Source of the DNA: Pleomorphomonas sp. PLEO
Lineage (GTDB): Bacteria; Pseudomonadota; Alphaproteobacteria; Rhizobiales; Pleomorphomonadaceae
Length of the DNA: 64,000 nucleotides
NCBI RefSeq assembly: GCF_041320595.1
Contig: NZ_CP166625.1
Span: 3,160,001-3,224,000, forward strand
Reading direction: 5' to 3'
A program made the position numbers and the translations under genes. Positions within the stretch are counted from its first letter, which is position 1, and each line of letters starts with the position of its first letter. The notes under the pieces were generated by a model. That model was not told where the DNA came from. It worked only from the letters and a program-made list of their open reading frames with translations, and did not search any database. Below are positions 1 to 64,000 of the stretch, piece after piece.

Positions 1-1069
1 CGCGGAAATCCGTAAGGTGCTGGACGACTACGTCATTGGCCAGGACAAGGCCAAGAAGGTGTTGGCGGTGGCTGTTCACAACCACTACAAGCGCCTCAAC
101 CACGCGTCGAAGAACAATGACGTCGAGTTGGCCAAGTCGAACATCATGCTGATCGGGCCGACGGGCTCGGGCAAGACGCTGCTTGCCCAGACGCTGGCCC
201 GCATCATCGATGTGCCGTTCACCATGTCCGACGCGACGACGCTGACCGAGGCCGGTTACGTCGGCGAGGACGTCGAGAACATCATCCTGAAGCTGTTGCA
301 GGCTGCCGACTACAACGTCGAACGCGCTCAGCGCGGCATCGTCTACATCGACGAGGTCGACAAGATTTCCCGCAAGTCCGACAATCCGTCGATTACCCGC
401 GACGTGTCGGGCGAGGGCGTGCAGCAGGCCCTGCTGAAGATCATGGAAGGCACCGTGGCTTCGGTGCCGCCGCAGGGCGGTCGCAAGCATCCGCAGCAGG
501 AGTTCCTGCAGGTCGATACGACCAACATCCTGTTCATCTGCGGTGGCGCCTTCGCCGGTCTTGAGAAGATCATCTCGGCGCGCGGCAAGTCGACGTCCAT
601 CGGCTTCCAGGCGCAGGTGGCAGCTCCCGAAGATCGGCGCACCGGCGAATTGTTCGCCCATGTGGAGCCGGAAGATCTTCTGAAATTTGGCTTGATCCCC
701 GAATTCGTCGGCCGTCTGCCGGTGCTTGCCACGCTTGAGGATCTCGATGAGCCCGCCTTGGTGATCATCCTCACCGAGCCGAAGAATGCCCTCGTCAAGC
801 AGTACCAGCGCCTGTTCGAGATGGAGAACGTCAAGCTCGCCTTCCAAGAAGACGCGCTGGCCGCCATCGCACGCAAGGCGATCGACCGCAAGACGGGTGC
901 CCGTGGTCTCCGCTCGATCATGGAAGGCATCCTGCTCGAGACCATGTATGAGCTGCCGAACCTGGAGGACGTGACGGAAGTGGTGATTTCCGCCGATGTC
1001 GTCGTCGGTAAGGCCAAGCCGATCTACGTTTACGGCGAGCGCCTTGAGGACACGGGCACGGGCGCCTGA
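1..1069 (+). CDS. clpX: ClpX, ATPase subunit of ClpXP protease (5' end outside window)
   Basis: ClpX is the AAA+ unfoldase that recognises tagged proteins and feeds them to ClpP. The reading frame is already open at base 2, so the N-terminal zinc-binding domain lies before the window and about 355 residues are visible. The Walker A motif GPTGSGKT is at about 155-178, the pore loop GYVGE near 253-267, and the Walker B motif YIDEVDK near 346-366. The C-terminal small AAA domain with the sensor-2 segment TGARGLRS is intact. The gene is followed by lon, the usual alphaproteobacterial order clpP-clpX-lon. Identification is very secure. Confidence 0.97.
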
Positions 1070-1171
1070 CAAGCTTTCTCTGGGCGGCGATGGAATATTT
1101 GCCGTCCAGCTTCCCGGTCCCGTGGACTGGGAGCGTTGTGCGTCGGGTCATTGACGCTTTCGTGTCAAGGC

Positions 1172-1201
1172 CTTGAAAGCACAGTCGCCGCGATCCATGT
1201 A
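1172..1201 (+). promoter_or_regulatory. Candidate heat-shock (sigma-32/RpoH) promoter of lon
   Basis: CTTGAAA at 1172-1178 and ATCCATGTA at 1193-1201 are separated by 14 bases. This fits the RpoH consensus CTTGAAA-N13/14-CCCCATNTA closely. lon is a classic RpoH target, so placement in the clpX-lon gap supports the call. It implies a leader of about 215 bases before lon. A small inverted repeat (TTGAC 1151-1155, GTCAA 1164-1168) sits just upstream. The remaining bases of the 1070-1424 gap show nothing else I can interpret. Confidence 0.65.
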
Positions 1202-1424
1202 TCCGCTTACGCGGCGGCAACGGAAACGGGAATGGCGCCTAGGTTTGTGCCCATCGAGGGGCGGACCTGACGGCCACGTAGCGGATCAGACCTCCGATCC
1301 TCTCACCCGTTGCCGAACATGGGCCTTCCGGTCATCCGGTCGGCGGCCCTTGCCGTAAACCGCGTGCGACGGACGTCGGCGCCGACAGGCCAAGCCGGCG
1401 GGCCACCAGAAAGGAAACCACCTC

Positions 1425-3857
1425 ATGGCCGCATCCACTCCCGCGACTGGCGCCGAACGGGACGTCTTCCCAGTCCTGCCACTTCGCGACATCGTCGTTT
1501 TCCCGCACATGATCGTGCCGCTGTTCGTCGGCCGCGAGAAGTCCATTCGCGCCCTCGAAGAAGTGATGACGGCCGACAAGCAGATTCTGCTTGCCACTCA
1601 GAAAAACGCCTCCGACGACGATCCTGCCTCCGGCGACATCTACACGGTCGGCACGCTGGCAACGGTGCTCCAGCTCCTGAAGCTGCCCGACGGCACGGTG
1701 AAAGTGCTGGTGGAAGGTGCTCGCCGGGCCGAAGTGATCAATTTCATCGACCGTTCGGACTATTTCGAAGCCGAAGTGCGCCCGATCGAAGAGGTCGAGA
1801 GCGACCGCGTCGAGGTTGAGGCGCTGGCCCGTTCCGTGCTGGTCGAGTTCGACAACTACGTCAAGCTGAACAAGAAGGTGTCTCCTGAGGTGCTCGGCAC
1901 CATCAAGGAGATCGACGACTACGCCAAGCTCGCCGACACTATCGCCAGCCACCTCGCCGTCAAGATCTCCGAGAAGCAGGACGTTCTGTCCCTGAAGTCG
2001 GTGGTCGAACGGCTTGAGCGCGTGCTGGGGCTGATGGAGAGCGAGATCTCCGTGTTGCAGGTGGAAAAGCGCATCCGTAGCCGCGTCAAGCGGCAGATGG
2101 AGAAGACGCAGCGCGAGTACTATCTCAACGAGCAGATGAAGGCGATTCAGAAAGAGCTCGGTGATGGCGAGGAGGGCAAGGACGAGCTTGCCGAACTCGA
2201 AGAGCGCATCAAGCGGACCAAGCTCTCGAAGGAAGCCCGTGAGAAGGCGAGTGCCGAGCTGAAGAAGCTTCGGCAAATGTCGCCGATGTCGGCCGAAGCC
2301 ACCGTGGTGCGCAACTACCTCGACTGGATTCTAGGCATTCCCTGGAAGACCCGTTCCAAGACCCGCGACGACCTCGCTTACGCCGAGGCGGTGCTGAACG
2401 AGGATCATTTCGGGCTCGACAAGGTCAAGGAGCGCATCGTCGAGTATCTGGCGGTGCAGAGCCGGGCCAACAAGCTGAAGGGGCCGATCATCTGCCTCGT
2501 CGGCCCGCCGGGTGTCGGCAAGACCTCGCTCGCCAAGTCGATCGCCAAGGCGACGGGGCGTGAGTATGTGCGCATGTCGCTCGGCGGCGTGCGTGACGAG
2601 GCGGAGATCCGCGGTCACCGCCGTACTTATATCGGCTCGATGCCCGGCAAGGTCATCCAGTCGATGAAGAAGGCCAAGAAGTCCAACCCGCTGTTCCTGC
2701 TCGATGAGATCGACAAGATGGGAATGGACTTCCGGGGCGACCCGTCGTCGGCACTGCTGGAGGTTCTCGACCCCGAGCAGAATCACACCTTCATGGACCA
2801 CTATCTCGAGGTGGAATACGACCTCTCGGATGTGATGTTCGTGACGACAGCCAATACGCTGAACATTCCCGGCCCGCTGATGGACCGCATGGAAATCATC
2901 CGTATCGCCGGTTACACCGAGGATGAAAAGGTCGAGATCGCCAAGAGACACTTGCTGTCCAAGTCGATCGCTGACCATGGCCTGCGGCCCGGTGAGTATG
3001 AACTCACCGACGACGCCATTCATTCGTTGATCCGTCAGTACACCCGCGAGGCCGGCGTTCGTAACCTCGACCGCGAGATGATGTCGCTTGCCCGTAAGGC
3101 GGTGACGGAGTTGCAAAAGTCGAAGGGCGCGCTGAAGTCGATCACGGTGACGGCTGAGAAAGTGGAACAGTATCTCGGTGTGCCGCGCTACCGGCACGGC
3201 GAGGCCGATGGCACCGACCAGGTTGGTGTCGTCACGGGGCTCGCCTGGACCGAAGTTGGCGGCGAGTTGCTGACCATCGAAAGCGTACGCTTGCCGGGCA
3301 AGGGTCGCATGACGGTGACCGGCAACCTCAAGGACGTGATGAAGGAATCGATCTCGGCGGCGGCCTCCTATGTCCGCTCGCGGGCCGTCGATTTCGGCAT
3401 CGAGCCACCACTGTTCGACAAGCGCGACATCCACGTGCACGTTCCCGAGGGTGCTACGCCGAAGGATGGTCCGTCGGCTGGTATCGCCATGGTCACCTCG
3501 ATCGTATCGGTGATGACCGGTGTGCCGGTGCGCCACGACGTGGCCATGACCGGCGAAATCACGCTACGTGGTCGCATCCTGCCAATCGGTGGTCTCAAGG
3601 AAAAGCTGCTCGCCGCTCACCGCGGTGGCATCAAGACGGTGCTGATCCCCGACGAGAATGCCAAGGATCTCGCCGACATTCCTGATAACGTTCGCAATGT
3701 CATGGAAATCATTCCCGTCGCCCATATGGACGAGGTGCTGAAAGTGGCGCTCTTGAGGCCGCTTGAGCCGATCACGTGGGACGAATCGAAGGAACCGGCG
3801 GCCAAGCCGGTCGCAGATGGCGAAGTGGGCGATTTGACGTTGATCACCGCGCACTGA
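1425..3857 (+). CDS. lon: Lon ATP-dependent protease (endopeptidase La)
   Basis: Lon is a soluble homo-oligomeric AAA+ protease that degrades misfolded and regulatory proteins. The 810 residues match the family length. Order: N-terminal substrate-binding domain (about 15-210), coiled coil, AAA+ module with Walker [10 protein letters not shown] (2510-2536) and Walker B FLLDEIDK, and the C-terminal protease domain with the Ser nucleophile in [10 protein letters not shown] and the partner Lys in the [14 protein letters not shown] region. The ATG at 1425 is preceded by an AAGGAAA ribosome site. An RpoH-type promoter lies upstream and a strong terminator follows. Nothing is missing. Confidence 0.98.
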
Positions 3858-3890
3858 GCCAACTGACGCAAGTTGTCCAGCAAATTCCGG

Positions 3891-3921
3891 ACCCGGGCCT
3901 TCAAAGCCCGGGTCTTTTTTG
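3891..3921 (+). terminator. Rho-independent terminator of lon
   Basis: A perfect 9-bp stem GACCCGGGC / GCCCGGGTC with a 7-base loop is followed directly by six T. It lies 34 bases past the lon stop codon and separates lon from hupB. Confidence 0.9.
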
Positions 3922-4046
3922 TCTTCCGGCAAAAAATCGCGCATAAGCGGTCTTTCCGCACTTGATTTTCCCCGGAAATCCGGGAAACGTGCCGCCGGGG
4001 TGACGGACAAGTCCGCTGCCGACAGAGTCAGACAAAGGGACACGAC

Positions 4047-4322
4047 ATGAACAAGAACGATCTGGTCACGCAGGTCGCCGAGAAGGCGTCGCTCAACAAG
4101 GCGCAGGCCGGTGCGGCCGTCGACGCGGTCTTCGCGACGATCACCGAAGCGTTGAAGGTGGGCGATGAAGTTCGCATCGTCGGCTTCGGCAACTTCGTTG
4201 TGACCGAGCGCGCCGCTTCCGAGGGTCGCAACCCGCAGACCGGCGAGCCGCTCAAGATCGCTGCCTCCAAGCAGCCGAAGTTCCGCGTGGGCAAGGGCCT
4301 CAAGGACGCGGTCAACGGCTGA
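4047..4322 (+). CDS. hupB: HU-family nucleoid DNA-binding protein
   Basis: HU is a small dimeric protein that bends and compacts DNA. The 91 residues have the full HU fold: N-terminal helices starting MNKNDLVTQVAEKASL, the GFGNFVV strand, and the DNA-binding arm around GRNPQTGEPLKIAASKQPKFRVGKGLKDAV, which includes the conserved RNPQTG segment with Pro at the arm tip. The AAAGGGA ribosome site precedes the ATG. It follows lon, as in many rhizobial genomes, but has its own transcription signals because a terminator lies between. Two hairpins follow. Confidence 0.96.
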   Translation: MNKNDLVTQVAEKASLNKAQAGAAVDAVFATITEALKVGDEVRIVGFGNFVVTERAASEGRNPQTGEPLKIAASKQPKFRVGKGLKDAVNG

Positions 4323-4330
4323 CCTCTTTG

Positions 4331-4362
4331 ATCGGCCCGGTCCACAAACGGACTGGGCCGAT
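4331..4362 (+). terminator. Hairpin directly after hupB
   Basis: ATCGGCCCGGTCC and GGACTGGGCCGAT form a 13-bp stem with one G-T pair and a 6-base loop. No T-run follows, so it is more likely an mRNA 3'-end stabiliser than the terminator itself. Confidence 0.5.
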
Positions 4363-4374
4363 GGAAATTTGAAT

Positions 4375-4404
4375 GGCGCGACCGGTAACGGTCGCGCCCT
4401 TTTT
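4375..4404 (+). terminator. Rho-independent terminator of hupB
   Basis: GGCGCGACC and GGTCGCGCC form a perfect 9-bp stem with loop GGTAAC, followed by CTTTTT. It is the second of two consecutive hairpins after hupB. Confidence 0.85.
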
Positions 4405-4421
4405 GTTTTCCGTCTCACTCA

Positions 4422-4493
4422 CTCGAAGGCGGAGGACTCGGTCTTGCAATCGGTCGACTGAGTCGGTAGAGCAGGGGGCCAATCGCCTTCGAG
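4422..4493. repeat. Nested inverted repeat with a tRNA D-arm-like segment
   Basis: CTCGAAGGCG (4422-4431) and CGCCTTCGAG (4484-4493) are perfect 10-base complements. Inside, ACTCGGTC and GACTGAGT can also pair with one G-T. The inner right arm runs into GAGTCGGTAGAGCAG, which resembles a tRNA D-arm. It sits between the hupB terminator and tRNA-Val. It may be a degenerate tRNA or a small structured RNA; I cannot assign a function. Confidence 0.4.
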
Positions 4494-4504
4494 GCGGTCG
4501 TGGC

Positions 4505-4580
4505 GGGCGGTTAGCTCAGTTGGTAGAGCGCCAGTTTTACACACTGGATGTCGGCGGTTCGAGACCGTCACCGCCCACCA
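4505..4580 (+). tRNA. tRNA-Val (anticodon TAC)
   Basis: This is a 76-base cloverleaf with encoded CCA. The acceptor arm GGGCGGT (4505-4511) pairs with ACCGCCC (4570-4576), followed by discriminator A and CCA. The D-arm contains AGCTCAGTTGGTAGAGC. The anticodon stem CCAGT/ACTGG encloses loop TTTACAC, giving anticodon TAC at 4538-4540. The T-arm has GGTTCGAGACC. All four arms pair. Confidence 0.97.
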
Positions 4581-4731
4581 TTTTCAATACATCGGTGAAG
4601 TTTTGGGGTTGGTCGGCTGAGCGTGATGTCGCGCCCTGCGTTGAGGTAGAGCGATGCCTTTGCGGTACTCCGTACAACGAGGCAAGCGCCGCTGAATTCG
4701 CTGGCTCCGGGGTTGTCAGAGACCTACACCC

Positions 4732-7239
4732 TCACGCCGCAGAGATAGCTGTACCTTCCTCGAACATTCGAGTGACGTCCTCCGCCGGTACCGGCTTTCC
4801 CAGCAGGAAGCCCTGTACCGTGTCGCAGCCCTCTGCGCGCAGGCGCTCGAACTGCTGCTCGCTCTCCACACCCTCGGCCGTGGTGGCAATGTTCAGGCTG
4901 GATGACAGGCCGGCGACGGCCCGGACGATGGCGAGCGATTCCCGGTCATCTTCCCCGAGGTCGGCGACGAAGGAACGGTCGATCTTGATCCGGTCGAAGC
5001 GGAACTGACGCAGATAGCCGAGGCTCGAATAGCCGGTGCCGAAGTCGTCCATAGCGATTCGAGCGCCGATCTCGTGCAGTCGCTGCAAAATGGCGAGGGT
5101 CGTTGAGGTGTCAGCGATCAGCACGCGTTCGGTGATCTCGATCTCCAGCCGGTCAGCTTCCAGGCCAGAAGCAGCAAGCGCCGAAACCACTTGATCGGCG
5201 AAGGTCCTGTCGCGGAACTGAACCGGCGAGACGTTGACAGCAATGGTGATGTAGCCCGGCCAACTCGCTGCATCGCGGCATGCCTGCTCCATGACCCATT
5301 GGCCGATCGGAACGATCAGCCCCACTTCCTCGGCCAACCAGATGAAGTCGTTGGGAGGAACGAGGCCCCGCGTTGGATGGTTCCAGCGAAGAAGCGCCTC
5401 GAAGCCGATGATCTCGCGATTTTCCATGCTGAACATCGGTTGATAGTGGAGACAAAGCTCCTGCGAGACCAAGGCCCTGCGCAGTTCCAGTTCAAGCAGG
5501 CGCCGCGTCTGAGAACGCAGGCTCATTTCATCGTGGAAGAAACGGTAGACGCCACGGCCGTCGGCCTTGGCCGTATAGAGCGCCATGTCGGCGTTTTTGA
5601 GCAGGGTATCGGCGTTGCTGCCATCGAGCGGGGCTATGGCGATGCCAACACTGGCACCGATGATGAGCTGCTGGCCTTCGATCTCGTAGGGCTCCCCGAC
5701 GATTCGAACGATGCGGCGGGCGAGATCGCTGGCAGCTTCTGGCTGGTGAACAGGCCCCAGCTGAATGATGGCAAATTCATCGCCGCCAAAGCGCGCGGCG
5801 ATGTCGTTCTGGCTGATGCACGACCTCAAACGTTTGGCGACCGCCTGCAGGAGCGCGTCCCCGACCGGGTGGCCGAGGGTGTCGTTGACGTTCTTGAACC
5901 GATCCAGGTCGATGCAGAGCACGGCGACGTTTTTCTCGTCCGCAAGTTCGGTCAGTGCTCCCTCAAGACTGTCGCGGAATAGGAGGCGGTTACCGAGGTC
6001 GGTGAGCGCGTCGTGGCGTGCCATATGGCGAATCTTTTCCTCGACGCGACGACGCGCCGTGATGTCCTCGTGGATGGCGATCCAGCCACCGCCGGCGATG
6101 CTCTGAATGCCTAATGCCAGGATACGGTTGTCGCCGGTCTCATATACCAAATGGGTCGCGGCCCCGTGGTCGGAGCGAACTTCGCTCAGAACGTCAGCGA
6201 TCGGAGTGTAGATGTCCGCGTGGCGCGCCGCGTCACCGAAGATCTCACGGCAGGTGCGGCCGCGCAGGGTGTCCTCTGGCTCCAGGCCATACATGTCGCA
6301 AAATATGCGGTTGCAGATGATGAGGCGATCCGAGGCGTCAAACATCGAGAGACCGACAGGCATGTTGGCGACCGCGGCCCTAAGGCGTTCCCATTCCCGC
6401 TCGGCATTATGGGCGAACTCCCGGCTATGGATCAGAGCATCGCGATAACCGGCAAGTGCGAGCACCAGCACGCCGATTTCGTCGCGCCGCGGTGTCGGTT
6501 CGGGAATAGGTGTCGTGTGGTCGCCCACCGTCAGCCGGCGCATGGCATGGGCGATGCTTTGGAGCGGACCGGACACGTTGCGCTGGACCCAGAAGATCGT
6601 AGCTAGCGCGGCTAGGCTGGCAACGACCAGCACCAGGAGCGATTGGCCGACAGCCCGCGAAACGGCACTAGAGGCTCGCGCAGCGGCGTCTTCCGATTGG
6701 GCCTTGGCATAGGCGATGAGATTCTCAAGCTCTTTTACGGCTGCCTGATACTGGAGCCGAGTCGTGCCGTTGGCAAACTCGGTGGCCTCTTCCAGCTCAC
6801 CGCTCTCGATTGCATCGTTCACCTGATTGAGCGAAGCGAGATAGATGTCCCAGGCATGCGAGAATATGGCGAACAGCCGCTCTTCGTCCGGCGAACTGAT
6901 CGTGGTCTTGAAGCTCGCCGATGCATCTTGCAGCTCTAGACGGGTTTGTTTGAGGTTGGCATCGATCTCGGCCAGGTTCCGATAGTCGATAACCTGCAGG
7001 CGCCGCATGACGACAAGATTGTGCTGTAAGGCAAGACGGCGCAACTTCTCCAGCAGTTCCACCTGCGGCAGCCGGACTTCGCGAATCTCGGTCGTGACCT
7101 TGTTGACCGATATAACCTGAACGACACCCAACGTACTGACCGCGGCGATCAGCAATAAGACAAAAACGAGCGCGCCGGACAACTTGGTCCGGATGCTCGC
7201 ATCTCTTACGCTACCGGTCAGATCTTCATGCCAGTTCAT
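4732..7239 (-). CDS. Membrane PAS-GGDEF-EAL cyclic-di-GMP signalling protein with HAMP domain
   Basis: This 835-residue inner-membrane protein probably makes or degrades cyclic di-GMP in response to a periplasmic signal. Order: TM helix (about 20-40), all-helical periplasmic sensor (about 45-190), TM helix (about 193-215), HAMP, PAS (about 285-395), GGDEF (about 405-560) and EAL (about 575-825). The cyclase site RFGGDEF is intact, but the inhibitory I-site reads SQND rather than RxxD. The EAL site is complete: EALLRW, NVSP, ITER, DDFGTG, KIDRSF, EGVE. It starts 36 bases after the TRAP-type binding protein and is probably co-transcribed with it, so that protein may supply the ligand. The dominant activity cannot be told from sequence. 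Confidence 0.9.
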   Translation of the reverse strand: MNWHEDLTGSVRDASIRTKLSGALVFVLLLIAAVSTLGVVQVISVNKVTTEIREVRLPQVELLEKLRRLALQHNLVVMRRLQVIDYRNLAEIDANLKQTRLELQDASASFKTTISSPDEERLFAIFSHAWDIYLASLNQVNDAIESGELEEATEFANGTTRLQYQAAVKELENLIAYAKAQSEDAAARASSAVSRAVGQSLLVLVVASLAALATIFWVQRNVSGPLQSIAHAMRRLTVGDHTTPIPEPTPRRDEIGVLVLALAGYRDALIHSREFAHNAEREWERLRAAVANMPVGLSMFDASDRLIICNRIFCDMYGLEPEDTLRGRTCREIFGDAARHADIYTPIADVLSEVRSDHGAATHLVYETGDNRILALGIQSIAGGGWIAIHEDITARRRVEEKIRHMARHDALTDLGNRLLFRDSLEGALTELADEKNVAVLCIDLDRFKNVNDTLGHPVGDALLQAVAKRLRSCISQNDIAARFGGDEFAIIQLGPVHQPEAASDLARRIVRIVGEPYEIEGQQLIIGASVGIAIAPLDGSNADTLLKNADMALYTAKADGRGVYRFFHDEMSLRSQTRRLLELELRRALVSQELCLHYQPMFSMENREIIGFEALLRWNHPTRGLVPPNDFIWLAEEVGLIVPIGQWVMEQACRDAASWPGYITIAVNVSPVQFRDRTFADQVVSALAASGLEADRLEIEITERVLIADTSTTLAILQRLHEIGARIAMDDFGTGYSSLGYLRQFRFDRIKIDRSFVADLGEDDRESLAIVRAVAGLSSSLNIATTAEGVESEQQFERLRAEGCDTVQGFLLGKPVPAEDVTRMFEEGTAISAA

Positions 7240-7275
7240 CGGTCTCGGGGGCTCCTGTCGAGTGCTCGGGCGACC

Positions 7276-8313
7276 TCAGTGAAGATAACTGAAACGCTTC
7301 CAAAATCCGTAGTTGGTATGAAACCGCTCGTAAGACTTATAAATCTCCGCGAATCTCGGGCTGGTTGCCATCTCCTCGTCAGCGACAGATCTCCACGCGG
7401 CTTCGAAAGTAAGCAGGAGATCGGGTGACCATCGACGGAGCTTGATGCCTCGCTTCTTGATGTCATCAAGCGCGTCCATCTGCATCTTTTCTGCCCGGCC
7501 AATAGTGTCGCGCATGACCGCGGCGCAGACAGTTTCAATCGTCTCCTGCTGCTTTGTCGTCAGCGCGCGCCATGTCGCGTCGCTGAAGTAAAGCTCGAAG
7601 AGGGTAGAGGGTTGATGCCAACCTGGAAAATAATAGTATTTTGCAACATTTTGAAGGCCAAGCGTCAAGTCCATGGACGGAAGCGAGTATTCGGCCGCTT
7701 CGATGTCGCCTTTTTTAATGGCATCAACGATATCGCTGGGCGATATTTGCACCACGTTGGCGCCGAGCCGGGCAAGAACTCGACCGCCGAGGCCGAAGAA
7801 TCGGATTTTCAGACCCTTCAGGTCGTCAGCGCTGCGGATTTCCTTCGAAAACCAACCGGCCCCTTCTGGCGGAAGCACCATGCAAGGTACGTTATAGATG
7901 CCGTAACTTGAGAATAGATCACGAGATAGGGTAAGTCCGCCCCCCTCGAACAGCCAGGCCATGTATTCGACGGTATCCGGCCCGAAGGGAATGGAACTCA
8001 GCAGTTCGAATGCGCTGTCGTGTCCGGCGAATTGGCCTGCTGTCGACCAAGCGGCCTCGATCTTGCCGGCGCTAACGCGATCCATTGTATCGGAGGTCGG
8101 CGCCAAGTCGCCCGGGACGTGAAACACAAGTTTGACTTCGCCGTCGGTCAGGCTGTCCACTTCTTCGCTCAGGCGGCCCGTCGCTTCGGAGAATAGCGGC
8201 ATCGACATGGGGAAAGTGCTGGCGACGTGGATCACTGTTGCGCCGTTTGCAAATGCAAACGTCGCGAGGCTGGCGGTTAATGCCAGTCCAGCGATCACCA
8301 ACAGTCTGATCAT
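7276..8313 (-). CDS. TRAP-type (DctP-family) periplasmic substrate-binding protein, orphan
   Basis: DctP-family proteins bind carboxylates and similar solutes in the periplasm for TRAP transporters. The 345-residue product has a signal peptide (MIRLLVIAGLALTASLATFAFA) and the typical DctP body, including a KGLKIRFFGLGG segment followed by the substrate-loop region. The ATG at 8313 has GGGGGAG just upstream; a GTG six codons earlier is the alternative start. No DctQ or DctM membrane subunit is nearby. Instead the next gene, 36 bases on, is a GGDEF-EAL membrane protein. Such pairs suggest a binding protein used for sensing rather than transport, which is inference. Confidence 0.85.
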   Translation of the reverse strand: MIRLLVIAGLALTASLATFAFANGATVIHVASTFPMSMPLFSEATGRLSEEVDSLTDGEVKLVFHVPGDLAPTSDTMDRVSAGKIEAAWSTAGQFAGHDSAFELLSSIPFGPDTVEYMAWLFEGGGLTLSRDLFSSYGIYNVPCMVLPPEGAGWFSKEIRSADDLKGLKIRFFGLGGRVLARLGANVVQISPSDIVDAIKKGDIEAAEYSLPSMDLTLGLQNVAKYYYFPGWHQPSTLFELYFSDATWRALTTKQQETIETVCAAVMRDTIGRAEKMQMDALDDIKKRGIKLRRWSPDLLLTFEAAWRSVADEEMATSPRFAEIYKSYERFHTNYGFWKRFSYLH

Positions 8314-8331
8314 TCGCTCCCCCGAACGCAC

Positions 8332-8714
8332 ACAACCATCTGCTAAAGGCTGACCAACATATGCGTAGATTGCTAGATAACGGTTAACCTGCCAGCATGC
8401 AGTAATGCGTCCTCGCTAATACGCCAGGAGACGTCGTTTCGCGCAGAAAATCAACTCCGTTTTGATTTTCGCCCTTGGCACGTGGCGATATCGACGCCTT
8501 TCGGAGGAGAGGAAGTCTGAGAAACATCCGTCGGCTCAATCGGTGGTATATGGTTTCTACCTGTAGAACCTTCTGTGTTTGTGGATATTTACGTATTCGA
8601 CGGGGAGGCTCGACCCGTTCGGGCTTCGCGACGAATTGATGGCCCGCAGGAAAACCTGCCTCGCATGACCAGAGGAAATCGAGTATCAGTCGATGCCCGA
8701 TTGGTAGAGGCCAC
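8332..8714. other. Intergenic region between the TRAP-binding-protein gene and ccdA
   Basis: About 380 bases hold the divergent promoters of the minus-strand TRAP/GGDEF-EAL pair and plus-strand ccdA. I see two small hairpins (GGTT-CTAC/GTAG-AACC near 8549-8567 and GCAGG-AAAA-CCTGC at 8646-8659) and no convincing gene. Confidence 0.5.
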
Positions 8715-9455
8715 ATGGACGCGAACGTAACCCTGATCGCAGCATTCGGCGCTGGACTGCTCTCGTTTGTGAGCCCCTGCGTGCTGCCGCTCGTTCCGCC
8801 CTATCTCGGGTTCCTGACCGGCGCGTCGATCGAGGAATTGACCGGCGAGGAGATGAGCCATCTCGCCGCCAAACGGCGCGTCGCTGAGGTGGCGCTGTCA
8901 TTCGTCTTTGGCTTTACCTGCGTCTTCGTAGCCCTTGGAGCCACCGCTTCGGTGTTCGGTCAGCTTCTTCGACAATGGTCGGAAGTTCTCGGAATCGTGG
9001 CCGGTGCGTTCATCGTCTTGATGGGGCTGCATTTTCTGGGGCTGTTTCGGGTGGCGCTGTTCTATCGCGAGGCTCGCTTTCATCATTTCCAGGCCAAGGC
9101 TGGCCTGGGCGGAGCGTTTTTGCTCGGGCTCGCTTTTGCGTTCGGCTGGACGCCGTGCATCGGTCCGGTGCTCGCCACCATCCTGTCGGTCGCCGGTAGC
9201 CGCGATACCGTCGGTGACGGCGCGTTGCTGCTCGCCGTCTATTCCCTTGGTCTCGGGGTTCCTTTCCTGATCGCCGCGCTGTTCGCGGCTCGTTTCGTGC
9301 TGTTCATGCGCCGTTTCCGCTGCCATTTTCCGTTGGTCGAGCGAGCTATGGGCGGCGTGCTGGTTATCACCGGCGCGCTGTTCCTGTCAGGCGGCATGCA
9401 GCGCGCGTCGTTCTGGCTTTTAGAAAACTTCCCGGCTCTCTCCACGATCGGTTGA
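8715..9455 (+). CDS. ccdA: CcdA, cytochrome c biogenesis thiol-disulfide transmembrane protein
   Basis: CcdA carries reducing equivalents from cytoplasmic thioredoxin across the inner membrane to periplasmic thiol proteins, for example in haem ligation of c-type cytochromes. The 246 residues contain about six TM helices and the two hallmark cysteine motifs: VSPCVLPLVPPYL near residues 16-30 and GWTPCIGPVL near 145-155. The length is normal. It stands alone, with no thioredoxin or ccm gene adjacent, so the downstream partner is not visible here. Confidence 0.93.
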   Translation: MDANVTLIAAFGAGLLSFVSPCVLPLVPPYLGFLTGASIEELTGEEMSHLAAKRRVAEVALSFVFGFTCVFVALGATASVFGQLLRQWSEVLGIVAGAFIVLMGLHFLGLFRVALFYREARFHHFQAKAGLGGAFLLGLAFAFGWTPCIGPVLATILSVAGSRDTVGDGALLLAVYSLGLGVPFLIAALFAARFVLFMRRFRCHFPLVERAMGGVLVITGALFLSGGMQRASFWLLENFPALSTIG

Positions 9456-9628
9456 AACCGTTCCAGGCAGGGGCAGGGCGGCAACAGCGGCGGCTTTTTG
9501 GAGAGATCGGTCGATGACCGGCCAAAAGCCACTTTCCCCACCGCCCGTATTTGATCTAGAAGCACAGACCCGCCTGTCGGCGCGGGGCGAAAACCGCCGA
9601 CTTCAACGACCATACCGAGGTCAACCCC

Positions 9629-10858
9629 ATGAGCAATAACGAGTTCCACAAGATCAAGCGCCTCCCGCCGTATGTCTTCGAGCAGGTCAACCGGCTCAAG
9701 GCTGCCGCGCGAGCTTCGGGCGCAGATATTGTCGACCTCGGCATGGGCAATCCTGATCTGCCCACCGCGCGTCACGTTGTCGACAAGCTGATAGAAACGG
9801 TGCAGCGGCCCGATACGCACGGCTATTCCGCTTCGCGCGGCATTGGCGGCCTTCGGAAAGCGCAGGCGGCCTACTACGCCCGCCGCTTCGGCGTGAAGCT
9901 CAACCCCGATACGCAGATCGTGGCGACGCTGGGTTCCAAGGAGGGCTTTGCCAACATGGCGCAGGCCATCACCGCGCCCGGCGATGTCATCCTCTGCCCC
10001 AATCCCTCCTATCCGATCCACGCCTTCGGCTTTCTGATGGTCGGTGGCGTCATCCGCTCGGTGCCGGTGACGCCGGGGCCGGAATTTTTCCATGCGCTTG
10101 AACGGGCTGTGACGCACTCCATCCCGAAGCCGCTCGCGCTTGTGCTCTGCTATCCGTCGAATCCGACGGCCGAGGTGGTCGAACTCGACTTCTACAAGGA
10201 CGTGGTGGCCTTCGCACGCAAGCACGAGGTGTTCGTGCTCTCCGATCTGGCCTATTCGGAGATATATTTCGATGGCGTTCCTCCGCCATCGATACTACAG
10301 GCGCCGGGTGCCATGGATGTCTGCGTCGAGTTCACGTCGATGTCCAAGACCTTCTCCATGGCTGGCTGGCGCATGGGCTTTGCCGTGGGCAACGAGCGGC
10401 TGATCGCCGCGTTGGCGCGCGTCAAGTCCTATCTCGATTACGGCGCCTTCACGCCCATTCAGGTGGCCGCGACGGCCGCTCTCAACGATCCGGATGCCGA
10501 CGTTCATATCGAAGAGGTGCGCCAGACCTATAAGCGTCGCCGCGATGTCATGGTGGAGAGCTTCGGTCGGGCCGGTTGGGATATTCCCGTGCCGCGCGCT
10601 TCGATGTTCGCCTGGGCGCCGTTGCCGGAGCGGTTCAAATCGCTCGGCAGTTTGGAGTTCTCCAAGCTGCTGATTGAGAAGGCGGAAGTCGCCGTCGCGC
10701 CCGGCGTTGGTTTCGGAGAGCAGGGCGACGATTACGTCCGTATCGCCCTCGTCGAGAACGAGCAGCGCATTCGGCAAGCGGCGCGCGGGCTCCGTCGATT
10801 CTTCGACACGGCCGACGAAACCATGCATAACTATGCACCGATCAGCCATACCAGCTGA
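9629..10858 (+). CDS. Pyridoxal-phosphate class I/II aminotransferase (AlaC / LL-DAP aminotransferase type)
   Basis: This 409-residue fold-type I aminotransferase has the PLP-binding lysine in SMSKTFSMAGWRMGF, the GNPDLPT substrate segment near residue 40 and the Asn of NPTAE. In rhizobia, homologues next to homoserine dehydrogenase are usually annotated as LL-diaminopimelate aminotransferase or as glutamate-pyruvate (AlaC) aminotransferase. It lies 144 bases before hom on the same strand, which suggests aspartate-family or alanine metabolism. The exact substrate cannot be read from sequence. Confidence 0.85.
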   Translation: MSNNEFHKIKRLPPYVFEQVNRLKAAARASGADIVDLGMGNPDLPTARHVVDKLIETVQRPDTHGYSASRGIGGLRKAQAAYYARRFGVKLNPDTQIVATLGSKEGFANMAQAITAPGDVILCPNPSYPIHAFGFLMVGGVIRSVPVTPGPEFFHALERAVTHSIPKPLALVLCYPSNPTAEVVELDFYKDVVAFARKHEVFVLSDLAYSEIYFDGVPPPSILQAPGAMDVCVEFTSMSKTFSMAGWRMGFAVGNERLIAALARVKSYLDYGAFTPIQVAATAALNDPDADVHIEEVRQTYKRRRDVMVESFGRAGWDIPVPRASMFAWAPLPERFKSLGSLEFSKLLIEKAEVAVAPGVGFGEQGDDYVRIALVENEQRIRQAARGLRRFFDTADETMHNYAPISHTS

Positions 10859-10874
10859 TCCGCTTCGGCCCTCC

Positions 10875-10975
10875 AGAGCAATTTCGGCAAAGGTGTATCG
10901 CGGCTTTGCGACAGGAATTGCATGAGAACAAATAGATAGAGCATTTCCGGCGAATCCGTTCTCCGGAAATGCTCT
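10875..10975. repeat. Composite intergenic palindromic repeat (REP-like)
   Basis: Two palindromes lie side by side. The first is nested: GCAATT (10878-10883) pairs with AATTGC (10916-10921), and inside it GCAAAG (10887-10892) pairs with CTTTGC (10904-10909). The second is a perfect 13-bp stem, AGAGCATTTCCGG (10938-10950) with CCGGAAATGCTCT (10963-10975). This resembles the dispersed palindromic elements common between rhizobial genes. It fills most of the aminotransferase-hom gap. Confidence 0.7.
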
Positions 10976-11002
10976 GGCAGACAGAGAGTTTCGGAAAGCA
11001 CC

Positions 11003-12319
11003 ATGGGTAAACCGCTTCGCCTTGGCATCGCCGGTCTCGGGACCGTCGGCGCGTCCGTCGTTCGCATCGTCCAGTCCAATCTCAGCTCGCTGACGCTGAG
11101 AGCCGGTCGGCCGGTGGCGATCACGGCCGTGTCGGCGCGTGACCGCAACCGCGATCGAGGCATCAACGTGAGCGGGTTTGCCTGGTACGACGATCCGGTG
11201 GCCATGGTTGCTGATCCGAACGTCGACGTGGTGATCGAACTGATCGGCGGTGCATCCGGCGCCGCCGAAAATGTGGTGCGCTCGGCGCTTGCCGCCGGCA
11301 AGCCGGTGATCACCGCCAATAAAGCGCTGCTTGCCCGGCATGGCGTCGAACTCGCCCGGCTCGCGGAAGCGGCCGGCCTTTCGATAGGGTTCGAGGCAGC
11401 GGTAGCCGGCGGTATTCCGGTGATCAAGACGCTCAAGGAAAGCCTTGCCGGCAATACCGTCACCGGCATCGTCGGCATTTTGAACGGCACCTGCAACTAC
11501 ATCCTGACCCGGATGGAGAAGGAGCATCTGTCCTTCGAGACCTGTCTCGCCGAAGCGCAGCGGCTGGGTTATGCCGAGGCCGACCCGACCTTCGACGTTG
11601 GCGGCTTCGACACCGCCCACAAGCTCGCCATCCTGACGAGCCTTGCCTTTGGCACGGAACTCGACGCGGACGCCATTTATGTCGAGGGCATCACCTCGAT
11701 TTCGCTCGACGATATCAAGGCGGCCGAGGAACTGGGCTACCGCATCAAGCTTCTGGGCGTGGCACGCCGGACCGACAGCGGCATTGAAGCACGAGTCAAT
11801 CCGGCCATGGTCCCCAAGAAATCGGTGGTGGCGCAGACGTCCGGCGTTCTCAATGCCGTCGCTTTCGACGGCGATGCGCTCGGCGAGGTGGTGCTGGTTG
11901 GTCCCGGCGCCGGTGGCAACGCCACGGCATCATCGGTGATCGCCGACATCGTCGATGCCGCGCGCGGCCATCGGACCCCGGTATTCGGATTGCCGGTGAA
12001 CGAACTCATGCCTTACCAAAAGGCCGAGATTCAGGCACACAAGGGCGGTTACTACGTGCGCCTTTCCGTCTACGACCGGCCCGGCGCCTTCGCCGGCATC
12101 GCCAAGAGCATGGCCGATCGCGACATCTCGCTCGAATCCATCGTTCAGCATCGACGCTCGGTCGACGACGATGCCGCCGGCCATACTGGTGCACCGCAGC
12201 CGGTGGTGCTCATCACCTATGCCACGCGCGAGACGGAAATCCGCGCCGCGCTCGCGGCCATCGAGGCGGCTGGTCATATCGCAGAGAAGCCGACGCTGAT
12301 CCGCATCGAAAGCCTGTAG
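11003..12319 (+). CDS. hom: Homoserine dehydrogenase
   Basis: This enzyme reduces aspartate semialdehyde to homoserine, the branch point to threonine and methionine. The 438 residues show an N-terminal NAD(P)-binding site GIAGLGTVGASVV, the catalytic domain with NKALLA, GGIPVIKTLKE and the GILNGTCNYILTRM signature, and a C-terminal ACT domain (about 350-430, starting YYVRLSVYDRPGAFAGIA) for allosteric control, usually by threonine. Start ATG 11003 follows the repeat element. The length matches alphaproteobacterial homologues. Confidence 0.96.
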   Translation: MGKPLRLGIAGLGTVGASVVRIVQSNLSSLTLRAGRPVAITAVSARDRNRDRGINVSGFAWYDDPVAMVADPNVDVVIELIGGASGAAENVVRSALAAGKPVITANKALLARHGVELARLAEAAGLSIGFEAAVAGGIPVIKTLKESLAGNTVTGIVGILNGTCNYILTRMEKEHLSFETCLAEAQRLGYAEADPTFDVGGFDTAHKLAILTSLAFGTELDADAIYVEGITSISLDDIKAAEELGYRIKLLGVARRTDSGIEARVNPAMVPKKSVVAQTSGVLNAVAFDGDALGEVVLVGPGAGGNATASSVIADIVDAARGHRTPVFGLPVNELMPYQKAEIQAHKGGYYVRLSVYDRPGAFAGIAKSMADRDISLESIVQHRRSVDDDAAGHTGAPQPVVLITYATRETEIRAALAAIEAAGHIAEKPTLIRIESL

Positions 12320-12645
12320 GGCTCCTGTCGGGGCAGCGTTAATTTCCAGGTCCCACTATCGGAATGCTGCTATCGACTTTTTGCATGTCTAATGGTTAAA
12401 CAGGCGGCCGGTCTCGGTAAGTGGCGGTATTTCGCCAAGTATGTGCACTGCCGCCTCATAACCGCATGGTTAATCCGCGCGCGGAATATCCGTATTGCGT
12501 CCTATGGCGCATTGACCTCTATCGTCGGTTCTTCCTACCTCGATAAGGTATCGACCGGGTTTCCTCCCCGTTCGCGCGCGGCTCCCAAGACCTCCACTGG
12601 CCGCAGCGACGAATTCGGTCGGCTGTCCGAACCGCGGGTTGTTTC
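12320..12645. other. hom-glpX intergenic region
   Basis: About 325 bases without a recognisable gene. An open frame starting at 12392 runs into glpX out of frame and has no coding signature. Promoter elements for glpX must lie here, but I cannot point to a clear -35/-10 pair or operator. Confidence 0.4.
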
Positions 12646-13632
12646 ATGTCGCAAAAGTTCTCCAATTCTCTTGATCGTATTCTAACCCTGGAGGTTGTTC
12701 GGGTTACCGAACGTACGGCCATGGCCGCCGCCCGTCAGCGGGGTCATGGAGACGAGCGCGCTGCCGATCAGGCGGCCGTCGACGCCATGCGATCCGAGCT
12801 TAACCAGTTGCCTGTTCAGGGCACGATCATGATCGGCGAGGGAGAGCGCGACGAAGCGCCGATGCTCTACATCGGCGAAGAAGTGGGCACCGGAAAGGGG
12901 CCACGGGTCGACATCGCCGTCGACCCGCTCGAAGGCACATCGATGTGTGCCAAGAACCAGACCAATTCTCTAGCGTGCATAGCGATCGCCGAGCAGGGTG
13001 GGTTGCTGAACGCGCCGGACGTCTACATGGACAAGATCGCCATCGGCCCCGGATTTCCGGCTGGCGTGGTCGATCTCGATGCCACGCCGACTGAAAACAT
13101 CAGGGCCCTGGCCAAAGCCAAGGGCGTGCCGGTATCGGCGATCACGGCTTGCATCCTCGACCGGCCGCGCCATGCCCGGTTGATCGACGAGGTGCGTGGG
13201 CTTGGAGCTTCCATTCGCCTGATCGGTGATGGTGATATCGCCGGCATCATCCAGACCACCGACTCCGAGGAGACCAGCATCGACATCTATCTTGGTGTCG
13301 GTGGGGCACCGGAGGGCGTGCTCGCGGCGGCGGCGTTGCGCTGCCTCGGCGGCCAGATGCAGGGACGGCTGATGATCAACCGCCCCGATCAGATCGAGCG
13401 TGCTCGACGCATGGGCATCGAGGACGTCACCAAGAAGTACAGCATGGAAGAGATGGCGCAGGGCGACGTGCTGTTTGCCGCCACCGGCGTCACCAAGGGC
13501 AATCTGCTCGACGGCGTGCGCTTCAAGGGTGGCAAAATCATTACCGACACGGTGGTCATGCGTTCCTGGACGGGCACGGTCCGTCGCATCAAGGCCGAGC
13601 ACATCGACCGCGATAAGGTCGACGCCATCTGA
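12646..13632 (+). CDS. glpX: Class II fructose-1,6-bisphosphatase (GlpX)
   Basis: GlpX hydrolyses fructose 1,6-bisphosphate to fructose 6-phosphate in gluconeogenesis. In many rhizobia it is the only FBPase, and it may also act on sedoheptulose bisphosphate. The 328-residue protein carries the family motifs GEGERDEAPMLYIGEEVG (about 61-78), VDPLEGT (about 92-98) and the C-terminal FAATGVTKGNLL. The start is weak in ribosome-site terms, but the N-terminal segment LDRILTLEVVRVTERTA aligns with family starts. A hairpin follows 20 bases after the stop. Confidence 0.95.
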   Translation: MSQKFSNSLDRILTLEVVRVTERTAMAAARQRGHGDERAADQAAVDAMRSELNQLPVQGTIMIGEGERDEAPMLYIGEEVGTGKGPRVDIAVDPLEGTSMCAKNQTNSLACIAIAEQGGLLNAPDVYMDKIAIGPGFPAGVVDLDATPTENIRALAKAKGVPVSAITACILDRPRHARLIDEVRGLGASIRLIGDGDIAGIIQTTDSEETSIDIYLGVGGAPEGVLAAAALRCLGGQMQGRLMINRPDQIERARRMGIEDVTKKYSMEEMAQGDVLFAATGVTKGNLLDGVRFKGGKIITDTVVMRSWTGTVRRIKAEHIDRDKVDAI

Positions 13633-13652
13633 ACATTCGAACCGTTGCTGGA

Positions 13653-13679
13653 AAGGGGCGCTCCGGTGGGGCGCCCCTT
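13653..13679. terminator. Terminator-like hairpin between glpX and dsbA-like gene
   Basis: AAGGGGCGC and GCGCCCCTT form a 9-bp stem with a 9-base loop. It separates convergent genes and could act on both strands, although neither side has a long T-run. Confidence 0.6.
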
Positions 13680-13686
13680 CGTCAAT

Positions 13687-14346
13687 TCAGCCTTTTGTCG
13701 CGCCCAGTTCGGATGCGATCCGGCGCAGGGCATCGACCAGCACCTCCGATGTCTGGGCGCCGGAGATTGCAAACTTGTTCTCGACTACGACGGTCGGCAC
13801 GCCGGTAATGCCAATATGGCTGGCATGAGCGATCTCAGCCTTGACCACGTCGAGGTCCGCGCTGTCCTCTAGCTTCATGGTCACCTCGTCGCCGTCGAGG
13901 CCCACCTGTTCGGCGGCGGCGATCAGCGTATCGGCTTGGGTAAGGTCGCCGCCTTCTTCGAAGAACAGCGAGAACAATCGCTCCAACATGGCATCGCCCA
14001 GTCCTTCGGCGGCCGCCCAACGGACGAGGCGATGGGCATTGAGCGTATTGGGTGTCTTCTCGATCAGATCGAAGGCGTAGCTGATACCGACGTCGGTGCC
14101 GAGATCGAAAAGCCGGGCGTGTGCCTCATCCAGTGCGTCCGCGCTGCCGAATTTTCCGATGATGTATTCCTCGCGATCGACGCCCTCGGCCGGAATGGTC
14201 GGATCGAGTTGGAACGGCCGATAGCGGACCTCGATGTCGAGATCGTCGAGGTCGGCGATCGCCGCGTCGAGCCGGCGCTTGCCAAGGAAGCACCAGGGAC
14301 AGACGACATCGACGATGACGTCGAGTTGGAGCTTGGCTTTCTGCAT
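13687..14346 (-). CDS. DsbA-family (FrnE-like) thiol oxidoreductase
   Basis: This is a 219-residue thioredoxin-fold protein with an inserted helical domain, as in FrnE and 2-hydroxychromene-2-carboxylate isomerases. The active site reads VVCPWCFLGKRRLD near the N terminus and the cis-Pro loop reads GITGVPTVVV near residue 175. No signal peptide is seen, so it is cytoplasmic. The ATG at 14346 lies 6 bases after GAGGAG, better spaced than the GTG two codons earlier. It faces the LysR-type gene across a 150-base divergent gap. The substrate is unknown. Confidence 0.88.
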   Translation of the reverse strand: MQKAKLQLDVIVDVVCPWCFLGKRRLDAAIADLDDLDIEVRYRPFQLDPTIPAEGVDREEYIIGKFGSADALDEAHARLFDLGTDVGISYAFDLIEKTPNTLNAHRLVRWAAAEGLGDAMLERLFSLFFEEGGDLTQADTLIAAAEQVGLDGDEVTMKLEDSADLDVVKAEIAHASHIGITGVPTVVVENKFAISGAQTSEVLVDALRRIASELGATKG

Positions 14347-14470
14347 AGGCACTCCTCGAATGATTGCCTGTGGGGTGGTGGCATTCCGGCCACCCTACCA
14401 CCGATTACGGACGAGGGCGGACACGGACTCGACCAATGTTTCATGGCAGAGGAGCGGTGCACCCCGTTAC

Positions 14471-14485
14471 ATAACGGCCGGTTAT
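14471..14485. promoter_or_regulatory. Candidate LysR-type operator (ATAAC-N5-GTTAT)
   Basis: The 15-base palindrome ATAAC-GGCCG-GTTAT lies 12 bases before the GTG start of the LysR-type gene. It fits the T-N11-A rule. It also resembles the PcaQ site ATAACC-N4-GGTTAA known from Sinorhizobium (recalled, not searched). It probably mediates self-regulation. Confidence 0.5.
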
Positions 14486-14497
14486 AGAGGGCCCGAC

Positions 14498-15427
14498 GTG
14501 ATTGAGAACCGTATCAAGCATAGGCATCTGAGTTCTTTCGTGGAAGTCGCCCGCCTGAAAAGCATTGGCAAGGCGGCGGTGTCGCTGTCCATCAGCCAAC
14601 CGGCGGTGTCGAAAACCATCCGCGAACTCGAGGAAATTCTCGGGGTGGAGCTGTTCGATCGCAGCCACCGTTCGGTGGTGCTTTCCTATTATGGCGAGGT
14701 ATTCCTGCGCTTTGCCAGTGCATCGATCGCCGCGCTGCGCCAAGGCGTCGAATCGGTCGAGCTGGCGCTACAACAAGGTGCATCCATCGTTCGGGTTGGG
14801 GCGCTCGCTTCGGCGTCGTCGCGTGTTCTGCCGGAGGCAGTGTCGCGTTTTCTCAGTGTCAGCATTGGAACGACACCGCAGATCATAACCGCCGATAACG
14901 TGTCCATTCTCAATCAATTGCGGGGTGGCGAACTGGATTTTGCGCTGGGACGCATGGGCTCGCCCTCGGACATGGTCGGCCTTGCCTTCGAGCATCTCTA
15001 CACCGAGCGCGTCGCGGTGGTGGCGCGTCGGGAACATCCATTGTTCGCTCAAGGGGCCAAGCTGGGTCGCCTGTCCGATTATGTCGTCGTGGTGCCGCCG
15101 CCGGGTTCGATCATCCACGACCATGCCGTCGAACTCCTGATCCGCCTCGCGGTTGGGCCGCGGCTTCGACACATCGATACGGTGTCGACGGTATTCGGTC
15201 GGAGATTCGCTATCGGTAGCGATGCCATCTGGATCGCCCATTATGGCGAGGTGGTCGGCGATCTTGTGGCCGGCACGCTGCGCGAGTTGCCGGTCGATAC
15301 GTCCGATACCTTTGGGCCGCTGGGGCTCATCGTTCGCTCAGGCGTGCCTCTTGCGCTGGGCGCCGAGCTGATGATGGCGGCCATCCGCGAGGTGGCAGGC
15401 GAAGTGCGGGCCGAGGGGGAGCATTGA
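14498..15427 (+). CDS. LysR-family transcriptional regulator, PcaQ type
   Basis: A 309-residue LysR-type regulator. The N-terminal winged helix (IENRIKHRHLSSFVEVARLKSIGKAAVSL...) and the recognition helix SQPAVSKTIRELEE match the PcaQ group, which controls protocatechuate degradation. The effector domain covers about 90-300. I chose GTG 14498 because it places the HTH at the usual distance from the N terminus; the longer open frame from 14234 overlaps the divergent dsbA-like gene. No pca genes are in the window, so the aromatic-acid role is only suggested. A palindrome just before the start may be its own operator. Confidence 0.85.
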   Translation: MIENRIKHRHLSSFVEVARLKSIGKAAVSLSISQPAVSKTIRELEEILGVELFDRSHRSVVLSYYGEVFLRFASASIAALRQGVESVELALQQGASIVRVGALASASSRVLPEAVSRFLSVSIGTTPQIITADNVSILNQLRGGELDFALGRMGSPSDMVGLAFEHLYTERVAVVARREHPLFAQGAKLGRLSDYVVVVPPPGSIIHDHAVELLIRLAVGPRLRHIDTVSTVFGRRFAIGSDAIWIAHYGEVVGDLVAGTLRELPVDTSDTFGPLGLIVRSGVPLALGAELMMAAIREVAGEVRAEGEH

Positions 15428-15440
15428 CGCTTTGGCGGGG

Positions 15441-17552
15441 TTAACCGGCGCGGATCAACCGCACAGCCTCGTCGCGGCCGAAAAGGTAAAGCAGCAGCCG
15501 CAAGGCCTCTCCGCGTGAGCCGGCGAGGCCGGCGTCGCGGGCGAGCAGCAGCGACGCGTCATCGCGCGCCGTTTCCATCAGCGCGCCGTGATGTTCGGCC
15601 CTTACGAAGCGAAAACCGGGCATGCCGCTTTGCCGGGTACCCAGGAGCTCACCGCCGCCCCTCAGCTTCAGGTCTTCTTCCGCGATGCGGAAACCGTCTT
15701 CTGTGTCGCGCATGACAGTCAGCCGGGCTTTGGCCGTTTCGCCGAGCGGCCCTTTGTAGAGCAGTACGCAGGCTGACGACTTTTCGCCACGCCCGACTCG
15801 GCCGCGCAACTGGTGAAGTTGGGCCAGGCCGAAGCGCTCGGCATGCTCGATGACCATGACGGTGGCGTCCGGGACGTCGACCCCCACCTCGATCACCGTG
15901 GTGGCCACCAGGATGTGCGCCTCACCGCTCTTGAAGCGAGCCATGGCGGCGTCCTTTTCGACTGCCTTCATGCGGCCGTGGACGAGGGCCACGTCGTCAC
16001 CAAAGTACTGTCTGAGATCGGCGTAGCGCTCCTCCGCGGCGGCCAGATCGATGCTTTCGCTCTCTTCAACCAGCGGGCACACCCAGTAGATCTTGGCGCC
16101 TTCCAACCGGATAGCCGAGGTGATGCGCTCGACGATTTCGCCGATGCGCTCTTGCGGCACGGTGACGGTGGCGATCGGTTTGCGGCCGGCCGGCTTTTCG
16201 GTCAGGCGAGAGACGTCCATGTCGCCGAAATAGGCAAGCATCAGCGTGCGCGGAATGGGCGTCGCCGTCATGACGAGAAGGTCGGTGGTCGGTCCCTTGG
16301 CCGACAGCGCCAGCCGTTGATGGACGCCGAAGCGGTGCTGTTCATCGACGACGGCCAGCGTCAGGTTGCGGAATTCCACCGCCGACTGGAACAGCGCGTG
16401 AGTGCCGACGACGACGTCGACCTCGCCGGCGGCAATCCGTTCCAGCGTCTCGCGTCGGCTTTTCGCTCGGTCGCCGCCGGTCAGAAGGGCGAGCCTGAGG
16501 CCTGCCGTTTCGGCCAGGTTGGCCATGGAATGGGCGTGCTGGCGGGCGAGTAGTTCGGTCGGCGCCATCATCGCCACCTGCCCACCGGCCTCTACGGCCG
16601 CTGCCGCGGCAAACAGGGCCACCATGGTCTTTCCCGACCCAACATCGCCCTGGATGAGCCGCACCATGCGTGACGGCGCCGAAAGGTCGGCGACCACGTC
16701 GATGATGGCGGAGTCCTGAGAACTTGTGAGACGAAAGGGCAGGGCATCGCGAAGGCGACCGGCGATGTTGCCGTTGGGCAGGCTCGGCCGGTTGACCGTG
16801 CCTTTGAGCTGGCGCCTTACGAGGGCTAAGGCCAACTGGTTGGCGAGCAGTTCATCATAGGCGAGGCGGGCAAGGGCAGGGCTTGGCTCGTCGGTCTCCT
16901 CGGCAGCTTCAGGCTTGTGCAGATACCGTAGGGCCTCGGCAAAGGACGGCCAGCCTTCACGGCGGCGATGCGCATCGTCGAGCCATTCCGGCAATGCAGG
17001 CAAGTGAGCGAGCGCCGCATCGGCCAGACGGGCGAGCAATCGGCCGCCTACACCCTCGGTCATCGGGTAGACCGGCTCGATACGTGGCAGTTTGTCCGCC
17101 TCGGCCTCAAGCACCACATGGTCGGGATGGGTCATCTGTGGCGCGCCGTTGAAGCGCTCGATGCGGCCGGAGATCAGCACCGTTTCTCCGACCGGATAGA
17201 GTTTCTCCAGCCAGCCTTTGTCGGCGCGGAAGTAGGTGACGGTGAGTTCGCCACTCTCATCGTGGACGGCGATGCGGTAGGGCGCCCGCGACTGCGCGGG
17301 CGTCGGACGATGTCGGTCAACATGGACCCGCAGCGTAACGATCGCCCCCTCCGGTGCCGATTCGATCAGAGCCTCATGACTCCGATCAATGACCCCGGTC
17401 GGGATGTGGAACAGGAGGTCGAGTACCACGGCACCGCGTGCCGCCTCGCCGCCGGGGCCGAGCAGTTTCTCCAGCTTGGGCGCTGTGCGCGGGCCAACGC
17501 CGGGAAGCGAGGTGAGTGGCTGAAAAAGCGGATTGAGGAGATCGGGACGCAT
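15441..17552 (-). CDS. recG: RecG ATP-dependent DNA helicase
   Basis: RecG remodels stalled replication forks and branch-migrates Holliday junctions. The 703-residue protein has an N-terminal wedge (OB-fold) domain, Walker A QGDVGSGKT, the DEQH box in VVDEQHRFGVHQR, and helicase motifs including ATPIPRTL, VGVDVPDATVM and HQLRGRVGRG. The C-terminal end is complete. It is convergent with the LysR-type gene; the stops are 14 bases apart. Confidence 0.96.
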   Translation of the reverse strand: MRPDLLNPLFQPLTSLPGVGPRTAPKLEKLLGPGGEAARGAVVLDLLFHIPTGVIDRSHEALIESAPEGAIVTLRVHVDRHRPTPAQSRAPYRIAVHDESGELTVTYFRADKGWLEKLYPVGETVLISGRIERFNGAPQMTHPDHVVLEAEADKLPRIEPVYPMTEGVGGRLLARLADAALAHLPALPEWLDDAHRRREGWPSFAEALRYLHKPEAAEETDEPSPALARLAYDELLANQLALALVRRQLKGTVNRPSLPNGNIAGRLRDALPFRLTSSQDSAIIDVVADLSAPSRMVRLIQGDVGSGKTMVALFAAAAAVEAGGQVAMMAPTELLARQHAHSMANLAETAGLRLALLTGGDRAKSRRETLERIAAGEVDVVVGTHALFQSAVEFRNLTLAVVDEQHRFGVHQRLALSAKGPTTDLLVMTATPIPRTLMLAYFGDMDVSRLTEKPAGRKPIATVTVPQERIGEIVERITSAIRLEGAKIYWVCPLVEESESIDLAAAEERYADLRQYFGDDVALVHGRMKAVEKDAAMARFKSGEAHILVATTVIEVGVDVPDATVMVIEHAERFGLAQLHQLRGRVGRGEKSSACVLLYKGPLGETAKARLTVMRDTEDGFRIAEEDLKLRGGGELLGTRQSGMPGFRFVRAEHHGALMETARDDASLLLARDAGLAGSRGEALRLLLYLFGRDEAVRLIRAG

Positions 17553-17932
17553 GGCGCGGGATGTTATGGCATCCGCCCAAAAAGTTGCAGACTTTTCGGA
17601 TAGGAGAATTCTGGGAAAATGAACGTCCCCAAAGGCTGTGTCCTTTCAGAGGGACAGGCTCAACCGGCATCCCGAAAAAAAGACGGACGCCCGAGGGCGT
17701 CCGGAAATCTGGCCGACGAAATGGCCGGCGGCTCTTCAATATCCTAATCTCTAATCTACGGCTGAGCGGCTGAATGAATGCCGCGACCACAGTTTCTCTA
17801 GCTGCCGCAGGTGAGAGTTTTGTGACGACCGGCGCGGTGCGCGTATCAGCTCAACCGCCGCCGATGCTCGACAGCGGAGCGGTCAGCGGCTATGTCGAAA
17901 CATCCCCTCGTCTTTTTTAGCGTTCAGATACA
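17553..17932. other. recG-tatD intergenic region with possible minus-strand small RNA
   Basis: About 380 bases hold the divergent starts of recG and tatD. A complete intrinsic terminator oriented to the minus strand (17675-17704) and a second hairpin GGCC-N8-GGCC (17711-17726) stand here with no recognisable gene upstream of them on that strand. This is what the 3' end of a small RNA or a transcription attenuator looks like. I found no convincing promoter. Confidence 0.45.
17675..17704 (-). terminator. Rho-independent terminator on the minus strand without an assigned gene
   Basis: CGGACGCC and GGCGTCCG form a perfect stem with a tight loop. Read on the minus strand it is followed by TC and seven T. 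It lies 120 bases upstream of the recG start. Confidence 0.7.
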
Positions 17933-18724
17933 ATGATCGTCGACAGCCATTGCCACCTAGATTTTCCTGATTTCGCCGGCGAAACGGACGCGCTGATCGC
18001 CCGCGCGGCGGCGGCCGATGTGCGGCTCATGGTGACCATCGGCACGCGCGTCCGCGATTTTAGCAAGGTCCGGGCCATCGCAGAGGCGCACCCACAGGTC
18101 TATTGCACGGTTGGCACCCATCCGCACGAAGCGGAGAAGGAAGCGGAAATTGCCGTTGCCGAGCTGGTGGAGCTCGCCGGTCATTCCAAGGTAATCGGTA
18201 TTGGCGAGGCCGGACTCGACTATTTCTATGATTCCTCGCCGCGCGATGTGCAGGCAGAGGTTTTCCGCCGCCATATCGCGGCGGCCCGGATCACCGGCCT
18301 GCCGATCTGCATTCATTCGCGCGACGCCGACGCCGACATGGCCACTATTTTGGAAGAGGAGTCGGCGAAGGGGGCCTTTCCGATTCTCCTGCACTGCTTC
18401 TCATCCGGTCGCGAGCTGATGGAGCGGGCAAGGGCGCTTGGCGCCTTCTTCTCCTTTTCCGGCATCCTGACGTTCAAGCGCTCCGATGATCTCCGCGCCA
18501 TCGCCCGCGACGTGCCGGACGACCGCCTTCTGGTCGAAACCGATGCGCCTTATCTGGCGCCGCTGCCTTGGCGTGGTAAGCGCAACGAGCCGGCCTACGT
18601 GGCGCATACGGCCAAGGTGCTCGCCGAAGTGAAGGGCGTTACGCCGGAGGAGATGGCGGCGGCGACGACCGCCAATTTCGCCCGTCTGTTCGCCAAAGTA
18701 CCGCGCGAGGCGTTCGCATCATGA
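17933..18724 (+). CDS. TatD-family metal-dependent DNase (YcfH-like)
   Basis: TatD proteins are TIM-barrel metal hydrolases with 3'-5' exonuclease activity. The 263 residues show the metal-site motifs HCHLDF (N-terminal HxH), GEAGLDYFY with the bridging Glu, CIHSRDA and the C-terminal ETDAPYLAP. The length is typical. Its stop codon overlaps the start of the following MBL hydrolase by four bases (ATGA), so the two are translationally coupled. This pair is common in rhizobia, usually after metG, which is absent here. Confidence 0.93.
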   Translation: MIVDSHCHLDFPDFAGETDALIARAAAADVRLMVTIGTRVRDFSKVRAIAEAHPQVYCTVGTHPHEAEKEAEIAVAELVELAGHSKVIGIGEAGLDYFYDSSPRDVQAEVFRRHIAAARITGLPICIHSRDADADMATILEEESAKGAFPILLHCFSSGRELMERARALGAFFSFSGILTFKRSDDLRAIARDVPDDRLLVETDAPYLAPLPWRGKRNEPAYVAHTAKVLAEVKGVTPEEMAAATTANFARLFAKVPREAFAS

Positions 18725-19548
18725 CCGAACGCATGCGTTTCACCGTCCTCGGCTGCGGCGCCTCGCCTGGCGTGCCGCGCATCGGCAACGATTGGGGCGC
18801 TTGCGATCCCAAAGAGCCGCGCAACCGGCGTCTACGGTCGTCGCTGATGGTCGAGCGGTTCAGCGCGGACGGTGGGATCACCCGCATTATTGTCGACACC
18901 GGCCCGGATTTTCGCGAGCAGGTTCTGCGAGCGGATGTCGGCGAGGCCGACGCGGTGCTGTACACCCACTCGCATGCCGATCATATCCACGGCATCGACG
19001 AGCTCCGCCAGTTCTTTCACAACAGCGGTCACCGCGTGCCAATCTACGCCGACGAGGAGACGGCGACCCGGCTGAAGGAAGCCTTCGGCTATTGTTTCGA
19101 GACGCCGCTGGGGTCCGGCTATCCTCCCATCGTCACCGAGCATAGGGTCGTCGCGGGGGAAGCCTTCTCGATCGAAGGTAAGGGTGGTTCCATCGAGGTG
19201 ATGCCCTACGTGCAGACGCATGGCGATATCAACAGCATCGGCTATCGCTTCGGCGCGCTGGCCTATTCGTCCGATGTCAGCTCCATTCCCGACGAAAGCT
19301 GGCCGCTGATTGACGGTATCGACGTGTTCATCGTCGACGCGTTGCGCTATCGGCCACACGTCAGTCATTTCTCGGTCGATCAGGCGATTGAAGCTGGCCA
19401 TCGCACCGGCGCGAAGCTGATCGTCCTTACCCACATGCATCATGATCTCGACTACCGCACCTTGGTCGCCGATCTTCCGGCCGGTGTCGTGCCGTCCTTC
19501 GATGGCATGGTGTTAGAGGCCGGCAAGGTGGTCGATCCGGCTGCGTGA
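18721..19548 (+). CDS. MBL-fold metallo-hydrolase (PhnP-like phosphodiesterase family)
   Basis: A 275-residue metallo-beta-lactamase-fold hydrolase. The zinc motif THSHADHIHGIDELR (about 80-94) and later ligands (TH near 160, SSD near 182, LTHMHHDLDY near 238) are present. The N-terminal FTVLGCGASPGVPRIG is typical of the PhnP subgroup that hydrolyses cyclic nucleotide-like phosphodiesters. The start overlaps the tatD stop. The natural substrate of these tatD-linked proteins is not established. Confidence 0.9.
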   Translation: MTERMRFTVLGCGASPGVPRIGNDWGACDPKEPRNRRLRSSLMVERFSADGGITRIIVDTGPDFREQVLRADVGEADAVLYTHSHADHIHGIDELRQFFHNSGHRVPIYADEETATRLKEAFGYCFETPLGSGYPPIVTEHRVVAGEAFSIEGKGGSIEVMPYVQTHGDINSIGYRFGALAYSSDVSSIPDESWPLIDGIDVFIVDALRYRPHVSHFSVDQAIEAGHRTGAKLIVLTHMHHDLDYRTLVADLPAGVVPSFDGMVLEAGKVVDPAA

Positions 19549-19684
19549 CGCAAATGTGGCGACGTTACGAAGAATTGGGCGGCGTGCCATACTTTTGACT
19601 CGCACTTAAATTCGCCTGAAACAATCATGAAGAAATAATGTCGCGATTCCGGGCTTTTCGCATGGCTGGCTTGCGTAGCTGATC

Positions 19685-19713
19685 TTGGTCTCTCTACGAC
19701 GAAAGTATATATA
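19685..19713 (+). promoter_or_regulatory. Candidate sigma-70 promoter for the first DUF3563-type gene
   Basis: TTGGTC (19685-19690) and TATATA (19708-19713) are 17 bases apart and lie about 80 bases before the start codon. Confidence 0.4.
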
Positions 19714-19795
19714 AACGGGCAAGGCGATGCCGCTGACGCATCCGTCGCGGTCGCGAAATCGCCATCGGTTCGTATCGTTGAGAGAATACAAAGCC

Positions 19796-19957
19796 ATGTT
19801 TGGTCCGCTGAAGAAGGTCGCCCGTGCTCTGCGTGTTCCCACTACAGAGGAGCGTGAGATGCAATATCTGAGCGCTGCCGGTGACCGTATCGAGCTTGAG
19901 TATCGCCAGCGGGAAGTCGACCGTGGCTTGTTCCGGCGCGGCCCGTTCGGCCTGTAA
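19796..19957 (+). CDS. DUF3563-type small protein, copy 1
   Basis: A 53-residue protein starting MFGPLKKVARALR, with core REMQYLSAAGDRIELEYRQ and the C-terminal DRGLFRRGPFGL. It is one of three tandem paralogues (also 20266-20421 and 20912-21067). The family, which I recognise as DUF3563 of rhizobia and relatives, has no established function. The protein is short, charged, and has no signal or TM segment. An ATG 23 codons upstream extends the frame, but the start at MFGPL matches the other two copies. Its own promoter and terminator make it monocistronic. Confidence 0.85.
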   Translation: MFGPLKKVARALRVPTTEEREMQYLSAAGDRIELEYRQREVDRGLFRRGPFGL

Positions 19958-20011
19958 GCCGCCGATCGTCGGCCCGAGAAACGGGCTGGAAAATCAAGAC
20001 GAGTATGACGC

Positions 20012-20046
20012 AAGCGCTCCCTGGCCAGAACGGCCGGAGCGCTTTT
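20012..20046 (+). terminator. Terminator after DUF3563-type copy 1
   Basis: AAGCGCTCC and GGAGCGCTT pair perfectly, with an inner GGCC/GGCC pair, followed by TTTT. Confidence 0.85.
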
Positions 20047-20135
20047 GTCATATTGTGCTCATCGCGCCTTGTTGCTTGCGGGCGCAAAAGTTTATCTGAA
20101 GGGCATCCATAGTTATTCTTCAAGTCGGTTCTCAT

Positions 20136-20163
20136 TTGACGCATGACGGCTTTGCGGTATACG
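20136..20163 (+). promoter_or_regulatory. Candidate sigma-70 promoter for DUF3563-type copy 2
   Basis: TTGACG (20136-20141) and TATACG (20158-20163) are 16 bases apart, about 100 bases before the start codon. The rest of the 308-base gap between copies 1 and 2 holds only the copy 1 terminator. Confidence 0.5.
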
Positions 20164-20265
20164 CGCTGGTACGGTCCGCATAACTAGCTATTCTTAGGCT
20201 GCAAGAGCAAGAAATGAACGCTGGAACGAAGATGATCCGGCGGCACCCAGAGAAAGGATGCAGCT

Positions 20266-20421
20266 ATGTTTTCCAACCTGAAGAAGGCCTTCCGCTCCGT
20301 CACCGCCTCCGAACGCGAAACGGCTTATCTCAATGAGGCTGGTGACCGCATCGATCTCGAACTGCGTCAGCGTGAAGTCGATCGTGGTCTGTTCCGTCGT
20401 AACCGGAACCTTGGCCTCTGA
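20266..20421 (+). CDS. DUF3563-type small protein, copy 2
   Basis: A 51-residue protein, MFSNLKKAFRSVTASERET..., with core YLNEAGDRIDLELRQREVD and end RGLFRRNRNLGL. It shares the spacing and most charged residues with copies 1 and 3. AGAAAGGA lies 7 bases before the ATG. The gene is shorter than common ORF cut-offs and would be missed by many gene callers. It has its own promoter-like sequence and a strong terminator. No function is known. Confidence 0.85.
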   Translation: MFSNLKKAFRSVTASERETAYLNEAGDRIDLELRQREVDRGLFRRNRNLGL

Positions 20422-20545
20422 TATAAGGCTTTGAAGAAAAAAGAAAATATCGCTGGCGCGCTTGGTGCCGGCGAAGAATGAAAGAGAGCTGACCGGTGGG
20501 CCTCAGCGCCGGAATGGTCTCATTAGGATTTTCTGACCTTCTGAC

Positions 20546-20582
20546 GAGCGCCCGAACGGCTTGATCGCCCGGGCGCTTTTTT
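20546..20582 (+). terminator. Terminator after DUF3563-type copy 2
   Basis: AGCGCCCG (20547-20554) and CGGGCGCT (20570-20577) form an 8-bp stem followed by six T. Confidence 0.85.
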
Positions 20583-20911
20583 CATTTCCAAGTGGCTTTT
20601 CTCATCCTTTGGCGCGTCTCTGGTCGTCCGTGCATTCGGTTGCGTGGGGCAGGGCGCGGTGCCCGCCGTACCGGATCCGTGATGTTAATGGCTTGTTAAG
20701 TTATTTGCGGCGCCGCTAAGTCGAATGAAGTTTCTCTGAAGCCTGCCAAAAGAAAATCTGTTGAGACCAATTCGCGGGATGCATGAGCGTCATGCAACAT
20801 TCGAACTGGTCCAAAGAACAGAATACATTATCTTAGTCAGTGTCAGGACAGAGGAACGGATCGCTGGGTCCTGAATAAAACCGGCGCTTCGTGGATCGAA
20901 AGGAAGATAAA
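20583..20911. other. Intergenic region before DUF3563-type copy 3, with an operator-like palindrome
   Basis: This 330-base region holds TGCATGA-GCG-TCATGCA (20780-20796), a perfect 7-bp inverted repeat with a 3-base centre, about 115 bases before copy 3. It may be an operator. No clear -35/-10 pair or other gene is visible. Confidence 0.4.
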
Positions 20912-21067
20912 ATGTTCACTCACCTCCGCAAGGCCGCCCGCGCCCTTCGCCCCTCCACCTCGGCGGAACGCGAGCTTGCCTATCTCAACGAGGCCACCGA
21001 CCGGATCGACCTCGAATACCGTCAGCGCGCCGTTGATCGTGGGATGTTCCGCAATGCCGGCTTCTGA
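20912..21067 (+). CDS. DUF3563-type small protein, copy 3
   Basis: A 51-residue protein, MFTHLRKAARALRPSTSAER..., with core ELAYLNEATDRIDLEYRQR and end DRGMFRNAGF. Its ribosome site AAAGGAAG is 5 to 8 bases before the ATG. The conserved frame of all three copies is MF-x-x-L-(K/R)-K-A, E-R-E, Y-L, D-R-I-(D/E)-L-E and D-R-G-(L/M)-F-R. Preservation of this pattern despite divergent third codon positions shows selection on protein sequence. Confidence 0.85.
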   Translation: MFTHLRKAARALRPSTSAERELAYLNEATDRIDLEYRQRAVDRGMFRNAGF

Positions 21068-21079
21068 TCGTCGCCATAT

Positions 21080-21099
21080 CGATCCCGTCATCGGGATCG
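21080..21099 (+). terminator. Hairpin after DUF3563-type copy 3
   Basis: CGATCCCG and CGGGATCG form a perfect 8-bp stem with a TCAT loop 12 bases after the stop. No T-run follows. Confidence 0.5.
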
Positions 21100-21162
21100 C
21101 TCGCCAGTTGCCCCGGACCACGAGCCGCAGGCTCCAAGATGGTCCGGCCCCCAGAGGATTGT

Positions 21163-21188
21163 GAAACCCGGCCATCGCGCCGGGTTTC
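21163..21188. terminator. Hairpin between DUF3563-type copy 3 and mazG
   Basis: GAAACCCGG and CCGGGTTTC form a perfect 9-bp stem in a convergent gap. On the plus strand it is followed only by TCGCTATTT, so it is a weak terminator. Confidence 0.55.
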
Positions 21189-21214
21189 TCGCTATTTAAG
21201 CGTCATTCGGACCA

Positions 21215-22048
21215 TCAGGCCTCGGTCTTCGCTTCCTGCCAGAGGGCTTCCATTTCCTCCAGGGTCGCCTGTTCCGGCCGTCGTCCGGCTTCGTCGAGCT
21301 TCCGCTCGATGTAGGCAAACCGCTTCCTAAATTTCTCATTGGTCGCCCGCACAGCCGCTTCCGGGTCGATATCGAGATGGCGGCCAAGATTGGCGAGGGC
21401 GAACAGCACGTCGCCGAGTTCGGCTTCGATGGCGGTACGCGCTTCGGCCTTTTCCACCTCACCGCTATCGGCGTGGTCCATCTCCGCCTCCAATTCGTCG
21501 AGCTCTTCGCGGATCTTGGCGAGCACGGCGCGGGGATCGTTCCAATCGAAGCCGACCGTTCCCGCCTTTTGTTGCAGCTTCACCGCCCTCAGCATCGGCG
21601 GCATGGCGATCGATACGGCGTCCAGCAGGCCCTGTGGGATCTCGCCGCCATGGTGTGCCGCTTTCTCAGCCTTTTCCTCCGCCTTGATCTTTTCCCACAG
21701 TCCCCTCACGAGATGCGGGGTCCGGGCTTCCGCCGGTCCAAACACATGGGGATGGCGGCGGATCATCTTGCGGGTCACCGCTTCCACCACGTCCGGGAAG
21801 GCGAAAGCGCCTTCTTCCTCTGCCATGCGGGCGTGAAACACCACTTGCAACAGCAGGTCGCCCAGTTCGTCGCAGATGTCATGTCGATCGCCACGGGCAA
21901 TCGCCTCGGCAACCTCATAGGCTTCCTCGATGGTGTAGGGAGCGATGGTCTCGAAGGTTTGCTGGAGATCCCAGGCGCAACCGGTTTCCGGGGTGCGCAG
22001 CCGAGCCATGATATCGATCAGGACGGATATGTCGCGGCCGGGCTGCAT
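21215..22048 (-). CDS. mazG: MazG nucleoside triphosphate pyrophosphohydrolase
   Basis: MazG hydrolyses NTPs and dNTPs to monophosphates and pyrophosphate, which cleans the nucleotide pool. The 277 residues contain two MazG domains. The first (about 20-125) has the metal-binding EEAYEVAEAIARGD and CDELGDLLLQVVFHARMAEE; the second (about 160-260) has EELDELEAEM and EAELGDVLFALANL. AAGGAA lies before the ATG. The gene is convergent with the DUF3563-type cluster and downstream of a HAD hydrolase on the same strand, 97 bases apart. Confidence 0.95.
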   Translation of the reverse strand: MQPGRDISVLIDIMARLRTPETGCAWDLQQTFETIAPYTIEEAYEVAEAIARGDRHDICDELGDLLLQVVFHARMAEEEGAFAFPDVVEAVTRKMIRRHPHVFGPAEARTPHLVRGLWEKIKAEEKAEKAAHHGGEIPQGLLDAVSIAMPPMLRAVKLQQKAGTVGFDWNDPRAVLAKIREELDELEAEMDHADSGEVEKAEARTAIEAELGDVLFALANLGRHLDIDPEAAVRATNEKFRKRFAYIERKLDEAGRRPEQATLEEMEALWQEAKTEA

Positions 22049-22145
22049 GGCAGGGTTCCTTGGCTGTTTGTTCAGGAGGGGTGGCGCGACACTTCGCGCG
22101 GGTAGGGGGTCGAGTCAACGCCAAACTGGCGGTATCGCTGGCGCT

Positions 22146-22856
22146 TCAGGTGGCCGTATGGGGTGCGAGGAAAGCTGCGAGTTCGCTGATGTCGCCAAGG
22201 CAGGCATCGGCGATCGGCGTAAGCACCGCCGCGTCGCTGGTGCCACTTAGGACGCCGATGACAAGACCGGCACCGGCGCTGCGGCCCATGTCGATGTCGT
22301 GGCTGTTGTCGCCGACGATGGCGATCTCCGACGGCTGGAGGCCGAGCGCGGCGGCAAAGGCCAGCGCCATTCCGGGGCCGGGCTTTACGCCATGGCCGCT
22401 GTCATATCCGGCGACAAACGAGATGTGATGGGTGAGGCCGAGGTGATCCAGCATCAAGCGGATGGATGCCTCGTTGTCCGACGAGGCGATGCCGAGCGTC
22501 AGGCCCGCCGCTCGGAGTGATGTAAAGCATGCGTCGAGATCACCGATCGGCACCGAGCCTGTGGCCGACGCGGTGAACAGGGCATCGAGCCGGCTAGCGA
22601 GGGTTTCAAGCGAGAGGGGGCTGCCAGCCTCTACCCAAGCGGCGGCAATCTCGACGGTGTGGGCGGCGGCGAGCAGGCTGCCGGGCCGGGTCACCATGCT
22701 CGACCTGTCCATGCCGCCGAGGGTGAGGAGACGGTCGGCGAGGTCGAGGTCGCCAGCGGCGGCTATGTCGGCGGCCGCGACGTTGATCGGTCCCCAGGTA
22801 AGGTGATAGTCGAGAAGGGTCCCATCTTTATCGAACAGAACGGCTCGGATTGGCAT
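22146..22856 (-). CDS. HAD-family hydrolase, phosphoglycolate-phosphatase type
   Basis: A 236-residue HAD phosphatase. Motif I is FDKDGTLLDY, motif II is SSD in GIASSDNEAS, motif III Lys is in HGVKPGPGM, and motif IV is GDNSHDIDMG. The helical cap between motifs I and II is typical of the Gph group, which removes phosphate from 2-phosphoglycolate and similar small compounds. The ATG at 22856 is preceded by AAGGACC; a longer open frame starts 18 codons earlier without support. It is divergent from a second, unrelated HAD gene 68 bases away. Confidence 0.87.
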   Translation of the reverse strand: MPIRAVLFDKDGTLLDYHLTWGPINVAAADIAAAGDLDLADRLLTLGGMDRSSMVTRPGSLLAAAHTVEIAAAWVEAGSPLSLETLASRLDALFTASATGSVPIGDLDACFTSLRAAGLTLGIASSDNEASIRLMLDHLGLTHHISFVAGYDSGHGVKPGPGMALAFAAALGLQPSEIAIVGDNSHDIDMGRSAGAGLVIGVLSGTSDAAVLTPIADACLGDISELAAFLAPHTAT

Positions 22857-22924
22857 ATCGGGTCCTTGCGGATAATCGGGGCGCCACGCGTTGGCAATGA
22901 CGACATTCATTGGAGAGCGGATAC

Positions 22925-23653
22925 ATGGCGCAGGCGTCGGTTACCACTCTCGGCTTCGATGCCGATGATACGCTTTGGCAGAACGAGTGTTTCTTTCGGG
23001 ACACCGAGGGGCGCTTTCTTGATCTCCTGGCCGACTTCGGCGATCGGGCGACGCTGTCGAACCGGCTGTTTGCCGTCGAGAAACGCAACATTCCCGTCTA
23101 TGGCTTCGGCATCAAGGGATTCGTGCTGTCAATGATGGAAACGGCGCTGGAGGTCAGCGCCGGCCAACTCGATCCGGCCGTGATCGCCAGCGTGCTGGCC
23201 ATGGGACGGGAGATGCTGAATCATCCCGTAGAGCTGCTGCCGGAGGTGCGCGAAACGCTGGAGGCGCTATCGGCGCGCTACCCGCTGATCCTGATTACCA
23301 AGGGGGATCTGTTCGACCAGGAACGCAAGCTCGCGGCATCTGGCCTCGCCGAGCTGTTTCATGCCGTGGAAATCGTCTCGGATAAATCGGCCTCCACGTA
23401 TGCCCGCGTATTCACGGCCCGTGGCAATGGACCTGACAGGGCGCTGATGGTGGGCAATTCATTGCGTTCCGACATCCTGCCGGCGCTGGAGGCCGGGGCG
23501 TTTGCCGTCCATATTCCGCACGACCTGACATGGACCTACGAGCACGTCGAGGAGCCGGTGGACCACCCACGTCTCTTCATCGAGCAACACATTCATAAAG
23601 TCGTGGAAGTCATTGAAAAAATTAATGACAATCGCGATATATTCAAGTGTTGA
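22925..23653 (+). CDS. HAD-family hydrolase, YjjG-like
   Basis: A 242-residue HAD hydrolase with motif I GFDADDTLWQNE, motif II ITKGD, motif III Lys in VSDKSA and motif IV VGNSLRSDILPALEAG. It is close to YjjG-type house-cleaning nucleotidases, but the substrate is not certain. GGAGAG lies before the ATG. It is divergent from the Gph-like HAD gene. It is followed by a 260-base gap that carries the guaB promoter, in which I see no further gene. Confidence 0.85.
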   Translation: MAQASVTTLGFDADDTLWQNECFFRDTEGRFLDLLADFGDRATLSNRLFAVEKRNIPVYGFGIKGFVLSMMETALEVSAGQLDPAVIASVLAMGREMLNHPVELLPEVRETLEALSARYPLILITKGDLFDQERKLAASGLAELFHAVEIVSDKSASTYARVFTARGNGPDRALMVGNSLRSDILPALEAGAFAVHIPHDLTWTYEHVEEPVDHPRLFIEQHIHKVVEVIEKINDNRDIFKC

Positions 23654-23862
23654 TTCGGGCCTTTGGCATATCGATTCCGGCGCCTCCCGCAGTTGGTGCT
23701 TACCTTCGCGTAGTGATTCAAGCGGCTCCGCCATCCGTTAGCGCTTCCGCGTAAGTATACCAAAGTCGCGCTTTTGCCTTTGCCAAACGCCGCGCCCGTG
23801 GTAGAGACCACCGCCAACTTCATTCGGTGATGAACGCTTGCTTCGAGTCGCGCCAGACGTGA

Positions 23863-25419
<1,557 letters not shown>

Positions 25420-25460
25420 GGCGCCTGAGTTTCGAGACCACGCTGCCGAATCCATAGGTC

Positions 25461-25486
25461 GGCCGTCGGGCTTGCTCCCGGCGGCC
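25461..25486 (+). terminator. Hairpin after guaB
   Basis: GGCCGTCGGG and CCCGGCGGCC form a 10-bp stem with one T-G pair and loop CTTGCT. It lacks a T-run, so termination strength is uncertain. Confidence 0.45.
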
Positions 25487-25539
25487 GTCTCATTCATATG
25501 TCGGCAGCACGATTGGACGGGCAACCGAAGGATATTGCT

Positions 25540-26856
25540 ATGAGAGACGGTGGCAGGATCGCGGCGGCGATCGAGGTGCTGGGAGATGTCGAGCGTACGC
25601 GACGCCCGGTGCAGGATGCTCTGAAGGACTGGGGACTTGCCCACCGTTTCGCAGGTTCGAAAGATCGTAGCGCCATCGGCAACCTGGTGTTCGACGTGCT
25701 GCGCCGCAAGGCGTCGCTCTCTGCCATCATGGGGTCCGATAACCCGCGTGCGCTGGCGCTCGCCGCCGCCGTGCGCCTGTGGGGGCGAAGCGTACCGTCT
25801 CTGGACACCCTGTTTGCCGAAGACAAGTTCGCGCCGTCAGCGCTCAGTGATGACGAGCGCGCGGTACTGTCTGCCGGAACCGTTCCGGTCGATGCGCCCG
25901 ACTGGGTGAAGGGCGACTATCCCGAATGGCTGGCGAACTCGCTTGCCCGCGCCTTCGGCGACCGTGTGGTGGAAGAAGGTGAGGCGCTGGCTGGCCGCGC
26001 CGATGTCGATCTGCGGGTCAACACGCTGAAGAGCGGACTGGAGCAGGTGCTGGAGGGCCTTACCCATCTCAAGGCAGAGCCTTGCCGATGGTCGCCAGTC
26101 GGCATCCGTATCCCGGCGGTCGACGGTGACCTCCGGCCCGGTCATGTTTCATCCGACCTCGCCTACAAGAGAGGCTGGTTCGAGGTGCAGGATGAGGGTA
26201 GCCAACTGGCGGCGTTGATCGCTGCCGTCGGTGGCGGCCGGCAGGTGGTCGACCTCTGCGCGGGAGCCGGAGGCAAGACGTTGGCGCTTTCGGCGGCGCT
26301 CGGTAACCACGGCCAGATCTACGCCTACGATAGCGACAAACGCCGGTTCGGCGATATCCTCGACCGCATTGACCGCTCCGGTAGCCGCAACATCCAGATC
26401 CGCGAGCCGCGCCGCGAGCAGGATGTGCTGGCCGACCTCGCCGGCAAGAGCGATCTGGTCTTGGTCGATGCGCCCTGTACGGGCTCGGGCACCTGGCGTC
26501 GTCGGCCGGACGCCAAGTGGCGCCTTGCTCCGGGCGCCCTCGAGATTCGCCTCAAGGAACAGGCGTCGGTCCTCGACAACGCCGTGCGGCTTGTGAAGGC
26601 AGGCGGCCGCATCGTCTACATCACATGCTCGGTGTTGCCCGAGGAAAACGAAGAGCAGATCGCCGCTTTCCTGTCTCGCACGCCGGGTTTCAGGCTCGGC
26701 GACGCGGCGGCGGCTTTCTCGGCGGTCACCGGCACGGCGGCGCCGGACCTTGCTTGTCTTCACCTTGAGGGCCGCGACGGGGCGATGCTGCGTCTCACGC
26801 CGGCGCTCACCGGCACGGATGGCTTCTTCGTCGCCATCCTGAACCGAGCGGCTTGA
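25540..26856 (+). CDS. RsmB/NOP-family RNA cytosine-5 methyltransferase
   Basis: A 438-residue SAM-dependent RNA m5C methyltransferase, likely acting on 16S rRNA. Residues 1-130 form the NusB-like N-terminal domain typical of RsmB. The Rossmann domain has the SAM site DLCAGAGGKTLALSA, motif IV DAPCTGSGTWRR and motif VI YITCSVLPEENEEQI, so both catalytic cysteines are present. GAAGGA precedes ATG 25540; an in-frame ATG 14 codons upstream has no ribosome site. It follows guaB in the same orientation. Confidence 0.9.
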   Translation: MRDGGRIAAAIEVLGDVERTRRPVQDALKDWGLAHRFAGSKDRSAIGNLVFDVLRRKASLSAIMGSDNPRALALAAAVRLWGRSVPSLDTLFAEDKFAPSALSDDERAVLSAGTVPVDAPDWVKGDYPEWLANSLARAFGDRVVEEGEALAGRADVDLRVNTLKSGLEQVLEGLTHLKAEPCRWSPVGIRIPAVDGDLRPGHVSSDLAYKRGWFEVQDEGSQLAALIAAVGGGRQVVDLCAGAGGKTLALSAALGNHGQIYAYDSDKRRFGDILDRIDRSGSRNIQIREPRREQDVLADLAGKSDLVLVDAPCTGSGTWRRRPDAKWRLAPGALEIRLKEQASVLDNAVRLVKAGGRIVYITCSVLPEENEEQIAAFLSRTPGFRLGDAAAAFSAVTGTAAPDLACLHLEGRDGAMLRLTPALTGTDGFFVAILNRAA

Positions 26857-26865
26857 CGGGAAGGC

Positions 26866-28035
26866 TTAGGCGCCGGCCGGTTCGGTCGCCGCCGCTGTCT
26901 TGCGCTCGCCGGGGCGGAGCGAACCAGTGAGCGTAAGACTGATCAAAAGTACAGGGATCAGGAACATCAGGCCGATGCGGATGCCGAAGAATTCGGCCAG
27001 GCCGCCAATGACCAGCGGGCCGGCCAGGAAGCCGAGTACGTAGATCGCCGAGAGGATGGCGACGTTTCCTGCCGGCGTGCCGGGTGTGGTCATGGCGGCG
27101 GTCACTGCCAGCGGGAAGGCGACGGAAATGCCGAGGCCGATCATGCCAAAGGCCGCGGCGCCCATCCAGAAATTGTCGGCGACGGACAGCAGCAGGGCGC
27201 CACCAAGGGCGATCGACACGCAGAGCCGCGCTAGCACGACCATGCCGAGGCGCTTGCGCAACGCGTCGCCCATGAAGCGGCCGGCCGACAGCAGGGCGGC
27301 GAAGGTGGCGTATCCGTAGCCGAGCATGGCGATCGGCGTTCCCGTCTCGTCGCGCAGAAAGATGCCCGACCAGTCGCCCATCGACCCTTCGGTGACGGCA
27401 AACCCTATGCTGAATAGGCAGACCAGTAGCAAGGCTTTCGGCGGGATGGCGAAAAAGGACGGCGAGGGCGTGTGGTCCGCTGCCTTGACCGGTTCCACCG
27501 CTGGTAGCCGCAGGCCCGCCCAGACCGCAACCGGCAACACGATCACCACCGACAGCACCAGTGCTCCGGTGACCGTCAGCCCGAAGGTGGCAAGTGTGGC
27601 CCCGACGAAGCTGCCGACGCCGATTCCGACGCTCCAGAACCCGTGGCAGGTGCTCATGATCAGCCTGCCAGCCTCCTCTTCTATGCGGGCCGCCTCGACA
27701 TTCATGGCCAGTTCGGCCAGCGCCAGCAGCGCCCCGCAGGATGCAAGGATCAGGAACAGCGACGGTATGTTGAAGGCAAGACCGGGCAAGGTCAGGATCA
27801 GCAGCATGCCGGCGAATGAGCAGATCAGGAGGTTGCGCGCACCGACGGCATCACAGATCCGGCCGGCAAAGGGCAGGATCAGGAGGTTGGAAATCGGCAT
27901 GCCGAGCAGGGCTAGCGCCAACTCCGCCGGGCGGAGAGCCAGGCCCGCCTGTACTTCAGGAATGCGCGACAGCCAGTTGCCAAAGACGAGCGGCTCCAGG
28001 AAGAAGATCAACATGATCAGGCGGACTTGGGTCAT
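26866..28035 (-). CDS. MFS transporter, YbjJ-like
   Basis: A 389-residue major facilitator with about 12 TM helices. The first helices read LIMLIFFLEPLVFGNWLSRIPEVQ, typical of the YbjJ group, and GRICDAVGARNLL matches the loop 2-3 signature. Substrates of this group are not well established; sugars and drugs have been suggested. The start is MTQVRL; 44 upstream codons in the open frame have no coding character. Its stop lies 9 bases from the end of the rsmB-like gene (convergent). Confidence 0.85.
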   Translation of the reverse strand: MTQVRLIMLIFFLEPLVFGNWLSRIPEVQAGLALRPAELALALLGMPISNLLILPFAGRICDAVGARNLLICSFAGMLLILTLPGLAFNIPSLFLILASCGALLALAELAMNVEAARIEEEAGRLIMSTCHGFWSVGIGVGSFVGATLATFGLTVTGALVLSVVIVLPVAVWAGLRLPAVEPVKAADHTPSPSFFAIPPKALLLVCLFSIGFAVTEGSMGDWSGIFLRDETGTPIAMLGYGYATFAALLSAGRFMGDALRKRLGMVVLARLCVSIALGGALLLSVADNFWMGAAAFGMIGLGISVAFPLAVTAAMTTPGTPAGNVAILSAIYVLGFLAGPLVIGGLAEFFGIRIGLMFLIPVLLISLTLTGSLRPGERKTAAATEPAGA

Positions 28036-28206
28036 CGGATCACCGCGCGAAAAGGGCCACTTATAGAATCGATTCAATCGGACATTTACAGCCAATCCGT
28101 GCCATTGGCCAGACGTGGCAAATGCAAGGACGCGAGTTGGCGCCATGATTGCCCACGAGCTCGGCAAGATGTGTCAGTAGACGGAAGGCGGTGTGCTCGT
28201 GGCCTT

Positions 28207-28998
28207 TCAGTCTATGGCGATGATCACATGACTGGCGTCGAACAGAGCGCAGGCGGAAGCACCCTCCTGAAGCGACAGCGCCTCGGCCGAGCGGGCTGTG
28301 ATTGAAGCGGTGAGCGACTTGCCGCCACCGACATCCAGCACCACTTCGGCGTTGACCGTGCCACGCTCGATACGGGCGATACGGCCGGAGATACGGTTGG
28401 CAACCGAAACGGCGGGCGGTTCGGTCCCGGGAGCGATCATCACGAACGGCGCCTTGATCAGCACGACCGCCTCTCGTCCAACGACCAGACCTAGATCCTT
28501 GAGGCTGCCGGCGGTGACGGTGGCGTGGATGGTGGTTTCGTTCGACACCGCCACCCCGACGTCCGCATTGAGCGTATCGGCATCGATGGACACGATGGTA
28601 CCGCGAAGAACGTTGCGCGCCGAGGTTCGCATGAAAAAGCCCGAGAAGAGGTTGAGGGGGGAAATACCACTGCCGGCAAGATCCGGCTCGATCATTCGGA
28701 CCACGCGGGCCATTTCCGCTTCCATGCGGCGATAGGCCTCGATCACTTTGGTCCCGGCCGGGGTGAGGGTGGCCCCGCCGCCGGCCTTGCCGCCGGTGCG
28801 CGTGTCGAGCATCGGTTGGCCAAACAGGTTGGCCAGGGCGTCGAGCCAGTCCCAGGCCGCCTTGTAGGTAATGCCGATCGCCTTGGCGCCGGCAGAGATG
28901 CTGCCCTCGCGGGCAACCGCCTCCAGCAGACGGATGCGATCGCCGTTGACCGACGATGGACCATCGCTCCTCAGAGTGATCGAGGCATTGATCGGCAT
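28207..28998 (-). CDS. modE: ModE-type molybdate-dependent transcriptional regulator
   Basis: ModE senses molybdate and controls molybdate uptake and molybdoenzyme genes. The 263 residues have a LysR-like winged helix (GDRIRLLEAVAREGSISAGAKAIGITYKAAWDWLDALANLFGQPML) and two C-terminal TOBE/Mop domains (about 125-190 and 198-260) that bind oxyanion. AAGGAAC precedes ATG 28998. No modABC transporter is adjacent, so its targets lie elsewhere. It is 105 bases downstream of the start-side end of an MBL hydrolase gene on the same strand. Confidence 0.88.
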   Translation of the reverse strand: MPINASITLRSDGPSSVNGDRIRLLEAVAREGSISAGAKAIGITYKAAWDWLDALANLFGQPMLDTRTGGKAGGGATLTPAGTKVIEAYRRMEAEMARVVRMIEPDLAGSGISPLNLFSGFFMRTSARNVLRGTIVSIDADTLNADVGVAVSNETTIHATVTAGSLKDLGLVVGREAVVLIKAPFVMIAPGTEPPAVSVANRISGRIARIERGTVNAEVVLDVGGGKSLTASITARSAEALSLQEGASACALFDASHVIIAID

Positions 28999-29103
28999 TG
29001 CTGACCGTTCCTTGTTGCGGGCGACCTCCGGCCGGCCGGTACGCCGACGATGAACCGGCGGCATTGTTCTAGCCTCTCGCGGCATTGGGCGAAACTCCCC
29101 TGG

Positions 29104-30696
29104 CTATTCCGCGGCGAGAGCACCCCGGAGCCGTCGAATGATTCTTGCACGCGTCTTCTCGTCGGCCGCCTTGCCGACTTCCGCCTGGATATCGAGGAGG
29201 AGGCTCTGGAAATCGTTATGCCAGTCGGTGCGGCCAACCTGCATCGGATCGATGCGCGGCTTTCTGGCCGTATCGACAATCTCGATGGCGGCGGCGTGAC
29301 CGAGTCGATAGGAGGCGTCAAGGTGCGGATCGATGAGGTGCTCGTGAGATAGGCTATCGGAAAGCCGCGCCCTGAGGCCTTCAATGGCTTTCTCCTCGCC
29401 ATGAACCATGAACACGGTTCCCGTCACGGGCATTCGTTTCCTGAGCCAGGCGGCAAGTTCCGGTCCGTCAGCGTGGCCGCTGTAGAGGTCGAGTTTGCGG
29501 ATGCGGGCGCGGACGTCGATCTGCTCGCCTTTCATGCGGATCTCCGGAGCGCCGTCCGCCAGCAAGCGACCGAGGGTGCCTGTCGCCTGATAGCCCACTA
29601 GCAACACAGTCGCCTCCGGCCGCCACAGCCAGTTGCGCAGCCGGTGACGGATACGGCCGGCCTCGCACATCCCCGACGCCGAGATGACAATGTGGAATCC
29701 GTGCATCTGATCGAGTGCCATCGATTGCTCGACGCTTTCGGTGAACCGCACATGGGGCGAGGCGAAGGCGCGGAGCAACAAGTCGCCGTTGTCGAGGCCG
29801 CGAGCATAGGAGCGAAAGATCTGGCTCGCTCGGTTGGCAAGTGGGGAGTCGATGATGACCGGGCAGGGTGGCAATTGGCCGGTCTCGAACAGATGGACGA
29901 GGTCGGCGAGAAGTTCCTGCGTACGCTCGACGGCAAAGGACGGGATCAGCAGCACCCCGTCAGGATTGATCGCTGCCCGCACCTCGGCGCGTAGTTCTGC
30001 CCGGCGACGCGCCTCGGTCACTTCCTGGCGGTCGGTGTTGCCGTAGGTCGACTCCATCACCACGTGATCCCAGCCGGCGGGTGCCTCCGGGGCTGGTTGC
30101 AGCAGCTTATTGTCCGGCCCGAGATCGCCGGAAAACAGAATACGCACAGACCGGTCATTGCTGGCCGCTTCCACCTCGACCGACGTCGAACCGAGCAAGT
30201 GGCCTGCGTTCCACAGACGGAAGCGGAAGCCCGGTGCCGCCTCTCGCCACACGCCGAGTTCGGTCGACTGCATCTGCTTCACCGCCTCCAGGGCGTCGAG
30301 CAGCGTGTAGATCGGCGTCACGGACTGTCGGCCCCGCCGCTTGTTGCGACGGTTGAGCTGCTCCACTTCCATCTCCTGGATGTGGGCGGAATCGGGCAGC
30401 ATCACCTTGCAGAGGTCGATTGTCGGCGCCGATGCGAAGATCGGACCTTTGAAGCCGTCCTTCACGAGTTTCGGCACAAGTCCGGAATGGTCGATGTGGG
30501 CGTGCGTCAAAATCAGCGCGTCGACAGCGTGTGGGTCAAAAGGAAAGGCGCGGTAGTTGAGTTCCTTCTCTGTCTTGGAGCCCTGGAACATGCCGCAGTC
30601 GATCAATATTCGATGTCCACCGGACTCGATCATATGGCAGGAGCCGGTAACGGTCTCCGCCGCGCCGTGGAACGTAACGACAGGCTGACTGGGCAT
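29104..30696 (-). CDS. MBL-fold/beta-CASP metallo-hydrolase, RNA-processing type
   Basis: A 530-residue protein of the CPSF/Ysh1-like beta-CASP family, whose members are RNA endo- or exonucleases. The zinc motif THAHIDHSGLVPKL is near residue 60, the beta-CASP domain follows (about 230-350), and the C-terminal RMMBL region includes YSGHADGPELAAWL and the FMVHGEE motif. GAGGTG lies before ATG 30696; the longer frame adds 17 unsupported codons. The RNA substrate in alphaproteobacteria is not known. Confidence 0.88.
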   Translation of the reverse strand: MPSQPVVTFHGAAETVTGSCHMIESGGHRILIDCGMFQGSKTEKELNYRAFPFDPHAVDALILTHAHIDHSGLVPKLVKDGFKGPIFASAPTIDLCKVMLPDSAHIQEMEVEQLNRRNKRRGRQSVTPIYTLLDALEAVKQMQSTELGVWREAAPGFRFRLWNAGHLLGSTSVEVEAASNDRSVRILFSGDLGPDNKLLQPAPEAPAGWDHVVMESTYGNTDRQEVTEARRRAELRAEVRAAINPDGVLLIPSFAVERTQELLADLVHLFETGQLPPCPVIIDSPLANRASQIFRSYARGLDNGDLLLRAFASPHVRFTESVEQSMALDQMHGFHIVISASGMCEAGRIRHRLRNWLWRPEATVLLVGYQATGTLGRLLADGAPEIRMKGEQIDVRARIRKLDLYSGHADGPELAAWLRKRMPVTGTVFMVHGEEKAIEGLRARLSDSLSHEHLIDPHLDASYRLGHAAAIEIVDTARKPRIDPMQVGRTDWHNDFQSLLLDIQAEVGKAADEKTRARIIRRLRGALAAE

Positions 30697-30891
30697 CAGG
30701 ACACCTCGAACACACACGGCCGGACTGCTTGTCGGCGCTTCCTTCATACTGGTGCCTTGGTGCAGCTTGGCAAGGGCAGCCGGCTGCGCCTTAAGGCCAA
30801 GTTCAACCGTTTAGGCTTTACGGAGCCTTAGCCTCCCTGTGGGAAACTAGGAGCGTGTCGCGGAAGTTCCCGCCTGCACGAGGAGGACGAC

Positions 30892-31899
30892 ATGGCGACC
30901 GCCAGCAGAACCGATCGCGACGAAGCGCAGCCGAAGGCCGCGCCCGCGCGGCCGAGCCGCACGGCTCACCTGCCTTTTCCGCTGTTCTCGGCACCGATGG
31001 GGATCGGCGGCCTCGGTCTGGCCTGGCGCGAGGCAACGGCCTACTTCGGGGTGCCGTCTTTTCCCGGTGAGGCGCTGCTTTCAGTGGCTGCGCTGGTCTG
31101 GGTACTGCTGACCCTTCTCCATATCTGGCGAGAGATCCGCCATCCGCGCGCCTTGTTCGCCGACCTCAGCCATCCGGCGCGCGCCGCCTTTGCCGGCGCC
31201 TTCACCATTGGCCTGATGATGATCTCGGCCTTGCTGATCCCCACTCAGCCGGTTGCCGCGTTCTGGGCATGGGTAGTCGCCGTGGCGCTCCATCTCCTGG
31301 TGGCGCTGTTCACCGTACGTGGTCTGATGCTGACGCCACGCAATGACCCGATGTCGCTGATGCCGCCGACGCTGATCCCACTGGTCGGCATGCTTCTGGC
31401 GCCGGTGTTCGGGGTTCGCCTCGGCCTAGTCATGCCCTCATGGCTCCTGTTTGGTATCGGCTTGATCTTCTGGGTAACCGTGCAGCCGCTGTTGTTCCAG
31501 CGCATCGCCGCTGGCCCGGCCTTCCCGGAAAAACTGAAGCCGACGCTGGTGCTCTTCCTGGCGCCGCCGTCTGTTGCCTTCCTGTCTCTGGTGGCCCTCC
31601 AAGGCAAGGTGGATTGGCCGGCCTTGGCGCTGTTCGGCTATGCGTCTTTCCTCGCCGCGATATTCCTCACGATTCTGCCGCGCTTCCTTAAGGCACCGCT
31701 GGCGCTGTCCTGGTGGAGCTACACCTTCCCGGCGGCGGCTTTTACCGTGGCTCTGTTCACTCTGGTGCGCGCTTATCCCTTCCCCTTCGCCGACTGGTTG
31801 CTTTGGGCGCAGCTTTCCATCACCACGCTTCTGGTTCTGGTGGTGGTGTTGGCGACGTTGCTGGGGCTCGCCAACGGCAAGCTGTTCGTTTCCGACTGA
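30892..31899 (+). CDS. SLAC1/TehA-family anion channel
   Basis: A 335-residue integral membrane protein with about ten TM helices and the TehA/SLAC1 N-terminal signature FPLFSAPMGIGGLGLAW. Bacterial members are anion channels, originally linked to tellurite and later shown to resemble plant SLAC1. The first 25 residues are charged and cytoplasmic. GAGGA precedes the ATG. No TehB methyltransferase is nearby, so a role in tellurite resistance is not supported here. Confidence 0.85.
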   Translation: MATASRTDRDEAQPKAAPARPSRTAHLPFPLFSAPMGIGGLGLAWREATAYFGVPSFPGEALLSVAALVWVLLTLLHIWREIRHPRALFADLSHPARAAFAGAFTIGLMMISALLIPTQPVAAFWAWVVAVALHLLVALFTVRGLMLTPRNDPMSLMPPTLIPLVGMLLAPVFGVRLGLVMPSWLLFGIGLIFWVTVQPLLFQRIAAGPAFPEKLKPTLVLFLAPPSVAFLSLVALQGKVDWPALALFGYASFLAAIFLTILPRFLKAPLALSWWSYTFPAAAFTVALFTLVRAYPFPFADWLLWAQLSITTLLVLVVVLATLLGLANGKLFVSD

Positions 31900-31999
31900 T
31901 CCCGGGTTTTGGCAGGCCAGCCATGCCGGATGATTTGGCCGTTGCCTCTAAGTACTTGAACGGATAAGGCTGCGGGGGCAGGCGTTCCCGGAGTCCTTC

Positions 32000-32947
32000 A
32001 TGGCCAAGTCCATCATCATCGATACCGATCCGTCGCCCGACGATGCCGTCGCCTTCCTGATGGCTCTCGGCTCGCCCGACGACTTGGAGCTTCTGGCAAT
32101 CACCACGGTGGGCGGCAATGTGCCGCTCTATCACACCACCCGCAACGCGCTCAAAGCGCTGGAACTGGTGGAGCGGGCGGCTGATGTGCCGGTCTACGCC
32201 GGCGCTGCCGGCCCGATTGTGCGCGTTCTTGAGACGGCGGAATATGTGCACGGAGCGACCGGTTTCGAGGGCTACGATCTGCCCGATCCGGTGGCGACGG
32301 CGGCGGACGGCTTTGCGCCCGACAAGATCGTCGAACTCGTGATGTCGCGACCGGAGAAGACGGTGACGCTGTGCTGCCTGGCGCCGCTCACCAATATTGC
32401 TCTTGCCATGGCAAGGGAGCCGCGCCTCGCTCAGCGTCTCGAAGCTATCGTGCTGATGGGTGGCGCGCGTTCGGAGGGGGGCAACGTCACCCCGGCCGCC
32501 GAATACAACATCTACGTCGATCCCGAGGCGGCCAAGAGGGTGTTCGAGTGTGGCGCGCCGATTGTCATGATTCCGCTCGACTGCACCCATGCAGCGCTCA
32601 CCAAGAAGCCCCGGCTCGACAAGCTGCGTGCCATGGGTGGGCCGCATATGGAAGCCTTCTACCATCTGCTCGAGTGGAACAAGCGCTTCGACGAAAAGGC
32701 CTGGGGCATGGACGGCGGGCCGTTGCACGACCCAACCGTCACTGCCTATCTCCTGAAACCGGAGTTATTCAAGGGACGCCTCGTCAACGTCGAGATCTCC
32801 TGCGATGAGCTGACGCGGGGTATGACCGTGGTCGACTGGCATTCGGTGACCAACCGATCGAAGAACGCGCTGGTGCTGACCGAGATCGATGCCGATGGCT
32901 ATTTCGATCTCGTCATCGAGCGGCTCTACGCGGCGCGAAAGACCTGA
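32000..32947 (+). CDS. Inosine-uridine-preferring nucleoside hydrolase
   Basis: A 315-residue nucleoside N-ribohydrolase that releases bases from ribonucleosides for salvage. The calcium-site motif IIIDTDPSPDDAVAFLMAL is at the N terminus, with VGGNVP, LMGGAR, the AEYNIYVDPEAA segment and the C-terminal HDPTVTAYLL carrying the conserved His and Asp. The length is typical. It is 100 bases downstream of the SLAC1 gene on the same strand. The base preference cannot be told from sequence. Confidence 0.93.
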   Translation: MAKSIIIDTDPSPDDAVAFLMALGSPDDLELLAITTVGGNVPLYHTTRNALKALELVERAADVPVYAGAAGPIVRVLETAEYVHGATGFEGYDLPDPVATAADGFAPDKIVELVMSRPEKTVTLCCLAPLTNIALAMAREPRLAQRLEAIVLMGGARSEGGNVTPAAEYNIYVDPEAAKRVFECGAPIVMIPLDCTHAALTKKPRLDKLRAMGGPHMEAFYHLLEWNKRFDEKAWGMDGGPLHDPTVTAYLLKPELFKGRLVNVEISCDELTRGMTVVDWHSVTNRSKNALVLTEIDADGYFDLVIERLYAARKT

Positions 32948-32971
32948 ATCTCTTTCGGCCGCTCGGTCGCG

Positions 32972-33517
32972 TCAGGCGGCGATGCTGATCGCCACGCGGC
33001 GGATCAGCGCCAGGGCTTCGCCAGGGGGCTTCCGCTCGACGCGCCGATACTCGCGGCCATCGGTCGTACGGACAACTAGGCCGACATCAATCATCGCGCG
33101 TCGGATCAGCGCATGATCGCCGAACAGATGATTGTCGCGGATGACCAGGCTGATGCTGAACTCGTTGTAGATGGCTCCCGCATCGAGGCGCGACCAAAGT
33201 ACCCAGAGCGCCAGACGCTGGTGGCCATAGCGCGATGGCCAGCGCAGGAGGCGGCCATCGGCGTCGAAATGACCGGCTACCCGCTCGACGAGCGCATAGT
33301 CGATTGGCTCGGGCGGGGACGGTGGCTCGGCGAGGCGCGTTTGCGCCATCGACGCGGCGCGGAGATGCTGGAAATTGCGGTAGCCGACGGTGCGCGCCAG
33401 CATATTGAGAAGCTGTACGTGGCCGGGTTTGCCTTCGATCAGGCCGAGTTCTCGACCGAGCGCTTTTGCGAGAGCCGACAGGTCTGGCGCCATGAAGGGT
33501 AGGATGTCTCTGGACAT
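32972..33517 (-). CDS. DUF2087 domain protein
   Basis: A 181-residue protein. The C-terminal 90 residues (from about VAGHFDADGRLLRWPSRYGHQRLALWVL to DGREYRRV) match the DUF2087 pattern, a small winged-helix-like domain found alone or fused to regulators. The N-terminal 60 residues (ALAKALGRELGLIEGKPGHVQLLNMLARTVGYRNFQHLRA) resemble a segment seen in glyoxalase-superfamily-related proteins. GAGGA precedes the ATG. It is convergent with the nucleoside hydrolase gene. The function is unknown. Confidence 0.75.
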   Translation of the reverse strand: MSRDILPFMAPDLSALAKALGRELGLIEGKPGHVQLLNMLARTVGYRNFQHLRAASMAQTRLAEPPSPPEPIDYALVERVAGHFDADGRLLRWPSRYGHQRLALWVLWSRLDAGAIYNEFSISLVIRDNHLFGDHALIRRAMIDVGLVVRTTDGREYRRVERKPPGEALALIRRVAISIAA

Positions 33518-33676
33518 GCTTTATCCTCGAGCGTGCCGATCATTGCTGATTGTCGCTGGTCGCTGGCTTGCAACGGGGCACGGGACGAGTGTCCGTCGAC
33601 TTTCGGAAAGAATGGGCAGGTTTAGCTTCCCCTGGGGGACAGCGACGCCTCGGTGAACTGCCGACCGAACCCTTCC

Positions 33677-35995
33677 TTAGCTCTGATCGCCTTCGGCGGC
33701 AAGCAGACCGTCTGTCCGGCCCGCGCCGAGCGGATCCCTTTGATGGAGCATCAGATGCGCCAGCGCATTTGCGTCGACCGGTCGCCCAAGGGCATAGCCC
33801 TGCAGCGTTTGGCAGCCGAGATCGGCCAGAATGTCGGCCTGTTCCATGGTTTCTACGCCTTCGGCAACGACTCCGATGCCTTTTGTTCGCCCGATCTCAA
33901 CGATCGCGCGAATGAGCTGGCGCTGGGCAAAGGAGGACGAAACGGCGGACGTGAGTTGGTGGGCGATCTTGAGGCGGCTCGGCTGCAGCCGCATCAGGCT
34001 GACGATCGAGGCGTAGCCGGTGCCGAAATCATCGATCTCGATCTCGATACCCAGATCTTTGAGCGAGCGGATATTATCCGAGACAATGTCGTCCCTGTCG
34101 TCGAGATAAATCGCTTCGGTGAGCTCGAAGGACAACATGCCCGGTTCGATCGGCATCATTTTCAGCATGTCGATGACGCGTTCATCGCGCAGCCTACCCA
34201 TTGATACGTTGACCGCGATGCGCGGCACGCGCAGCCCTGCGGCGATCCAGTTCAGACGATGAGCGAGGGCTGTTTCCAACACGAGATGATCGAGGATCGG
34301 CAGCGCGTTGATATCCTCCGCCACCTTGAGGAAGCGGGCGGGTACCAGAAGTCCTTCCGTGGGATGATTCCAGCGGATCAACGCCTCGAGACCGACCATC
34401 TCGCGCGTCACGGCGTCGAATTGCGGCTGGTAGTGGGCAGTAAACTGCCTTTCTTCAATGCCGGTGAGGATATCGTCGGCCATATGCTTGGTGCTGACGA
34501 CCTCGGCCTCCAGAGCTTTGGTGAAAAACTCGAAGCGATTGCGCCCGAGCTTCTTGGCTCGATAGAGGGCAATGTCTGCGTCGATCAGAAGTTTGTACGG
34601 CTGGCTGTCGCGGAGACCAGAGCAGGCGATACCGATTGAAACGCCACTGCGGCAGCTCATGTCACCCAAGTCGATCGGGTGGCGGAAGCCGGCAATCAAA
34701 TCCCCCGCCACCATACGGGCGAGCGTCTCGGGTTCCTCGCTAACGCATACCGCTACGAATTCATCGCCGCCGATACGCGCAACAATGTCATCGGACCGAA
34801 ATACCGCACGCATCAAGTTGGCTGCATGCTGGAGCAGGCGGTCGCCCGTGGCATGCCCATAGGCATCGTTGACCTGCTTGAAGCGGTCGAGATCGATATG
34901 AAGGACCGCCAGTCGGGTGGACATGGTCGACATGTCGGCCTCCAGCCGGCCGAGATGATCCATCAGATAGCGGCGGTTGGGCAAACCGGTCAGATCGTCA
35001 TGCAGAGACGAATACCGAGCCCGGCGGTTGGCCTCTTCGAGTTGACTATTGCGGGCTTCGGCGAGGCTATTGGCTTCACTGAGCTTGTCGAGATTACGAC
35101 GTCGTTCGGCATAGAGGTGGCTGGTAACGAGGATCGGCAGCACAACCAACAGGCCGATGAAAACGATCATCAGGCGGAAAACGATGTTGTTGGGTGGTGC
35201 GGGCCATCCCCCTTTCGGCGTGGCGGCCAATTCCCAGGTGCCGCCGGGAATGTTGACCGTCGTAGTCAGCGGATTGTGACCCAGCACGTCCTCCGACCCC
35301 AAGAAAGTTTCGCCGGTCGCGCCCTTGCCGTCGCGCCCGCGTATGGTCAAGTCGAGATCCAAATCGGCGGAGGTTATGCCGCTGCTGGCGTAGAGGCGAT
35401 CGACGTCGATCACTGCCGATACGATACCCCAGAAGATTGGAGGCCCATCGGATCGATCGATCTGCACGGGAAATCGGCCGACCAGGCCTATGCCGCCCTG
35501 CACCAGTTCGAGCGGGCCAGCCATGACGAGCTGGCCGGTGGTCCGGGCACGCATGACGGCGTCCCGCTGAGTTGGTGTTTTTGTGTAGTCGAGACCAACA
35601 GCCTTTTCGTTGCCGGCGAGCGGGTAGACCAAGCGGATGATCATGTCCGGAGCGGCGGCGATCAATCGAAGGTCGGATCCGGTTTCCAACAGATGCTCGA
35701 CAAGTGCCCGGAACTCGATTTCGCCCAAGCCGGGGCGAGTCGCCAGTGCCGCTACGACACCGCGGCCGATCTGGATATCACGGTTGACGTTGCCCTCGAC
35801 ACGCGCCCGAATGACCGACAGGCGGTCGGCGACAGTCGCCCTGGCATGCTGCTCAAATATTTGACGATTCTGGTAATCAGCGAGCAGGCCGAGCAACCCG
35901 ATGGCGACAAGTGCGATCAACGCCGGCAAACTGGCGGGCCGGACGATCCATCCGCTCATGCGACGCAGATCTTTAGGCAGCCAGCCGGGCCTCAT
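33677..35995 (-). CDS. CHASE-GGDEF-EAL membrane cyclic-di-GMP signalling protein
   Basis: A 772-residue inner-membrane protein with an N-terminal TM helix (about 23-42), a periplasmic CHASE sensor (about 70-255), a second TM helix (about 275-297), GGDEF (about 330-490) and EAL (about 505-755). GGDEF is intact and preceded by an I-site, RSDD, so product inhibition of cyclase activity is likely. In the EAL domain EALIRW, NVS, ELTE, DDFGTG and EGVE are present, but the usual KIDxxF reads KIAHQL, which may weaken phosphodiesterase activity. It stands alone on the minus strand. Confidence 0.9.
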   Translation of the reverse strand: MRPGWLPKDLRRMSGWIVRPASLPALIALVAIGLLGLLADYQNRQIFEQHARATVADRLSVIRARVEGNVNRDIQIGRGVVAALATRPGLGEIEFRALVEHLLETGSDLRLIAAAPDMIIRLVYPLAGNEKAVGLDYTKTPTQRDAVMRARTTGQLVMAGPLELVQGGIGLVGRFPVQIDRSDGPPIFWGIVSAVIDVDRLYASSGITSADLDLDLTIRGRDGKGATGETFLGSEDVLGHNPLTTTVNIPGGTWELAATPKGGWPAPPNNIVFRLMIVFIGLLVVLPILVTSHLYAERRRNLDKLSEANSLAEARNSQLEEANRRARYSSLHDDLTGLPNRRYLMDHLGRLEADMSTMSTRLAVLHIDLDRFKQVNDAYGHATGDRLLQHAANLMRAVFRSDDIVARIGGDEFVAVCVSEEPETLARMVAGDLIAGFRHPIDLGDMSCRSGVSIGIACSGLRDSQPYKLLIDADIALYRAKKLGRNRFEFFTKALEAEVVSTKHMADDILTGIEERQFTAHYQPQFDAVTREMVGLEALIRWNHPTEGLLVPARFLKVAEDINALPILDHLVLETALAHRLNWIAAGLRVPRIAVNVSMGRLRDERVIDMLKMMPIEPGMLSFELTEAIYLDDRDDIVSDNIRSLKDLGIEIEIDDFGTGYASIVSLMRLQPSRLKIAHQLTSAVSSSFAQRQLIRAIVEIGRTKGIGVVAEGVETMEQADILADLGCQTLQGYALGRPVDANALAHLMLHQRDPLGAGRTDGLLAAEGDQS

Positions 35996-36120
35996 TGTTT
36001 GCTTTCCGCAAGAAGTCGCTATCTCTCTATAAGCCAGATTTTCCTTTTGTAATTGTTACTTCCGAAGCAAATACTTCTTTTAGTTGAATCCGCCTGGTGA
36101 CTACACAGATTGCGCGCCTG

Positions 36121-37512
36121 TCAATCGAGCCACCCGGCGAGATCAGACAGCGCGCGTCGGCAAATTGCTTGCCGCTTTGCGATGGTCTTCTCATGACCGC
36201 GTAGCCTCTGGCCGGGTTCGCGTGGCACCTCGATGGGCGGGAAGAGTCCGAAATTGACGTTCATCGGCTGGAAGGACCGTGGGGTGCCCTCCGTCTCGGC
36301 GGAGATGTGACCGCCGGTGATATGGCCGAGAAGGGCGCCGAGAGCGGTGGTTGGTGGTGGCGGAACAGCTTCAGTGCCAAGCCGTTCGGCCGCGGCGAAG
36401 CGCCCGGCCAGGAGGCCGATGGAGGCCGATTCAACATAGCCTTCACAACCGGTCACCTGCCCTGCGAATCTGAGGCGCGGCGCCGCCTTGAGACGGAGCA
36501 CCGGATCCAGCAGGCGCGGACTGTCGAGATAGGTGTTGCGGTGAAGGCCGCCGAGTCGGGCAAATTCAGCTTTCTCGAGGCCTGGGATCATGCGGAAAAT
36601 GTCGGCTTGGGCGCCGTATTTCAGCTTTGTCTGGAAACCGACCATATTATAGAGCGTGCCGAGCGCATTGTCCTGACGGAGCTGAACAATGGCACAGGAC
36701 TTCACCATCGGGTCTCGTGGGTTGGTGAGGCCTACCGGCTTCATCGGTCCGTGGCGCAACGTTTCACGGCCCCGCTCGGCCATCACCTCGATTGGCAGGC
36801 AGCCATCGAAATAGGGTGTCTTCTCGAAATCCTTGAACTCGGTCTTGTCGCCGGCGATCAGGGCATCGACGAAGGCTTCGTACTGATCCCGGTCCAGCGG
36901 GCAGTTGATGTAGTCGGCACCGGTACCACCAGGGCCGGGCTTATCATAGCGTGACTGGAACCAGGCTTTGTCCATGTCGATGCTGTCGAAATGGACGATT
37001 GGCGCGATGGCGTCGAAGAAAGCAAGCGAAGCGGCACCGGTGGTGGCGCGAATGGCATCGGCGAGCGCCTTCGAGGTCAGTGGGCCGGTGGCGAGGATCA
37101 CATCGCCCCAATCCTCAGGCGGCAGGCCGTCGATTTCTCCCTCGGCCACCGTGACCAGCGGATGAGCGCGCAGCGTAGCGGTGACCTTCTCCGAAAATGC
37201 CTCACGATCAACGGCCAGGGCGCCGCCGGCTGGAACCTTGTTGGTGTCGGCCGAGCTCATGATCAACGATCCGGCGCGGCGCATTTCCTCGTGCAGCAGA
37301 CCGACGGCGTTGTTCTCGTGATCGTCGGAGCGGAAGGAGTTGGAGCAGACGAGTTCGGCAAAACCACCGGTCTTGTGTGCTTCGGTACCGCGATGCGGCC
37401 GCATTTCATGGAGGACGACGGGGATGCCGCGAGACACGAGTTGCCAGGCAGCTTCCGAGCCGGCAAGGCCGGCGCCGACGATATGAACGGGAGCGAGGGG
37501 CTGTTGGGTCAT
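36121..37512 (-). CDS. trmFO: TrmFO, folate/FAD-dependent tRNA U54 methyltransferase
   Basis: TrmFO makes ribothymidine at tRNA position 54, using methylenetetrahydrofolate and FADH2. The 463-residue flavoprotein begins with the FAD site [17 protein letters not shown], then [29 protein letters not shown], which is diagnostic of the family. The C-terminal region with [13 protein letters not shown] is complete. I chose MTQQPLAP as the start; 113 preceding codons in the same open frame run backwards into the hairpin array and are not coding. It lies just downstream of that array on the same strand. Confidence 0.95.
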
Positions 37513-37624
37513 GGCGGGGGGATAGCACGTCCGCTGCGTGCATGCAGCGGTTTTCCTGACCCTTCCCGGATAATGGAAGGGCTGGTCTGAGGGCGCTGAT
37601 CCGGGGATACCTCCAAAATGCAAA

Positions 37625-37654
37625 CGCCCACCGGGGGAGGAGATCCGGTGGGCG
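37625..37654 (-). ncRNA. CcsR-type hairpin 9, doubling as terminator
   Basis: Perfect 10-bp GC-rich stem CGCCCACCGG/CCGGTGGGCG; motif at 37635-37642, TCTCCTCCC variant. On the minus strand TTTGCATTTT follows, so this last unit probably ends the transcript. Confidence 0.85.
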
Positions 37655-37664
37655 CTGCAATTTT

Positions 37665-37699
37665 CTGTAGACGGCATGGGAGGAGGTATGCCGCTACAG
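37665..37699 (-). ncRNA. CcsR-type hairpin 8
   Basis: CTGTAG/CTACAG and CGGCAT/ATGCCG stems with a single bulged A; motif at 37678-37685. Confidence 0.88.
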
Positions 37700-37703
37700 C
37701 TAA

Positions 37704-37733
37704 CCTGCGATGCGGGAGGAGGTGCATCACAGG
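37704..37733 (-). ncRNA. CcsR-type hairpin 7
   Basis: CCTG/CAGG and GATGC/GCATC stems with one mismatch between; motif at 37714-37721. Confidence 0.87.
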
Positions 37734-37738
37734 ACGAC

Positions 37739-37764
37739 CGCAGCAAGGGAGGAGGATTGCTGCG
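37739..37764 (-). ncRNA. CcsR-type hairpin 6
   Basis: Perfect 8-bp stem CGCAGCAA/TTGCTGCG; motif at 37747-37754. Confidence 0.88.
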
Positions 37765-37770
37765 ATCAAA

Positions 37771-37805
37771 CCGACAATGCCCAGGGAGGAGGAAGGGCAG
37801 GTCGG
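37771..37805 (-). ncRNA. CcsR-type hairpin 5
   Basis: CCGAC/GTCGG and TGCCC/GGGCA stems; motif at 37784-37791. Confidence 0.87.
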
Positions 37806-37823
37806 TACTCACAAATCCGGCGA

Positions 37824-37852
37824 AATGGTCCTGGGAGGAGGAGTAGACCATT
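37824..37852 (-). ncRNA. CcsR-type hairpin 4
   Basis: Perfect 7-bp stem AATGGTC/GACCATT with a larger 15-base loop; motif at 37833-37840. Confidence 0.87.
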
Positions 37853-37864
37853 GTCGCCTAACAG

Positions 37865-37890
37865 AAAGATGGGGGAGGAGAACCATCTTT
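37865..37890 (-). ncRNA. CcsR-type hairpin 3
   Basis: Perfect 8-bp stem AAAGATGG/CCATCTTT; motif at 37873-37880, TCTCCTCCC variant. Confidence 0.88.
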
Positions 37891-37893
37891 CCA

Positions 37894-37932
37894 AGACACC
37901 GGCCGGAGGGAGGAGGAACCGGCAGGGTGTCT
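37894..37932 (-). ncRNA. CcsR-type hairpin 2
   Basis: AGACACC/GGTGTCT and GCCGG/CCGGC stems around the motif at 37908-37915. Confidence 0.88.
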
Positions 37933-37940
37933 ATCAGGGT

Positions 37941-37976
37941 CGCCGCGGAACTGGGAGGAGGATAGTTCGGCAGGCG
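37941..37976 (-). ncRNA. CcsR-type hairpin 1 in transcript order
   Basis: Outer CGCC/GGCG and inner GAACT/AGTTC stems; loop motif at 37953-37960 (complement CTCCTCCC). Confidence 0.85.
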
Positions 37977-37993
37977 AGCCTAATCTCTTTGGC

Positions 37994-38152
37994 TCAGAGC
38001 GTAGCCTTGCGGGCGACGTTCGAGATCTCACCGCGGGAGATGCCCAGGTCGGCAAGCTCGCGAGTGCTCAGACGGGAGAGCTCGCGATAAGTCTCCTGGT
38101 ACTTGCGGTAGCTACGGAGCTTGTTGACAACGGTGTCCAGCATTTCATTCAT
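37994..38152 (-). CDS. DUF1127 small protein (CcaF1-like) heading the hairpin array
   Basis: A 52-residue basic protein, MNEMLDTVVNKLRSYRKYQ followed by the DUF1127 core YRELSRLSTRELADLGISRGEI. In Rhodobacter a protein of this family (CcaF1) is encoded just before the CcsR RNAs, is co-transcribed with them and affects RNA processing; this is recalled family knowledge. The stop is 17 bases before the first hairpin here, so one transcript is likely. The ribosome site is weak. The open frame continues upstream for 121 codons without coding character; MNEML gives the normal family length. ATG at codon 4 is an alternative start. Confidence 0.88.
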   Translation of the reverse strand: MNEMLDTVVNKLRSYRKYQETYRELSRLSTRELADLGISRGEISNVARKATL

Positions 38153-38883
38153 CCATTCGGGTTGTGAGGCGCTGCGCTCTTCAGTCTTTCGTCTGCTGCG
38201 CTTCGCTCTCGACACACAAACATTTAGGGGAACGAGCCATGCGGGGCTAGAGGGGGGGCTGCATGTCTGGAATGCAGTTTTCGCACGGCAGCATTTGGAG
38301 CTGGGAAAGTTAACTTTGCGGAAGGCAGAATGCGGCTGAAATGCGACTTTAGACGGGGGTATGGTCGTTGATTTGCCGTTATCTAGAGCTGATGAGGGCG
38401 TTTTTGAGGTGATATGCTCAGAATGAAGCCAATGTTGCGGTGCAGCATAAACCTCCGCTAAAACCCACCGAAAGAAATTTTGAATATGGGAGACGGTTAT
38501 GGAAGGCAGGGGCATGGTTTGGAAGGTCTCAAAAATCTCTACGTGAATGCCCTTATGGTCCTCGGCCGTTTTTCCGGATGCGCCTCGTGAGTCAGGCCCT
38601 GGGTTGAATCGTTTTCGCCACGGGCGCGTTTTCCCATGGACGAATTCTGGATTATGACACCGTTGTCATGGATAAAACTGCTATTTGGGGAAAGTGGCGG
38701 TCTTACACGGCGAAGCGGTGTGCCGCGCCGACAATAAGCCAGCCCCAGAGGCGGCCGGCCTCGTTGCGCTTGAGCGCTCATATGAAGCGGCCAGAGAACC
38801 GCGACTGTGGGGCTGGCGAGTCGTTAGCCTCATGGGCAGTCGCGCGCTTCGAACCTTTTCCCGGTGCGCGCCTGATCGACTGC
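38153..38883. other. Long intergenic region upstream of the DUF1127 gene
   Basis: About 730 bases between the DUF1127 gene and the L,D-transpeptidase, both minus strand. It must hold the promoter of the DUF1127-hairpin transcript, but I see neither a clear RpoH (CTTG...) nor an EcfG (GGAAC...CGTT) element on the minus strand. A palindrome ATGACA-CCGT-TGTCAT (38654-38669) looks like an operator. Long-range AGCCCC/GGGGCT pairing near 38740-38815 may end the transpeptidase transcript. I found no supported gene. Confidence 0.4.
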
Positions 38884-39462
38884 CTACCTCTCGATGGAAA
38901 CACGAACCGTCGACGGGCCATACTGCCGGACGAGAGCGAACAGCGCCTTGGCGTTGTCAGGATGCAGGCGAACGCAGCCATGCGAAGCCGGCTTGCCGAG
39001 GCGTGTTACGTAGGGCGTCGCGTGGATGGCGAAGCCCTCATGGAAGAAGATGGAGTGGGGCATCGGCGCGTTGTCGTATTTCCGCGAGTGCCACATGACG
39101 TGCATGCGATAGGGAGTCCAGAAGCCGGTCGGCGTTGCGTAGCCGGGTCGCGCCGTAGATACCTTCCATACGTAGGCGATCTTGCCATGGACCAGTACGG
39201 TCATCGTCTGCGAAGAAATGTCGACGCGCACCATGACTTGGGGGCCGAGGGCCTGTCGCGTCGCGGGGCCGGCGCCGAGAGCTTCGGCTATGTCCGCGGC
39301 AGGCGGCAATGTCATCGCCAGTTCACTGGCGTGTCCTCCCGGCGGCAGCGAGGAGCGCATCGGGACGTTGTCAAAGCTTGGATCGCCGGCTGTGGCAGCA
39401 TAGGCGTTGGACCCAGTTGCCAAACAGAAAGACAATCCCAACAGGGTGAAGACGCGATACAT
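38884..39462 (-). CDS. L,D-transpeptidase (YkuD domain), exported
   Basis: L,D-transpeptidases cross-link peptidoglycan or attach proteins to it. The 192-residue precursor has a signal peptide (MYRVFTLLGLSFCLATGSNAYA), a Pro-rich spacer and the YkuD domain (about 85-190) with the catalytic IHATP...SHGCVRLHPDNA motif; His, Gly, Cys and Arg are all present. GGGGGA lies before ATG 39462. The longer open frame adds 13 codons that would bury the signal peptide. It is divergent from nnrU across about 200 bases. Confidence 0.92.
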   Translation of the reverse strand: MYRVFTLLGLSFCLATGSNAYAATAGDPSFDNVPMRSSLPPGGHASELAMTLPPAADIAEALGAGPATRQALGPQVMVRVDISSQTMTVLVHGKIAYVWKVSTARPGYATPTGFWTPYRMHVMWHSRKYDNAPMPHSIFFHEGFAIHATPYVTRLGKPASHGCVRLHPDNAKALFALVRQYGPSTVRVSIER

Positions 39463-39663
39463 GACATCCCCCGTAAAGATGCTGACCACTATTGCACGCA
39501 AGCGTTAATTGATTATGGTCAGCGCGACCTTTGCCGAACTGGGTGCTTTTTAGCTGATTTTTCGCAATTGGGCGGCGGAGGTGTTTCACTGCGGGCACCG
39601 CTGCTTCGACCAGCTCTCAATCAGTAGGTGTTCGGTCTTTTCTGGGCGTTCATGGAGTCGAGC

Positions 39664-40239
39664 ATGTCCATCTTCATCATCGGCCTTGCTCTCTTTATCG
39701 GTGTGCATTCGATTTACATCCTGGCACCGAACGTGCGGAGCGCGACGATCGACCGCATTGGCTACAACCCTTGGCGCGGCATCTATTCGCTTGTCTCCCT
39801 CGCTGGACTCGTTCTCACGATCTACGGCTATGGTCTTGCCCGACAGGATCCGGTGCTGCTGTTCGAGCCCCCGCCGTGGGCTCGCGATTTCGCCTTCGTG
39901 CTGATGGCGGTGGCATTGCCTTTACTGGTTGCCTCGTTCTTTCCTAAACCAACCCGCATCGGCCGCTTCGTTCGTCATCCCATGCTGATGTCGGTGACGC
40001 TTTGGGCGGTTGCTCATGTGCTGGCCGTCGGGACGCTGGCTGGGGTGTTACTCAGCGCCGTCTTCTTTGTATGGGCGCTGGCGGCCCGGTTCTCGCTGAT
40101 CGCGCGGCCGATGACGGCATCGTCGGTATCGCCATCGGCCCCGATCAACGACTGGATCGCCGTGGCGATCGGTCTTGCCGTCTGGGCGGCGTTGCTGTTC
40201 GCGCTGCACGACTGGCTGATTGGCATGCCGTTGCTGTGA
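39664..40239 (+). CDS. NnrU-family membrane protein
   Basis: A 191-residue membrane protein with about five or six TM helices, matching the NnrU family first described near nitric-oxide reductase genes. Diagnostic stretches are NPWRGIYSLVSLAGLVLTIYGYG and the GRFVRHPMLMSVTLWAVAHVLA segment, shared with isoprenylcysteine-methyltransferase-like proteins. GGAG at 39654-39657 supports the ATG at 39664 over upstream ATG and GTG codons. No nor or nir genes are nearby, so its role here is open. Confidence 0.85.
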   Translation: MSIFIIGLALFIGVHSIYILAPNVRSATIDRIGYNPWRGIYSLVSLAGLVLTIYGYGLARQDPVLLFEPPPWARDFAFVLMAVALPLLVASFFPKPTRIGRFVRHPMLMSVTLWAVAHVLAVGTLAGVLLSAVFFVWALAARFSLIARPMTASSVSPSAPINDWIAVAIGLAVWAALLFALHDWLIGMPLL

Positions 40240-40382
40240 GGCGCGCGCGGCGTGCATGAAGAGGTGGCGTCGTGGCAAAAAAGGCTGTAAACGGCGTCAA
40301 TGAAAAGCGCTGGCTCGGGTTGGCGCAAGGCGTGCCCATAGGCCGTGATCCGCGGGATCGCGGACCGATAGTTGGATAGAAG

Positions 40383-41060
40383 ATGTCTGATATTTTCGAC
40401 GAAGTCGGCGATGACCTGCGCCGTGATCGGCTGACGACCCTGTGGAAGCGTTATGGCTGGGTTCTCTATGTGGCTGCCGGCATTGTCGTCGCCGGTACGG
40501 CTGCTTGGCGTGCCTATGATTATTGGTCGACCAGCCGCGCCAATGCGGCGGGCGATGCCTATTCTCAGGTGCTGGCCTCGGCCAAGGCAGGCGACCACAA
40601 GGGCCTCGCCGAGTCGCTGGCGCTCTATGCTGGTAGCGCGCCATCGCAATATCAGGTTCTGGCTCGGTTCCGCGCTGCTTCCGAGCATGCTGCGATGGGC
40701 GAGACCGATAACGCGCTGGCCGCTTTCGAAGACCTCTCCAAGGCCTCCGGCGTTGAACCTGCTTTCCGCGACCTCGCCACCGTCCGCGCCGCGCTGATTG
40801 CCGTCGATCGGGAAAGCCTCGATCAGATCAAGGCGCGGGTTTCCGGCTATAACAACGACATTTCGCCCTGGCGCTATGCCGCGCGCGAGATCATCGCGCT
40901 TGCCGCCGTTCGTGCCGAGGACTGGAAGAGCGTCAGCCAGGAAGCCCGCAAGTTGACCGACGATCCCGCGACCCCGTCGGACGTGCGCGCCCGTGCTCGC
41001 ATTTTGCGTGACCTCGCAATCTCCGAGGCCGGCGATGTCGAAAATGGAGCAGCCGGATGA
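40383..41060 (+). CDS. TPR-repeat membrane protein, YfgM-like
   Basis: A 225-residue protein with a short cytoplasmic N terminus, one TM helix (about 21-42: YGWVLYVAAGIVVAGTAAW) and a periplasmic TPR-like helical domain. It matches YfgM, an ancillary SecYEG-associated protein that helps release secreted proteins to periplasmic chaperones. It overlaps the bamB-like gene by four bases (ATGA). The order yfgM-bamB-der is conserved from E. coli, which strengthens the assignment. Confidence 0.85.
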   Translation: MSDIFDEVGDDLRRDRLTTLWKRYGWVLYVAAGIVVAGTAAWRAYDYWSTSRANAAGDAYSQVLASAKAGDHKGLAESLALYAGSAPSQYQVLARFRAASEHAAMGETDNALAAFEDLSKASGVEPAFRDLATVRAALIAVDRESLDQIKARVSGYNNDISPWRYAAREIIALAAVRAEDWKSVSQEARKLTDDPATPSDVRARARILRDLAISEAGDVENGAAG

Positions 41061-42430
41061 CAGTTCTCCTCCGCCTTTCCTCGGCCGCCCTTGCGCTGGC
41101 CGTCGTTGCGACGCTCGGTAGCTGCGGGTCGGATTCGGCGATGGATTCAATTTCTTCGCTTAATCCCTTCAAGAAAGACAAGCCGGTAGCCGAGGGTAAT
41201 CGCACCTCCATTTTGGCCGTTTCGGATCCGACGCGGGGCATCACCAATGGTCGGGCGACCATCGGCGCGGCCACGGCGCTTGCCGCTTGGTCGCAGCCCG
41301 GCGGTACGGCCACCAATGATCCCGGTAATGTCGCCGGTGCCCTGCAAGGGGTGCACTACTGGTCGATGAAGGGTGGGCAGTCCGGTTTCGGCAACGGTAT
41401 GATGGGCCTGTCCACCAGCAAAGGGCGTGGCATTTCGGCGCGACCGGTGGCGGCTGACGGGATCGTCTACGTCTATGATGCCTCGGGTGTCGTGTCCGGC
41501 TTCAAAGTGGCCAACAGTGGCGCGACCTGGCATGTCGGCGCCTACCCGGCGGGCTCGAGCGACTCCGTGGGCGGCGGTGGCCTCGCCGTGGCGGGCGGTC
41601 GCGTCTACGCGGCGACCGGCTATGGTGAACTCCTCGCCATCGACGTTGCCAGCAGCTCTATTGTCTGGCGCGTGAAGCTCGATGCGCCGGCCCGCTCGGC
41701 ACCCGCCGTTGGTAGTGGCAAGGTGGTCGTCACCGCTCAGTCTGGTGTGGTCCAGGCCTTTGACGCGACAACTGGCGCCGCCGGCTGGCGCGCTTCCACC
41801 GAGGTTTCAGGGGCATCGTTGGCTGGCGCCGGCAGCGCTGCGATTTCCGCCGACACAGTCGTGGTCGCCGGTTCGACCGGTCAGATCCAGGCGTTCGATC
41901 TCGCCACCGGAACCGCGAAATGGCAGGCCTCGATCACCGGCGGTAGCTCGATTTCGGCGATCACCGGCCTGCGTGACGCCTCGGCGAGCCCGGTGATTCA
42001 CGGCGATGCCGTCTACGCGACCGGTATTGGTGGTTCGCTGGTTGCTCTTGATGTCAAAACCGGCGATGTCCGCTGGCAGCAGCCGATCGGTAGCGCCGAA
42101 ACGCCTGTCGTCTCGGGTGGCAGCTTGTTCCTGATCGACCTGGAAAACCGGATGATCGCCGTCGACCTCAAGACCGGCAAGGTGATTTGGTCGCAGACGC
42201 TGCCGCTCAAGCCCTCGTCGAGCCGTAGAGGCTCGTGGGCCGGGCCGGTGATGGCGGCCGGCAAGCTGTGGGCCTCGTCCAACGACGGCCGTGTCGCTTC
42301 GGTGGACGCGGTTACCGGCGCGCTCGGCGTCAATACGGAAATTGGTTTCAGTGGCGCCATCGCGCCTATTCTGAGCTCTGGCAAGATGATGGTTCTGGCC
42401 GGAGACGGTACGCTCATCGCCGTGAACTGA
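41057..42430 (+). CDS. bamB: BamB-like outer-membrane-assembly lipoprotein (PQQ-type beta-propeller)
   Basis: BamB is a lipoprotein of the BAM complex that inserts beta-barrel proteins into the outer membrane. The 457-residue precursor has a signal peptide ending in a lipobox-like LGSC (Cys near residue 23), a Ser/Gly-rich linker, then an eight-bladed propeller of PQQ-like repeats with recurring (A/T)G...WR/W. Alphaproteobacterial versions are longer than E. coli BamB, as here. It starts inside the yfgM-like gene and is followed by der 84 bases on. Confidence 0.85.
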   Translation: MTVLLRLSSAALALAVVATLGSCGSDSAMDSISSLNPFKKDKPVAEGNRTSILAVSDPTRGITNGRATIGAATALAAWSQPGGTATNDPGNVAGALQGVHYWSMKGGQSGFGNGMMGLSTSKGRGISARPVAADGIVYVYDASGVVSGFKVANSGATWHVGAYPAGSSDSVGGGGLAVAGGRVYAATGYGELLAIDVASSSIVWRVKLDAPARSAPAVGSGKVVVTAQSGVVQAFDATTGAAGWRASTEVSGASLAGAGSAAISADTVVVAGSTGQIQAFDLATGTAKWQASITGGSSISAITGLRDASASPVIHGDAVYATGIGGSLVALDVKTGDVRWQQPIGSAETPVVSGGSLFLIDLENRMIAVDLKTGKVIWSQTLPLKPSSSRRGSWAGPVMAAGKLWASSNDGRVASVDAVTGALGVNTEIGFSGAIAPILSSGKMMVLAGDGTLIAVN

Positions 42431-42514
42431 ACACGCGGCGCCACAAGAAAACGGACGGGCGGCGGCGGATCGGGTGATCCGGCGCCGCAATGTCTATTGA
42501 AGGAAGTCTCGACC

Positions 42515-43921
42515 ATGCCTGCGCAACCGACCATTGCTCTCGTCGGCCGCCCGAATGTCGGCAAGTCTACGCTGTTCAACCGCCTCGTCGGCAAGAAGCT
42601 GGCGCTGGTCGACGACACGCCCGGCGTGACACGCGACCGTCGCGTCGGCAGTGGCCGGCTCGGCGATCTCAACTTTCAGGTGATCGACACCGCCGGTCTC
42701 GAAGAAGCGAATCCGGAATCGCTCGAAGGCCGCATGCGCGCCCAGACCGAAACGGCTATCCGGGAAGCCGACGCAATTCTGTTCATCTATGATGCCCGCT
42801 CGGGTATCACGCCGCTCGACAAGCATTTCTCCGAAGTGATCCGTCGCATGGATCGGGACGTGATCCTCGTCGCCAACAAGGCGGAGGGCAGCGGTGTCCA
42901 TGCCGGCCTGATGGAAGCCTTCGAGCTTGGCCTTGGCGAGGCGATCGCCATTTCTGCTGAGCACGGCGAAGGCTTGGCCGATCTCTACGATGCGCTGCGA
43001 GAGGCGTTCGAAGGGCGTCTTGGCTTTGCCGAGCCCGACAGCGAGGAGGCGGTCGTCAACCTCGACGTCGATGAGGATGGCAATCTCGTCCAGCCACAGC
43101 CGCAGCGGCCGCTACGCGTCACCGTCACTGGCCGGCCGAATGCCGGCAAGTCGACGCTGATCAATCGTATGGTTGGCGAGGACCGGTTACTCACCGGGCC
43201 CGAGGCTGGCATCACCCGCGATTCCATCTCTGTGGATTGGGTGTGGCGGGACCGCGAAGTCAAGTTGTTCGACACCGCCGGCCTTCGTCGCAAAGCGCGC
43301 GTGCAGGGGAAGCTGGAAAAGCTGTCGGTGGCCGATGCTATTCGAGCCATCAAATTCGCCGAAGTGGTCGTGGTGCTGCTCGACGCGACCATTCCTTTCG
43401 AAAAACAGGACCTGCATATCGTCGACCTGATCGTCCGCGAGGGCAGGGCGCTGGTGATCGGCGTCAACAAGTGGGATCTCGTCGAGGATCGCGCCGCCAA
43501 GCTCAAGGAATTGCGCGAGGAATGCGAGCGGTTGTTGCCGCAGGTGCGTGGCGTCGAATTGGTGACGCTGTCCGGCATCAATGGCCAGGGCCTCGACAAG
43601 CTGATGCAGGCAGTCGTGCGCTCCTATGACGTTTGGAATACCCGCATCTCCACCGGTCGGCTCAATCGCTGGCTGACCGGCCTCATCGAGCATCATCCGC
43701 CCCCGGCCGTCGCCGGCCGGCGCCTGAAGATTCGCTACATTACCCAGGCGAAAACGCGGCCGCCAATGTTCATCATTTTCGGTTCGCGGTCGGAGGCGAT
43801 GCCGGTGAGCTACATGCGCTATCTTTCCAATGGCCTGCGAGAAAGCTTCGAAATGCCGGGCACGCCAATCCGCGTTGAGATGCGTTCGGGCGGCGAGAAC
43901 CCCTACGACAAAAAGGACTGA
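42515..43921 (+). CDS. der: Der (EngA), tandem GTPase for 50S ribosome assembly
   Basis: Der is an essential GTPase in late 50S subunit maturation. The 468-residue protein has two consecutive G domains, with P-loops GRPNVGKST (about 9-17) and GRPNAGKST (about 209-217), switch motifs DTAGLEE and DTAGLRR, NKxD motifs, and a C-terminal KH-like domain. AAGGAAG precedes ATG 42515, six codons after the upstream limit of the open frame. It completes the conserved yfgM-bamB-der order. Confidence 0.97.
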
Positions 43922-44077
43922 GCCCAAGACGCGGTCACTTATCGGTGACGTCTCTTTGAGGCCATTGAAATATATCGCTATGCCTGATGAGTGTGGCGGT
44001 TATTCCCGGGCGGATCTTCCGGCGCTTCCTCAGCGCCGGATTTGTCGTGGGGTGTCTCTTACCCAGGATTTTTCATC

Positions 44078-44719
44078 ATGCTCCTTGAGAAACTCAACTG
44101 GCGCTACGCCACCAAGAAGTTCGACGCGACTCGCGTAGTGCCGCAGGACAAGATTGAGCGGATTATCGAGGCCGCCCGTCTTGCTCCGACCTCGAGCGGT
44201 TTGCAGCCCTACGAGTTGCTCGTCATCACCAATCAGGACATCAAAGCAAAGATCCTGCCGATTGCCAGCGGCCAGGCCCAGGTGGTCGATGCCTCGCATC
44301 TCCTCGTCTTCGCCGCGTGGGACACCTACACGGCCGACCGTATCAACGAGGCTTTCGACTTTGTCGTGGCCGAGCGGAAACTCGACGGCGAGCGTCTCAC
44401 GAACTGGAACGCCTACCGGCAGCGCCTGCTGACGGCCTATGTGCCGCGCGATGCCCGCACCAACTTCGAGCACGCCGCCCGCCAGGCCTATATCGGTTTC
44501 GGTCTCGCCATCGCCGAGGCGGCGATGCTGGAGGTCGACGCGACGCCGATGGAGGGCTTTGACGCCGATGCGCTCGACGAGTTGCTCGGTCTCCGGGCGC
44601 GTGGCCTGAGGTCGGTTACTATCCTGCCGCTCGGCTATCGCGAGGCGGACAAGGACTGGCTGGTGAGCCTCAAAAAGGTCCGTCGTCCCAGGGAAAAGTT
44701 CGTGACCGAGCTCCGCTGA
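44078..44719 (+). CDS. Nitroreductase-family NAD(P)H-dependent oxidoreductase (NfsB-like)
   Basis: A 213-residue FMN flavoprotein. The N-terminal NWRYATKKFD and the APTSSGLQPYELLVI segment form the FMN-binding region typical of NfsB; the C-terminal PLGYREADKDWL is also typical. Such enzymes reduce nitroaromatics and quinones. The ATG at 44078 follows AGGA. The upstream 29 codons of the open frame are not coding-like. A strong terminator follows. Confidence 0.9.
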   Translation: MLLEKLNWRYATKKFDATRVVPQDKIERIIEAARLAPTSSGLQPYELLVITNQDIKAKILPIASGQAQVVDASHLLVFAAWDTYTADRINEAFDFVVAERKLDGERLTNWNAYRQRLLTAYVPRDARTNFEHAARQAYIGFGLAIAEAAMLEVDATPMEGFDADALDELLGLRARGLRSVTILPLGYREADKDWLVSLKKVRRPREKFVTELR

Positions 44720-44737
44720 GGCGATCGCATTTTATGA

Positions 44738-44776
44738 CGCCCGTCCACCCTTCGATGGAGGACGGGCGCTTTGTTT
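44738..44776 (+). terminator. Rho-independent terminator of the nitroreductase gene
   Basis: CGCCCGTCC (44738-44746) and GGACGGGCG (44760-44768) form a perfect 9-bp stem followed by CTTTGTTTT. Confidence 0.85.
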
Positions 44777-45059
44777 TCGAGCGAAGTTTTGGATCGCTGT
44801 CCAGAAGGCTGGGCGACGTCAATAAAAAGCCAGAATAATATATTGATGTGAAACGGTAAATTTGCTTGGCACGATGCCTGTTGACGGGTGCGCCGGTCCA
44901 TGGCTTCTGATGTCAGAATCGGCTAGAACGAAGCATATCTGGAAGTTCCGGTCGCGTGGAATCGTGCGTTGTCCGATCGGACGATGAGACCGGAAAGACA
45001 ATCCCGCCGCCTTCAGGTCGTTCGGCCGAACGGCGGAGTAGTTCAGGAAGTTGAAGTCA
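44777..45059. other. Leader region of gyrA
   Basis: About 280 bases before gyrA. It is AT-richer than its surroundings near 44820-44870, which suits a promoter, but I cannot fix one. AGGAAG at 45045-45050 is the likely gyrA ribosome site. Confidence 0.4.
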
Positions 45060-47804
<2,745 letters not shown>

Positions 47805-47837
47805 TCCTGGCGCCTGCGCGGAAATCTTAAAAAGACA

Positions 47838-47870
47838 GGGCGCAAGACGATGGCCAAACGTCTTGCGCCC
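47838..47870. terminator. Bidirectional terminator between gyrA and a small secreted-protein gene
   Basis: GGGCGCAAGACG and CGTCTTGCGCCC form a perfect 12-bp stem. On the plus strand TTACC follows. On the minus strand TGTCTTTTT follows, so it also ends the convergent 82-residue gene. Confidence 0.8.
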
Positions 47871-47926
47871 TTACCGCATCTTAGGTGAAGCTCGGTAGAA
47901 CCTCGCCTGTTCTTCGATGGTCTTCG

Positions 47927-48175
47927 TCAGTCTACAATGGTGAGACCTGCCGCCACGGTGGTGACCGTGATGCCCACGTTGGTCCGCGCCTCTTTGGCGC
48001 AAACCTTCAGACCGTCGACCGTTTCGACGGCGCAATGGCCTATATCTGAGACTTGGTCACCTCGGCCGACTTCCGGATAGATGGGTTCCGTCGCGCCGAT
48101 TGACAGAACGGCAGCCGAAAGCCCGGCCATGACGAGGGCCATCTTCCTCAAACGCAATACACGATGCTTCGTCAT
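47927..48175 (-). CDS. Small exported protein of unknown function
   Basis: An 82-residue product with a signal peptide (basic start MTKHRVLRLRK, then MALVMAGLSAAVLSIGA) and a mature part of about 53 residues with two cysteines (HCAVET and VCAKEA) that could form one disulfide. It matches no family I know. AGGAAGGCGG precedes the ATG, and a terminator with a minus-strand T-run lies 57 bases past the stop; both support a real gene. Confidence 0.6.
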   Translation of the reverse strand: MTKHRVLRLRKMALVMAGLSAAVLSIGATEPIYPEVGRGDQVSDIGHCAVETVDGLKVCAKEARTNVGITVTTVAAGLTIVD

Positions 48176-48398
48176 GTCAGTCCGCCTTCCTGCGCGAGAC
48201 CTAATGTAAGGATCGAGTTTGGGTCGGGATCGTTACCTGGCAGTTAACGCGCTCCTGACGATTGAACGCATCGGGGTTAATGCTTAACGACTGGTTAATG
48301 CGACCAAGTGCCTAGATCCGACGGACTTGGCTGCGCGGCGACCGCTTCGGCGTGGCGCGCAGTTGTTAACAGGCGGCGAAACGGCTATTCAGGTGACC

Positions 48399-48896
48399 AT
48401 GAAGACAGCCCTTTACGCCGGTTCGTTCGACCCGGCCACCTATGGTCATCTCGACATCATCGAGCGCGCATCCCGTCTGTTCGACAGGCTCGTTGTCGCC
48501 GTCGGTGCCCATCACGAGAAGAAAGGCGAGTTCGACGCCGCCGACCGCGAAGCCATGCTGCGTGACCTTGTTGCGCCGATCGCCGCCCGCACCGGTGGCC
48601 GAATCGAAGTTGTCGCCTTCGCCGGCCTTCTCGTGGACGCAGCGCGCGAGCATGGCGCCAACGCCATCATCCGTGGCCTTCGCAATGCATCCGACCTCGA
48701 CGTCGAGTCGGGCATGGCGGGTATGAACGCGGCCATGGCACCGGAGATCGACACCATCTATCTCGGCGCTTCTCCGGCGGTGAGGCACATTGCCTCCAGT
48801 CTCGTCAAGCAGATCGCTCGATTGGGGGGAGACGTCGCCGCCTTTGTTCCGCCGCAGGTGGCGGAGAAACTCCGCGCCCGATATTCGGCCCATTGA
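48399..48896 (+). CDS. coaD: Phosphopantetheine adenylyltransferase
   Basis: CoaD makes dephospho-CoA from 4'-phosphopantetheine and ATP, the fourth step of CoA synthesis. The 165-residue nucleotidyltransferase has the TxGH motif in YAGSFDPATYGHLDII, the RGLRNASDLDVE substrate segment and SSLVKQIARLGGDV near the C terminus. ATG 48399 is chosen because MKTALYAGSFDP is the family N terminus; 24 earlier codons of the open frame are not coding. It precedes two cyclophilin genes, a common rhizobial order. Confidence 0.96.
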   Translation: MKTALYAGSFDPATYGHLDIIERASRLFDRLVVAVGAHHEKKGEFDAADREAMLRDLVAPIAARTGGRIEVVAFAGLLVDAAREHGANAIIRGLRNASDLDVESGMAGMNAAMAPEIDTIYLGASPAVRHIASSLVKQIARLGGDVAAFVPPQVAEKLRARYSAH

Positions 48897-48927
48897 ACGG
48901 CCACCACGACAATACAGGGAGATCGAT

Positions 48928-49476
48928 GTGATCCGCAGGACCTTTCTCGCGGCGCTCGCCGCCACCAGCCTTGTGCTGGCTACTGGCGCTTGGTCCACTC
49001 GTACCTGGGCCGCGTCGCCCGACAACACGCTGATTCTGGAGACCAGCAAGGGCAAGGTGACCATTGAGCTCAGGCCCGACCTCGCACCGAAGCATGTCGC
49101 TCAGATCAAAGCGCTGGTCGGCAAGCACTTTTACGATGGCATCATCTTCCATCGGGTGATCGAGGGCTTCATGGCCCAGACAGGCGATCCCACGGGGACC
49201 GGCATGGGGGGCTCCGATCTGCCGGATATTCCTGCCGAGTTCTCGAAGACGCACTTCGGGCGCGGCACCCTCGGCATGGCGCGTGCTCAGGACCCCGATA
49301 GCGCCAACTCGCAATTCTTCATCATGTTCGCCGACGGCAGCTTCCTCGATGGTCAGTACACCGTCTGGGGGCAGGTCACCGACGGCATGGATGTGGTCGA
49401 CAAGATCAACCGTGGCGAGCCGCCGGCCAACCCGGACAAAATCGTCAAGGCGCGCCTCGCTTCTGCTCCGAACTGA
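48928..49476 (+). CDS. Exported cyclophilin-type peptidyl-prolyl isomerase
   Basis: A 182-residue periplasmic cyclophilin that speeds proline isomerisation in folding proteins. The signal peptide MIRRTFLAALAATSLVLATGAWSTRTWAA is followed by the cyclophilin domain with FHRVIEGFMAQTGDPTGTG and SQFFIMFAD. The start is GTG 48928, with AGGGAG 6 bases before; the earlier frame is not coding. It is paired with a cytoplasmic paralogue 68 bases downstream. Confidence 0.93.
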   Translation: MIRRTFLAALAATSLVLATGAWSTRTWAASPDNTLILETSKGKVTIELRPDLAPKHVAQIKALVGKHFYDGIIFHRVIEGFMAQTGDPTGTGMGGSDLPDIPAEFSKTHFGRGTLGMARAQDPDSANSQFFIMFADGSFLDGQYTVWGQVTDGMDVVDKINRGEPPANPDKIVKARLASAPN

Positions 49477-49544
49477 CCGATCGAACTTCCCAGCCGACCG
49501 TGATAAGAGCACTGCCGGCAAAACAGACCCGAAAGGAGGCCCGC

Positions 49545-50021
49545 GTGGCCGATATCAAGGATCCCGAGAATACCCTCGTCATGGAAACCACCAAGGGCAC
49601 CGTCGTCATCGAGATGCGGCCGGACCTTGCACCCAACCATGTCGCCCATATCAAGACGCTGGTGCGCGAGAAGTTCTACGACGGCATCGTCTTCCACCGG
49701 GTGATCGAGGGCTTCATGGCTCAGACCGGCTGCCCTCAGGGCACCGGCACCGGCGGTTCGAAGTATCCCGACCTCAAGCAGGAATTCAATGCCGAGCCGC
49801 ACGTGCGCGGCACGCTGTCCATGGCCCGCGCCATGAACCCGAACTCGGCCAACTCGCAGTTCTTCATCTGCTTCGATGACGCCCGCTTCCTGGACAAGCA
49901 GTATACCGTTTGGGGCAAGGTCATTGAGGGCATGGACAACGTCGACAAGATCAAGCGCGGCGAGCCGGTGCGTGATCCCGACAAGATTGTTTCGATCATC
50001 GTGGCCGCCGACGCCACCTGA
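49545..50021 (+). CDS. ppiB: Cytoplasmic cyclophilin-type peptidyl-prolyl isomerase
   Basis: A 158-residue cyclophilin without a signal peptide. FHRVIEGFMAQTGCPQGTGTGG, ANSQFFICF and YTVWGKVIEG are the family core. It shares most of its domain with the exported cyclophilin upstream, so the pair arose by duplication or has been kept together long term. GTG 49545 follows AAAGGAGG by 5 bases. A terminator follows. Confidence 0.93.
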   Translation: MADIKDPENTLVMETTKGTVVIEMRPDLAPNHVAHIKTLVREKFYDGIVFHRVIEGFMAQTGCPQGTGTGGSKYPDLKQEFNAEPHVRGTLSMARAMNPNSANSQFFICFDDARFLDKQYTVWGKVIEGMDNVDKIKRGEPVRDPDKIVSIIVAADAT

Positions 50022-50043
50022 TCCTCTCCGCCTGAATTGGGAA

Positions 50044-50076
50044 AGCCCGCGCGGCCAGTGCCGACGCGGGCTTTTT
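50044..50076 (+). terminator. Rho-independent terminator after the cyclophilin genes
   Basis: AGCCCGCG (50044-50051) and CGCGGGCT (50065-50072) form an 8-bp stem followed by TTTTT. Confidence 0.85.
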
Positions 50077-50100
50077 CATGCGCGAGCGCCGATGATCCTG

Positions 50101-51102
50101 TCAGACGAACAGGTCGACCAGCCAGTAGGCGCAGGCAGCGATGGCGGCGCCGGCCGGCATGGTGATGATCCAAGCGATGACGATGTTGCCGGCTATCCCC
50201 CAGCGGACCGCTGAAACACGCCGCGCTGCACCGACGCCGACGATGGCACCGGTGATCGTATGGGTGGTCGACACCGGTATGCCGAAATGGGTGGCGATGA
50301 ACAGGGTGATGGCACCACCCGTCTCGGCGCAGAAGCCTTGCATAGGGTTAAGGCGCGTGATCTTCGAGCCCATCGTGTGGACGATGCGCCAGCCCCCCAT
50401 CAGCGTGCCGAGCGCCATAGCCGATTGGCAGGCGATCACCACCCAGAAGGGCACGTAGAACTCGCCACCAAGATAACCCTGCGAGTAGAGCAACACGGCG
50501 ATGATGCCCATGGTCTTCTGCGCGTCGTTGCCGCCGTGGCCCAGCGAGTAGAGCGACGCGGAGACGAACTGCAGGTGCCGGAAGGTCTTGTCGACGGCAA
50601 ACGGCGTGCGCTTCACGAAAGTCCAGGACACCGCCAGCACCAGCATCAGCGCCAGAAAGAAACCCAAGGCCGGAGACACGAAGATGGCGCTGGCCGTCTT
50701 AATCAGGCCCGACCAGACGACGGAGCTGAAGCCCGTCTTGGCAAGGCCCGCGCCGACCAGACCACCGACGAGGGCGTGCGAGGATGACGATGGAATGCCG
50801 GCGACCCAGGTGACGATGTTCCAGACGATGGCCCCCATCAGTGCCGCGAAGACCACGTGCGGCGTGACGATCGCCGGGTCGATGATGCCCTTGCCTAGCG
50901 TCGTCGCTACATTGAGGCCGAAGAACAGAAAGGCGATGAAGTTGAAAAACGCCGCCCAGATTACTGCGTATTGCGGTCTGAGCACGCGTGTCGAGACGAT
51001 GGTCGCGATCGAATTGGCCGCGTCATGCAGACCATTCAGGAAGTCGAACAGCAGGGCGATGCCGACCAGACCAAAAAGTAGCGGAAGGGCTAGCGTCTCC
51101 AT
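50101..51102 (-). CDS. PiT-family inorganic phosphate transporter
   Basis: A 333-residue inner-membrane symporter, about ten TM helices, of the low-affinity phosphate transporter family. The two inverted signature sequences are FLNGLHDAANSIATIVSTRVL near the N terminus and SLGHGGNDAQKTMGIIA near the middle; ETGGAITLF and the C-terminal GIPVSTTHTITGAIVGVG are also typical. Its start overlaps the stop of the DUF47 gene by one base, so the two form a coupled operon for phosphate or metal-phosphate uptake. Confidence 0.93.
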   Translation of the reverse strand: METLALPLLFGLVGIALLFDFLNGLHDAANSIATIVSTRVLRPQYAVIWAAFFNFIAFLFFGLNVATTLGKGIIDPAIVTPHVVFAALMGAIVWNIVTWVAGIPSSSSHALVGGLVGAGLAKTGFSSVVWSGLIKTASAIFVSPALGFFLALMLVLAVSWTFVKRTPFAVDKTFRHLQFVSASLYSLGHGGNDAQKTMGIIAVLLYSQGYLGGEFYVPFWVVIACQSAMALGTLMGGWRIVHTMGSKITRLNPMQGFCAETGGAITLFIATHFGIPVSTTHTITGAIVGVGAARRVSAVRWGIAGNIVIAWIITMPAGAAIAACAYWLVDLFV

Positions 51103-51743
51103 CAGACGTTCTCGATCACGATGCCGCTGATTTCCTTGGCAACATCTTCGAAGCGATCAAGTACCTTTTCTAGCTCGCCATAGATCTGGCTACCAATGAT
51201 GTAACTCATGGCGTTGCCAGTGCCATGGCGACGGTAGAGATCCTTGAGGCCGTTGTCGTGCAGGAAGTCCGAATGGCCCTCGACGCGACTGACCTCCTCC
51301 GACAGCGCCGTCAAGCGGGGTGCGTTGGAGCCGACGTTCTTGAGCAACGGTATCGCCTCGGCAACCAATTTCGCCGCCTGGATGATGTCGAGACCCATGT
51401 CGCGCATGCCGGGATCGAAGACACGCTGCTCGAACAACAGGATGGTCTTTACCACCCGGTGCATGGTGTCGATGGTGTCGTCCATCGACTGGATCAGGTC
51501 CTTGATGTCGTTGCGGTCGAAGGGCGTGATGAAGCTCCGCCGGACGGCAAGCAGAACCTCGCGGGTGATGCCATCGGCCTTGTCCTCGAGCGCTACAATC
51601 TCGGCGATGCGTGCGTCGCGGTCGTCTCCGGACAGGAGGGCATTCAGCGAGTGCGAGGCGGTGACGACGGTCTGTGAATGCTGGGCGAACAGATCGAAGA
51701 ACTGTTCTTCGTGCGGCAGCAGCTTGCGGAACCACTCGAGCAT
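51102..51743 (-). CDS. DUF47/PhoU-like accessory protein of PiT transporter
   Basis: A 213-residue all-helical cytoplasmic protein of the DUF47 (YkaA, PhoU-like) family. Typical stretches are MLEWFRKLLPHEEQFFDLFAQHSQ and the metal-binding EVSRVEGHSDFLHDNGLKDLYR. Members are almost always encoded with PiT transporters and are thought to regulate them. The overlap with the transporter start is TGATG. It is divergent from queA across a 310-base gap. Confidence 0.9.
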   Translation of the reverse strand: MLEWFRKLLPHEEQFFDLFAQHSQTVVTASHSLNALLSGDDRDARIAEIVALEDKADGITREVLLAVRRSFITPFDRNDIKDLIQSMDDTIDTMHRVVKTILLFEQRVFDPGMRDMGLDIIQAAKLVAEAIPLLKNVGSNAPRLTALSEEVSRVEGHSDFLHDNGLKDLYRRHGTGNAMSYIIGSQIYGELEKVLDRFEDVAKEISGIVIENV

Positions 51744-52053
51744 GGTTGGTCCTTGTTTTTTGGACTTTTCGGCTCGCGGTTTATCCGATGAACCCTGTCG
51801 GCGCTAGTCGCAGTTCCTGGGAGGTCGGCCTTTTTAGCCGGTTATCCTTGCGGTTCTGCGTCGCGGAATAGACGGCTCAGCATTTTTGCCGATCAACCGG
51901 ACCGGAGCGTTCTTCGTAGCGGGTCGGATGATCCGTCCGGCGTCGGCGATTTGAGGCCCTCGGTACCAAGGCATTCCCTTCTATGGACATGTTGAGGCGC
52001 CGCCGCTGGCGTTGGCCGTTGCCTTTCACGCTCGGTCATGTCTATGCAGAAGA
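51744..52053. other. DUF47-queA divergent intergenic region
   Basis: A 310-base gap with the promoters of the phosphate-uptake pair and queA. I see no Pho-box-like direct repeat and no gene. Confidence 0.4.
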
Positions 52054-53142
52054 ATGCAAGTTTCAGTCTTCGATTTCGAATTGCCACCCGAGCGTATCGC
52101 CCTGCGTCCCGCCGTTCCGCGCGACGCGTCCCGCCTGTTGGTGGTGAAGCCCGGCCAAGCCTTGGAGGACAGACACGCCAGCGATCTCGCCGACCTTCTG
52201 TCACCGGGAGACGCGCTGGTGTTCAACGACACCAAGGTGATCCCCGCCCAGCTTGAAGGGCGGCGAGATCGCCATGGCGCCGAGCCAGTTCGCTTCTCGG
52301 CAACGCTGCATATGCGCGAGGCCCCGGATCGTTGGCGTGCCTTCGTCAAGGGAGCTCGCAAGCTGCGCGCCGGCGACCGCGTGGTGTTTTCCGGCATTGA
52401 TCCGGCAGCCGATCCCCTTGGCGCTGTCGTGGCGGAGAAAGGCGAGGATGGCGAGATCACGCTGACCTTCGATCGTGCCGGGCCGGACCTCGATGTAGCG
52501 CTCATGACGGTCGGTCACATTCCGCTGCCGCCGTATATCGCCGCGCGTCGGGCAGAGGATGAGCACGACCGAGCCGACTACCAGACTGTCTACGCCCGGG
52601 AAAATGGCGCGGTCGCCGCGCCGACCGCCGGGCTTCATTTCACGCCGGAGCTCTTCGATCGCCTTGATGGGCGCGGTATCGGCCGGCATTTCGTGACGCT
52701 GCATGTCGGCGCCGGTACCTTTCTGCCAATGAAGGTGGACGATACCGAAGACCACAAGATGCATTCCGAGATTGGTCATGTCTCGTCAGAAACCGCCGAG
52801 GCGCTAAATGCAGTACGGGCACGCGGGGGCAGGGTGGTCGCCGTCGGCACGACGTCGTTGCGTCTCTTGGAAAGCGCTGCCGGCGAAGATGGCCTCGTTC
52901 GACCGTTCGCGGGGGCGACCGACATCTTCATAACGCCCGGCTACCGCTTTCGCGCCGTCGACCTGTTGATGACCAATTTTCATCTGCCCAAGTCGACGCT
53001 GTTCATGCTGGTATCGGCCTTCTCCGGTCTCGATACCATGCATGCCGCCTACGCACATGCGATCGCCAGCGGCTACCGCTTCTACTCCTATGGCGATACG
53101 TCGCTGCTTTTCCCGTCGGCGAAAAGTCGATTGGCGCAATAG
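52054..53142 (+). CDS. queA: QueA, S-adenosylmethionine:tRNA ribosyltransferase-isomerase
   Basis: QueA transfers the ribosyl part of SAM to 7-aminomethyl-7-deazaguanine in tRNA, making epoxyqueuosine. The 362-residue protein has the family landmarks [47 protein letters not shown]-like [29 protein letters not shown] and YSYGDTSLL. Start ATG 52054; 14 earlier codons lack support. In related genomes queA is followed by tgt; here lexA lies next on the other strand and tgt is not in the window. Confidence 0.96.
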
Positions 53143-53250
53143 GTCTAACGGTCCTACGGCGCCCAGGTACGCGCCCTCCGCGGGGATGAAAGACAAGCAC
53201 AGCTTCCCGGGAACCGTCAGCCCGCGTTTCAAGCCGCTTTGAAAAGTGGA

Positions 53251-53964
53251 TTAATAGCGGCGCATCAGCGCCACGAGGCGGCCCTGGATGCGGACCCGGT
53301 CAGGGCCGAAGATGCGCGTCTCATAGGCCGGATTGGCGGCCTCAAGGGCGACCGACGCGCCCTTGCGCCGCAGACGCTTCAGCGTCGCTTCCTCATCATC
53401 CACCAGCGCCACGATAATATCGCCGGAATCGGCGGTGTCGGACTTCTTGATGACGACGGTGTCGCCATCAAGAATGCCGGCTTCAATCATCGAGTCGCCG
53501 CGCACTTCGAGGGCGTAATGCTCTCCACCGGCAATGAGGTCGATCGGCACGTGCAAGATGTGTGACTGGGTCTGGATGGCGGCGATCGGCACACCGGCGG
53601 CAATCCGCCCCATGACCGGAACCGGCACGGTGTCGCGGCTATCCAGCGACGGCGCGGCGGCACTTGCCGACGAAGGCTTGCGACCACCGTCGCCTTCGAT
53701 GACCGCCGGCGCGAAGCCCTTGCGAGCCCGGCCGATGCCCGGCTGCATGGTTTCCGGCAGCTTGATCACTTCCAGTGCGCGTGCCCGATTGGGCAGGCGG
53801 CGAATGAAGCCGCGCTCTTCCAGCGCGGTAATCAGACGATGAATGCCGGACTTGGACTTGAGATCCAGCGCATCCTTCATTTCGTCGAAGGACGGCGGCA
53901 CGCCCGATTCCTTGAGACGCTCATGAATGAACATCAGGAGTTCGAGCTGTTTGCGCGTGAGCAT
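53251..53964 (-). CDS. lexA: LexA, SOS-response repressor
   Basis: LexA represses DNA-damage genes and self-cleaves when RecA is activated. The 237-residue protein has an N-terminal winged helix ([33 protein letters not shown]...), a long linker as in rhizobial LexA, the Ala-Gly cleavage site in [10 protein letters not shown], the catalytic Ser in RGDSMIEAG and the Lys in VVIKKS. MLTRKQ is the family start; 19 upstream codons are not supported. A GTTC-N7-GTTC box lies 78 bases upstream. Confidence 0.97.
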
Positions 53965-54041
53965 CGTCTGGTCCCCGCTGGTCGGCCGGCGTCGGTTGCG
54001 CCGTAGCGCGATTCGGTACAAATCACGAACAGAGTTAACAT

Positions 54042-54056
54042 GTTCCGTGTGTGTTC
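54042..54056. promoter_or_regulatory. Alphaproteobacterial SOS box upstream of lexA
   Basis: GTTC-CGTGTGT-GTTC at 54042-54056 is an exact match to the alphaproteobacterial LexA site GTTC-N7-GTTC. It lies 78 bases before the lexA start, as expected for autoregulation. It could also influence the divergent regulator gene. Confidence 0.8.
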
Positions 54057-54232
54057 CGCAATGGGGATTGCCTCCGTAAGGGGGGCTGCGACCGAAAACG
54101 CCCCATCCGCCAGTAAGCCCGCTGGACGATCCGGCTGTGGCCGCATAACCTTATCGCGAAAGCCTCCAGCAGGTCAGAGTGGGCAGTGCCATCCAGAGTT
54201 GGCAAATGCAATACTGCTCCGACAGCCGTGTG

Positions 54233-54904
54233 GTGAGAGGTGACAAGCTGCGTATTCTTCTTGTCGAAGACGACCATATTCTCGGCCCGTCGCTTAAGCG
54301 CGCGCTCGAAAAGCATGCGTATGGCGTCGACTGGTTCAGCGATGGGGAATCCGGCTTGGCGGCGTGCGAGGACAACGAATATGCCATGGCTGTTCTCGAT
54401 GTGAACCTCCCGAAGATGAGCGGTTTCGACATCGTGCGCGCCTTGCGCGCCAAGGCCAATCAAACGCCGGTTCTGTTCCTGACCGCGCTCGACAGCGTCA
54501 AGCACCGCGTCGAGGGGCTCGACGGTGGCGCGGACGATTATCTCGTCAAGCCGTTTGACCTCGATGAACTCCTGGCCCGCATTCGCGCGCTTACCCGGCG
54601 GAGGGAGGGGCGGGCTGTGACACTCCTTGTCTCGGGCGATGTTGAACTTGATCCGGCGGCGCTTGTCGCTCGCCGTGGCGGGGAGACGCTGCATTTGCCG
54701 GCCAAGGAGTTCCATCTTCTGCGCCTCCTGATGGAGCGCGCTGGCCGTTACGTCACCAAAACCGACATCGAGTATGCTCTCTACGACGCGGAATCGACAA
54801 CCGAGAGCAACACGATCGAGGTTACTGTCTATAATCTCCGGCGCAAGCTCGGTTCGTCGTTTATCAAGTCGATCCGGGGCGTTGGCTATATGGTTGAGCG
54901 GTGA
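54233..54904 (+). CDS. OmpR-family response regulator (QseB/PmrA type)
   Basis: A DNA-binding response regulator. The receiver domain (KLRILLVEDDHILGPSL...) has the acidic pocket EDD, the phosphorylated Asp in AVLDVNLPKMSG, the Thr of FLTALD and the Lys of YLVKPFD. A winged-helix domain (about 125-220) follows. The start is uncertain: GTG 54233 is given, GTG 54230 is possible, and a CTG at 54248 sits best after AGAGG. It overlaps nothing but is followed within 5 bases by the kinase gene. QseB and PmrA relatives often control surface modification. Confidence 0.88.
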   Translation: MRGDKLRILLVEDDHILGPSLKRALEKHAYGVDWFSDGESGLAACEDNEYAMAVLDVNLPKMSGFDIVRALRAKANQTPVLFLTALDSVKHRVEGLDGGADDYLVKPFDLDELLARIRALTRRREGRAVTLLVSGDVELDPAALVARRGGETLHLPAKEFHLLRLLMERAGRYVTKTDIEYALYDAESTTESNTIEVTVYNLRRKLGSSFIKSIRGVGYMVER

Positions 54905-54908
54905 TGTC

Positions 54909-56282
54909 GTGACGCTCAGCCAGCGCCTGTTCTGGCGCATCCTCCCCACACTGATGGCCACCATCCTGATCGTCGGCGCTCTGGCGTATCGCAGCGCCAC
55001 GCGTGAAATCGAAAACATCTACGACGCCGAGCTTATCAACGACGCCAATACGCTTTGGATCCTTCTCAAGGGGCACCTTGAGAAGAATGACTTTTCAGTG
55101 CCGGCGGAAGTGCCCGACATTGATTTTTCCATGGGTAACCAATTGGCACTCAACCAGGACGCGGACGATTACGCTGATGCGCACGCCTTCCGTTCCTGGA
55201 AAGCCGACGCGCTCGCCATGGTCAGCAGCAACGCTTTCCCGGCAAGTGTCCCGAAGTTCGGCGCGGGTTTTGCGGACTACACATTCGCCCGCGAAAAGTG
55301 GCGTGTTTATTCTCTGCCGATTGCGCAGACCGGGATCGTCGTCGAGGTTGCCGAAAAGATCGCACTGAGAAAAGGCCTCGTCGGCAATATCCTTCTGGAC
55401 ATAGCCCTGCCGCTTCTGGTGCTGGTGCCGGCGATCGCGTTTTTGACCTGGCTGGTGATCAATAACGGGCTCAGCCATATTCGAGGGCTGGTGAGACAAA
55501 TTCGTTCGCGAACGCCTGACGATCTGTCGACGTTGGCCATAAACAACATGCCGAGCGATCTCCTACCGCTTGTCCGGTCTCTCAACCAATTCATGCAAAA
55601 GCTCGATACCTCGCTGACCTTGGAACGGCGTTTCGCCGACCTCGCCGCTCACCAGTTGCGGACGCCACAGGCCGGCATCAAGCTTCTGTTGCAAATGCTC
55701 GAGAAGGCGACGGACGAGGACGAGCGGCAGCAATTGATGAAAGATCTCGTGGCCAGCAACGAGCGGGCCATGCATCTGATCGCTCAGCTCCTGCATCTGG
55801 CGCGCGTGAGCCATCAGCCGCTCCGCCTGGAAGCGATCAATCTCTATGAGGTCGCCGCTGCTTCGCTTGCCGATGTTGGCGCCATTCTTGGCAACCGCGG
55901 TTTTGAAGTTGAGCTTGCCGGAAGTGAAGTTGCCTCCGTGAACGCCGATCGGCTCCTCTTGCGACTGCTGATCGACAATCTCGTCGATAACGCCATCAAG
56001 TATTCACCCGATGGCGGCGAGATCCGCGTTGAAATCGCGCCGGCTGGCGCCTATTGGCGGCTTGTCATCGACGACCGTGGTCCCGGTATCCCTGAGGACC
56101 AGAGGAAAGCGGTATTTCTCCAGTTTCATCGGGTGTCGGCCAGTGATCGTGACGGCGCGGGGCTCGGGTTGGCCATTGTTGCCGAGATTGCCAAGCGCCT
56201 CGGCATTCAGGTTGGTTTATCCACGCCGACTTGGGGGTATGGCTTGCGGGTCGAACTGATCATGCCGGCGGTCGCCGCGTGA
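54909..56282 (+). CDS. Sensor histidine kinase (QseC/TctE-like)
   Basis: A 457-residue membrane histidine kinase partnering the preceding regulator. It has a TM helix (about 15-33), a periplasmic sensor (about 35-155), a second TM helix (about 160-185), a HAMP-like linker, the dimerisation domain with the phosphorylated His in FADLAAHQLRTPQAG, and the ATPase domain with NLVDNAIKY (N box), DDRGPGIP (G1) and GAGLGLAIV (G2). GTG 54909 is in frame and adjacent to the regulator stop. The ligand is unknown. Confidence 0.9.
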   Translation: MTLSQRLFWRILPTLMATILIVGALAYRSATREIENIYDAELINDANTLWILLKGHLEKNDFSVPAEVPDIDFSMGNQLALNQDADDYADAHAFRSWKADALAMVSSNAFPASVPKFGAGFADYTFAREKWRVYSLPIAQTGIVVEVAEKIALRKGLVGNILLDIALPLLVLVPAIAFLTWLVINNGLSHIRGLVRQIRSRTPDDLSTLAINNMPSDLLPLVRSLNQFMQKLDTSLTLERRFADLAAHQLRTPQAGIKLLLQMLEKATDEDERQQLMKDLVASNERAMHLIAQLLHLARVSHQPLRLEAINLYEVAAASLADVGAILGNRGFEVELAGSEVASVNADRLLLRLLIDNLVDNAIKYSPDGGEIRVEIAPAGAYWRLVIDDRGPGIPEDQRKAVFLQFHRVSASDRDGAGLGLAIVAEIAKRLGIQVGLSTPTWGYGLRVELIMPAVAA

Positions 56283-56290
56283 CGGTGATA

Positions 56291-56308
56291 GCCTTCAGTT
56301 TGGCTTCA
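56291..56308 (+). promoter_or_regulatory. Candidate response-regulator box (11-base direct repeat)
   Basis: GCCTTCA (56291-56297) and GGCTTCA (56302-56308) are near-identical 7-mers with a 4-base spacer. This 7+4 layout is that of OmpR/PhoB-family operators. It lies between the kinase and the HAD gene, 70 bases before the latter, so the regulator may control the downstream cluster from here. A hairpin GGTC-t-CAGA/TCTG-g-GACC (56348-56369) follows just before the HAD start. Confidence 0.4.
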
Positions 56309-56374
56309 TCCTCCCCTCAGGCAGGCCTCATCGAGGGGGCGTAGACGGGTCTCAGATAAGTCTGGGACCATGAC

Positions 56375-57046
56375 ATGCTAGCCTTCTGCGATTTTGACGG
56401 CACCATTGCGACTGAGGACGTTACCGATCTCGTTCTCGGCCGCTTCGCCCTTCCTGCGTGGCGAGACATCGAGGCGCGCTGGGAAGCGGGTACGATCAAC
56501 TCGGCGGAGTGCATGCGGGAACAGGTCCGCCTGATCCGTGCCGAACGAGACGAGATCGACCAATTCCTGGAGCAGGTCGACATCGACCCCGGTTTCCGGG
56601 ATTTCAAAAGGTTCTGCGACCGTAGTGGAATTGAGGTCGTGATCGTCAGCGACGGCGTCGACCATTTCATCCGCCGTGTGCTCGCCCTGCACGAAATTTC
56701 CGGCATCAGGATCGTAGCAAACCGCCTGATCGTGACGGAGTCCGGCTTCGATCTTGCCTTCCCGCATGCGCGGGCGGACTGCCGCTTTGCTTCGGGAGTG
56801 TGCAAATGCGCGGTTCTGAAGGGAGCCGCTCCGCACGTCTTCATCGGAGATGGCCGCTCCGATTTCTGTGCAGCCCGCAGCGCCGGCATGGTGTTCGCCA
56901 AGGGAAAGCTCGCTGCCTATTGCCGCCGCGAAGCGATCCCGCACGCCGTCTATGCCGATTTCTTCGATGTGCTCGACATGACCCTCTCACTTGCCGGGTC
57001 ACCGCAGTCGTCGTTCCACCTGCTTCCTCTTTCCCAACAGCTTTAA
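56375..57046 (+). CDS. HAD-IB phosphatase, MtnX/SerB-like
   Basis: A 223-residue HAD subfamily IB phosphatase. Motif I is FCDFDGTIATEDV, motif II is IVSDG and motif IV is FIGDGRSDFCAA; motif III Lys is likely in CKCAVLKG. The family includes phosphoserine phosphatase and MtnX, so the substrate is a small phosphorylated metabolite. It opens the seven-gene cluster behind the two-component system. The C-terminal 20 residues are an unconserved tail. Confidence 0.85.
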   Translation: MLAFCDFDGTIATEDVTDLVLGRFALPAWRDIEARWEAGTINSAECMREQVRLIRAERDEIDQFLEQVDIDPGFRDFKRFCDRSGIEVVIVSDGVDHFIRRVLALHEISGIRIVANRLIVTESGFDLAFPHARADCRFASGVCKCAVLKGAAPHVFIGDGRSDFCAARSAGMVFAKGKLAAYCRREAIPHAVYADFFDVLDMTLSLAGSPQSSFHLLPLSQQL

Positions 57047-57058
57047 TTGGAGAAATCC

Positions 57059-58468
57059 ATGCTGAAATCGCTTGAGACCACCGTAACTGATACTGCGCCT
57101 GGCGAGGACGACTTGCGTGCCCTTGAAGGGCGCTATTGTTCCTATGGTGATACGGTTCACTACGCGGAGGCCCCCAAGTTCTTCGAATCCTGCGAAGGGT
57201 CTTTCCTTTTCGATCGGGACGAAGTGCCTTATCTCGATCTGCAGATGTGGTATTCGGCGGTCAACTTCGGTTACCGAAACGAGCGTCTCAATGCCGCCGC
57301 TCACCGGCAGCTCGACAGGCTTCCGCAGGTCGCCTCGCAATACCTTCACCGCGAAAAGGTCGAGCTGGCGGCGCTCATCGCTCAGGATGCGGAGCGCAAA
57401 TTTGGGCACAAGGGCCGCGTCCATTTCAACGTTGGCGGCTCCCAGGCCATCGAGGATTCGCTGAAGCTGGTGCGCAATCATTGCCAGGGCAAAAGCCTGA
57501 TGTTTGCCTTTGAAGGCGGGTATCATGGCCGTACGCTGGGCGCCTCGGCGATCACCTCGAGCTATCGCTACCGCCGCCGCTACGGCCATTTTGGCGACAG
57601 GGCGCAATTCATCGAGTTCCCCTATCACTTCCGCGGTCCGCGCGGCATGTCGAAGGAGGAGTACGGCCACCTCTGCGTTCAGAAGTTCGCCCGTCTATTC
57701 GAAAGCGAATACAACGGTGTCTGGGACCCCAAGACCCACCAGTCCGAGTATGCCGCTTTCTACGTCGAGCCGATTCAGGGCACAGGCGGCTACGTTATCC
57801 CGCCGCTGAATTTTTTCAGCGAACTCAAGACGGTTCTCGACGAGCACGGCATCCTCTTGGTGGTCGACGAGATTCAGATGGGCGTCTACCGCACGGGCAA
57901 GCTCTGGTCGATCGAGCATTTCGGCGTCTCGCCTGATGTGCTGGTGTTTGGCAAGGCGATCACCAACGGGCTAAACCCGCTGTCGGGTATCTGGGCTCGC
58001 GAGGAGATGATCAATCCGACGGTCTTCCCGCCGGGATCGACCCATTCGACCTTCGCGTCCAATCCGATGGGCACGGCTGTGGCGCTCGAAACCTTCCGCA
58101 TGATCGGCGAAGAGGATTTTGGCGCCACTGTTACCGCGCGTGGCAAGCGCTTCCTGGACGGACTTGAGGTGCTGAAGAGCCGCCATGCGATCGTCGGCGA
58201 CGTCGATGGTCTGGGTCTGGCATTGCGGATGGAGATCTGCGGACCCGACGGCTTTATGCCCGACAAGGCGACTCTCGACTGGATGGTCGACGAGGGCATG
58301 AAGGGCGACATGATGGTCGATGGCCGGAGCTATGGTCTCGTCCTCGACGTTGGTGGCTACCATAAGAACGTCATTACGCTGGCGCCGAGCCTGATGATTT
58401 CCGATAGCGAAATCGATCTCGCCCTCGAGTTGCTCGACAGGTTGCTGGACCGCGCCGAGCGGAGGTGA
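57059..58468 (+). CDS. Class III PLP aminotransferase of unknown substrate
   Basis: A 469-residue fold-type I, class III aminotransferase. It has FEGGYHGRTLGASAIT, the cofactor Asp in VVDEIQMGVYRTG and the Schiff-base Lys in FGKAITNGLNPLSG. Class III enzymes act on terminal amines such as ornithine, 4-aminobutyrate or diamines. It lies 12 bases after the HAD gene and 4 bases before the arginase-fold gene. ATG 57059 is preceded by GGAGAA. The pairing with an arginase-like enzyme suggests amine or guanidine chemistry, which is inference. Confidence 0.88.
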   Translation: MLKSLETTVTDTAPGEDDLRALEGRYCSYGDTVHYAEAPKFFESCEGSFLFDRDEVPYLDLQMWYSAVNFGYRNERLNAAAHRQLDRLPQVASQYLHREKVELAALIAQDAERKFGHKGRVHFNVGGSQAIEDSLKLVRNHCQGKSLMFAFEGGYHGRTLGASAITSSYRYRRRYGHFGDRAQFIEFPYHFRGPRGMSKEEYGHLCVQKFARLFESEYNGVWDPKTHQSEYAAFYVEPIQGTGGYVIPPLNFFSELKTVLDEHGILLVVDEIQMGVYRTGKLWSIEHFGVSPDVLVFGKAITNGLNPLSGIWAREEMINPTVFPPGSTHSTFASNPMGTAVALETFRMIGEEDFGATVTARGKRFLDGLEVLKSRHAIVGDVDGLGLALRMEICGPDGFMPDKATLDWMVDEGMKGDMMVDGRSYGLVLDVGGYHKNVITLAPSLMISDSEIDLALELLDRLLDRAERR

Positions 58469-58472
58469 GGCG

Positions 58473-59426
58473 ATGCAGCTGTTCCTGCTTCACCTCGACG
58501 AGGCGCTGGAGGCGCAGGCCGAGTTCGTGCGGACCTGCCTGATGGCTGGCTGCGGGGAAATCGATGTTCGCGAACCAGGGCGGAATTTTCGTCTCTGGGC
58601 GCGACAGGCGGTGGTGGACGATCTCCACCGCTGCCTGCGCATCAATCTCGCTGGGGCGAAGAATGAACCGAAGCTCTGCTTTACGGGCTCAGGAGACTTT
58701 CATCACGTCTCCAGCTTGTTGATTGACCTGGCGCTCGATGGCTCTACCGAGCCGGTGACGATCATCCATATCGACAACCATCCCGACTGGGTGCGCTTCT
58801 CCGGAGGCCTGCATTGTGGCTCTTGGATTAACGGCGTAGCCGACCACCCGGCGGTGGCCAGAGTGATCACCGTCGGGGTGTGCAGCGACGACCTGAAGTC
58901 GCCAGAGCGCAAGGGTGCAAACCTCGACCTGTTGGCGCGCGGCCGGCTCGAACTCTATCCCTTTGATCACTCGCCCAGCCGCGTGAGGGCGCGCCTAGAT
59001 GGTGGAAGCGGCTTCGAACAGAAGTCGGGTTATCTGCATTGGCGAACCATCGGAGAATTGGGCGTCGACCGGTTTCTCGAACTGCTGATGGCTCGCATCG
59101 ATACCGAGGCGGTCTACATCAGCCTCGACAAGGATGTCTTATGCTCCTGGGACGCCGTGACCAATTGGGACCAAGGACAGATGAGGCTTACTGATGTCCT
59201 TCGTCTCCTGAGTGAAGTAGGCAAGCGCCACCGAGTCGTTGGAGCGGACGTGACGGGTGATTATTCGCGCCCCCGCTACGGGGGCGGGGCCTGGACACGG
59301 CTGATGAAGCTCGGCGAAAGCCTTATCGACCAGCCGCGTGACGCACCGCCCGACGCTGAAATCATCAACATCAACAGCGCCGCCAACTACGCGCTCCTCG
59401 ATGTTTTCGGAGCGATGATGCCATGA
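58473..59426 (+). CDS. Arginase/deacetylase-fold metallohydrolase of unknown substrate
   Basis: A 317-residue protein with the ureohydrolase metal motifs in altered form: GSGDFHH (arginase GGDHS), IHIDNHPDW (arginase DAHxD) and SLDKDVLCSWD (arginase SxDxDxxDP). The His and Asp ligands are retained, so a di-manganese site is likely, but the substrate loops differ from arginase, agmatinase and formimidoylglutamase. Its stop overlaps the next gene by four bases. It is best described as an arginase-family enzyme with an unknown substrate. Confidence 0.8.
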   Translation: MQLFLLHLDEALEAQAEFVRTCLMAGCGEIDVREPGRNFRLWARQAVVDDLHRCLRINLAGAKNEPKLCFTGSGDFHHVSSLLIDLALDGSTEPVTIIHIDNHPDWVRFSGGLHCGSWINGVADHPAVARVITVGVCSDDLKSPERKGANLDLLARGRLELYPFDHSPSRVRARLDGGSGFEQKSGYLHWRTIGELGVDRFLELLMARIDTEAVYISLDKDVLCSWDAVTNWDQGQMRLTDVLRLLSEVGKRHRVVGADVTGDYSRPRYGGGAWTRLMKLGESLIDQPRDAPPDAEIININSAANYALLDVFGAMMP

Positions 59427-59779
59427 TCGGCGAGCTGACGGCCACGCAGGTCGGCGTCATCGGGTTCTGCATTCTTACCGAAACCGGCCGGGAGGTCTGT
59501 TTCAAGTTCGCAGCGCGGAAATACGCCTTTGGCCTCAAGGTATTCCTCAATCCGACAACGGTACTCGGCGTCCTCTTCTGGTCTGTCGAACTCGTCGCTT
59601 GGTGTTGGGTGCTCGGCACTGCGCCCTTGTCGATCGCTTTCCCGCTGATGTCGGCGAGCTACGCGACCATCGCTCTCGCGGGTGCCACTCTCCTCGGGGA
59701 GCGCGTCAACCGGCGCCACGCACTTGGCGTGGCCTTGGTGATTATTGGTGTCGCCACAGTCGGCTCGGCGGGTCTCTAG
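59423..59779 (+). CDS. Four-helix SMR/EamA half-transporter, ArnE/ArnF-like, subunit A
   Basis: A 118-residue membrane protein with four predicted helices. The third helix carries LSIAFPLMSASY, nearly identical to LSLAFPLSAASY in the 125-residue protein at 61770-62147. Two different half-size members in one operon resemble the ArnE/ArnF pair that flips aminoarabinose-lipid. ATG overlaps the arginase-fold gene stop (ATGA). It may form a heterodimer with the second half transporter. Confidence 0.75.
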   Translation: MIGELTATQVGVIGFCILTETGREVCFKFAARKYAFGLKVFLNPTTVLGVLFWSVELVAWCWVLGTAPLSIAFPLMSASYATIALAGATLLGERVNRRHALGVALVIIGVATVGSAGL

Positions 59780-59798
59780 ACATGCGGAACGTATCATC

Positions 59799-60614
59799 AT
59801 GAAGATTAAAGCAGGCGATTCCCGTTCCTATTTCATGCCGGGCAACAGCGGAAATGGCGTCGTTCTCGTCCATGGTCTCACCGGGGCACCATCGGAAATG
59901 CGGCTCGTGGCCCGTCAGCTCTGGCGTCGCGGCTACAGCGTCTACGCGCCGCTACTTGCTGGGCACGGCAAGGACGCGGCAACGCTGCGCCGTACGAACT
60001 GGCGCAACTGGCTCGATAGCGTGCGCGAGGCCATCGCCGATTTTGCACCGGAAGTCGACAGGCTCCATGCCGCGGGCATCTGCGTCGGCGGCCAACTGGC
60101 TTTGATGGCCTCGGAAGGGCAATCCGACACCGTGCGCGCCGTCGGTCTCTACTCGCCATGTTTCAATTACGATGGTTGGGCCATTCCGAGGTTCAAGGCG
60201 TTTATTTCTCGCCAGATTTCGTGGGTTTCGAAGGTCCCGTTTGTTGGGCTGCTCGAATTCGATGAGTCCCCCTCGCTCGGGATCAAGGATGAGCGTGCCC
60301 GACGGCTTGTGGCGGGAGCTTCCGCCGAGGGGATTCTCGAGCGTTTCCCTGCTAGCAGCTTGGTGGAAATGCACCGTCTGGGGCAGGAGATGCGGCGGCG
60401 CCTTCCGCTCATCCGTACGCCGACGCTGATCGTGCATTCTCGAGAGGATGATCTCGCGAGTACTGAGCATGCCCAATATATCCACGCGCACATCGGCGGT
60501 CCCAGCGAGCTGCACTTCATCGATGACAGCTATCACATGATCCATGTCGACCGGCAGTACCGCGACGTTGCCGAGCAAACCGCCAACTTCTTCGAGACCT
60601 GTCATGCCGCTTGA
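59799..60614 (+). CDS. Alpha/beta hydrolase with a Cys nucleophile motif
   Basis: A 271-residue alpha/beta hydrolase of the carboxylesterase or monoacylglycerol-lipase type. The oxyanion loop is LVHGLTGAPSEM, the nucleophile elbow reads GICVGG rather than GxSxG, the acid is probably in HSREDDLAS and the His in DSYHMIHVD. A Cys nucleophile in GxCxGG is known from dienelactone hydrolases. It has no signal peptide. It overlaps the GNAT gene by 11 bases. The role in the cluster may be hydrolysis or transacylation. Confidence 0.85.
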   Translation: MKIKAGDSRSYFMPGNSGNGVVLVHGLTGAPSEMRLVARQLWRRGYSVYAPLLAGHGKDAATLRRTNWRNWLDSVREAIADFAPEVDRLHAAGICVGGQLALMASEGQSDTVRAVGLYSPCFNYDGWAIPRFKAFISRQISWVSKVPFVGLLEFDESPSLGIKDERARRLVAGASAEGILERFPASSLVEMHRLGQEMRRRLPLIRTPTLIVHSREDDLASTEHAQYIHAHIGGPSELHFIDDSYHMIHVDRQYRDVAEQTANFFETCHAA

Positions 60615-61770
60615 TGCGTTGGTTTGTCCTGCCACACGGGCTGAGGCACTCGTATTCGAGGTCTATGCCGATCTCGCCGCCATCGACCGCGAGCAATGGA
60701 ACGCATGCTTCCCCGGTGAGGCCGAGGGGTACGACTACCTGCTCGCGGTCGAACGCGCGGGTATCCCGGGCTTTCAGTTTCGCTATGTCATCGGAAGAGC
60801 TGGTAACCAAATTGTTGTCGCCATGCCGGCGTTCATGACCCGCTATGGCCTGGAGACGACGCTGGACAATCGCTGGCTTCGCGACACAGTGATGCGTCTA
60901 CGCGGCATCTGGTCCAGCTTCCTGTTGCTTCCGCTCGCGTGTCTCGGGTCGCCCTGCACCGAGACGGGGTACCCCGGCTTTCATCCGGATATTCCAGCTG
61001 CTCGCCGGGCAGACCTGTTTGGCTCTCTCGTCGCCACCTTTGAAACCCACGCTCTTGCCGCCGGCTGCGCGCTCCTTGCGCTCAAGGATATTCCAAAACC
61101 GCTTCCCGACGGTCTCAAGGATGCGATCGCCGCGCGAGGCTATGCCGAAATGGCCGGGTTGCCGACGGCAGTACTCGACGTCGATTTTCCCAATCTCGAC
61201 GGCTATTTCGCACGCCTCTCGGCGGCAACGCGCAAGGATCTACGCCGAAAGCTCAAAGCGCGGGGCGGTGTGCGTATCGAACGGCGAACCGATTTCGGGC
61301 CCTATCGAGACCGCGCCATGGAACTCTATCGTCAGACGCGCGAGCGCAGCGACTGGCAATTCGAGGATCTCACGCCTGCCTATTTCGAGGGAATGCTGAC
61401 GGGAATGCCGGGACGATCGTTTGTCACGCTGTATTTTGTCGGGGATGAGCTGCTCGCCACAAATTTCCTGATCCGAAGCGAGCGCACCCTGATCGACAAA
61501 TTCTTTTGTATGGATGTCGAGAAAGGGCGGCCCTTCAATCTCTATTACCTGAGCTGGATCGACAACGTCGAATACTGCCTCAAGGAAGGTCTGGATCGAT
61601 ACCAGAGTGGCCAGGCTTACTACAAGAACAAGGTCCGCCTCGGCAGCCGGCTTGGCGCCAACAGCATGTTCTTCCGTCACTCCAATCCGGTGACCCAGCG
61701 CGCATTGCGGTTCGCGGCGCCATATCTCGCCATCGCAACGCCTGGCGATGAACGGTCGGAGACCGATTAA
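60604..61770 (+). CDS. GNAT-fold acyltransferase (BioF2/FemAB-like)
   Basis: A 388-residue protein resembling the BioF2-like acetyltransferases often found in polysaccharide and cell-envelope loci. The C-terminal half has the typical ATRKDLRRKLKARGG, a later YYLSWIDNVEYCLKEGLDRYQSGQAYYKNKVRLG segment and a final positively charged region. Members transfer acyl or aminoacyl groups to amines. The start MPLDAL overlaps the previous gene; the stop codon overlaps the next start by one base. Confidence 0.78.
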   Translation: MPLDALVCPATRAEALVFEVYADLAAIDREQWNACFPGEAEGYDYLLAVERAGIPGFQFRYVIGRAGNQIVVAMPAFMTRYGLETTLDNRWLRDTVMRLRGIWSSFLLLPLACLGSPCTETGYPGFHPDIPAARRADLFGSLVATFETHALAAGCALLALKDIPKPLPDGLKDAIAARGYAEMAGLPTAVLDVDFPNLDGYFARLSAATRKDLRRKLKARGGVRIERRTDFGPYRDRAMELYRQTRERSDWQFEDLTPAYFEGMLTGMPGRSFVTLYFVGDELLATNFLIRSERTLIDKFFCMDVEKGRPFNLYYLSWIDNVEYCLKEGLDRYQSGQAYYKNKVRLGSRLGANSMFFRHSNPVTQRALRFAAPYLAIATPGDERSETD

Positions 61771-62147
61771 TGCCCAGATGGCTTTGGACAACCTGGCTGG
61801 CAATCCCCGTTCTGAACACGCTGCAGCAGTTGTTTCTCAAGCTCGGCGCGTCGGATGCCGCTTCGTCCGCCGTGGGTTCGGGCTGGTTTGGCAGTCTTCT
61901 TGCCTCGCCCTGGTTCGCCGCGGCGGTCGTCGCCGAAATCATCTGCTTCGTCGTCTGGATGACCGTTCTGGCGGAGCTGGACCTCAGCTTGGCATTTCCA
62001 CTTTCGGCGGCGAGTTATGTGCTGGTGATGTTGATGGCGTGGATTGTCTTTGGCGAACCGCTTAAGGCAAAGGAAATCATCGGCAGCCTCGTTATCCTCG
62101 GCGGCATATGGTGTCTCGTGACCGCGGCGGCCGCGGATGAAACGTAA
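61770..62147 (+). CDS. Four-helix SMR/EamA half-transporter, ArnE/ArnF-like, subunit B
   Basis: A 125-residue membrane protein with four predicted helices and the motif LSLAFPLSAASY shared with subunit A at 59423-59779. It is the last gene of the cluster and overlaps the GNAT stop codon. Length and topology match half-size EamA or SMR proteins such as ArnE/ArnF. No terminator with a T-run follows; the next gene is on the other strand 26 bases on. Confidence 0.75.
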   Translation: MPRWLWTTWLAIPVLNTLQQLFLKLGASDAASSAVGSGWFGSLLASPWFAAAVVAEIICFVVWMTVLAELDLSLAFPLSAASYVLVMLMAWIVFGEPLKAKEIIGSLVILGGIWCLVTAAAADET

Positions 62148-62173
62148 GCGCCAAATCCCGCGTCGATTGACGA

Positions 62174-62347
62174 TCAGGCAAGGGTCTTCTTGACGGCTTC
62201 GATGACATCGGAGGCGTAAAGCTTGCAGATGCCTCGCTTGCCGACCGGCTCGATCTTGAGCGTCTCGATCGCCTTCTTCACCTTGGCGTCTGAAACGCCG
62301 ATTTCCTTGGCAATGACGCCGACGGTAACGGTTGTCTGTTCAGTCAA
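62174..62347 (-). CDS. Small helix-turn-helix protein
   Basis: A 57-residue protein, MTEQTTVTVGVIAKEIG followed by the HTH-like VSDAKVKKAIETLKIEPVGKRG and a C-terminal helix. It resembles short DNA-binding proteins found in rhizobia, function unknown. No ATG is available. TTG 62345-62347 lies 5 bases after GGGGAAG, so I prefer it to the TTG seven codons earlier. It is convergent with the transport-modification cluster. Confidence 0.6.
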   Translation of the reverse strand: MTEQTTVTVGVIAKEIGVSDAKVKKAIETLKIEPVGKRGICKLYASDVIEAVKKTLA

Positions 62348-62989
62348 GATGGCTTCCCCTGTCTGCAAGTCCTTGTCAGCAAAGGGTAAGCAGTCGTGCC
62401 GGTCAGGTCAACGGCGACGAGGCCGGCGATATTCCGGATAACTGCGTAGAATAGGGCCGCCGCCGCGTGCGCGATGGCGCTGTGGACTTCGCTTCTGGGG
62501 CAGTTCGCCAAAGGTAGAAGTCTCGGGCGTCTTAAGAGTTTCGTCCATGGAATTCATGGATGCAGCCATTCCCGCGAGGACATCCGCCACCTAGGTTATT
62601 TCTCGCCGCACACGATCGTCCCTGCCTAGGGAGCGAGAGGTGTGGTGCGACCGGTTCGGCCGGCGGTGGGATGGCCGCTGGAACGACGCATGGCAGCCGA
62701 AAAGACGACAGGGCGGAGAAGGGCGGTATCTGGAGGAGGCTTTTGGCTGGTTGGCCCGGGTTCGTCGGGCGCATCCGGCCTTGATCTTTGCCCAGTTCAT
62801 CACGGTTTCCGATGGCGCATCGCCGCCACACGTTCTGCCGGTACGGAAGAGCCGGGCTATCCTGCGATGGCAGGGTGCACGGAATCGTCCATGACGGATG
62901 CCGGCCAGTTCCGCCGGAAGGTCGCCTGAGGTAGCGAAAGGCGCGCCGCGTTGGCGAGCGATCGTTGAAGAGAAAATGGAGGAAACGCC
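62348..62989. other. Intergenic region before the sugar-binding-protein gene
   Basis: About 640 bases without a supported gene. Several open frames here are antisense extensions of the araF-like gene or lack coding character. TCCATG-GAATT-CATGGA (62544-62560) is a perfect 6-bp inverted repeat that could be an operator, though it lies 430 bases before the next start. GGAGGAAA at 62976-62983 is the ribosome site of the following gene. Confidence 0.4.
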
Positions 62990-63976
62990 ATGCTTCGCAT
63001 TCTGAAGAGCTTCGCTGCCGTCGGCATCGCCGTCGGTGCGCTGACGGCGGCGGCCCACGCGGCCGACGTCAAGATCGGCTTCGTGGTCAAGCAGCCGGAG
63101 GAACCCTGGTTCCAGGACGAGTGGAAGTTCGCCGACATCGCCGCCAAGGAAAAAGGCTTCACGCTGGTGAAGATCGGCGCCGAGGATGGCGAGAAGGTTC
63201 AGTCGGCCATCGACAATCTCGGTGCCCAGGGCGCGCAGGGCTTCATCATCTGTACGCCGGACGTCAAACTCGGACCTGGCATCGTCGCCAAGGCGGAAGC
63301 CAACGGCCTCAAACTGATGACCGTCGACGATCGCCTCGTCAATGCAGACGGAACGCCGATCGAAAGTGTGCCGCACATGGGCATCTCGGCGCTGAAGATC
63401 GGCGAGGCCGTGGGCACATCCATAGCTGACGAGATCAAGAAGCGCGGCTGGGACTTGGCGAGCGTTGGTGCCATCCGGGTCTCCTATGACCAGCTGCCCA
63501 CCGCCGTCGACCGCGTCCAGGGTGCCATTTCCTCGTTGAAGGCCGCCGGCTTCCCCGAAGCCAATATCTTCGACGCGCCGCAGGCCAAGACCGATACCGA
63601 GGCTGCGCTCAACGCCGCCACCGTGGTGCTCAACAAGCATGCGGACGTGAAGCACTGGGTGGCCTTTGGCCTCAATGACGAGGCGGTGCTCGGTGCGGTT
63701 CGCGCTTCCGAGACTGTCGGCATCACGCCGGACAACTTCATCGGCGTCGGTATTGGCGGCGCGGACTCGGCGATCAACGAGTTCAAGAAGCCCGCCGCTA
63801 CCGGCTTCTTCGGCACCGTGATCATTTCCCCGAAGCGCCACGGCTACGAGACGGCGCTCAACATGTATGACTGGGTTGCCAACGGCAAACAGCCGCCGGC
63901 CCTGACGCTGACATCTGGCGAACTGGCGCTGCGCGACACCTATGTCGAGGTCCGCAAGAGCCTCGGCATCGAATGA
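62990..63976 (+). CDS. AraF-type periplasmic L-arabinose-binding protein of an ABC transporter
   Basis: A 328-residue periplasmic sugar-binding protein. The signal peptide MLRILKSFAAVGIAVGALTAAAHA is followed by ADVKIGFVVKQPEEPWFQDEWKFADIAAKEKG, closely matching E. coli AraF, with VDDRLVN and the ligand-region segments GLNDEAVLG and GIGGADSA. GGAGGAAA precedes the ATG. The ATPase and permease genes would follow past the window edge. Arabinose is the best guess; related pentoses are possible. Confidence 0.87.
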   Translation: MLRILKSFAAVGIAVGALTAAAHAADVKIGFVVKQPEEPWFQDEWKFADIAAKEKGFTLVKIGAEDGEKVQSAIDNLGAQGAQGFIICTPDVKLGPGIVAKAEANGLKLMTVDDRLVNADGTPIESVPHMGISALKIGEAVGTSIADEIKKRGWDLASVGAIRVSYDQLPTAVDRVQGAISSLKAAGFPEANIFDAPQAKTDTEAALNAATVVLNKHADVKHWVAFGLNDEAVLGAVRASETVGITPDNFIGVGIGGADSAINEFKKPAATGFFGTVIISPKRHGYETALNMYDWVANGKQPPALTLTSGELALRDTYVEVRKSLGIE

Positions 63977-64000
63977 GGCCGCTAGGCTGCTAACACGAAA

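Follow-up and report, generated by a model that had tools for sequence, protein, structure and literature searches.

Genes and hairpins at the locus

The window, by which we mean the whole 64-kb stretch of DNA analysed (G000:C1:3160001-3224000), comes from a genome assembled as a single 5.48-Mb contig. On its minus strand, a short DUF1127 gene is followed by nine hairpins (37984-37619) and then by trmFO. The features are listed in gene order, in window coordinates, with hairpin limits as folded.

37994..38143, minus strand, DUF1127 gene, 49 aa (PF06568, E 1.9e-13); start kept in 17/17 rows of upstream alignment A2
37933..37984, minus strand, hairpin 1; loop word 37960-37953
37894..37932, minus strand, hairpin 2; loop word 37915-37908
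37863..37892, minus strand, hairpin 3; loop word 37880-37873
37815..37862, minus strand, hairpin 4; loop word 37840-37833
37770..37806, minus strand, hairpin 5; loop word 37791-37784
37736..37767, minus strand, hairpin 6; loop word 37754-37747
37704..37733, minus strand, hairpin 7; loop word 37721-37714; first of three in the Rfam ar14 match
37665..37699, minus strand, hairpin 8; loop word 37685-37678; in the ar14 match
37619..37659, minus strand, hairpin 9; loop word 37642-37635; in the ar14 match; presumed terminator, tail GTTTGCATTTT
36121..37512, minus strand, trmFO (NF003739, 669.8 bits), downstream neighbour of the array

The word CTCCTCCC occurs nine times, exactly, on the minus strand from 37960 to 37635, once in each hairpin loop, and no further copy was found on either strand of the window. 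Genome-wide it occurs 136 times on both strands, giving an expectation of about 0.004 per 352 bases of one strand; it is rarer in this genome than the reversed control word (136 vs 205). Every loop word has its own stem of 10-18 pairs, and the single hairpins follow one another every 33-49 nt. An earlier note, made from the sequence alone, had reported nine hairpins with a common loop word behind a DUF1127 gene, and both the array and the gene were recovered. Its claim of a 9-mer in every hairpin holds for the 8-nt word (9/9) but not for the full CCTCCTCCC, which is intact in seven of nine units, with TCTCCTCCC in units 3 and 9. The 17-base gap it placed after the gene is correct from its own array boundary; as folded, nine bases separate the DUF1127 stop (37994) from the first hairpin (37984). 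The T-rich tail it saw after hairpin 9 is present but weak, and a simple scan called no terminator there.

The DUF1127 gene has an additional in-frame ATG at 38152, and its protein matched no NCBIfam family at E 0.001. Two weaker DUF1127 matches lie in G000:C1:4954439-4955016 (at 4954439 and 4954945; 25.7 and 25.6 bits, cut-off 23.3); neither place has a hairpin row, and one nearby CTCCTCCC folds poorly. No second triple-word array was found in the genome, and a single other two-word pair lies at G000:C1:4767151 (the reversed control also gave one). Elsewhere in the window, an Rfam COG3860 RNA motif (33614-33667, minus strand, 73.4 bits, gathering score 42.5) lies just past the 3' end of an ORF that, by reading of its sequence, resembles a GGDEF-EAL protein.

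Structure, strand and age of the array

Folded alone, the minus strand of the array reaches a minimum free energy of -166 kcal/mol (z -11.9), and the plus strand has a z of -7.2. Covariation was assessed on 12 aligned orthologous arrays, with the structure taken from RNAalifold on that alignment and seven pairs dropped. Paired cells amounted to 95.8%, and 30 of 108 pairs had changed on both sides, compared with 7.3 in shuffles and 1-13 with the partners slid. G-U cells outnumbered A-C cells (64 vs 7), favouring the minus strand as the RNA strand, in a count that used the minus-strand-folded structure and is biased toward that strand. Invariant columns made up 65/72 of the loop word, 101/216 of paired and 26/107 of other positions, and hairpin 9 was the best conserved (11 of 14 counted pairs invariant). 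The earlier note's reading of a selected minus-strand RNA structure, whose stems differ in sequence yet still pair, thus stands, and the pairing whose loss in homologous loci it had named as a refutation is kept across the 12 arrays.

Stem bases were 26% identical between different units of one genome and 77% identical between units at the same position across genomes, leading us to reject recent tandem duplication for this array. Against each of the two most distant members, 7/9 units of this array found their closest counterpart at the same position. Since the likeness between stems of different units is not above chance level, the array is old and does not represent a fresh expansion. We conclude that the array is real and old, and that its structure is selected and likely that of a minus-strand RNA. 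As a guess, selection may have kept the stems unrelated so that the units fold independently and are not lost by recombination.

Membership in the cuckoo/αr14/CcsR family

The Rfam family ar14 (RF02344) matched 37739-37619, covering hairpins 7-9 only and scoring 78.9 bits (gathering score 58.8). Cuckoo/CIN1 loci are described as adjacent hairpins with a conserved loop motif, unconserved stems and a DUF1127 neighbour (PMC4504443, PMC10253847, on Reinkensmeier and Giegerich 2015). All of these are found here: adjacent hairpins with the loop CCUCCUCCC, stems that vary while staying paired and, as in the CIN1/ccaF1 operon, a short same-strand DUF1127 gene immediately upstream. The array therefore belongs to the cuckoo/αr14/CcsR family, in agreement with the cuckoo/CcsR-type layout and anti-Shine-Dalgarno loops proposed in the earlier note.

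The locus differs from described members in several respects. The cuckoo family is described with 2-4 hairpins per member (PMC4504443), whereas nine are present here. The ar14 family (SmelA075/NfeR1), whose member NfeR1 is LsrB-activated, has three hairpins; here six more stand before them, behind a DUF1127 gene. The ccaF1-CcsR1-4 operon of Rhodobacter sphaeroides shares the DUF1127 gene and the cluster of hairpin RNAs, with cotranscription reported there and pyruvate dehydrogenase among the affected functions. Its four CcsR RNAs lie behind ccaF1 (PMC10253847), and RS0680a has two stem-loops (PMC3927594), from which we infer about eight stem-loops for that operon. Many loci of mostly Rhodobacteraceae have alternating spacing, unlike the even single hairpins here, and RpoHI/RpoHII are named for the R. 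sphaeroides operon (PMC10253847), whereas a sigma-70-like promoter with a LysR box is predicted at our locus.

A search of 12 further sources with ar14 matched L161, L110, L008 and L014 (the present locus again); the array-bearing L113, L122, L038 and L035 gave no ar14 match. A single family whose members differ in module number has been proposed (PMC3927594), and because long arrays also occur in many loci, hairpin count draws no clear family boundary. Among the members of this known sRNA family, the array is long, old and well preserved.

Distribution and length of related arrays

A pattern of three successive loop words matched 13 of 14 genus genomes, and 12 of the 14 carry nine colinear hairpins (family Pleomorphomonadaceae, with Oryzibacter oryziterrae counted as a genus member). 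In genome G006 (89% complete), a small contig bears four hairpins, and G007 (86% complete) gave no array match. In the G006 locus (L009:450-780), the DUF1127 frame runs straight into a hairpin spacer, from a deletion or an assembly fault. Loci in other genera of the family have 8, 9, 4, 4 and 8 hairpins, and one 86%-complete genome from these genera lacked a triple-word match. This is the comparison of unit number in relatives that the earlier note had asked for. Across the order, the triple word matched in 102 of 397 genomes, and the reversed-word control in two rows.

We looked for trmFO downstream of the array in 25 loci and found it in 22, namely every genus and family locus, Oryzibacter, Mesorhizobium L049, Aurantimonas L091 and L102, and Pseudaminobacter L110. 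It was not found in the stretch covered of Fulvimarina L106, R. aestuarii L122 and Wenxinia L113, and Fulvimarina L106 is the only tested Hyphomicrobiales locus without it. Because of this synteny and the array counts, the locus looks orthologous within Hyphomicrobiales, with a varied number of hairpins.

We then ran a pattern designed for long arrays against named genomes, counting chains of hairpins (stem of at least 4 pairs around CTCCTCC, gaps up to 90). The resulting set of at least 118 loci was selected for length and therefore gives a range, not a frequency. Among the matches listed, 67 of 118 loci have at least five hairpins (5-17), 28 have at least nine, one of these being Oryzibacter itself, and the largest array, in Wenxinia marina, has 17. 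Three-hairpin arrays account for 34 of the 118 listed, and some loci, from other phyla, reflect chance clustering of the word. The earlier note had called nine units an extreme expansion, a description we rejected in view of the 28 listed loci with as many or more.

A DUF1127 gene lies upstream in 63 of the 67 listed loci with at least five hairpins and in 27 of the 28 with at least nine; in 56 of the 63 its stop falls 18-39 bases before the first loop. Of the four listed loci with at least five hairpins and no DUF1127 gene, L157, at least, is truncated by the locus edge. In all, 30 of the 118 listed loci with at least three hairpins have no detected DUF1127 gene, some of them cut at the edge or resembling chance word clusters (e.g. 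L072, L111, L144).

Some arrays are built differently. In Pseudaminobacter arsenicus (L110:1612-2048), three tandem ar14 matches (nine hairpins) stand behind a DUF1127 gene and upstream of trmFO; recent tandem duplication may fit this tripled unit, unlike the nine unrelated stems of the window. The Tropicimonas array (L121:7483-8000), near the locus end, has at least 14 hairpins with a repeating spacing of 38/32/38/40 and looks like a recent block duplication. In many arrays of mostly Rhodobacteraceae (L090, L129, L159), short and long spacings alternate (about 40/70), that is, the hairpins come in pairs; the window's family is more evenly spaced.

An LysR-type box and a predicted promoter

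Upstream of the DUF1127 gene, alignment A2 pointed to the following elements.

38281..38294, minus strand, VtlR-like box ATGCTGCCGTGCGA, kept in the genus rows of A2; resembles the VtlR motif CAATGCAGCCATGCA (PMC12595884)
38263..38275, minus strand, LsrB-type box GCATTCCAGACAT, seen in A2; consensus GCAT-N3-TG-N3-T (PMC8844928)
38245..38250, minus strand, putative -35 CTAGCC, 17 bases before the -10
38222..38227, minus strand, putative -10 CTAAAT, from the upstream alignment

The LsrB consensus GCAT-N3-TG-N3-T is reported at -61 to -49, before CTTGAC-N17-CTATAT (PMC8844928). Here, the box likewise lies near -60 of a putative promoter that matches CTTGAC-N17-CTATAT at 9 of 12 bases, and transcription would start near 38215. 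A scan with the TTGACA/TATAAT consensus gave no sigma-70 site. The 12 genus rows of A2 share a conserved block, approximately ATGCTGCCGTGCGAAAACTGCATTCCTGACATGCA, followed by CTAGCC-N17-CTAAAT or near variants, and the other five family rows retain parts of it. At the box position, 12 of 17 family loci carry GCAT-N3-TG-N3-T forward and three on the opposite strand (this genome, G014 and G019); the forward box of this genome is one base off the consensus, which fits only on the other strand. The box is lacking in the four-hairpin G016 and G018. A looser VtlR pattern, ATGCWGCYNTGCNA, has three matches in the genome, as does its reversed control.

We compared three upstream motifs, all picked after viewing sequences or papers, between groups of loci (background in brackets; all figures outside the family are among the matches listed). 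GCAT-N3-TG-N3-T occurs in 15/17 family loci (5.6%) and 11/13 other Hyphomicrobiales (3.9%), and in only 16/59 other DUF1127-linked loci, mostly Rhodobacteraceae by title (2.2%). The VtlR core with at most one mismatch occurs in 13/17 (8.7%), 12/13 (4.2%) and 49/59 (0.7%) of the same groups. The third motif, TGCA-N6-GCAT, through which LsrB activates the ar14 member NfeR1 (PMC10746234), occurs in 3/17 (0), 10/13 (0.4%) and 54/59 (1.2%), and in 17/25 arrays without DUF1127 (4.9%). Upstream regions were incomplete for 7/66 of the other DUF1127-linked group and 5/30 of the group without DUF1127, again among the matches listed. In those listed loci, the VtlR core lies on the minus orientation in 49/49 of the mostly Rhodobacteraceae group vs 11/12 on the plus in other Hyphomicrobiales. 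An RpoH promoter expression with two patterns, perhaps too strict, matched 0/59 of the listed mostly Rhodobacteraceae loci.

An LsrB homologue adjoins trxB in this genome (447.8 bits to 9HH1, an A. tumefaciens LsrB entry). Box type, box position and the lsrB-trxB pair resemble the VtlR/LsrB regulon (AbcR RNAs, DUF1127 genes, NfeR1), in which DUF1127 genes and an anti-Shine-Dalgarno sRNA are among the reported targets; binding in this genus is a prediction. In S. meliloti, LsrB is reported to have no action on AbcR RNAs (PMC7486931), contrary to PMC8844928. Sixteen chosen named genomes each have one LsrB homologue below E 1e-40: those of eight Hyphomicrobiales are 60-91% identical and all beside trxB, and those of eight Rhodobacteraceae are 46-49% identical and none beside trxB. 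LsrB has been called unique to Rhizobiales (PMC11975290). The literature surveyed contained no link between LsrB/VtlR and CcsR/CcaF1, and further literature may describe one; PMC12501420 and PMC11089165 name both sides, with LsrB or a LysR-type word appearing in the reference list only.

Predicted targets of the loop

The complement of the loop, GGGAGGAG, stands 2-11 bases before an ATG at 28 places in the genome, and the reversed pattern at 4, an excess expected for any Shine-Dalgarno word. One of the 28 sites lies inside the array itself. Twenty sites start ORFs of at least 100 aa, 17 of which have a Pfam match: six substrate-binding proteins, an ABC ATPase (two domains), a GlcNAc-epimerase-family protein, an RpiR-type regulator, glycerol kinase, two xylulokinases, a sugar-porter MFS protein, a Gfo/Idh oxidoreductase, two xylose-isomerase-like TIM barrels and pyruvate dehydrogenase E1 alpha (TIGR03182, 519 bits). 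By our own classing of the family names, all 17 would serve sugar or carbon uptake or metabolism.

We compared these candidates with a 400-kb sample of 360 genes. Binding proteins were enriched (6/20 targets vs 3/360 sampled genes, one of the three possibly being target L188 itself; p 7e-7), as were FGGY kinases (3/20 vs 0/360; p 1e-4), and the ABC ATPase class was not (1/20 vs 12/360). A broader test of any target-like class (17/20 vs 17/360) was set aside as circular, because the classes came from the targets. Among 27 sampled genes with a GGAGG site, a small control, there was one binding-protein family match and three ABC_tran; in 130 genes that lack GGAGG, no binding-protein family was among the 25 commonest. 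Genes with strong Shine-Dalgarno sites may be enriched for uptake genes regardless.

Candidate sites were also looked at in other genomes. In Rhodobacter aestuarii, 16 of 24 ORFs were annotated, including RuBisCO large chain, transketolase, acetyl-CoA synthetase, DctP, TctC and sugar-binding proteins, with two of unknown function. In S. meliloti 4H41, 10 of 16 were annotated, all in uptake or catabolism. In G016, which has four hairpins and no box, the four annotated of 13 ORFs were an ABC permease, a histidinol-dehydrogenase-family protein, a hydrogenase maturation protease and a glycosyl hydrolase, which make a weak case for a sugar theme. The ORFs of G016, G398 and G400 were chosen for annotation by eye (4/13, 16/24 and 10/16) and are illustrations, not counts; for G400, 24 loci out of 80 sites were examined. 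Most candidate targets of NfeR1 are ABC transport systems, according to the literature on that RNA, and work on CcsR reports an effect on the pyruvate dehydrogenase complex and names flhR as a target (PMC8307010).

Discussion

Our starting points are the array with its structure and age, the operon layout, the box, the LsrB homologue beside trxB and the enrichment of some target classes, all of them established here. We consider it probable that the locus is a DUF1127-cuckoo operon of the CIN1 type, supplying anti-Shine-Dalgarno sRNAs in a dose set by a LysR protein and thereby throttling carbon intake. A sigma-70-like promoter beside the LsrB/VtlR-type box would start one transcript encoding the arginine-rich DUF1127 protein and carrying the nine hairpins. 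By analogy with ccaF1-CcsR1-4 of R. sphaeroides, where cotranscription and processing are described (PMC10253847, PMC8625941), RNase E and the DUF1127 protein would cut its tail to stable hairpin sRNAs. The exposed CUCCUCCC loop would serve as an anti-Shine-Dalgarno arm, pairing with GGGAGGAG at start regions and lowering translation of carbohydrate uptake and catabolism genes and of pyruvate dehydrogenase. With nine loops, each transcription event would yield a high dose. Control by LsrB is proposed by analogy with work on S. meliloti, A. tumefaciens and Brucella, and pairing and repression of the targets by analogy with NfeR1. We infer transcription and LsrB binding at this locus, as well as a purpose for the unrelated stems, which would let every hairpin fold independently.

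The loops might instead bind a protein, be it the DUF1127 protein itself, Hfq or a ribosomal factor, and not mRNAs. Many identical loops would suit such a decoy, CcaF1 is described as an RNA-binding protein acting in CcsR maturation, and CcsR interacts with Hfq (PMC10253847, PMC8307010). However, the loop exactly complements a strong ribosome site, and one broad functional class covers the annotated genes that carry this site here, which makes a protein sponge unlikely.

An action purely in cis, in which the array, as a stable 3' UTR, would shield the DUF1127 mRNA or terminate transcription and yield no separate sRNAs, is in our judgement rather improbable. The array does begin nine bases past the stop codon and close with its best conserved hairpin, but a stabiliser needs no invariant 8-base loop, and the loop columns are the most conserved part. 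Moreover, arrays with no detected DUF1127 gene exist (the 30 of 118 listed loci described above, some of them edge-cut or chance clusters), and NfeR1 acts in trans (PMC10746234). That the region is coding or a plain repeat with no RNA function is scarcely credible: a 115-aa plus-strand ORF spans nearly the whole array, a minus-strand ORF that shares the frame of trmFO begins within it and 5 of 15 arrays can be read without a stop in at least one frame, but the other 10, this one included, have no such frame on either strand, and the stems covary.

Returning to the carbon-throttling operon, we offer more tentatively a broader version, which we regard as possible though on balance doubtful. An LsrB/VtlR-class LysR protein would be the common switch of DUF1127-cuckoo operons across Alphaproteobacteria, including Rhodobacteraceae, and hairpin number would set the gain of a redox-to-carbon throttle, the dose of anti-Shine-Dalgarno loops cutting carbon uptake and entry into central metabolism.

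Three aspects may be new: the breadth of long arrays, an apparent family of LysR boxes in DUF1127-linked arrays from mostly Rhodobacteraceae, and the predicted sugar-and-pyruvate-dehydrogenase class of perfect 8-nt complements at start sites. The published picture of 2-4 hairpins understates the cuckoo RNA family, and such arrays can persist unit by unit over a genus. A testable link would join LsrB/VtlR, the DUF1127 proteins, whose role is uncertain, and anti-Shine-Dalgarno sRNAs with predicted targets in sugar uptake and pyruvate dehydrogenase.
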